In this document: positions 1 through 64,000 of the stretch, piece after piece
Layout: each line of letters starts with the position of its first letter
Numbering within the stretch: position 1 is the stretch's first letter
Assembly (NCBI GenBank): GCA_914767715.1
Contig: OU612068.1
Span: forward strand, 28,334,001 to 28,398,000
DNA from: Membranipora membranacea
Taxonomy: Eukaryota; Bryozoa; Gymnolaemata; Cheilostomatida; Membraniporidae
Reading direction: 5' to 3'
DNA: 64,000 bases
Program-made: the position numbers and the translations under genes
Notes under the pieces: model-generated
What the model was told of the DNA's origin: nothing
Databases searched by the model: none
What the model saw: the letters and a program-made list of their open reading frames with translations, nothing else

Positions 1-1184
1 GGTAGAAATGGATTCCATTCTCATAAAAACTTGGAGAGCTTATAATAAGACATGAGATTCCATAAGCTATGATATCATATTGCAGCCCTGTCAAAATGCA
101 GTTATTGGTTTAATATATACTCACACATCACAGAGAATTCTGATGATTTTAGACTTGTAATTTGTAATATCATGCTCTAACACAGCAGCTAACCCTTCCA
201 GGTTAGATTCCAGTGATGCTGAGCTCTGTAAATAATGAACATGAGTCAATTATTGTGACCTGAACCCGCACAGACTGAATTAGGGTATTCAGATTTACAA
301 CCAGTGATCATATTTTATGGAGATTGATTATGTATTATGTTCAGGTACAGGCTAGGTAATCATATTGTCCAATCTGAAACGAAATATAGATATTTTCGTC
401 TACCTTATCTCCAACTTTTAGTATGAGTTTCTCTAATCTCTCCTCAATGTCAATGTTGTCAGCGCGATGTCTCTTTGATCTTGAACGCCCTCCTGAAATA
501 CCAACCATAGTGGCCAATTGAGTACTTTGATAATGAGAATATATTACTTGCTTGAAGCATGAATCTATTTTCATATCTTAGGTGACAGTGGGAGCTCATT
601 TAGTGGTACACAATCACTGTCACTCCTTGAATGGTAAATGCCATCATTAAATATATCAAACAAATTTATTACTTTTCAAAGCATGTAAGAAAAAAGAACT
701 TATTTATGAGACAGGCAGATTATTAATCATTAATTGCATAGCATACTTGTTCGGAAATGTGGTAGTCCTACCATGATTGATTGAATTGATCAAATTTGGC
801 AGTATAGTAACAGCATAACAAACACAATCTTCAGCCTCTAGTAAGTAAGTGTGTCTACTATGAATGAATAAAACTCTATTTTATTTTGTTGATTTGATCA
901 ACTCAATCTAAAGTAAATGTAAGTACCCACTGGCAAGGGGTACTACCGTACTGGAAATGGGTACTGGCAGGTAGTCCTACCTGCTGCATCTACCTAACCT
1001 ACACTTCTTTTGCAAGTAAGTGCATACATAGCAGGCCACTCCAGTCAGTCCTTGTTGATCGAGTCAACTCAATGTTTTCAATTCGTTGATCAATCAAATT
1101 GATGTGTTTTTTTTTTCATTTAGCTTACTTACCATCATCAGAGTCACTTTCATCATCCTGGTGTGGCCTTCTCCTTGATGCCAT
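1..1184 (-). CDS. NCBP1: Nuclear cap-binding protein subunit 1 (CBP80), 5' end, partial
   Basis: Large subunit of the nuclear cap-binding complex. It binds the m7G cap of RNA polymerase II transcripts together with NCBP2 and links the cap to splicing, export and 3' processing. Three coding exons are visible: 1133-1184 (start codon 1182-1184), 404-492 and 125-225, in phases 0/1, 1/0 and 0/2 with GT-AG borders. The protein begins MASRRRP, continues through an acidic then basic stretch (GGRSRSKRHR, the usual N-terminal nuclear signal), then ERLEKLILKVGDK and SLESNLEGLAAVLE. This matches the start of the animal CBP80 MIF4G region closely. The last visible donor is at 124-123 (GTGAGT); the next exon lies outside the window. 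No break is seen in the visible part. The identification rests on about 80 residues of a very conserved N-terminus. Confidence 0.9.
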
Positions 1185-2230
1185 TTTCTGATAAGTTACT
1201 GTAACTTTCCTTCCTCGTAAAACTTAGTTAGAACAAGGGTTGACGGAACCAAGTCACAAATTTAATACAAAACTGATAATTTTCTTTTTTCCTTTTCCGG
1301 AATTGGAAAAACATGGAATCATATCCACATAATAAAGAAACGATTACAAGAGAAGGCAATCCTTAAAGTGTGAAAACCTAATAAGAAATTATCTGCCAAA
1401 TCAATGTCCCGGCCAAACCCTAGCCTGCTGGACATTCCTAATATATGTTCCTGTGAAGAATATGTTGCATCAGCATCACCAACATCTTGTTTCTGACATT
1501 AAATCTTCTATCTATATGGTTTCCATGAATATAATAAGTGAAAAATATGAGTAAACAATCTGTGGTACGGCTGGGCTCCCAGAAGATTGAAGATTGGCTT
1601 ATTAAAGTCGGAGAAAAGATTTGGTCATTTCGAGGCAAAATTGAACTTTTGCTCAATGCGGGCTAAGCTCTTCATCTTTAGGTGCAGTTTTATGTTCGGT
1701 CAGTCGGTTGTTTTGAAAAAAATGACTCTGAAGATGACAGTTTAAAATTGAAGATTGCTCTATTTTTCTCCGAAGAAATTGAAGAGAGCTTTATGTGTAA
1801 GGAGTCCTACTGGCTAAGGACTGGGGAAAGCCGCAGAAAGCAAGTTTAGCAACAACGAATTGTAAAAATGATGGTATGGCCATGGTATGGCAGTCAGCAT
1901 CGCCTTCATCAATTTATTATAAATCATGGATGGATTGGATTTTTTTTCAGAAAAACAAAAAGGGAAAGTACTACATTTTGGTTAGACCACCACCACATTC
2001 TGTAACAAATATTCAAAGTTACAAGCCGCAACTTGCAACAGACTGGCGACGGCCTGTTCACTGGTATGGATATGAATTGTCTAAATTGGACGGACTCACT
2101 AATGCACTCCATTATCACTCATAGCACACAAAATTCAGATTTTAGTTGGCAGCCGAAAATTAATAACAAAGTAAAATTTATGTCTACATAATAATGTGTG
2201 GATAAAATATGTTTCAACCTTCACCCGTAT
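1185..2230. other. Intergenic, no recognised gene
   Basis: Upstream side of NCBP1. Short open frames exist on both strands around 1438-1656 and 1876-2124, but they resemble no family I know and have no clear splice or codon signature. Just inside NCBP1 intron 1, two small palindromes with the core GGTAGTCCTACC sit at 761-772 and 970-981. Confidence 0.5.
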
Positions 2231-2290
2231 TAGCCTGTCTTGACAAGCTTTGTTGTAGGGGGGGGGGGGGGGGGTTGTCAAGACAGGCTA
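2231..2290. mobile_element. Family A foldback insertion with G17 loop and 9-bp TSD
   Basis: Arms 2231-2246 (TAGCCTGTCTTGACAA) and 2275-2290 are perfect 16-bp inverted repeats. The loop holds a run of 17 G (2258-2274). The flanks are CACCCGTAT (2222-2230) and CACCTGTAT (2291-2299), a 9-bp direct repeat with one mismatch, as expected for an older target-site duplication. The left arm and the next seven bases match the copy at 32287. Confidence 0.85.
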
Positions 2291-2493
2291 CACCTGTATA
2301 TGAATGACTAAAATAATATAGCTGTGTATGTATGGAAATTCATAGGCATGGCTAAAAGTGTACGCGTATATATTATATATACAAGAAACTGATGGTTAAA
2401 ATATGAACATGTCTATACATAGGAGTATAAAAACTGTATTTCAACACTGACACAGAACATCGGTACATGTATGACAACCTCAGGTCGGGTGCT

Positions 2494-3167
<674 letters not shown>

Positions 3168-5589
3168 CTAAAAAACATTATAATATAATAATATACTAAT
3201 ATATAATAATGTAAAATTATTTTGTGAACCTTTCACACTCACTATATCTCAATCGGTACTTTCGGGAAAGTACCATCTGACCTGGCATTGGCTCTCTCCG
3301 TCGAACCCAATCAGAGCCATCACATTGGATAGATAATAATGTTTGTCCTTGGTTTCTGTAACAGGATCATCTGCTTGTGAAAAACACCTATCCAGAACTT
3401 AATGTGTCCATCTGTTTCAAGCGTTTCCATTTCAAACCTATCTTGATGGGCTTACAACGGCATCTGCCCCTGTGGGACTCGTGTCGGGATGTTGGTCGCA
3501 TAAGGATTGATGGGGACATTGAAACTGATATGTAAGTCAGTTGCAACCAGTGGATGCATACAACTACTACATGCTCATAACTACAATCACATGTGAACTT
3601 ACTGACAATAAATTTAGAGAATTGTGTAAAATCCTAACAATTTGATTTTGAATATATAACATCAGCTGGGTCCTTCATTAGGAATCAAGTGGGTAATAGT
3701 AGTATCAGTTACCGTTAGATTACCAGAAAACTGTAAACCAGTTAATTGAGCTCACTAGTTGTGATACATAAGGTTAACTTATTGTGTTAATAAATGCGCG
3801 CAAAAAAATAAAACTTTTATAGTGTTTCTAAATACATAGGCTAGCACTTGTCATACTTGGACAGAAGCGACTTACGACCCTGAATTTTTCAGTTTTCCTA
3901 TTACCAACTTCCTATATAACTCCACCTGAAACCTTACTGTCATGCATGTCTTCGGTGGGTTCCCTGAGCATATCAGTTTAAAGTAATATAAAAATAGATT
4001 GATGGTCGTTCAATATGCAAACCCAATGACAACTAGCTGGAAAAGTAGTTCTCGGGAATCATAGTACCCAGTCTTACCTTCAGTTCCTATTTGTATGTTT
4101 CACACTTTTCTTTCCCATCAGCATTATGTCTGCTCCATCCAAAATTGCAATAGTTTCTTCCTCTCCAAGACAAGAAGACAAATTTGACTTCAGTAAGTTT
4201 GCTTCCCCCAGGTAGGGTGCTCCCCTGCTTCCGCTTTATAAAAGCTTAGTATATGGAGTTGTCTCACCACAACAAGAGGGGGCACTATTCCAAACTTATA
4301 TCAATTGACAAGAACTATCCATGGAGGGATTTTGGGAAAAACTGACCAACTCTAGCCTGGGCCACCCACCCCCGACAAAACAGCCTGCCCAGGCTAGACC
4401 AACTCCCTGTTACAAAGATGGATGGGCAACTATGGATCTAAACGCCGCCGTCTATCATAAGGCCAAATATAAGTATTCATATGCATTGTAGCTCACAAAT
4501 TTGTAATTAATTCAATGTTGCACTCACTGTTCAGACATTTACATTTGCTTGTCTACTTGGACCTGTTGGATTGCATTCATTCATTATCTTTTGAAACAAT
4601 CCACTATTAACTGTAATGTGCTTGTGACAATCCATGAATCTAGGAGATCCTATTTAATGATAATCTATCCATCTTACCTTCTGAGAATTTAAGAAAAGAC
4701 TAATTAATGCATTATGGGATAATATTGAAATTACTCAACGGGAGGTATGAGATAGTCAACTATCCTCCTTCCCTACCCTGCAAATGTCTACTTAACCCCA
4801 GATCGATTTTAATCCAATTGCCTGCACTCAAGTTGCTCCCATCAACTGCTCAAGCCACAGCCTGCAGTCCGACCAGTCAACCAGTAACCCTACGCATCTG
4901 GTAGGCCTTTATGGTTGCCAAATTCTGTCTAGGGAAGGGAAGGGGCATAACCTAGTGGAGCTGTGAGCTGGATGTTATAAGGCGATTATGCACCAAGTAT
5001 TTTTTATGGGCTTTGGTGTGAGTAACCTTGATATACAACCCGGTGAATCAAAATCACCTGCATTATGATCACATCATCCTTGCTTACTTTTCTCCTGAAT
5101 GCGATAACCATGAAATAACCGCAGCGTGTAGTAAAACATGGTGTAAAAAAATTACCAGGTATAATCATTATCACCAATTTGAGAACACCAGTCTCTCGAA
5201 GTCTTACTACCATTTACAAATACAAATTTCGCTCAAGAAACAACTTGGATAAAAATGAGATGAAGAACCTACTTATATTTCTGCCCTTAAACAAAAATTA
5301 TTAATGGTTACGCACTGAGCAATGAAGTTCTACCTTGGGGAGATTGTGCTGCGCCACCCATCATGTATTATTTATTGAGGAAACTTTACCATAGAAGTTG
5401 AACCTAAGTATCCAGTCTAGTGTTGTGTGTATTGTCCAACGTGTGCAGAGAGAATAGTGATGGGCTAAGAACAAAGCCCTGGGGAGCTCTAGTGTTTGTC
5501 TTGTGATTTTCTCTAACCAAGAAAAGGTGCCAGCCCTAATGGACTTATCCCTAAGGTTATCAAGCTTTGCGCCGATCAACTAGCCCCTA
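3168..5589. other. Non-coding, one foldback insertion
   Basis: Apart from the family A element at 4353-4396, I see no gene, structured RNA or repeat I can name. If the exon pair at 2494-3167 is spliced to the Piwi gene, this region is intronic. Confidence 0.4.
4353..4396. mobile_element. Family A foldback insertion, 44 bp, perfect 9-bp TSD
   Basis: Termini TAGCCTGGGC (4353-4362) and GCCCAGGCTA (4387-4396) are inverted repeats. The element is flanked on both sides by GACCAACTC (4344-4352 and 4397-4405), a perfect 9-bp target-site duplication. Its right arm, ACAGCCTGCCCAGGCTA, is identical to the right arm of the copy at 26748-26790, so the two are related by descent. Confidence 0.9.
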
Positions 5590-6666
5590 ACAAGACTATT
5601 CAAAAATTCTCTAGATTCAGAAACAACACCAAAATTATGGAAAACTGCAACCATCAAACCTCTACCTAAAATCACCAAACCTGCTCAGCTTGAACATTTT
5701 GGACCTATAGCACTGACCAGCTGCCTAGTTAAAACCATACATACTGAGAATACACCGCTAGATAAATATCAGATTGCCTACAGAGCAGCGTGCCGCTCCA
5801 CACAGGATGCCTCACAACTACTGTCTCTAACTTTATAGATCAAAACTCATCATATTACGCACGCTGCCTCTTCTTAGACTTTTCATCGGCCTTCAACGCT
5901 ATAGATATCAAGCATTTACTACCAGAGCTGAAACATCTCGATCCACATATAATGAACTGGGTAGCAGAACACAAAGAACAATAGCCAACAATATCACATC
6001 TAAATCTATCACAACATATACTGGAACACCACATGGCTCAGTACTCGGTCCTCTATTGTTCTCCATATATTATACTAATAGTCTTGTCTCCACTGCAGTA
6101 ATGTCACCATACTAAAATACTCAGACGACTCCTGCATAATGAGATGCATCTCAGATAAGAACGATCTGCAGGCTTATTTCAAAGAGACAGAGTGTCAACA
6201 TTATGTAATCGACTAGATTTATCTTTAAAATCACCCCAACACTCAAGAAATGCGTTTGTGTACCAAAAGAGATAAACCCGACAGTACAACTCTGCAATTA
6301 GATGGTATAGAAATTGAATTGTGATAATGTTTAGTACCTGGGAGTTTAAATTCAAAACATGAGTGACCTTGATAGCATTATAGATAATCAACTAAAATCC
6401 TGATCCTAAACTACATACATGATGATGAACATTTTATAAATGACTTTTTACCACAGCTACAATCAGGAAGATAAAATACAGGTCTTCTTGGGGGAAAGAA
6501 GTTTTTTATGCACCATGATTTTATCCCTCAATAATAACCCAATCCACGATAGATGTCAGCTTTTCTTATGTACTTTATTTTTCTATGTTCTATGTGAACA
6601 GCAGTTTTATTAACAACGAATTTTGCAACATATTTGTATGCGAGTGACAAATAAATCAATCAATAA
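5590..6666 (+). mobile_element. Degraded LINE retrotransposon (reverse transcriptase remnants)
   Basis: Pieces of a non-LTR reverse transcriptase occur in order but in different frames and broken by stops. They are PKLWKTATIKPLPKI and the following PIAL (about 5630-5715), FLDFSSAFNAID (about 5867-5915), TPHGSVLGPLLFS (about 6030-6065) and a KYSDDS version of the YADD catalytic box (about 6115-6130). The 3' end is a short AATC-type tail at about 6648-6666. The 5' part with the endonuclease is missing. The copy is dead. It lies between the Piwi gene and the duplicated Piwi exons, on the opposite strand. Confidence 0.8.
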
Positions 6667-7609
6667 CCATCGGTCTCTTGCTACGATTATGAAGGAAACT
6701 TGTCACCAAGTCAGTCTCAGTTATGTCAGGTGTTGCTGGAGACAAGTATCTCAAGTATACCACTATAATGGATGAAGGACATATTGTTTGAAATTTAACA
6801 AGTCACTTGCCCATAGCGATTATACGCTATGAGTGATACAGGTTTGTAAAGATTACACTTGGGTCTTGGATGTGAAATTACTGCTGTGATCTTAATATGC
6901 ACCACACAAGTCTTAAACATTTTTCTTTCGAATTTATTTTTTATTAAAAAAAATTAAAATCTACACTAGACGAGACTACTTTTGCGATAAAATATAATAT
7001 GGTTTTGTAGCTGACAATGGTTACTGTTTTGGCAATTGTCGCATATATTACAGGTCCTCAGAAAATTGACACAGATTAAAAATTCTTTCTTTCCATGGCT
7101 GATGCAATGATGTATAGCATGAGGGTGAGTTGTAACTCTGATATTAATAATAATGGTGTAATGTTAGGTATTCATTTCTCACATGGATGTCATATCCTAT
7201 ACTTATTTGAGAAAGCAGAGATGATTGCATATCATAGACTCTATTAAGTCTATGTTGCGCATCCACTATCCAAGCTATATGCTACAGATGTATATATGAC
7301 TCAAGTGCTCTCACTGGTATTTTTGTTATGTATAAATATGGTGAATATATATGGGAAGTTTATGGACAAATTTACAGGGAGATCAAAGTATCTAAATACT
7401 GAGTAACTGTTGCTTTACTTTAGTAGCACCTAGGCCTATTTATACACTTGTTTTACATGAATCTTTTTGAAGTCTGTTATCTGGTCGATATCTACAAATG
7501 GTGTGGACTCCATTCACCTCCTTGCTACAGATTGAGCATTATTTGTTGTACTGTATAAGTCAGGAATATCTTCTGAACAGAGAGATTATCAAGCATTGGG
7601 CGTGTAGTT
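6667..7609. other. 3' flank of the Piwi gene, no recognised feature
   Basis: No coding sequence is recognised. A 22-bp palindrome with arms CATAGACT and AGTCTATG lies at 7233-7254; it has no convincing duplicated flank. Confidence 0.4.
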
Positions 7610-15556
<7,947 letters not shown>

Positions 15557-16275
15557 TCTGAGTTTTGGGGAGCTTAAATGTTTATCCTACAAAATACAAA
15601 CCATTACATAATTATTGAGTAAAAAATCTGCTGTATTAATTAGACTAGTTATGAGTGCACCCAGTGAGTGACAATAATAATATTGAAATGATCAGTGAAT
15701 ATATGTGTGTATATATATATATGTCAGTCAGTGAGTGTGTATATGCACCATGCTTATATAATAATGCATGGTACTTATACACACTATCTATACATATATA
15801 TACACACTACCACTGACTAAGTTGAATGCACTGGCTGGCAGCAGGGAGAATGGACTCGCCCTACTGGGTATAACATCATCATGTTTATTCTTAATCTAAA
15901 TCTTAGCTAATAATTTCCACCCAGTTGAGTAGACTTGACTTTCCTAGGCCAGGGACATGATGAACAACTTCTCTCATTAACATTGACAAACAAGCCTAAT
16001 ACTGGTTAGTCACACATGATCCATTCAATCAATGCTGTTTACTTTATCAAGAAAGATGGTGTGACTTTGAGTGAAGTGACTACTAGTGAGTGTGATGAGC
16101 TTGTTGTTACACTTTTATCATTATCATCATCATACCCTCCTCAACTTACTTACAAACCTCTACAGTTAGTGAGTCTTTCTCATAAAATATGCTTAAAGAA
16201 TAAATGGTAACTGAGAGTCTTCTTGCTTAGCTGGATAGCAACAATGCGTGAGAAGTTGGAGCACTCTACCTTACC
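15557..16275 (-). promoter_or_regulatory. Piwi 5' leader with a probable 5'-UTR intron
   Basis: Reading on the minus strand, a strong acceptor (TTTGTATTTTGTAG followed by GATAAAC) places an exon start at 15586, 30 bases before the Piwi ATG. A GTAAGG donor at 16274-16273 follows AGACAGAAGCTTG and could end a non-coding first exon. An intron of about 690 bases in the leader is therefore likely. The donor choice is a guess; the acceptor is well supported. Confidence 0.45.
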
Positions 16276-16337
16276 AAGCTTCTGTCTTTGATGGCTGGCC
16301 CGTCGTGTTATGCGTTATGATCTGACGCATTTTGAGG

Positions 16338-16345
16338 TCACGTGA
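16338..16345. promoter_or_regulatory. TCACGTGA E-box palindrome upstream of Piwi
   Basis: An 8-bp perfect palindrome containing CACGTG, the binding site of basic helix-loop-helix zipper factors. It lies about 60 bases upstream of the possible first Piwi exon. Position is suggestive only; an 8-mer can occur by chance. Confidence 0.3.
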
Positions 16346-16538
16346 TAATATCATAATCACCCATCTATGACAAGTGCTTGGCAGTTGTATGGAGCGCCAA
16401 GTAGCCAATCAAAGCACACTTAAGTCACAGCCAATGAGTCTGCAATGAGCTCTAGTGATTGTCCACTCATGTATTAAGAGAAGACAACTAGACAATATCA
16501 TATGTCCCAAACACACTAGACCAGGTTTGGTCCATTCA

Positions 16539-16620
16539 TTGCCTGCATTCCGGGTCGCTCCCGATTCACTGGTCACGCGGCAGGTGTGACCAGTGAAGGG
16601 AGCAACAGGATTACAGGCAA
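16539..16620. mobile_element. Foldback element with TTGCCTG...CAGGCAA ends
   Basis: Two imperfect inverted arms of about 37 bases (16539-16578 and 16585-16620) pair over most of their length, sharing TTGCCTG, GCTCCC and TTCACTGGTCAC. The ends resemble family A (TAGCCTG...CAGGCTA), but I find no flanking duplication. It lies 45 bases from the next foldback element. Confidence 0.65.
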
Positions 16621-16665
16621 TTAGATTAGAAATGTTCTACAAACACTCTCACTTCAGTTGAGGAG

Positions 16666-16793
16666 TAGTCTAAGTGCTCAGACGGCTGCAAATCGAGTAA
16701 GTGGCATTACATTATCAAACACGCATTTGAAAATGAGTGTTTGATAGTGCTATGCCACTAACTCGCATTGCAGCCGTCTGGGCACTTAGACTA
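16666..16793. mobile_element. Long family A-like foldback, 128 bp, perfect 9-bp TSD
   Basis: Left arm 16666-16730 begins TAGTCTAAGTGCTCAGAC; right arm 16731-16793 ends GTCTGGGCACTTAGACTA. The arms are nearly complementary for about 60 bases with roughly ten differences. The element is flanked by GTTGAGGAG at 16657-16665 and 16794-16802, a perfect 9-bp target-site duplication. It shares TAG...CTA ends and the 9-bp duplication with the TAGCCTG copies but has a different arm sequence. A shorter relative is at 29784. Confidence 0.9.
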
Positions 16794-16802
16794 GTTGAGG
16801 AG

Positions 16803-18905
16803 TATTCCTCAAAGGCTAATTCAATAACTACCTCATGTTTGGAGGAGCTGGTATCGAGGTAGAGACACAAGGGTTAGCAAATAGAGAGATTCTGCACATC
16901 TTTGGACATTGACGACTTACGAGCTACTGAATGAGAACAAAATCTTAAGTTATATATATATATATACAAATATATATAACAAACAAAACTTTTTTATTGT
17001 GTTCTATAGCATACTCTCATATATGTTATCAATCAATTACATTTTGGTAACAACAAAAAACTGGTTTTATCTTAAAGGACTTATTCTTAGTTCATAAGGT
17101 ATTGATTTTAAAAAAACAAGTGTTGAGTCTATAGTTACTACAGTATATGTGATTTGATAATGTAGTACATACATACACCTTATAGCTGATTGCCATTGCC
17201 AGATAAACCAATGAACTCATTGGTTCATTGGATACACATATAACATCCCTCTTGTTACCCATACTGTATTGGTTTGACTTCTTCACAATCACTTCCTAGA
17301 TCACGATCTAGGAGTTACTCTCTCATGCGATGTGAAGAGCTAACCCCCTGACTTAGTTGAAGCGCTCAAACTGTGCTGGGAGAGCTAGAAGTAGCATCTC
17401 ATTATCAACCACTATCCTGGCACAGCTCATTACATGAAATAGTGGGCAGAACTACTGGACCACAACTCATCAGTGAATTGTTTAAATTAAAATTTGGGTC
17501 AGCATTCTGAATGGATTTCTATCCAACACTGTAGTGTTTTTTTATTTTAATACTATTGTTGATGATGTTCCCACCTTCACTTGCATTTGCTGTTATCACT
17601 ACTTTCAATTGTCCATTGTTAGAAGAAAATATATACTGACTGAGTGTAGGAGACGAGTTTTATAGCTTGCTCTACAGCAAATGAAAGTACTCACAAAATT
17701 CGAAAGCCCTAGGTTATTTGTCTTTAATTGGGTGGTTAGGTATCTTTTGGCTGCTGACTGTCAGTTCATACTATAGAATAAACCCGTAGAATACTCTGCA
17801 AACAAGATGTGAGCTCATGAGAACATATTGTTTTCAGACCTGGCAGCTCCACTTTACCACACCCAATTTCCACAAAATTGACAATATTGTATACAGCACC
17901 ATTTGGTATAAATGCATGTAAAAAATCACGAGATACCATGACATTCTATGTTTAGTAAGGTACATTGCAAGAGTAAGTATCATTTGATATTATTGGTAGT
18001 TTCATTCTATTCATGGTCTAATTTATCCATGTAACCTTGATCACCAATAATAAACTTACATATTGTTAAAAGTAAATACATTATAATTATTATATAAACT
18101 CAAAACAATGAATGTCAAATTTTTAGTTTTTGCAAATTTTTTAAAGCGATGCACTAGTCACTGGGTGAAAGTCCACTCCATCATATAAGATAAAAACTTA
18201 TCATAAAAAAACGTTCGATATAAAATAAAATCGCTATAAAATATTATTGTAAAAAAAAATTCAGTTTCTGCGTTCTGGCATTTTGTGTCGTTCTGCAAGT
18301 CTTCAGTGGTATTTAAGAGTTAAATGGGTGAGGTTGTTTGCAGAAGATATTACCCATAGCAGCTCGGAGTGTAAATAAATTGTTGTGTAGGCTGTTGTGT
18401 AGGCGTAGCTGATGATAACTTCTTCATAATATGATAGACTGATGATATTCAGTGACAGTGTTTGATCTTCATTATCGAATCGAAGTTGGTAAAAAGAGGG
18501 CCCACACTGATTCTTACTAATATTATCAAGCACTCAGGTGATCAGTTTAGGTGTTAGGTTACCAAAAATGTGGGTCACGAGTCCTCCTAAATGTGCAAGC
18601 TAGGCAAGAGGTATCACATATTAAATGCTCGAACTCATGAAGGTAAATTTTCAGATTGTTCTCTCTTGTAAATAGAGCATAAACTTCTAAAAACAAATAA
18701 GTTGTCCTCGTTCGCAGAGAGAGAGAGAAGTTCCTTTTTGTATCACACCATGAATTTTAAAAGGTGCCGGACACACTGTAAATATCCTCGGAATCTAACT
18801 AAATAATTTTATTATTAATTATGTCAAATGAAAACTATTTTCATCAAGTTGATATATAATTCGTGTCCAAAAATTTGAAAGAGTTGACTCAACGAAGATT
18901 AATGA
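16803..18905. other. AT-rich intergenic region
   Basis: No gene or structured feature recognised. Contains a short TA microsatellite near 16951-16962. All open frames are short and low-complexity. Confidence 0.45.
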
Positions 18906-20573
18906 AGAATTATAGCCCTATTCCACCGATACCCTTCCTTCTGTGATAAGCTAAACAACTACTACTCAACAGTTGGTGGTGAGCCTCTACCACTACCACC
19001 AAAAGCTGGATTGCAGTCAGCACAAGAACTCGAACACCTGAGTATTGGCGAGATAAAACATTTAATGAATAAGCTAGATGTGGGAAAATCAACATCGACT
19101 GAAGATTTCCCAACATGGGTCTCAGTGGAAGGGAAAGAAGACATATGCCTGCCTTTACATAACATCATCAACTCGATGCTAGACACCTCGGAATTTCCCA
19201 ATATGTGGAAGAGAGCACAAATCCGACCTATCCCTAAAATAGCTTGCCCATCGAAGTACAAGGATTATCGACCTATCTCAATTTTATTCCACTTAGGGAA
19301 GCTCTCTGAGGAGGTCATAATAAACAAAATGAGATCGAAGCTTGAAGCCGAAATTGACCCTGCCCAATTTGCATACCAACCAAACATTGGCACTGTAGAT
19401 GCATTAATAAAACTTCTTGACGGCTTCACATCTGAACTCGACAATCCTAACGTGAAGTTTATCCAAAGTGCTGTGATGGACTTTTCAAAGGCGTTCGACC
19501 GTTTGCAGCCTGCCATTCTCATTGAAAAGATGGAGAGATACAACTTCAATCCTCGTATCATCTCTCTAATATCAAACTTTCTAGATATGAGAATGCAATG
19601 TGTCAGGTATGGAGATCGGCAATCAAGCTATATATGCAGCAGTGTGGGCGCCCCTCAGGGAACCAAGCTGGGCCCCGTGTTATGGCTCATATACTCCAAT
19701 GATCTTTCTGCTGAAGGGTTCAATCATATTAAATACGCTGATGACACCACCTTCTATACGTCAGTCACCAACTATAACAATACATCAGCAGTGTCACCAG
19801 CAGTTATATCCACTCAAAGATGGGCAGCAGATAATAGCATGCAGCTGAACCCAGAAAAGACCGAGGTGATGAACTCTAGTTTGAGCCATAAGCATCATTA
19901 TAAACAAGATGTTGTGGTTGATGATTTATCTTTTTCTCCAAATTCATTCACAAAATTTTTAGGGGTTTTTATTGATAATAAGTTGTCTTTTAACAAACAT
20001 GTAGACTCTTTAGTATCAGCTTGTAGCTCAAGATTACTTTTAATGAGGAAACTAAAGACAATTGGACTAAACAGCTTTTTATTTGAGCAACATACGCTCA
20101 AAGCTTAGCTATGCTGCTCCGGCCTGGTATTCCTTGCTAGGCGAACATAACCGCGACAGACTTGAGAAAATACAAAGAGCAGCTCTGAAGATAATTTTTC
20201 CAGATTTAGAATACGATCATAGATTATCGGTCTTAGGCATCCCAAAACTCTGTGATTTTCTTTTTGATATCTCTTATTCACATTTTCTGCGTATAGTGAA
20301 TAATGAATCACATCCTCTTTTTAGTGAACTACTTTTCAACAAGAATTCCAGAACATCCTCTCGAGCTATACAAATTCTTCGGCCGAAACTCTGCAGGACT
20401 GAAAGGCGGAGAAAAGGCTTTTTTAATTTTTTCATGACCTATCATGACAACGGTCTAGTATATAAATAATTTTTAGTGTGTTGTTTTTACTATGCCATAC
20501 CATCGCTCGCATTCTGTACCATCTGTCATGATGATTGAATGAATACAAATCAAATCAAATCAAATCAAATCAA
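18906..20573 (+). mobile_element. 5'-truncated LINE with near-intact reverse transcriptase
   Basis: Open frame from about 18906 to 20108, then a shifted frame to 20469, encoding the reverse transcriptase and C-terminal part of a non-LTR retrotransposon. Visible motifs in order: RPIPK and YRPIS (finger/palm start), AFAYQ-like QFAYQ, MDFSKAFD (first catalytic Asp), GAPQGTKLGP, and KYADDTTFY (YADD box), then a thumb region with KFLGVFID and LSYAAPAW. A one-base length change in a T run near 20075-20080 breaks the frame just before the C-terminal block. The endonuclease domain is absent. The 3' end is an AAATC microsatellite (about 20545-20573), a tail type used by CR1/L2/jockey-like elements. 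Low decay suggests a fairly recent insertion. Confidence 0.9.
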
Positions 20574-21162
20574 AACCCTTTGTATCAGCAAGCAGAAAAC
20601 TCCTGGTCTGGAAAACCCAGTCATAAGACATGTACTACACACATACACTGTGTAAGGAATGTAAAGATTCGAGGTCTCCCTCATTCTTTATTCCATAAGA
20701 CTACGCAACCCAAAGTCCCTGAGAGATTTGGATATTGCAACAAAAAAAAATACAATACAAGTACTACGTATCTCGAAATCACTGTATTAGTATATGACAG
20801 CAATCAGTTAAAAAGAATGGCAAAATATGGTTATACTTCATTTGGCGACTAGTATGGAAAATTATGATAGGTGAATAAATAATAAGATTGCCACATAGGA
20901 GGATGAAGATTTAATTGTGGAGCTGGTTTTCGGCAAATTCATCAATACCAAATCTTTACAGAAAAATACTTGCTAGAAAATTTGTGATGCCCATTTACTT
21001 TGTATCCTTATACAACACTGCAACCATTAAGATAATTCCAAAGTTTCAGACTGCCTTTGGACAACAATAAATAGCTCTAAGTGATTAAAAATAACTGATC
21101 TAAAAATCTACGATAGAACCTCAGGTATGCTTTGGCTTTGCTTTGCTAGTTTGGGGGACAAT
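20574..21162. other. Intergenic, 3' flank of GDPD gene
   Basis: No gene recognised. It should include the 3' UTR of the minus-strand GDPD gene that ends at 21163. Confidence 0.4.
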
Positions 21163-22161
21163 TTAGGAATCTTTGCGTTTGGCACCATTGGCAGAGTGAG
21201 TTTTTACAGAGTGTTCATCTAAATATAGTTTAAGCTCGGTGGGAAAGTCAGTCATGATACCAGAGGCTCCGCACTGGAGAGCACGTCTCCACTCATGTTC
21301 ATTATTCAACACAAAAAAATATGTCAAAACGCCTCTCTTCTTCAGATGAGTAATTATCTTCTCATTGGTTATCATTGGATCCAGGACTGATAATACAATT
21401 TTCAGCCACCAAGTACCGGCTCTCTCCGGAAACGTTTCCGCTCTTTCCGCAAATAGACTACACATTGGAATCTCATAGTAGTTTGCATATAAAGGTAGAA
21501 AAGGCAGCAAGCCTGTGTAATACCAGAGTAGAGTTTTGAGTATCTCCGGTAGCGTATACAGAGTGTAGATGTTCTTATTACAGGGGCGTATATTCTTAGT
21601 GATGGATGAAGAGCCGTTGCCCCAGACTGTGATGCTTTCCCTCTTATATTTCTGTATCAGCTGATTAACAATGTAAACAAGCTTAATGTTGTTTGATTTG
21701 ATGTCAACATTCATCGGCATTTTAGGATATTTCTTGAATAAATCTTCAAGCAGCAGAATCCTTCTCTCTTCTTTCGGGATATTTTTGGTGATTTCGAAGC
21801 GATGATCAAAGTCAAGGCGTTGAGTGCACGACAAAGGAGGTAGATCGGCGTATAGAGTATTACTAATGAGAATATCCTCACCGCATAGTCTACAGAGGTT
21901 ATTATCATGCGCTACCATTGCATATTCATCTTTGGTGAGTTGGCAATCTATTTCAAACATGTCTGTGCCGAGTGACGCGGCATGATCAAAAGCCTTCATA
22001 GTGTTCTCTAGATTTTCACCAGCACCACCTCTGTGGCTGATATGTAAGCATACTGGGCCTGTAGCTTTTATATCTCCATACAGGATACGGGGGTACTTTC
22101 TACAGAGGTAGGATACAAGACTAAATCCAGCAAACAAGGTTGCTACAAGTTCAAGCACCAT
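21163..22161 (-). CDS. Glycerophosphodiester phosphodiesterase, GDPD1/GDPD3 type
   Basis: A 332-aa GDPD-domain enzyme. The GDPD1/3 (GDE4/GDE7) group acts as lysophospholipase D, splitting lysophospholipids or N-acyl lysophospholipids to lysophosphatidic acid, at membranes. An N-terminal hydrophobic segment (residues 3-20) is the likely anchor. The catalytic signature is complete: HRGG at 43-46, ENT at 52-54, FEID (E70, D72), then VAHD (H85). A second hydrophobic stretch is around LLWYYTGLLPFLPLY. The domain ends with CGASGIMTDFPTEL, typical of the family, followed by a polar tail. The coding region has no introns, unlike every other gene here. A splice acceptor (TTTTTGTTCCAG, exon from 22202) upstream of the ATG suggests one intron in the leader. 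Which paralogue it is cannot be told from sequence alone. Confidence 0.93.
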   Translation of the reverse strand: MVLELVATLFAGFSLVSYLCRKYPRILYGDIKATGPVCLHISHRGGAGENLENTMKAFDHAASLGTDMFEIDCQLTKDEYAMVAHDNNLCRLCGEDILISNTLYADLPPLSCTQRLDFDHRFEITKNIPKEERRILLLEDLFKKYPKMPMNVDIKSNNIKLVYIVNQLIQKYKRESITVWGNGSSSITKNIRPCNKNIYTLYTLPEILKTLLWYYTGLLPFLPLYANYYEIPMCSLFAERAETFPERAGTWWLKIVLSVLDPMITNEKIITHLKKRGVLTYFFVLNNEHEWRRALQCGASGIMTDFPTELKLYLDEHSVKTHSANGAKRKDS

Positions 22162-22482
22162 AGTTCTTCACAAAGTTTTTATCTCAGCAACTAGCTTTTG
22201 ACCTGGAACAAAAAGTTGATTTAGTTAGTAGAAAATATTGTCACAGTGTACAAACGATCAAGGATAAAAAGGGGAATAGGTATGTGTATGGATGTAAAAG
22301 TGACAGGTATCCATTAAAAATAAGAGCTCATGTTCACTTTATATGGTATACTCCACAAATCTCCTCAGTGTAGATTGAAAGTTTTTATTGATACCGATTC
22401 GATAAGCACAGAGTAATCTGCTCTTTGCTGATAGGTAGACAATTTCCTATGTTTATTTTAAATTCAGCGAGACTAGTATGAG

Positions 22483-22509
22483 CAGAGAGGGTATATCCCA
22501 CCCTCCCTG
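22483..22509. mobile_element. Family B mini-palindrome, 27 bp, near-perfect 7-bp TSD
   Basis: Arms CAGAGAGGG (22483-22491) and CCCTCCCTG (22501-22509) pair with one mismatch around a 9-base loop. Flanks are GTATGAG (22476-22482) and GTATGAC (22510-22516), six of seven bases identical. Same ends as the copies at 33351, 39688 and 39725. Confidence 0.7.
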
Positions 22510-25500
22510 GTATGACTTAGGTATGATTGAAGAGTATAGTATTTGCTGAATAATGTTCAGATAGAAGATCTGCGTGTGAGAATAACCACAATGCAGTGAC
22601 TCATGAGCACATCGCACATTTTTTCAGAATCTATGCAGGGAGGTTTTTCAGTCGGAGCTTTGATGGCAAAATTCCATCGGAGAGAAGGAACCCTAGATTT
22701 ATTATACTACAACAGCATACTAATTCTATATATGGGACATTTAGTTTTAGAGCCTCAACTGACCTAAGAACTAAGGTGTGTGGTTTTTAAGTCTTGAAAT
22801 GGGCCTTTCCTTGGAAAAAAAACCGGTTATTTGCGAACCTGTCACATGATTGGTTCAATGTTATACCATAAAACTTTTATGCAAAATATCACAATCATGC
22901 AGGTGGTCAATGCTTAGTTCGCAGGTTGGATCCTCACTGTGTTACAGCATCTCAAAAGGTTTTAATTGGATGTGGGCTGGCTTACCATTCACAAGAAATT
23001 CCTGCTTTGACCTTAAAACGAGGCAAAGATTTATCATATGGTGGCAATGTAGATAACACTATTATAATCAACATGATCTGCTAAAAAACAAATCAGAGTT
23101 ATTTGTGCAGCACCTGATGAAGAATTGTCATAATCACTCATCCTGCTGATATTGAGTTGATGCTGCTAATAGAGTAGTGTCTGCTGAAGAGTCACAGCTC
23201 CACAAATCAATAATTACAACCTTCATCTACAGTATTACAGTAATGTCATATCTGTCTACCGATGTATCAAAACAATGAGCTCTATAGCATCTGGGTGTCA
23301 AGCTAAGAAATAATGATCTTTGTATGCAAGTGATTGTCAGCCCCAGGGCATTATGTGCAAACAAAACAAGCATCATCTGTTCATAACTGAGTCATTAGGC
23401 CAAATTATTGCTCCAGGTCCTTTTTCGTCCTATCAGTGTCCAAAATTGATTTTTTTCTCATCTCTTGTTTAGAGGGCAGGGCTGATCAGAGACTGGTGAG
23501 AACTTTAGTGCTCTCAATGAGAAAGGATGCCATGGTGTTTTGCGTTTACATAATGGTGTTAATAATAAGGTTTATGCCCGTTCAGTTTGTTATCTTATCA
23601 TCAGCATCAACTTATGAGCATGTGCCAATGTGATAACCATGATAATAAAATGAGGATATGATTGAATTCATATCTAAGTTTGACTCTGTTATTTGGCACA
23701 GCTGTTCAGTAGTGGTATTATGTACGTATGGATGTGTAACACTGATATGTAATACAACGGTATGGAGTTGTTTTCATTGAACATTGTATATTGAGCAACA
23801 CAAACCATATGAAGCTGAGCCTAAGCTTTATAACTAACTAGCTTGGTAGGAACTCAACATAAAAAAAAGGAATTGCTTCATCGACTGCACGCGCACATGT
23901 ATGTCAATGGAAGCAATTCCTTTTTTTGCTATAAATGGTTATAATAAGACAAATAGCATGAATTACTAGAAGAGTGTGCTTGTATTCTGATAACCATCTC
24001 GACACACATATCCTAATTGGTAATTTGTAATATGATAGTGTCCTTGAGTTGACAGCAGTCTACTCAGTTACGTCAATGTAACCAATACTGATTGACCACT
24101 CTCCGGCGGGTATGAAGTTTGTGGCACTGCAGCGTTTGTAAATCCACCAATTGACAATGTAGGTAACTGGGCAAAAACCATGATGCTAGTGTGCTATCCT
24201 CACTGCATATACAGCTACCCTTTGTATCTTTTTTTTCTTATAAGAGAAGATGAAGGGAAGTTGTGCATGGTGTCATGAAAGGGTCAACAACGGATGTCCT
24301 GAGGTAGTAGTAGACGAGACAAGAATTGGTGTCCCGGGTGAGCTGAGGATTGCGCATTTGACCACCTCAACTGCCTTAACTGCAGTATGCCTCAGAAAAC
24401 CTGGCTTAACCATGGCAAGCCCACAGTACCCCAGTCCCTCTCAGCCAATCTAACACTAAAGAGTTATATAACTCCTTGCAACACTTACAGCACAATACAG
24501 GTGGTTGACTGGTGGTAATGTCATGTCATACTCAGACATAATTGTTTCCCTTTAGAGGACGGAGGCAATGATCTAGAGGATTTGTATTGAAACAGGGTAA
24601 TGCATGGGGTTAACTGTGCAGGCATGTTTCTTTGCAAAACATTCGGTTTTGTACGAACTATCTTCGGAGTATATCAATTAAAAGCAGCCAAATTCGCTGT
24701 CGTTTACAGCTTGATGACACTATATATCTGCATGTGAACGATTTGGGTGTGAATTTGCCCAATTGAAAGACCCAAGCGCAAGGCTTTCAATTAAAGTAAA
24801 AGCTAGGAATCTAAACGAAAACAACACACCCCTGGACGCTACTTCATACCTACATGACAAGTCCCCCTATTTTAAGACGAACGCTAACTACCTTCTCTAA
24901 TATGCCTTATTTGTTATCACAAACTTTTCTTATTTGCACAGGAGTGTTTTATCTTAGGCCTGCATTTAATAAAAATAGGCCATTTCGGTTGTTTTAACTA
25001 TCGATCAAGAATGTTCAAACAGCCAAGGTCATAGCTTCATAGCGTGTATCTTGAGATTCAGGTTTCACTCAAAGTCACGAGCAAGTGTCAGCACAAATGA
25101 CTGACAAATTCACTTGATTTGCAGCCTTGTTTCACTTTCAGACCTCCCTATTTCTCCCTTATTTAAGAGATGATGCTTTATTTTTAGGTATGATAGGTTG
25201 TAACACGGAGTAGGAGTACCCCTTGGTTGTTAGGTATAGACTACGTCTACTCACCCAATATAATCATCATATCATCCTAAGTTGATACAACACAATTCAA
25301 GGAGTAAAATTAATCCTTGCACAGTTGATGATGTTTTATCAAGGAGTAGGAGTCCTCAGTCAAACACACTCTAAAATTAAAAATGGTCATGATTCAGAAG
25401 TTCTTATCAGACAAATGCATTAGTGTAATCATTCTCCCTGGTGCAATACACATGGCACTCACCTTGTTGTATCCCAATCTTTCTACCAAGATATCATGTA

Positions 25501-26738
25501 TACTACAGGACGTCGGAGCCAACAGCACAAAGTCCAATGGGGATGAGTCTAACTTGCACAGTCACAGCAGGGTTGACTCATAATCAATGGATTTCCTCTC
25601 TCAATCACTGACTGCCTCATGACATAGTCTGACCTTTGACATAGAACAGACTCTAGGTTCATTGGTTCAGGGAATCTGAAAGAGTAATTACTTGACCAAT
25701 CAAAATCCCTTGACAAAAGTTTCTATTCTGATTCAAGTTATACTCTCATGTAGATAGGGAGGACAACTTAGAATTTTAGACTCAGGGAGTTGGGGACAAA
25801 AGGTTTAAACCCTCCTATTGACTTGTTAATACACCCAGACAGGACACCATATACATTATGAGTGAGGATACTTAATCGTGGGTAATGTTTGCTACTGAAT
25901 TGTGTAGTAGCAATGGTGTTATCATTGTATTGCGGTGCACAATTTAAGTTTTTTATTAATAACTCAATCAATTTCGATCGGATTTTAAGTTTGAAAATTG
26001 CTATATATTCACTGGATTTGTGCGATAAATTTTCTGTTGTATTTCGTTTAAAATAATGTTTTAGCTGAAAACTGATATCAAATGAATGGCTTCAAACTGC
26101 TTAATCTATTTCAAATTGAACTTCAAATCTTATTAAAATTGAGCGAGTTATTCATCAATAAAACCTGAAGTGTTGACTGCTACTGCACAATTTAACGGCA
26201 AAACATCACCCAGTGCATCAATACTGATGCTCCATATAAAGTCCTGTCTAGGTTTATTATCAAATTTATGGTTGATGTGTATAAAGTGTGTATAAATGAG
26301 AGCATATATGAAGACAGTGTTGAAAAAAATCAAAAATAAAGTCATATTAATAGAAAATGCTTTTCTACAAATCATTGTAGATAGCAATAATCACATATGT
26401 AGTGAATATGATGGATTAAGCGTGAAAAAAGAAGCCCCACAACATTTTCATTTTTGGATAATCTCATATAATCTCAGTTTTTAAAGTATCACACTATTTT
26501 TGAAGCCTCTTGAAGTGTCCTGCATTACAATGGGAGACTAGAGGCTGATGGCTGTGTGTAGCGTAGCGCTATCCGATGATTTCAAATTTTTCACTGTGGC
26601 AGTGGTGCACTTGTGGAGCTCATGTAGGCAAAAAAAGAATATTGTATACTTACATGTATATTTATAATAAATTATGAATAATTGGTTCTACCTGATATCT
26701 ACTTAATTAAAATTTATCTAACAGCAAACCTTGCCAGG
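22510..26738. other. Intergenic, no recognised gene
   Basis: Contains a hairpin with arms AAAAAAGGAATTGCTTC (about 23863-23879) and its complement (about 23910-23926) around a 30-base loop. An unrecognised 67-codon open frame lies at 24250-24453, richer in GC than its surroundings. A possible worn hairpin with AAGGAG...TCCTT ends lies at 25299-25318. None supports a gene call. Confidence 0.4.
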
Positions 26739-26747
26739 GCTTCATGT

Positions 26748-26790
26748 TAGCCTGGGCAGGCTGCCTTACCCGGACAGCCTGCCCAGGCTA
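26748..26790. mobile_element. Family A foldback insertion, 43 bp, perfect 9-bp TSD
   Basis: Perfect 16-bp inverted arms TAGCCTGGGCAGGCTG (26748-26763) and CAGCCTGCCCAGGCTA (26775-26790) around an 11-base loop. Flanked by GCTTCATGT at 26739-26747 and 26791-26799, with the next base T also shared. This is the cleanest copy: arms without mismatch and duplication without mismatch, so probably recent. Confidence 0.93.
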
Positions 26791-27466
26791 GCTTCATGTT
26801 ATCAAACCCATGAAGTATTGCCGGTCTGTATATTTTAAATTCTAACATTTTATGTTATGCAAATGCAGTTGAAGAACAGGATCAAAGTGATGAATAATTG
26901 AAGTGTATCATTTGTTCAACAGTTCAGTCAATGAATAAAAGAATTCTCGGACTGAAAGAGTTGTATAAGATTTATGTCAGTGCGTTAGTGTAAGGTTTCA
27001 TATCTTCTAACACCTCTGAACTTTTGATGCCTGACTGGACTTATATTCTTATCTCAAGCATACTGCTGTGAAAACCAGCAGCAGGCAATGTAACAGTTGT
27101 GTAGAAATGTATTGCTAAGCGATAAGGATCATCACTAAGAGTAAAACACCTTCTTTTTAGTAATGATGCATGACTTGATTTAGCAAGCATCATTGCAAAT
27201 TGAGTATTGTATTGTGAGGTCAGTTAGTCAGAATCATGTGAAATATAGTATCAATTGTGTCTGCTTAGAAAACAGTATAGGGTAGCGGAAATTGTTAGCA
27301 ATATAAAAGGTGTTCACGCCCACATTTTTGCACTGCACAGGCAATCTATTACTAATCAGCATTACTAATAAAGTAAATAATAATGGAGCTGCAGCTGAAA
27401 TATCATGAAAATATCACAACTGGTTAATTTATCACCTCAGGCTGAAATCTATAACCCATCATGTTC

Positions 27467-27471
<5 letters not shown>

Positions 27472-27517
<46 letters not shown>
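27472..27517. repeat. (AT)n microsatellite
   Basis: An uninterrupted run of about 23 AT units, in the 3' flank of the TPPP gene. Confidence 0.97.
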
Positions 27518-27519
<2 letters not shown>

Positions 27520-27858
27520 GCGCAATGTTACAAGATGGCCGGACAACGGGCATTTATGTGCTGATTTCAGTATCTATTCTTAAATTACAATCGCGAATAT
27601 TGTTGAAATACATCTCACAAGGATGCTCAGTGTACAGTTGTCGACATGAAAATTTAGCATCGATAATTAAAAAAAAAATTGCTCAACATCAAATAATAGA
27701 GATAAATAATAAAACTCAACAGTCCATTCTTTAGACACTGTAAGTAAACCATCCACACTTATCCATCTTTTTCTGGTGCGTTTCTGGTGGTGATGGAATG
27801 GCGAAAAAACGAGACAACAACTTGTTTAACTAATGTCACATAACCTATAAAAAAACTG

Positions 27859-30211
27859 TTAATTAGCCTTCACTTTTTTCTCATAAGTTCCTCTATCTTT
27901 ATATCCTTGTACATATCCATCCTTAGCGTTGACCTCCTCCCGTCCAGCGATCCCCTTCCCTTTACCGGAGTCGTCAAACCTCTCTCTATGTGTGCCTGTA
28001 TAGTTACTGGTATCTGTCATCCTATCAACTACATCCATCTTCTCTATCTTCTACGTTAATAGAAGACAAAGGATAACTAATAATAATATACTACTGCATT
28101 AGGGCAGCAGAGTACACTTTAACCTAAACCCAAGCTCACAAGAATACCTTAGGTGGGGTGCAGGGATGTTCAATAAGTGGGCGCTTGACACTAAAAAAAG
28201 ATCATAAAACTAAAGAATGCTGGTGGAACCACATTTATCTCAGCATGCAGCATAACACTTTAATTGTTTCATACCTATTCTTTTGGTAACTCAGGGTTTG
28301 GCGATCAGTGTTTAATGAGGCTTGATATAACAGGCCGGCGGGGTGACTGATTTACCAAACTTTCAAAGACATAGTTATATGATGAGTAATATAAATTTTT
28401 TCATTAAAGAGGTAGGAATCGAAGGGGGTGCACGGGGATTAATCATGTGAAGTGACAGGCAAGACCATTGGCTGATCAATGTAATTAGAGGCGGAGAATG
28501 GCCTTGGTCTCCGCCTCTAACAGCCAGTCCACGTTGCGTTCTCAAGTGGTCAAGTGTGTTATATAAGAAATTGTGATTCGCAGACACCCATAAATAAAGT
28601 TGAATAGAAGCTATGATATAGCTATTGTTGTGTTGGCTCATCACACTTGGGATTATAGGGTTTAATTACAACGGTCAATTTCAATCTTGACAATGGTATC
28701 TAGGCAACCTCTAAAACCATAAATCATAACGTCAAAATTGACCAATAAGAGCTCGTTAATTTTGAAGCGGATGATTTGAAATCATCGGAACTGGGCAATT
28801 TCGTATGACATTAGTCATATTTTCACCACTTTCCAATGCCATTATTGGAATGAAAATTTATTGGGCATGTGTATCACACAATTCCGCATCAGCTTGTCTG
28901 ATTCCCATTAAAAATAATTCACTGCTTCTCCTCTTAATTCCGAAAAAGCAGGAGGAATTTGAATGCTGCTAACCCCATTTGAATTTGATATGGCTGGGTG
29001 ATCGCTTTACATTGACTGGCCCTTATATACCGGCCGGTCGGTCTGGTAAATGGACTGTTTTAGGAAAACAAAGTTAGACACTGTCATCACCATAAACTGC
29101 CATGAGATGCAAATCCGTCAACACCTATCCTATGCTAGTCCCTATTAAGACAGATATGTATAGCTTGAATGTTTTAGATATAACTTGAGTCAGGTTCTAT
29201 AGTATGATTTTTTCTATAGTTTAATGAAAAAACTTTCTGTGAATATAATCATCAGCCAACATTGCTCGACATAAGATAACACATACTAGGTTATGCCTCT
29301 TACAGCGATACATAGTCACTTTTATATCAAGATCATAAAAGAGTGGAAAACACTTACAGTAGTACCACGTAGACCTGGGTCGTGGTCTGTGATGGTCGAG
29401 GTAATAGCAGTCACAGCAACATCTGAGCTCTCCAATGATTTGTCTTTTTGATATTTAGGTGCGATGGTTTTGATGAGTTCCTTGAATTGTCCTAAAGTGA
29501 TTTCTCTATTAATTTAAAGATAAGTAATACATTGGAGGGGTATACACCCAAGGGTGTTAGGAGCTAGAACAATCAACCTTGAAAGCTCCCCCAGTGGGAC
29601 TCGAACCCACAACTCCTGCAGCACCAATTGCCTGGCAGTGAATAGCAAGCGAGCTCATCAATATCCGCTTTCCATATATTATACCAATTAGGAAGGCAAG
29701 GAAAGTAATATGCATTAAATTTGGGTGATATGGCATCTCTCCTTGGAACACTAATAATTATTACACTACATCAAAAATCCCCATGTCTAAGTGCTCAGAC
29801 AGGAAAGGAATGTAAAGCCACACACTCGCACTTGCAGCAGTCTGAGCTCTTAGACTATAAATCCTAAAACAACCAGAATGTTACAGTTTAAAGTGCTGTG
29901 AAATAATAATTGGCAAGTCAAAATACTTTTGCAGCTTATAGTAGGTGATTGTGAAAATCGAATCAACTATGAAATATTTAAGTTATAACTTACTTTTTGC
30001 CTTTTTCTTTAACCTTGCTGAATGCGATATCAGTGTCAGTGGTCGTCAAACTTTTGCCATAAATTTTACAATCTTTAAACATTTTAGTGAGATTCTTATC
30101 AGAGAGAGTCCTCTTCTCAGTTTTGCTGTGATTACCGAAGTTACAGAATTTGTGAAACTGCTTTCCCAGTGTTCTCCCAGAACTCTCTGCACCACCACTT
30201 CCCTCCGCCAT
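27859..30211 (-). CDS. TPPP: Tubulin polymerization-promoting protein (TPPP/p25-alpha family)
   Basis: Microtubule-binding protein that bundles and stabilises microtubules; conserved in organisms with cilia. Three exons, 29994-30211, 29358-29505 and 27859-28050 (stop TAA), join in phases 2 and 0 to 185 aa. The p25-alpha core is clear: [19 protein letters not shown], then [11 protein letters not shown], then [15 protein letters not shown]. The C-terminal block [29 protein letters not shown] and [18 protein letters not shown] is the family's most diagnostic region and is intact. The N-terminus ([16 protein letters not shown]) is short and variable, as usual. The exon 3 acceptor AACGTAG at 28051 was chosen because it keeps frame. 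Intron 1 holds a SINE-like piece and a foldback element; intron 2 holds a perfect hairpin. TPPP2/3-like paralogues are not distinguished. Confidence 0.93.
28485..28520. repeat. Perfect 13-bp hairpin in TPPP intron 2
   Basis: TTAGAGGCGGAGA (28485-28497) and TCTCCGCCTCTAA (28508-28520) are perfect inverted repeats around a 10-base loop. Trimmed by one base the ends are TAG...CTA, as in family A, but the flanks show no 9-bp duplication. It may be an older or rearranged insertion. Confidence 0.8.
29585..29675 (-). repeat. tRNA-derived SINE-like fragment
   Basis: On the minus strand, a tRNA T-arm with 5-bp stem and TTCGAGT loop lies at 29594-29610, including a perfect RNA polymerase III B box, GGTTCGAGTCC (29597-29607). 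Upstream sequence looks like a worn anticodon and D-arm region (GAGCTCGCTTG...), but no matching 5' acceptor strand is found. It is therefore not a functional tRNA gene. It lies in TPPP intron 1. Confidence 0.55.
29784..29857. mobile_element. Foldback relative of the 16666 element
   Basis: Starts TGTCTAAGTGCTCAGAC and ends GTCTGAGCTCTTAGACTA, matching the ends of the 128-bp element at 16666-16793; the interior is shorter. The flanks share AAATCC, but the duplication is imperfect and shifted by one base, consistent with an older copy. It lies in TPPP intron 1. Confidence 0.7.
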
Positions 30212-30797
30212 TGTCCTTTAGTTTAGCTGTAAGTAGATAGAAGTAAATAAAGGATATGGTTTAGCAACTTGAAATAAGGTAAAATACTTGATATGAAAGG
30301 TGAGATCCACTCTGAATACAACTGAGCGACTAAATCTGAGCTCAGTAACCGGAGTACATCAAGAGACCAGATAGCACACACACATACTGTACATGTATTT
30401 ATATTATACTGTAATATTATAGTCTTATGTATTTGCTTGCACTAACACTAAGATTGACCTGACTCATCGATCAGGATGTGTAGTATATTTGATAGAGAAC
30501 ATTGCTACAAAATTACCATAATAACATTATATAATGTTGACCGGATTATGTGATCATTTCTAGATCACATCTCTGTCTTTGGTAATTAAGAATATGCACT
30601 CATATTGGACAGTAATGATGGTTTGTTCTTGTACCACCAGGGTTTGGTGTATTTTTATGCAATGCATATTAATCCGACTGCAATCAACCACAACACCGTT
30701 ATGGAACAAAAAGAATAAAGCAATAATAGTAGAAAATTTGAGATTTTAAAACCATTATTTCATGTTTGTTAAAAATCATTAATATTTTTGTGGATAA

Positions 30798-30828
30798 CAT
30801 CACAGAGTGAGGATATTACTCTGTGATG
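30798..30828. repeat. 11-bp hairpin between TPPP and HCF-1
   Basis: CATCACAGAGT (30798-30808) and ACTCTGTGATG (30818-30828) are perfect inverted repeats with a 9-base loop. No flanking duplication is seen. Confidence 0.75.
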
Positions 30829-32286
30829 CCATCGAGGAGCGGCTGCAGGATAAAAGATATCTCATTAGAGAGGATGGGTATCCTATCTTTATGACTCATC
30901 ATGGAGATGCATAAAATGGCCTGCTTTTATTCATTCTATGATATTTGCCAGAGGGGCCTGTCATTATTGATTTGCTGCCACTTTGCATAGACTTACACTG
31001 AACATGTAAATATCATTAGATAAAAAATGACATGATAAACGAGGGATATCAAATTCCCTGGATGAATTAGTGTCATAATGAGAGTTGCAGCAGCTCCATT
31101 GAGGAAGCATTACGTATAAATAAAATTTCAGCAAATGAAACGAGTACGCAGCAAATGAGGTGAAACCCCCATGGTACAGTACAACCCAAGTGCGCCTCCA
31201 TTCTGATTTTTATCCTGGGTTCTCCTGGCAACAGCTAAAACTTCTGAATGAATGCAGTCAATGTCATCCAACGTTCATTTATAACATTTCACCATTGCAG
31301 TTGTCACGAACTCTGGGGTTTCCTTTTTATTCCTCAAAAATGATCTATGATATTTTATAACACGCCTACTTCGCTTTACAACACATAGTAATAGTAACAG
31401 TATCCATTAACATGGTGTAAATTTACCTCCAGGCTAAAAGTAAAGTACTATATAAGGTAAATCTAGCCTTCCTCTACAATCCTGTTACAGCTTTAGAAAA
31501 CACAAACTACACGGCAAAACAGCTTCTTTCTATTATTATTTGCTAACACACAATCATAACAACATAAGCTCACTAACGCAGCCATTTGACAACCTCCCAA
31601 TCTTTGTGAATGTATACAGACAATATGGGTCAACCATCTAGTCAAACTAAAGTCCACATAATTTTAAAGTATGTACCAGCATCCTATCGGTATGATTACA
31701 GCTTGTATCTGCCACTAGCAGTTGTATCCCATTTGCACACATTTCATATAACGAGAATGGTTATTTGTGATTCATTTAATGTTCAACGCTAACAGTAAGT
31801 TCCATTAATTAATGAAGTATCAATCCTACAATTCACGCTGCAAAAAATTTCATCAGTACCTGTGTAATGTAGTGCACTGCCAGTCAAATTAACTGGCCTG
31901 ATAATTATTATTCCAGTCTTCTCTCATTCAGTAAAGTCCTCAGACTGATAGATATATGTATATGGATGATATATCCTTACTGCCTCAGGATGATTTCTCA
32001 TTGGCTAATGGCAAATGGCATAATAATTTTTTATCCTGGATATTCAGTTTATTGTATATCGCACATACATACAATACAGAACAATTAGGGGCTTAATTAT
32101 CTAACACCCTATCTATGTAACATTCTTAGCAGGTGCCCTCGTATCAGTATTTAAAACTCTCCTTGAATACCTCAACACTTCAGGGCGATGATTGGCATAT
32201 TGATTGCAATTTTTTGTTTCATTATGCGTTACCTTTTTTGCAAATTTATAAAATAAAAAACTGTGTGTTGATTGCACCACCTTTCT
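30829..32286. other. Intergenic between TPPP and HCF-1
   Basis: No gene recognised. TPPP and HCF-1 start codons are 4.7 kb apart and divergent, so this interval and its continuation to 34885 should hold both promoters. The rest of the interval is dense in small insertions, listed separately. Confidence 0.4.
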
Positions 32287-32368
32287 TAGCCTGTCTTGAC
32301 AAGCTTTGTTCGGTAGATGGGGGGCTTGTTCCCCCCACCCACCGTACAAAGCTTGTCATGAGAGGCTA
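32287..32368. mobile_element. Family A foldback insertion, 82 bp, perfect 9-bp TSD
   Basis: Left arm 32287-32309 and right arm 32346-32368 are 23-bp inverted repeats with two mismatches (left starts TAGCCTGTCTTGACAAGC). The inner part, CGGTAGATGGGGGG against CCCCCCACCCACCG, also pairs, so nearly the whole element is one hairpin. Flanked by CACCTTTCT at 32278-32286 and 32369-32377. It is the same subtype as the copy at 2231, whose loop is a G17 run. Confidence 0.93.
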
Positions 32369-32527
32369 CACCTTTCTACGCATTTGAATACAATATGGTT
32401 TCTGCAGTAAGAGAATGTCTTTGAAATTTCACACTCATATCATGATAACACTGGTCGGAAAATATTTTGTTCCAGAATCAATTTGGCATAGCTAGTAGCA
32501 TCACCATCTTATTGCACTACAAACCTC

Positions 32528-32543
32528 TTGCCTGCCCAGGCTA
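32528..32543. mobile_element. Minimal family A insertion, 16 bp, perfect 9-bp TSD
   Basis: Only TTGCCTGCCCAGGCTA separates two copies of ACAAACCTC (32519-32527 and 32544-32552). The 16 bases are both family A ends fused without a loop, with one change at the left end. The duplication shows it is an insertion, not a chance palindrome. Confidence 0.8.
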
Positions 32544-33350
32544 ACAAACCTCTATAAATAAATATGAACCATGCATGCTCGGATAAATGAGCATGACTAT
32601 ATATAGATATGGGGTCTCTTGAATCAGAACATGTATTACCGTACAGCAACACATGGGCGACTGGATCGGGGTGTATTGAAGGAGTTGATTGCACTATGGT
32701 ATCCTAAAAAATAACGATAAGGTAACGATGTGTTTACGTTCATTCATGACGTTTACAATATACAAATACAGCTTTGACATCTACGTTGAGATTGATACTG
32801 CTACCAGACCATAGAGGTTCCAATTGATAAGCTGAGTGCCGTGACCATGTATATGGCCCTGGGCCTATCCTAACATTCCATAGATCACATGACTGTAGAG
32901 CACTTTGTTAAAATGCAGTTCAATTATCAAATACATACAAGTTGTCTACTCTTTTTGACAGCTAGTATGATTCCATCATTTATTAATTTAAGACCTTGAT
33001 TACCATTGGTCAGTTAAATAGCAGTAGGCCAATTATCAGTTTTTTAACTGTGAAGGTATATAGCTCAGACAGCGCAATTGCAGGTAGATTTTACCAATGC
33101 AGGCCATGGTTGGCTTCACTCTTTTGAGTCATAAACATGTAGCTGGCTCTTAGAAAAGCAATTATTTTCTTGGAGGGAAAGATTTTGCAGCACTAAATTT
33201 GACTACTAAGGTATAAGGGTATTTCAAATTGTCCATTTCTGTCATATAACTCTGTAATCTGATAGTTCGAATTGTAGAAGAGTGTATATATCTAGAAATG
33301 ATGTGTTTCTTTGGTATCTATGACTCAACTACCTGAAGCCTGAATGGAAA

Positions 33351-33368
33351 CAGGGAGAATTCTCCCTG
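33351..33368. mobile_element. Family B mini-palindrome, 18 bp, perfect 7-bp TSD
   Basis: CAGGGAGAATTCTCCCTG is a perfect 18-bp palindrome flanked by ATGGAAA at 33344-33350 and 33369-33375. Shortest copy of family B. Confidence 0.75.
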
Positions 33369-33405
33369 ATGGAAATGAACTTCACTTACTCACTTATTTA
33401 TTTTA

Positions 33406-33937
33406 TTAAAGACTTCGGTAGGACCACAGCAATAAATAGTCTGGCAGCTAGTTCTCCAGTAATTATGCAATATTTTCACATTTAGAAAATCCAGAGCACT
33501 TGTGGGTAAAAATGATGTGTAGTGTTAGGGATTGTCCTCCCTTCTCATCGAAGAGCTATGAGGTATTTATGCGCCCTAGTGCTGTGCCAACATAATAAGC
33601 TTACACTTCAAAATACATTTAATTGCCATTCTTTCCCACATAAGTTCAAAATATATATAGTTCCATTGTCAGGAGACATTTTACAACAGTAGATAACTTC
33701 ATTCAATAGTTTTTAGTTGTCTCAAGTAGAAGAAGTATTAGCTTATTAGGTTGGCACAGCACTAGGGCGCATAAATACCTCATGGCTCTTAGATGAGAAG
33801 GGAGGACAATCCCTAACACTACACATAATTTTTACCCAGAAGTGCTCTGAATTTTCTAAATGATAAAATATATTGCATAATTACTGCAGAACTAGCTGCC
33901 AGACTATATATTGCTGTGGTCCTTCCGTAGTCTTTAA
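33406..33937. mobile_element. TTAA-flanked long inverted-repeat element (MITE)
   Basis: Two arms of about 195 bases, 33410-33602 and 33741-33933, are inverted copies with few differences. They read AGACTTCGGTAGGACCACAG at one end and AGACTACGGAAGGACCACAG at the other, and share the inner block GTGTTAGGGATTGTCCTCCC. The spacer is about 138 bases. TTAA lies directly outside both ends (33406-33409, 33934-33937), the target duplication of piggyBac and Kolobok transposons. No open frame for a transposase fits, so it would be non-autonomous. The terminal AGAC is not the usual piggyBac CCC start, so the superfamily is uncertain. Confidence 0.85.
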
Positions 33938-34194
33938 CAATTTTTAATTTTATAATAATAAATAAATTGCCCACACCACATTTCATCACGTGTGTTCCTG
34001 GGGCATGCACACATCATGTAGCATATATCCAGTCATTCAAAATATATGCAAAATTTAAGCTTGCAGGCCAAAGGGGCGAATTTTCACTTGCCAAGCCAGT
34101 GCAGTTGCTGCAATAGCTTTCAATCCATGGAACTATAACTATAAGGGTCAGAAGGAAAGGTCGAATCCAAAGACTGAAGGAGCCATAAGCAGTC

Positions 34195-34275
34195 GGGTCT
34201 GATGGTTAAGAGAAAGGGTTTGTGATCATTTAATCCAGGTTCAATTCCCAGTGCTGCATGTCATTTCCGATTAGG
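34195..34275 (+). repeat. tRNA-derived SINE head
   Basis: A D-arm-like A box (TGGTTAAGAG, 34203-34212) and a B box GGTTCAATTCC (34238-34248) followed by CAGTGCTGC are spaced as in a tRNA-derived RNA polymerase III promoter. Stems are too worn for a working tRNA. The 3' body and boundaries are unclear. Confidence 0.55.
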
Positions 34276-34366
34276 CACTGGGCCTGGCCAGCCATTCACC
34301 AAAAACAGGTCTACTGTGGGTTTGCATGCATATAAATATTCGTATTATTATTTTATTATATTTATA

Positions 34367-34386
34367 TAGCTTGTCTAGACAGGCTA
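34367..34386. repeat. Loop-less palindrome with family A ends
   Basis: TAGCTTGTCTAGACAGGCTA joins the two TAGCCTGTCT ends directly, with one mismatch. The flanks are also palindromic (ATATTTATA and TATAAATAT), so no direct duplication can be shown. Confidence 0.6.
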
Positions 34387-34885
34387 TATAAATATATACC
34401 TTTTTTTCACATACCCACTCAAGCCTCCGGCTCGAGGGGGCTGGTTAATAAGGTGGTCATTATAGACCTAGACCTAGTGAAACGAGAAAGGTAGCCTTGT
34501 GGGTTACGAACGCTTAAATGTTATATATGTATAATTGATGCATGCATTATTTCTAACCACAAGGGTGGCGGGTGAACCGAGAATAGTATCAACTAGTCTC
34601 AGAAAGTATTGGTCAGGGGTCGTACTAACTGTAAGATGGCTTCCACACACTCTCATGAATAAACAAGGAATTTGAGTCAAGTTGATATTGTGTGCAATTA
34701 CTCCAGAGAAAATATTACTGCTGCTGTCTACAGTTTGGTGTAAAAATGTCTGATAATAATGTGGAAACTCGAACAGCACCTATCCCTTTCAACTTGTTGT
34801 CTTGCCCGATCAACTTTACAATCTTAGCAGTTTTGCCTGCATATTCATTCTGTTGTTATTTCAAGGCTCAGTGAACTAGTCTGAC

Positions 34886-37800
34886 ATGGGTCCATCCGTA
34901 AAATGGAAGCGGGTGAGTAGCTGTACTGGCCCAGCACCAAGACCACGCCACGGGCAGAGAGCAGTGGCTATCAAAGATCTCATTATTGTGTTTGGAGGTG
35001 GTAATGAAGGCATAGTTGACGATCTTCAAGTCTTCAATACAGGTAAGATTATAGATCTTACTGCAGTTCCATTTATTTGCTAAGATATGTTATGCAACTG
35101 TCTGAAGCTGTCAGGTGGTGATTGTACTGGTTGTGATGAGCTGCAGTGACGAGTTTGTTGATTTTTACAGACAGGAGTCGGACTGCTGTTGTGCCTCCCT
35201 TATGCGCTTTATCATTAAACGATTAAAAGTGTATTTCATTATATCCAAATAAATAAGTGAAGACGAAATCCACAAATAATATTACCCTTGTATGATATAC
35301 ATTCATTCTCAAGCTTTATGTTACATCACAATTTTATTTTCATTACCTGGTATAAATCTAACCCAGTAAAATGATCAGACGAACAAATAATCCTATTCGT
35401 GTTTACAGTCACCCAGCAGTGGTTTGTCCCTGCTGTTAGAGGGGATATACCACCAGGTGCTGCTGCTCATGGGCTAGTCTGCGATGGTACTAAGATTCTA
35501 CTGTTTGGTGGTATGTTAGAGCATGGCAGATATAGTAATGATCTGTTTGAGCTTCAAGCTAGTAGATGGGAATGGAAAAGACTCAGGGCTAAACCTCCAT
35601 CTGAAGATGTGGACCCTCCCTGCCCTAGGATTGGTATGAACACTCACACTGCCGGTTGAGGCTATTGACTAATCTGTTCTCATAACCTGTTCATTGACTT
35701 TCACCTTGGGTGTGCTGTCGCTATTGGTTGTATGACTTGCATACTCAAAATGTATATGTCGGATGAACCCGAAATTAAAAAGCAATAATTGGAGTTCATA
35801 TGTTTTTGCAGAGTATGACTCTAATAGTTTCTTATAACGAAATTTTAATTAATTCGACACTATTTTCAGGGCACAGCTTTGTTTATCTCAACTCAAGAGT
35901 TTACCTGTTCGGAGGCCTGGCTAATGATACCGAGGATCCTAAAAACAATGTCCCAAAGTAAGTCATCATAACTCACTAAATATAATTAGCTGAATATTAT
36001 TGATGTTATTTCATTCCTATAACTCTTGGTAGTATCCATATGATATACCTTATTTCTTTTTTAGATACCTAAATGATTTTTATGTGCTGGATTTGAAGCC
36101 TCAGGGTCAAAGTAACAGTATGTACTTAACTTGGACTATACCGGAGGTGACAGGTGAGCCCCCCTCAGTCAGAGAATCCCACACTGCTAACATGTACACT
36201 CCACCAGATGATCCTGAAACCTCGTATATGATTGTTTATGGTGGTATGAATGGTACAAGACTTGGAGATCTCCATATGCTCAAAATAAGTAAGTTAAAAT
36301 AGATTTTGCAATTTTGCACTGCTGTTGATCTTCTGAACAGAAAACCAAGTTTGAGATTTTGTACTCTTCAGACAGATCCAATTAGAACTTTTTCTATAAT
36401 TACTATTGTTACATTTGATGGTGTAATCTATCAATCTATTGAGTCTACCGTAGCTGACTATAACTTTGACACTACACTATATCTCACCAGGCCAGGAATG
36501 GCTGGAGGCTCAACTGACTTTTCATTTTTACCTTTCTTCAACATTGATCTTTAATTTATGTAGCCGAAGAGAACCTCACATGGATAAAGCCAGAGTTGAG
36601 CGGGGTTCCACCTCATCCCCGCAGTCTCCACACAGCTGAAATCATGAATAACAGACTATTTATATTCGGAGGCTGGAAAACTTCTCCCTCAGAAGATATG
36701 CTGCAACAAGACGAACAATTTGAAGTCTCTAATGATATTGCTTGCCTGAACTTGGGTATGAGTTTTATAATTCTTTATCATTGAGTTAGGCTGTATAGAG
36801 AGGCGATCTGTGTCTGTTGCAAAAATAAATAATATCATTTCATCCTTGTTCAGCATTCACTCTCACCAGTAATTTTAGCTGGTCCTTTTTCAGTTTCCAT
36901 TTGATTGACATTTTTCACCAGCTGATACTCGCCCTGAACTGTATATACCTACCCTGTAATGTAAGTCACCACCCTGTACTGTATAGATATATCGCTTCAG
37001 AAACAAACACTTGGGAGGAGACAAATGTAGATGCTGATCTGTCACCTCTACCGAGAGCTGGTCACTGCAGTGTAGCTCTAAATCACAGAGCATATATATG
37101 GTCTGGTAGGGACGGGTATAAGAAGTTCAACGATATGCAGCTCTGCTTCAGGGACCTCTGGTTTTTAGAAACAGGTAATTTCTTTTTCACGAAACTTTGT
37201 TCCCAAATATCTGAGATCCACACAGACACGCATGAGGACTGTTATGTATTATTGGTGTTTTGAGAAATACTCTAATTTTTCTTTATACTCGGCAGCTAAA
37301 CCAGTACCACCATCGCACATACAGCTTATCCAGGCTCAAGAGCACTCTATTAAGCTATGCTGGGGTTCTGTGGCTAATGCAGAGGGGTATCTACTACAGA
37401 TAAAACAGTATGATCTGCCATCGGAGGATGATAATTTCGATGAGAAGTAAGTTGATGACTAACAATGACTTACATTATTCTTGTTGACTAGCTTGACACT
37501 GTTGGCTTTACATCTGAAAAACAGTCACAGTATACTTAAGGTCTTGTTCTTACAGTTCCAAGTCATTTTGAAAGCTGATTGTGATTATTGGATGATGCAT
37601 AAGTGCTCATCAGTGTATATTTTGACTTGATGATATAGGTTATTAAGTTTTAGTACCCCTAAATAATTGAAAACTCCAAACTCCAAAATAATTGATATTA
37701 TTTTGATGTTTCATAGTTCATTCATGTATTTGTATTTAATCTTGTTTTTATTCTCCATCACTTGCCATATGATCAGTTTGTTCTTATATTCAGCAGTGGC

Positions 37801-40800
37801 AAGAATCAAGGGACTGTTCTACTGGGACATTCAGTTCATAATCAAGTAAGACCGAGAGCAGTACAGATTGTACAACGGGGCCAATCTCTCAAAATAAACG
37901 CACCCGGAGTAAGTTAGACTAATTTTTATTTCAAAATCAATGTCTCTGCATGGAATTATGTTTGTGACTAAACTATTTGACATTTGATCATATTTGCTGA
38001 AGAAACGGCTACTTTGATTTGATTTTGAACTTAGAAATGTACATTGATGTAAGCTTCTTTAATTATCCTTAGAAGTTTTTTTATGGGACTTACACAGAAA
38101 AATACAGAAGTCTCAGGTTCAATTCCCAAAACTAAAACTGCATAGGATTCTATTGTTAGATTTTTTTGCCATCATCCAGAATACACAACCTTAAATGTTA
38201 CCATACCCCAGTCATGATAAATCCAGTTTAAGAAATTGAACAACATTAACTGACCTACCATCAGAAATTGACAAAACAGAACATGTTTATCAGGGTTACC
38301 ATTAATGTGTTGAAATTATTATAAGGCATTTTGTATGTCAGAAGAGGTGAAAATTTATTTCAAATTATGTGATTTATTTTCAGCAACCGGCTCTACCTCG
38401 GACATATCTACACCAGACTAACAGAGGGAATCTGGTGCTGGCTAGTCAGTCTAGTGGACAGATACATCACAAGGCTGGAGGTATGTAAGACATCAGGATC
38501 GAATCATCCTTCAAGTGAAATTACATTGCATGCACTCAAACTGAGCAGACCTATGTTAGCGTGTCAAACATTTCTGCTATAAAACTACATGATGATCCAT
38601 TAACTACGTTATCTGACTTTGCTTTCTTTTTATTAAAAGTGAAACCAAAGATCGTACAGCCCATGGTGTTCGGTAAGCTGGCTATTCCTCGTGCCGTCTC
38701 TACAACAGCCAGTCTGGTAGCCCCAGCTGCTAACACATTCCCGCAGCAGCCAAGGCTGTTATTCCCAACCCAGACTACATCTGCTGACGTAAAACCAATA
38801 CAAAAACGAATCGTCGCCACCTCATCACCACAAAACATTATCTTAGCGACAAGTCAGAGCCCGAAACTTTCTATGCAGCAAAATGTAGTGCTCTCAACAG
38901 CTCAGATTGGCAACAAAAGCAAAGCGTTGTCTGATCAGGCCGCAATCTCACAGGGTGTATTACCTACAGGTCAATCACTTCCTAAAGTGATCACTCTAGT
39001 CAAAACTCCATCTCAAAACATCATACCGGTATGTCGAGTAGCTGTTTCACCTTATCTTAATTGTTTAGAATCATTCAGATTATGTATTTGCACACTAGAA
39101 AAAAAAAATTGTATACATGTATGATTAAAAGCATCTCCTTAAGTGAACTGTAGACTGGCCCAAAAGACCTGGAACTGGACCAGCCAATCGATGAACTGCA
39201 GTGCCAGGTCAATTAAGGCGAGATTAAAATACGAGGTCGTCAAATCATCGGCGACTAATCATGTTTTAAGTTTTATCACTTTCCATGCATATCATACACA
39301 CACTTATACACATCTGTACTCTTCTTGCATTGCAGGCAAAACCAAAGGCTAAGGAGCTGCCTACCGGAGCTAAGCTTATAAAACTGGCACCAGCTCAGTT
39401 TGCTGCTACTGCTGCAAAACAAAAACAGAATATGCTAGCTCTTAAACAAAATATCTCACTAACAACTCTGCCCAACCAAGTAAGCTTCATGCAGTAGTAA
39501 TTATAATCTATGATATTATGACTGATTTTACTAGCTTTTTTCACAATATTAGTATTGAATTTGGCTGCAACTAGCACTGCGTTTACTGTTTATGCGGAAC
39601 AAATTGACTATGCTGTTTGACAAGTGTTGTGCGCATGAAAGCCCAATGGATGAATTTGTAAACTGAGAAGTTTTAGTATGCTGCTACCAGGGAGGGTGCT
39701 ACCCTCCCTGGTGCTACTGTGCACCAGGGAGTACCAAACTCCCTGTGTGCACAATAATGTGTAGCTAAGTTGTCCTCTTATGATCAATGAGAGAGCAACT
39801 CCAAAATGATCCAAAATTAGATTTGTCCAGTCTATTCCGTCACCATAACTCAACTCAAGGTTGATATAAACCTCCATATGTGAGGAACTGTTGGCTTTAT
39901 AGGTGGATCTCATCTCAAATCCCAACATGTTAGATTGCATGTTCATAGCTCTGACGATTACTGTTTATTGCATTCATAGGTTATCCCACCCCGGTCTACG
40001 CATACTCCAAAGGGCAAACCTCATGGTCAGATAATACAGGCAGCTATTGGAGCAGATGGTAGAAGATTACTGTTAATTAGCCCTGCTCCTGCGAAAGCTC
40101 AGACACAATCACCGGGACAGAAAACAGCAGCCCCTCAAGGTACTGTGGAAAATCAGCAGAGTAAGATACAATCAGCCATTCACAAGGCAAATAGTGAGTG
40201 GCTTACAGTTATATTAATAAAGCAAAGGCCCTTGAGCACTTATCATGGAGAAACAGTAACTCCAACCATCAGGTAATGATTAAAAGTGAAACCTGGTCTG
40301 GAATATTACTGATATCAAGGATTACTTTTACTCTGCTAGAAACAATGCCTTCTTTTCATGTAAATTCTTTATTTTTCATATTGATGCGCTCAGGTACGAT
40401 TGTATATTAGGCATATAAATCTGAAGACCTTGTTTGCTGGCGCTTGTTTTGCTTTTTCCATGACTACTAGTTCGGTACAAAGACACTCTGGTACTTTGTG
40501 ATAGTAGTTTCAATCTTCTATTGATAGAAGGTACCCCTATGGATACAGATGACCCGTTTATCCAATGTGAAGATGATGATCAGAAGAGTCAGCAGGCAGA
40601 GGCAGCACAGTTTACTGTATCTCAGGTCAACAAAGGAGATCAAGATTACATGGCTCAGCTGCAGTCACAGATTAACACTGAGCTACTCCGTGAGGATCCT
40701 ATGCAGATAACCATGGAAGCAGCAAGTAAGATAAATGTTACGATTGTTCAGCACTTGCCTGCTACTAAGGATTCACTCGGTGTTGTATCTTTTCAAAGAA

Positions 40801-43800
40801 TAGAGGAGTTACCTTGGCGATAATGACATCTAGAATAAAAACATCATAACCATCCAATATCCAATTAAGTGTATTCCATTATATATTGACTATATATATT
40901 GAAATAAGAAGTTGTCTTACCTTGGATTCTTGTACCGCATTTACATCTCCCATTCATCTTAGTTCAGGTGCTCAAGCTGGCCCGGGGTGATGGTATTGAA
41001 ATTACTGGTATGATCAACCAAAGCCGTCTTTGACTGCACCCCACCTAAAACTGCTTGCCTTGGTAATTATCACAATCAGGGGTTAGCACCAAAAGAAGTT
41101 CTTCAAGGTTGATACTTGGTGCCATGTTGCCTGTACAGAGGGTAAATGGTTTTCTAATCTGATAAATAGTATAAACTTAAGTCCTCTGCAGCATATATCT
41201 TTGCCAATTGCTATCACTACCATATTAATACAGTTGGCAGTGCACTGTGATATTTAGCAGATAATCCACCCATGGAGACAGCTGAGGCTTTTATAGACTG
41301 TGATTCTGGGACAGTAGAGCAGACAGAACACCAATCAGATGCTGAAGAAACCACAGAGGAATCTTCTGATCCTGTGGATGAGATTTATCCCCCTGAGCCC
41401 GAGGTATGACATGATATTTGAATAATGAATACTGGAAGTTAAGTTTTGTTTGTCTTTCAAAATAAGAAATATGTTCGCAAACTTTTCATTCAAGGGAAAT
41501 GTGCCTCATCATTGGGAAGTGAAACTCATTGCTGTACTGCGTGGGTCTGCTAATTATACTTTCAAACTGCAGGTTACTTGATTTACAAGGATGCAACTGT
41601 GAGAGCGAGATTTAAATCAAAACTTGTTTAGAATTTCAAAGATTTTATAGAAGAGTGTCAGATTACTTACTGAGATGAGTTAAGTTATGTCATAATCTGA
41701 TACTAAGCCTGGCTACACCCATTCAGTTACATAACAATAGCTTTATTGTCGCTGCAATGTCCAAGTATAAATAAGTCATCTCCCTCAACTCACTGTCTCC
41801 CATCTAATGTGGGGGTGGGGGAGGTACATAGAAACACCTTATTATCAATATAAATCTGACTCTTAGGCCAATGTAAATAAAATTCCTGATCTCAAATCGG
41901 AATTAAATTCATTATTTATTTGCCCATCATGTTTGTTTGACCTCACTCTCCTCCATTTGATTTGCACTTTAGTCTGAAATTTCAGCACCCTCAATATTTT
42001 CCTTGCATTTCCATACATCATTTAATTCCCAGAAATGATTGTTTACTTAGTGATTTATTCACTGTGCGTGGTATTTGGGCAAGTTAGCATGTTCTGTTGA
42101 TTTAAATTGCTTTTACTGATGATGAAACTCCTTGATAATGCAATGATATATATATATATATATATATATAATATAAATGATCAGATATAAAAGAAAGGAA
42201 AAACAAAACCCATATTATGAAAACTGTCTTGATGACTGGATAGCCAGCAGGTAAAGATGGGCAGCTGGCCTTAACATTTAATGACGTTTCAATAATTATG
42301 GTTGCAGTCCTTTAACATGTGTAGGAATTAATACCTCTTGACTGACCAGTACTCTGGCATGTTGTTCAGGCTAATCAAATGTACAAAATTTGAGCAACAG
42401 CAACCATTTCATGTCTTCGAATTAAGAAAAGGTGTGTCAGACATTTCGATTGGGTTGCGGAAAAACCCTCACCCACATCAATCAAAGCAATAGAATCCTC
42501 TCAAATTACATCCATATAGCCATTCTGCGCATATTCAGCTCTGGGCATGAGCTGATCTCTGCAAAATTGAGTCTCGGAATTCCGAAGCCATCTGATTGGC
42601 TACCTGCTCTGGTGGCACACTCACAAATGCGTGCGGAATTGTTAGAAAGAGTTATCTTCTATTGTCTCTATTAGCTAAATTTGACTGGCAATTTATGCAG
42701 GGGATGTCCTATCTCCCCAGACCAAAATTGCAATTAGAACCCAGACTAAACTCATTGTTCTTGCACGCATGATACATACTTAGCCTTACGACATTCTCTT
42801 TGTGGTAATGATAGCCTAGTATATCAGTGATCTACATGCCCAGTCAGATCACGAGAGTCAGTTTGCCATAGAGCTCCTGAGAGTATTGATAGGTTATGTG
42901 CATATAGATTTATGTTGTCAGACTACTCTGTTGACACATAGGAATGAGGATGTAACTCCCAAATAATAGTCTTCAAATTAGAATATTGTCCATGAATGAT
43001 CATCTCAATTATCTGCATCAATGGAGCTTGATCAGATCAATGCTATATTTTTATTTAGGTCAAACAGTGTTTACTATACTGTGTTTGATGTCAAATCACT
43101 CTCAAGATGTGATGAGATGAGTTTCATTTGGTCCAATCTCTATACTGTTTACTGCTGTGTCCAAATGATATACACTTAGCTTGTTCCAGCGTATCATACG
43201 AGTTCTCAAACCAGGCATCAGATATATGATACATAATTATGCCTTGGGTGAGACATTTGGTGTGATCAACTCCCTTGACGAAATTCCTGTTAACTAAATA
43301 TTCACTGTTATTCATTTCAACTGTTTAGGTGAAGGTTGAGATGCCTGTGGTTAAAATGAAAGCGGGAGGACACCGATGGAGAGATATAATTGTTGTGAAG
43401 GGAACTTCAGCTATAGTTAGTCACTACCATATCCCTGGTGATGACGGCGAGGAATCCAAGCTGGTTGGTAACTTTAATGTCATCCACTGAATAATTGGTG
43501 TGCAATTTTATCGTTACACAATTGCGTCTAGTAATTCAGTATCTTCCTACCTGAGTTAAACAGAATCACACAAGAAAGGCCCACTGAAGAGTTATTCTCA
43601 TGATGCTGGTTGGGGTATTCTTCAAGTTACACACATGTGATCATGGCTAGTTGATTGTTTTTAGCATGTTTAGAAAAGAAACAGTTTGAATTTTTTCAGC
43701 TGTCTTTCAATAAATATTAGCAGGAACGAACATGCTTACATGTCAAAACAGGAAGCATAGACGCTGCATGGTTTAATTCGAAGACGGTTCCTTTTATTCT

Positions 43801-46800
43801 CAATTTTATTCGATGTTAGAGAGTAAATGCTTCTCTGTCTGTAGGGAGTGTTGGTGCCAGGACAAGCCTACAAGTTTAGAGTAGCGGGTATCAACGCCTG
43901 TGGCCGAGGCAAGTGGAGCGAGATTACTGCCGTGAAAACTGCCATTGAAGGTCTGCCTAGCCCACCGACATCTGTCAAAATTATGAAGGTAGTTTCGCCA
44001 ATATGGTACCATATTATGAAACGTGCAAATATACTGAGATCTTTGATGAGAAACCAGAAACCAAAGTTGGATAGGGGTGATGATTGCCTTGGTGGATATA
44101 TTGAGCTAAGGCTTGCCATAGTCTCGCCGAATGTCATTGTATGCTTGGATGGTGAATGCCCCCATTACTGTTTCTTTCGCAAGAAAGGTTGTTGCACTCA
44201 AAACAAAACAAGCTTTTGTTTTCCAAAAAAATCAAATCTAACACTCTGCATACCATAGGCAAGGAGTTACATTGCTCCTTGTCTATGGCACTCAAAAGGT
44301 TTTATCAGAAGCATGTGACCGAATGATAAAGAAAGGTTTTAACACGATAAGCAGAAATTCCTGAGATTCATAAGCTTGCGCTATTCCAAGAAATACATCT
44401 ACTTAGCTTCACTGAGTCAGCATGGCTTCAGGAAAATTCCTCTCAGTTGAGAGCGGTAGATTGTAACTGTCCTATCTAAACTTGTCCAAGTGTTCTCAAG
44501 AGATATAAGCATTGATCTTTGATGATTACGTGTAATTGAATAATACAACTTGAGGTGTAGACTGAAGAATTGGTAGTTCATGTTTCAAAGACTCTGAAGC
44601 ACAAGGGTTCAGATTCAATCAGTAACTTCACATGAACTTTGTAAATGATCAATAGAAGTGTCAATGGCCAAGTTAGTCAAAGATGCTCTGATAGTCTTTT
44701 TAAAAAGATTTCCCATTTGTCACACGCCCCCCTACGAGGTTGGATATGTCCGAGATTCTGATGACTATGGGTTATTGGAATTATTTGGTCGTAGAGCTCA
44801 AGTTTTATAGAGTTAGAAAGTTCTACATAGTTCTGGATGGAGCAAATTCAGCTTCGTAAGAGTTACAGTCTGGAATTTGAAATATTTTAAGAAATATGAT
44901 ATGAATATCACATTAGTCTGAAATCTTCGGTCGAAATGACGTTACGATGACATCTATTGCAGAATACATTGGTCATGGGGTTTTGCATGTCCTGTCTTGT
45001 CACGCTGAGAAGTGAAAACTATCATTCATGATTTCGCAATCACTCATTATCATTGAAAATATATTGCGTAGCCAGTCACGAAAAACCCTAGGGCTTTTGT
45101 CAATAGTCAACAACTAATACATGGAAGAGTGATTTGCTTTATATTGTAAGGTTTGTCATGTGCGTAGTTGATTGTACCTTGAACACATAGCGTCATCGAT
45201 AGATTGGCTTTATCAACATTTTTCTTGAATGGCAATGCAAAGATCACGGCATGTTACTCTGATAAAATTCCGGAAGTTGATTTAGTTGGCCGCCCGGCTG
45301 GAATTTTGATTAGATGCATGGTTGGTTAGATAGATGACAGGTGAAGAAAGTCAAATGCAATAATGATGATGAAAATTTTTGGTGATGTGGAATCGCCGGT
45401 TGTTGGCCCACCATCACGGTTAAAGTTAGCTAGTTATAAGGGACAGCCATTGATGGTATTCTTTGCCTGTCATGGTATGGGAAGGACTTAATTACCAACT
45501 TAAATGGACCGGTCAGCTTGACAGTTAAGAAATTACAATATGTTTCAAGAGTCTACCTTACCCTACCATTTGACTCAAGAAAGTGGCCTATTGATTCTGA
45601 TGTAGTTATAACCCGAATACTCACATAGCAACATTACTTGGTCCCCTGGTATTTGAGTAGTGATTACCGTAGCTGTATATCCATACTTAGTGACAAAATC
45701 TAGGTTGCTCTTCAACCGTTGACATGACTGGGCTTGTACAAATGTGAAATATAGTACATAACAGTAAATCACAGAGTAAGGATATATACTCTGGGTGAAT
45801 GTATTGTGTTGGAGGTGGATTCGTGGTTTAGAAGTGAAATTCATAACCCCACAAACATTTCCACCTCATACTGAATTGTATAAACAAACAATGAATACTG
45901 GAATGCATGTTATCGGTATACCAGTCACCCAATAGCAAGAGCAATTTATTTATAATTTTTGGCAAGAGTAAATTCATAGGGGTGTGACCCCCCACCCCCT
46001 TCACATATAAGTGTGACTTCGAGCTAATTGCTAGATTGGGCCTTACTATCTCACTTTCCCTTCTATTTTAGCATGGCGATGGTGCTCATGTGTCATGGGA
46101 GCCGCCATCACAACCCAACGGGCCTATTTATGACTACTCTGTGTATCTCGCGATCAAGAGGACCGCTGGTAACACACAGGAGATGACTAGTAAGACCAAG
46201 GGCGCTGATGTGAGTAAGAGTAGCTCTTCGAAACTTAGCTGCCATGCTCAATTTTTGGATCTTAATCTCGGCATCGCTCCAATCTTAAGTGGTGCTCACC
46301 CTGCTATTTGATTAGTTGTTGTGGAAATTGAATCTTCCATGCTGGCTTACAGGCGCCAGGGTCATGTGTAATGTATGCAAGTCTGACGTTACCAGCATTG
46401 GCAGAATGATAATAGCACCAGGGGTTCCTTGATCTGATGGTTCAGTTATAATGTGTAGCTCTTCCAGGAAACTAGAGCAATCACTATCATCGGTTAATAT
46501 TGTTTGGTACAAATAAATGATTACACTTTATTTGGCCATCACTACAACAGCTTTGCCAAACTCTACCATGAGTCGTGGCACCTGTCTACTCTAGAACGAT
46601 CATAAGTTTCCAATAATCTGAAAGGAATGAGTTCATTGAAGCTAAATTTAGCCAGTGGTTTTACAATCAAAATCAGCAGACACTAGAGCAGATTTATTTT
46701 GCACTCAGTTATAAACAAGGTGTAGCCATTTTACCACATCCAGACAAAAGATCAATGTCAACTTCATGAATGAATCATGGTGCCTTAGTTCTCTGCAATA

Positions 46801-48016
46801 ATGTTGTTTTGGGTCTGCTGTCAGATTGCCAAGATACAGGATATCAAAGGAGTGAGAGGTGTCAGCTCTTTATTAGCAGACCCTCATTACAATCGTGTTC
46901 TGTGCTTGTGGGTGAAAATCTAGTCCCAGTCATTTTCACTATTTTTGCCATTGATAGGGTGGTGATGATAATGCAGAGGAGAGTAATAGCAGGCCTAGCC
47001 CACAGCAGCTGGCCTTTGTGAGGGTTTATGTGGGTATGACTGCTATGTGTCTCGTACACTATACATCCCTCCAGACCGCTCACGTAGAGAAAACAAATGG
47101 CAAGCCGACGCTTATATTTAGGCTAGCCGCTAAGAATGTTAAGGGCTATGGCTCTGCTATTCAAGTTCGATGGATTCAAGGTATGTGGCAACAACAATAC
47201 GCAGCATTTTCTCATTTTCTGTTGAGAGGAGGTTCTCACACACCCCTTAATCGTGTTCGATAGCTGAAATAACAAGGCTTTTCATTAAAATTCTTCAAGT
47301 GTTATTAGGTTCAATGATCTAATACAATCGATAAATTCATTACTGCCTTGCCTGTAATTTTTTTTTCAAATTGGGCAAAAAGAATGGACTATAATATGAA
47401 TGGTATTTGAATATTCTGAATGGAGACAGTTATGTCGGAAATGGCTCCATATTTCTGAAATCAAAGCAGCTCTCACACGGCTTAGGATGCTGACTCTGGA
47501 CACCAAGATGTAGTTACATTAATTACCCTTATGAGCATTATTGAATGAAGAATATTGTTGCAAAAATGAGGTTAGGAATTTCTTAGTAGTACACACACTC
47601 AATTAATGGCTGTTACAGCCCAAGTTCACTGTGAACATTTCACTCCCACACAACTATCGCCCTTCCTTATTGCAGATCCTAACTCGTTTGTACCATCAGT
47701 AGCTAAACCTAAGTGGGCAGTAGCTGCAGCACAACACGCTAGTAACGCCCAGGCATTAAAACTGATAGGCACAGCCACAAGCACCACAGACCCTGGTGGT
47801 AGGATAGCCAGGATTATCAAATATTCGGCACCACCTCCAGACAATCCAAACGTGAAAGCTAGTGACTTAGTACCGGTGATGGTAAGAGTCACCGACGACA
47901 CAGATGAGAAGGAAAGTTCGGGTGAGAAGAGTTCTGCAGCTACGGACTCTGAGACTCCGGCGGTGATAGAAGATTTGCACAATGAGGAACGCAACATGTC
48001 AGTAGACGAAGTGTAG
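34886..48016 (+). CDS. HCFC1: Host cell factor 1-like protein
   Basis: Nuclear scaffold that tethers chromatin modifiers and transcription factors; an animal cell-cycle regulator. Nineteen exons join in phase: 34886-35042, 35409-35633, 35870-35957, 36065-36288, 36564-36755, 37001-37174, 37296-37446, 37794-37908, 38384-38480, 38640-39028, 39336-39479, 39980-40193, 40528-40725, 41261-41403, 43329-43463, 43845-43988, 46072-46209, 46958-47180, 47676-48016 (TAG). They give 1,163 aa, or 1,178 with the extra exon at 40963-41007. Exons 1-6 form the Kelch propeller ([41 protein letters not shown]). A fibronectin region follows, then a low-complexity middle (LVKTPSQN). The C-terminal paired fibronectin domains contain [23 protein letters not shown] and [11 protein letters not shown]. 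No vertebrate-type HCF proteolytic repeats are seen. The exon 15 donor (GTTGGT) is weak, and exon 8 has tandem AG acceptors. Every phase agrees. Confidence 0.95.
39688..39710. mobile_element. Family B mini-palindrome, 23 bp, near-perfect 7-bp TSD
   Basis: CAGGGAGGGT, loop GCT, ACCCTCCCTG: perfect 10-bp arms. Flanks CTGCTAC (39681-39687) and GTGCTAC (39711-39717) match at six of seven bases. It lies in HCF-1 intron 11. Confidence 0.7.
39725..39745. mobile_element. Family B mini-palindrome, 21 bp, perfect 7-bp TSD
   Basis: CAGGGAGT (39725-39732) and ACTCCCTG (39738-39745) pair around ACCAA. Flanked by TGTGCAC at 39718-39724 and 39746-39752. It lies only 14 bases after the copy at 39688, in the same HCF-1 intron. 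Confidence 0.78.
40963..41007 (+). CDS. HCFC1: Possible extra 45-nt exon of HCF-1
   Basis: Bounded by acceptor ATCTTAG and donor GGTATGA. It fits phase 1 on both sides between exons 13 and 14, adds exactly 15 codons (core [14 protein letters not shown]) and contains no stop. Nothing in the family demands it, so it may be constitutive, a cassette exon, or chance. Confidence 0.5.
42146..42170. repeat. (AT)n microsatellite in HCF-1 intron 14
   Basis: About 12 TA units in the large intron between exons 14 and 15. The rest of that intron (41404-43328) shows no feature I can name. Confidence 0.9.
44253..44288. repeat. Hairpin in HCF-1 intron 16
   Basis: CCATAGGCAAGGAG (44253-44266) and CTCCTTGTCTATGG (44275-44288) pair with one mismatch around eight bases. 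The direct repeat GCACTCAAAA occurs at 44194-44203 and 44288-44297, bracketing an 84-base block that ends with this hairpin. Confidence 0.7.
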
Positions 48017-49043
48017 AAGAGGTGAAGTGAAGGATTTGGATAACAATTCTCCCTTTTCTGTATATAGTGTTCATATTATTGTAAATCCTCGCACTATTTT
48101 GATCACTCTTTTGATCACTCTTTTTCAGATTTAAAATCAGTAGATGTTGCAACTACAAATGTAGGGCTGAGAGCAATTGACCCCTTTTTGGGTATAATTT
48201 TATACATACTTATCTAGTTCTTCCATTTTGCACTGTACAGTATCAGTATCACTAATCCTATATTTTAAAATGTTTTATGTAGAAAAATAATGTATTGATA
48301 ATTTCACTATTTATGATAATGACCATGATCTCCAAAAGGAAAACAAAAACAGGTTTTTTGGGAAGCCTACTGTAACCTATAGGTTATAACACAGGGACCA
48401 TCTGTGTAAAGTATGAGAATATATATGTAGGTGGATATCAATGACACTTTTACTATGTAGGGTGCACATTGCTGCAGCTATAACTACACCCAACTTACAA
48501 AATAAGAAGATTGATCAGCTACAATATGATCTACAAGTTTGGGAGTGTAGTGGAATTTCCTGAGAATGGATCGATATGCTTGTATCAATAACCAAAAAGA
48601 AACAAGTGGATTAATGGAGTCAGTTTGACAAGTCTTTGCCTCTCAGAATTAGCTCTACACAAATTTGCACAAAAAGCCGCCACATCATAGCGAGCGACGT
48701 AAATGCCTGTGACTTGACTTTCTTGTCACTGTCACGAGATGTCACGACAGTGTTACAAGGAAATATTACAATTACAAAAGTGGTGAGACATACTCAGGTC
48801 TTTCCAATTACATGTCTGACTAGTTGCTGTGGGGAGTTATTTGTATTGCCAAAGAATGTTTTTTTCTTTTCCCCTCGTGTCCAAGCTTTTACAGCGATAT
48901 TGCTATGGCACCTCATAATGACTTGGCAATTGGGAATATTCCACACAATTTACATTGGTTGCGAAGTTGTCCATTCCTGCCTTCTCGTAGAAATGATGAT
49001 GTAGGCTGTAGTCTGAATGATTGTCAATGTTGACACCGAGGTG
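48017..49043. other. Convergent 3' flanks of HCF-1 and the Bcl-2-like gene
   Basis: HCF-1 ends at 48016 on the plus strand and the Bcl-2-like gene ends at 49044 on the minus strand. The interval should contain both 3' UTRs. Open frames at 48636-49004 resemble no family I know. Confidence 0.45.
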
Positions 49044-51192
49044 TTAGCTTTTTTGCATGAAGAAGTTTATGGCAGCTGCTGCACCTGCAACTGTTGCAAT
49101 ACCGACTGTTGCTACCCTACTCCAGGAGAATTCATCTTCATGTCTACCATTCTCACCTCTGTTAAAGTGCTGCACAAACCCATCCTGTAAAATTAACACA
49201 ATGCATCATTTACGTATGTAAATAGTTTGGAGCTTACTTCCTCGACATAATCAGTATCCAGTGTATGTACTTCAGGCCCTATGGGTACATCCTCTATACA
49301 GTGCTAATATAGCTAGTAGGACTAACATAGGGCAAGACACCTTCAACATAAATCTTTCTCTCTCTCTCCTCTTTGGGCAGGAGTATAAACTATGTCTGTT
49401 CAAATGTCCAGTTTTTTGACAGGCAAGAATGAATATAGACAAGTTGACACATGAAGTGTATTCCTACTATGTACGTCGGCGTGACTATCTATTGGCCGCT
49501 ATCCATCGCAGAGCATATCATTAGAGGATAATATAATATACAAAAGTGCTCTCAGCTTGCTTCAAGAGCAGGCAGTTTCACAGTAGAAATCAGTCAATAT
49601 TCTAGCTGGGCAGGCAGCAATTTACATGTACATGAGTTAGGCTTTGATCATACATAATTAAAAGCATTTCTTGGCAATCCGCCCACAATCTTTTATCAAT
49701 CAGATTGAATAGAATGCATCGGATGACATTCAGGTATTCATTCAATAATAAATCCACTGGCATTTGGAATATGTGGGAACGCAAACATGATCCATTAATG
49801 TGAAATGAGGCTGATATCACCACTAAAATATGTAACAGGCCAAGTGATAGTTTACAATATAATGTGCTTGACCTAGCTTGTATTGTATTTGTGTGTGGGA
49901 ACTCATGTATGAGCTCAGTGTCAGTTTTTGTTTGGCTGGAACATCTACCAGCTTCAAGGCTTATGTTAAACCTTTTTACGCAATCACATGGTTGGGATGG
50001 GGCAACAGTTACGAGAAAAAAAATATAAATAAGAGTTTTACTGACAGCACAAATCAACTCTTTTTTGTCATATGTTACTATTCCAGGATGTGAGGATGCT
50101 TCCAGTCATAGGACCGGCGAATAAGATATCTCTGCCAATCTTATCAAATCAGTACATCACATGTTCAGACAATATACAACTACTGACCGGTTACCCTCTT
50201 TGAACCGAGAATAATAGTAATCACGAGTTTGGTCCCGGGTTTGAGCCAACACTGTAATTTGAATCACAGAAGAGGAGGGACTCACAGCAGACCACACACT
50301 AATAGGGGACATTTGGGATACTTGGGTTATCACATCAAAAGGCATTCTGCTTGAAATTTGATGGAAAATCAATCTACTGCTGTAATCATAGACTTTATTA
50401 TAGTTGTAATTTGTTGGACCAAAATAAGAATCATTTTTGTCTTTCCTGATATCGCCCTTTCCAATTATGTGCGAGGCCTATATGATTCCAGTGGTTTTGT
50501 TATTGAGTATCGGCCCTATATGTTCACATCCCAGATTTGCTAGTCATTAAAGAGTCACCATAACTCATATGATTTGGTGTGATTGACAACCCATTATTGT
50601 TAACCTCAATAGAATTAGTTGACTACATGACCATGGTTCACCCATGTTTAGACTAACTTGCTACTCCACGACCAATCTATTCTTCCCAAAAAGATCATGA
50701 AATAAAAATCAGACTCACCCATCCACCATGCTGGTTAATCCAAGTTGAGAATCTATTTCCGTTGAGGATCGATGCCGCTCGCGTGACTAACCTATCAGTA
50801 ATTTGTGGTCTATGTGCCTGCATTGCTCTCAGAGATAAATTGGATGTTAGTACTACTAATCCGACGATTCTACCCCAGTTAATGTCTGTAGCAAAGAGAT
50901 CACTAGATATACTATCCAGAGCTTGGAGTACCACTTGTTCTTGGCCATTCATGTCAATGCCTCCTGTCATATCAACCTGCTCAGCATTGATGTAATGGCC
51001 TTCAAACTGTTGGGCAACAAGCCTCATAGTCCTCATTGCGTTTGTGGGATGATCGGTAGGTCCTCCTTTGTAGTTAAATCCAGCAATCCTTAGTCTGTGC
51101 TTGATATAATCTTCAGTGATATCGTGTGCCATTTCAAGTTTTAGGTAAAATTCAGGGTGACTGTTGTTTTCAAGAGTTGATTCACAAACCAT
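49044..51192 (-). CDS. Bcl-2 family apoptosis regulator with C-terminal membrane anchor
   Basis: Multi-domain Bcl-2 homologue, expected to act at the outer mitochondrial membrane and set the threshold for apoptosis. Two exons, 50719-51192 and 49044-49184 (stop TAA), join in phase 0 to 204 aa. Visible parts: a BH4-like helix (DITEDYIKHRL, 24-34), a BH3-like helix (AMRTMRLVAQQFEGHY, 52-67), BH1 (INWGRIVGLV, 104-113), BH2 (TWINQHGGWDGF, 150-161) and a hydrophobic tail from about 183 to 201. The intron splits BH2 directly after GGW, the conserved intron position of animal Bcl-2 genes. Met21 is an alternative start. The BH3 lacks the usual LxxxGD core, having LVAQQFE instead; whether the protein protects or kills cells cannot be inferred from this. 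Confidence 0.9.
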
Positions 51193-52352
51193 GCTGGATC
51201 AAGTGTACTGCAGATACAAATCCTTTACTTTATTGATCATCAGGTTATATATCATGACAGCTGGCTTATTATTCTAGAGCGTTGGTTGTGTGTGAGCGCC
51301 TATCCAATATATATAGGGCATTGAGACATCCACCGACGCTACAAGATAGGATGTTGGATTTGGGGAATTCCATTTAACACCAAGGAAACAATAATCTAAT
51401 TCATAACATTATCTATTGTCATGGCCCATTGATTGGCTGCCAAAAAACCAAGAGACTAACGGTATATATATATATACTTTAGGATACACTATCAACTGTT
51501 ATACAATGTATATACAATGATAGATATGATTACAGTCCCCACCTTCTTACCCACCAAAGTCAGTAAGGTAGTATGTAACAAAACTAAAATTATTATGTTT
51601 AGTTATTTATTGGTCATGCTGGGTATGTATAATAATATTGGGGTTTGAATTGTAGCTAGAAGACGAAGTACCCAAAACCAAGTATGCCTGTCTGAGTGTT
51701 ACTGTGTCACTCAGTCCCACGGCCACTGGATTACAAATTATCTTAGTCTTTTCAAAAACTTTAAAAATATTTATTAATTAATTTTAAAGATTAATTAAAA
51801 AAAGTTGTAGTGAAGTGTTGCTGCAGTCAATGAACTGAGGGAGTTCATTGCTGCAGTACTAACTCAACTCAAACCTGCTCAATCAAACTCATCAGTGCTG
51901 TCACTGAATCAACAATCCTCAAGTCAATCAATCAAGTCATTCAATTCATTAAATCATCCCAATTAATTGTTAAGACACTCCTGTCCAGGTTCAAATCTAA
52001 TGGATATTACCATTAAAATTTTAAACCATAACTTACATGGTAGTCAAGTTATCCCTGGTAATGCATGTACACAATAGGGTCTTAAACTAGTAGGTAGACT
52101 CTCAGCAACCACTCCACTCACCAACACTGTATTATGCAGCTCAGTATATTTCTGAATGAATCTCATCTGATGACTATGTTATATATGGTAGCCATTAAAT
52201 TTATACCGGGTTGAGAATATGGTAGGCTTAGCTCATCCTCCCCAACATAGTATTGAAAACTCAGCTAGTTTATGGTTCTTGATGGATACCATGTAATTGA
52301 TTTTGCAGGCAAAACCTCTTTCAAGTTCTATTTACCTATTGGATTTGTTATA
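51193..52352. promoter_or_regulatory. Divergent intergenic region between the Bcl-2-like gene and QARS
   Basis: The start codons are 1.2 kb apart and the genes face away from each other. The sequence ends in a polypyrimidine-poor acceptor (TTGTTATAG, 52344-52352) directly before the QARS start, so a QARS 5'-UTR intron probably occupies part of it. A TA microsatellite lies at 51461-51474. No TATA box stands out. Confidence 0.4.
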
Positions 52353-52357
52353 GGACT

Positions 52358-64000
<11,643 letters not shown>

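Follow-up and report, generated by a model that had tools for sequence, protein, structure and literature searches.

Short copies of a dispersed foldback MITE family with 9-bp target-site duplications in Membranipora membranacea are best read as solo TIRs

At positions 26739 to 26799 of a 64-kb stretch of the Membranipora membranacea genome, a 43-bp palindrome lies between two copies of a 9-bp repeat, which raises the question of whether so small a unit is a transposon or what remains of one. The stretch (C4:28334001-28398000, hereafter the window) belongs to an assembly of 339.3 Mb in 18 contigs. An earlier note on the window had described five palindromes with 9-bp flanking repeats. All five read as described, with sizes of 60, 44, 43, 82 and 16 bp, and four of the duplications were indeed perfect, the fifth (2231-2290) having a single mismatch. 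A sixth member, 16666-16793, had been overlooked. The TAGCCTG...CAGGCTA-type ends ascribed to all five were present, the left end of 32528-32543 being TTGCCTG rather than TAGCCTG. The members, assigned where possible to subfamilies A1 and A2, and one further candidate are as follows.

2222..2299: flank CACCCGTAT, 60-bp A1 element at 2231-2290, flank CACCTGTAT, one mismatch
4344..4405: flank GACCAACTC, 44-bp A2 element at 4353-4396, flank GACCAACTC, exact
16657..16802: sixth member; flank GTTGAGGAG, 128-bp full foldback at 16666-16793, flank GTTGAGGAG, exact
26739..26799: the locus in question; GCTTCATGT at 26739-26747, 43-bp palindromic A2 element at 26748-26790, GCTTCATGT at 26791-26799
32278..32377: flank CACCTTTCT, 82-bp A1 foldback at 32287-32368 with both arms present, flank CACCTTTCT, exact
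32519..32552: flank ACAAACCTC, 16-bp "solo TIR" at 32528-32543 (TTGCCTGCCCAGGCTA), flank ACAAACCTC, exact
34367..34386: candidate 20-bp A1 solo TIR, equal to the A1 TIR at 18 of 19 bases, without a direct repeat

Both TIRs of the element at 26748-26790 read TAGCCTGGGCAGGCTG. Two other members were asymmetric: the inner right arm was absent from the A1 element at 2231-2290, which contains a run of G, and the inner left arm was absent from the A2 element at 4353-4396. The sixth member, found by a scan that was not tied to TAGCCTG ends, has ends reading TAGTCTA and two 63-nt arms that are 87% complementary. The flanks of the candidate at 34367-34386 are inverted (TATATTTATA/TATAAATATA; whole stretch 34357-34396). 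A separate 34-bp palindrome at 28486-28519 (TAGAGGCGGAG...CTCCGCCTCTA) was without a matching 9-bp flank.

As a chance control for the window, 100 first-order Markov shuffles were searched for TAG...CTA pairs that spanned no more than 400 bp and had exact 9-bp flanks. The shuffles contained a mean of 0.26 such pairs, or 0.02 if at least five end bases were required to pair, compared with four pairs with at least six paired end bases in the real window (4353, 16666, 26748 and 32287). The element at 2231 adds a case with one mismatch, and that at 32528 starts with TTG and so falls outside the TAG...CTA count. With six members in 64 kb the window is unusually rich; twenty other 10-kb stretches held two further members with at most one flank mismatch, besides the listed places that they contain.

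The whole genome was then searched with the pattern TAGYCTG-N(2-32)-CAGRCTA, corresponding to 16-46 bp, and with the same pattern reversed as control. This search gave 1129 matches compared with 152 for the control (excess about 977). The corresponding numbers were 1051 and 108 for 47-76 bp (excess about 943), and 615 and 193 for 77-106 bp (excess about 422), for a total excess of about 2340 matches between 16 and 106 bp, mostly from 16 to 76 bp. Some pattern matches belong to other repeats, as do three near-identical TAGTCTG 60-mers in the 47-76 bp listing.

Flanks in the 16-46 bp class were compared at 50 listed places of the 1129 matches, all on contig C1 between 0 and 10.2 Mb, with two 20-mers of locus L061, 11 bp apart, counting as two. 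Exact 9-bp flanks were present at nine of these places, flanks with at most one mismatch at 18, with at most two at 25 and with at most three at 31. The remaining 19 had no 9-bp flanks within three mismatches; one of them had exact 8-bp flanks and another exact 10-bp flanks. From the control rate, about seven chance matches are expected per 50 listed places. When each flank length between 4 and 13 bp, both included, was tried on 45 hits (43 listed places and two window copies), 11 hits were exact at 9 bp and none at any other length. Among 20 copies of 47-76 bp, chosen by hand for clear arms from 50 listed places and leaning towards well-kept copies, 13 had 9-bp flanks with at most one mismatch and 12 had at most three arm mismatches over 24 bases. 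Thus, the genome-wide search for TAG(C/T)CTG...CAG(A/G)CTA copies with equal 9-mers that the earlier note had proposed yielded an excess over the reversed pattern, with 9-bp flanks standing out.

The target-site duplication of this family, hereafter the TAGYCTG family, falls in the range that marks Mutator elements (8-11 bp, usually 9 bp). TIRs, target duplications, high copy number and a length that leaves no room for a transposase gene are features of MITEs, and at 16666-16793 and 32287-32368 the inverted arms form nearly the whole element, as in Foldback elements. The family is a dispersed foldback MITE family that makes 9-bp target duplications and is Mutator-like in duplication length. 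MITEs are typically about 100-600 bp long, and many copies of this family are far smaller.

Empty sites were found in paralogous, rather than orthologous, copies, with the target present once. Together with the genome-wide excess of 9-bp flanks, they mean that the family withstood both refutations set out in the earlier note. The 16-mers at C1:8629372, C2:7204422 and C2:7294927 have common flanks and, therefore, the insert sits inside another repeat family. A genome search with the surroundings of the 16-mer at C1:8629372 gave 39 matches. Eleven paralogues of this host repeat were fetched and scored against the filled form and a predicted empty form, from which the 16-mer and one 9-bp copy had been deleted; three scored better as filled and eight as empty. 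By alignment, seven of the eight empty paralogues cleanly lacked the 16-mer and one 9-bp copy, C4:17834438 being ambiguous. The closest empty copy reads ...CAACAAATTAAACCCTC... where the filled form reads ...CAACATATTAAACC / TAGCCTGCCCAGGCTA / TATTACACC / CTC..., and the remaining empty copies have the same spacing with a diverged target. All filled copies carry the 16-bp form. Paralogous Piwi copies were rejected as a further source of empty sites, since the elements lie outside the stretches that are duplicated.

Copies in which both arms survive form palindromes about 50-110 bp long; their ends read TAGYCTG...CAGRCTA, and the loop is short and in many cases rich in G/C. A1 elements are built of TAGCCTGTCTTGACAAGCTTTGTTCGGTGGGG, then a G- or C-rich loop, then the inverse; a 60-mer at C1:295328 is very similar in build to 2231-2290. 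A2 elements, of which 26748-26790 and 4353-4396 are the window members, are built of TAGCCTGGGCAGGCTGTC.... The TIRs are themselves near-palindromic, that of A1 (TAGCCTGTCTTGACAAGCTT) self-pairing at 14 of 20 positions and that of A2 (TAGCCTGGGCAGGCTG) at 12 of 16. In copies such as C1:8531641, C1:12231576 and C1:6570929 the same substitution was present on both arms, and the arms can therefore be made alike. The 9-bp flanks of a compound 92-bp element at C1:10262373-10262464 matched at all but one base, although neither of its two parts had such flanks when taken singly.

A genome search with a 370-bp member (C1:4717016-4717385), which has exact 9-bp flanks, led to a related family of foldbacks whose similar ends read TAGCCTTGTCAAGC; this family has many copies of about 560 bp, a length taken from paired matches. 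A 282-bp member, L038:1401-1682, has a MITE from a different family (ACATAGGACTGCTGCAG...) nested inside it, and that MITE is widespread in the genome. A genome search with this 282-bp member mainly returned that different nested MITE, and no transposase was shown by the genome searches with the 282-bp and 370-bp members.

The transposase of the TAGYCTG family is probably of the Mutator (MULE) kind, a label given because of the 9-bp duplication. TAGYCTG-type ends were not recognised as those of a known MULE. The genome contained 32 matches to the MULE domain (PF10551). The earlier note had proposed a search for autonomous elements with the same ends and a MULE transposase; at the eight of these 32 loci that were read (L052-L055 and L062-L065, 6-8 kb each), none was bounded by TAGYCTG ends and a 9-bp duplication, and larger elements could exceed these stretches. 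The 804-aa open frame at C8 and C6 was rejected as the autonomous partner, since it belongs to a MULE foldback family whose ends are CGGTAACTG, not TAGYCTG. The MULE family at L052, L053 and L054:60-1983 comprises two 804-aa open frames, one of which was scanned and matched Transposase_mut at 35 bits, with an end reading CGGTAACTGTAAATTGCTGAAC..., and a 1.9-kb foldback whose ends are similar and whose 9-bp flanks (ACTCAAACC) are exact. Among viral contigs, the A1 TIR had no matches and the A2 TIR matched seven (L001-L007).

The copies of 16-34 bp are best read as solo TIRs, single ends left by deletion between the TIRs inside the original target duplication. The term was chosen by analogy with solo LTRs, which arise when the two terminal repeats recombine and a single one stays behind within the target duplication; LTRs are direct by design, whereas the TIRs of this family are inverted but act as direct repeats through their near-palindromy. 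In the proposed mechanism, the foldback elements are non-autonomous and would depend for their movement on a transposase supplied in trans, one that duplicates 9 bp of the target. Since the TIRs are near-palindromic, an inverted copy also reads direct, and the left and right TIRs can therefore align in direct orientation and might misalign head to tail. Slippage between these direct copies, for which replication slippage at the hairpin is one candidate pathway, or repair guided by microhomology once the element has excised or its hairpin has broken, would remove the interior. The outcome would be one hybrid TIR of 16, 20, 25 or 34 bp within the original 9-bp duplication. We infer both the deletion pathway and the occurrence of deletion after insertion. 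The explanation as a whole, a trans-mobilised foldback MITE, probably MULE, that collapses to solo TIRs, is in our judgement a likely one.

When product lengths were ranked by how well the left and right arms match in direct orientation, 16 bp came first for A2, and 20, 25 and 34 bp came first to third for A1; the arms were our own consensus, composed after the lists had been viewed. Among copies of at most 46 bp, 16 bp was the length of 7 of 11 A2 copies, and 20, 25 or 34 bp that of 18 of 30 A1 copies. Nine of the 50 listed 16-46 bp places fit neither subfamily and were excluded from these and from the junction counts. With 33 equally used lengths as the null, the excess of predicted lengths had a binomial p of about 5e-12, a value that is overstated if copies share descent. 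The predicted length of 25 bp was rare (1 of 30 A1 copies and 0 of 11 A2 copies), and 24-mers and 44-mers, which were not predicted, occurred twice each. The two 24-mers (C1:4334380 and C1:6983923) are identical as reverse complements and the two 44-mers (C1:4038563 and C1:7835475) are the same but for a single base. Such matches at separate places suggest that some short forms moved, or were copied, as such.

The exact 16-mer TAGCCTG(SS)CAGGCTA had 69 matches in the genome and none in the control. Among the matches listed, the centre was GG or CC in 50 of 50, as expected from a crossover between TIRs, and never GC or CG, although the pattern allowed them; some of these 50 are copies of one insertion. 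The 16-bp element of the window, TTGCCTGCCCAGGCTA, is one base off the predicted hybrid TIR. Flanks of 9 bp with at most three mismatches were present at 17 of 27 fetched 16-mers, or at 15 of 24 after removal of copies with shared flanks. Of the 20 16-mers fetched beyond the 50 listed places, 10 had no 9-bp flanks within three mismatches. Several 16-mers without such flanks resemble, by eye, the right ends of longer A2 elements.

Evidence for inner deletion also came from the window copies at 2231 and 4353, each without one inner arm, and from the junctions of 55 A1 copies, for which only 25 A1-like sequences of the 50 listed 47-76 bp places were used. Other bases lay between the arm pieces in 28 of these copies, and the pieces met directly in 27. 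Arm overlaps of at least 4 bases were found in 16 of the 27 directly joined copies compared with 7.6% of random joins; by distinct junction the microhomology was weaker, with such overlaps in 4 of 13. At no locus did a long allele occur alongside a collapsed one and, since the filled host-repeat copies all hold the 16-bp form, collapse after insertion was not observed.

The decay of the flanks was compared between short and longer copies, from which three duplicates and one entry with the same flanks had been dropped beforehand. Among copies with at most three flank mismatches, flanks were exact in 7 of 32 copies of at most 34 bp compared with 15 of 24 longer ones. Flank mismatches were higher in the shorter copies (p 0.0006), in a set that was partly hand-picked (20 of 50 longer copies) in a way that favours young ones. 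In the 16-46 bp listing alone, mean mismatches were 1.5 for copies of at most 34 bp (n=24) and 0.71 for longer ones (n=7; p 0.05). In 12 fetched 34-bp A1 copies, flank pairs differed at 22% of sites and the interior by 6.7% from the consensus. Judged from this 22% mismatch, many insertions appear to be old, and copies with exact flanks may be young. The description of the family as active or recently active is therefore borne out in part, by the 9 of 50 listed places with exact duplications, but does not extend to the many old insertions marked by the diverged flanks of the 34-bp copies. Similarly, the label of ultra-short transposon suits copies of about 50-76 bp, which look as if they moved as such, but the 16-34 bp copies look more like collapsed remnants.

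Three other explanations were weighed against collapse to solo TIRs. If the 16-34 bp palindromes were themselves mobile, the "solo TIR" would be the basic element and the longer elements compounds. The 69 exact 16-mers, the 9-bp flanks within three mismatches at 17 of 27 fetched 16-mers (15 of 24 without shared-flank copies), the recurrence of an identical 34-mer at three listed places and of an identical 24-mer at two, and the retention of the 16-mer in filled host-repeat copies all favour such mobility. However, the main size peaks sit where TIR-TIR homology predicts, the centres are solely GG/CC among the matches listed, and the flanks of the short copies are more decayed, albeit in a partly hand-picked set. 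Transposases usually need ends longer than 8-17 bp, which also counts against direct mobility, and we regard this reading as unlikely. Were it true, one near-palindromic TIR would be a sufficient substrate for transposition, and the 16-34 bp units would, to our knowledge, be the smallest DNA transposons known.

Alternatively, the short forms could be excision footprints: staggered cuts within the TIRs, like those of the P element, would have released a larger element, and the overhangs left at the site would have been joined. The retention of both ends and both target copies, and product lengths that fit annealing of self-complementary TIR ends, agree with this view. The asymmetric window copies at 2231 and 4353, in contrast, keep inner sequence, unlike terminal-overhang footprints, and Mutator excision usually leaves a small deletion, not the ends of the element; we regard footprints, too, as an unlikely origin. 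Almost no weight can be given to chance palindromes, or to a non-transposon repeat such as a protein-binding site, with coincidental flanking repeats. The 19 of 50 listed places without a 9-bp repeat within three mismatches and the matches that clearly are other repeats, such as the TAGTCTG 60-mers, fit such an origin, but it does not account for the prominence of 9 bp among flank lengths, a reversed control with 7 to 10 times fewer matches at 16-76 bp, or the paralogous empty sites; for the window and genome copies, chance was rejected by the shuffles, the reversed-pattern control and the excess of 9-bp flanks. As a separate observation, inverted rather than direct flanks of about 7-10 bp were present at L036:4989-5012, at L061:101-151 (by eye) and at 34357-34396 of the window, and are explained neither by solo TIRs nor by direct mobility.

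MULE MITEs and Drosophila FB elements have 9-bp duplications, long inverted arms and non-autonomous copies. The TAGYCTG family shares these features, but many of its copies are several times smaller and its ends were not recognised. A close parallel is the Tm1 Mutator/Foldback family of root-knot nematodes, with foldback TIRs, a MITE-like majority and duplications of 8-10 bp, mostly 9 (PMC3169594). Tm1 elements are 0.17-2.5 kb long; their ends, CGGTTAA/CCTACCC, are asymmetric, and their TIRs contain repeats of about 14 bp in tandem. The two families have in common foldback TIRs, 9-bp duplications, no clear target consensus and autonomous copies that are rare or missing. They differ in the very many 16-106 bp copies and near-palindromic TIRs of the TAGYCTG family, and in that no Phantom-type transposase with TAGYCTG ends was found at the 8 of 32 MULE loci read. 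In mariner MITEs, microhomologies at internal deletions have been ascribed to abortive gap repair (PMC5490172). The likeness lies in the discrete classes of derivatives that arise when the interior between short direct repeats is deleted. The mariner deletions, as described there, founded MITE sublineages, whereas in the TAGYCTG family the TIRs themselves are the direct repeats and the product is a single TIR. No description of the TAGYCTG family or of solo TIRs was found among the open-access papers that the literature searches listed.

The following other features were noted in the window. The genes neighbouring the elements also include a Bcl-2 protein and an exon that resembles the kelch part of HCF, below the Pfam cut-off.

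2376-14399, minus strand: Piwi gene with PAZ, Piwi and Piwi_N pieces; a late coding stretch is duplicated, the second copy diverged (2888-3184 versus 8427-8723, 78% identical)
18906-20105: 400-aa open frame with a reverse transcriptase domain (RVT_1)
21163-22167, minus strand: GDPD1-like open frame, with its nearest named relatives in Watersipora subatra and Bugula neritina at 52 and 54% identity, which points to a bryozoan host, and further relatives at 100, 84 and 71%
33403-33940: foldback, about 540 bp long, whose 209-bp arms are 92% alike, borders approximate
33351-33368, 39725-39745, 52957-52977 and about 39689-39711: second ultra-short palindrome family, 18-23 bp, with CAGGGAG...CTCCCTG-type ends and 7-bp direct repeats (ATGGAAA, TGTGCAC, GTAGGCC), the fourth (about 39689-39711) imperfect, by eye

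The TAGYCTG family offers a testable case in which a transposon remnant of 16-34 bp can still carry a perfect target duplication. Very many tiny "insertions" can be scars of mobile elements, which repeat-masking programs that need longer matches are expected to miss. Should units of 16-34 bp themselves move, the minimum size of a transposon would have to be set anew. If collapse to solo TIRs is a general route, the lengths of the remnants in any family with quasi-palindromic TIRs could be predicted from those TIRs.
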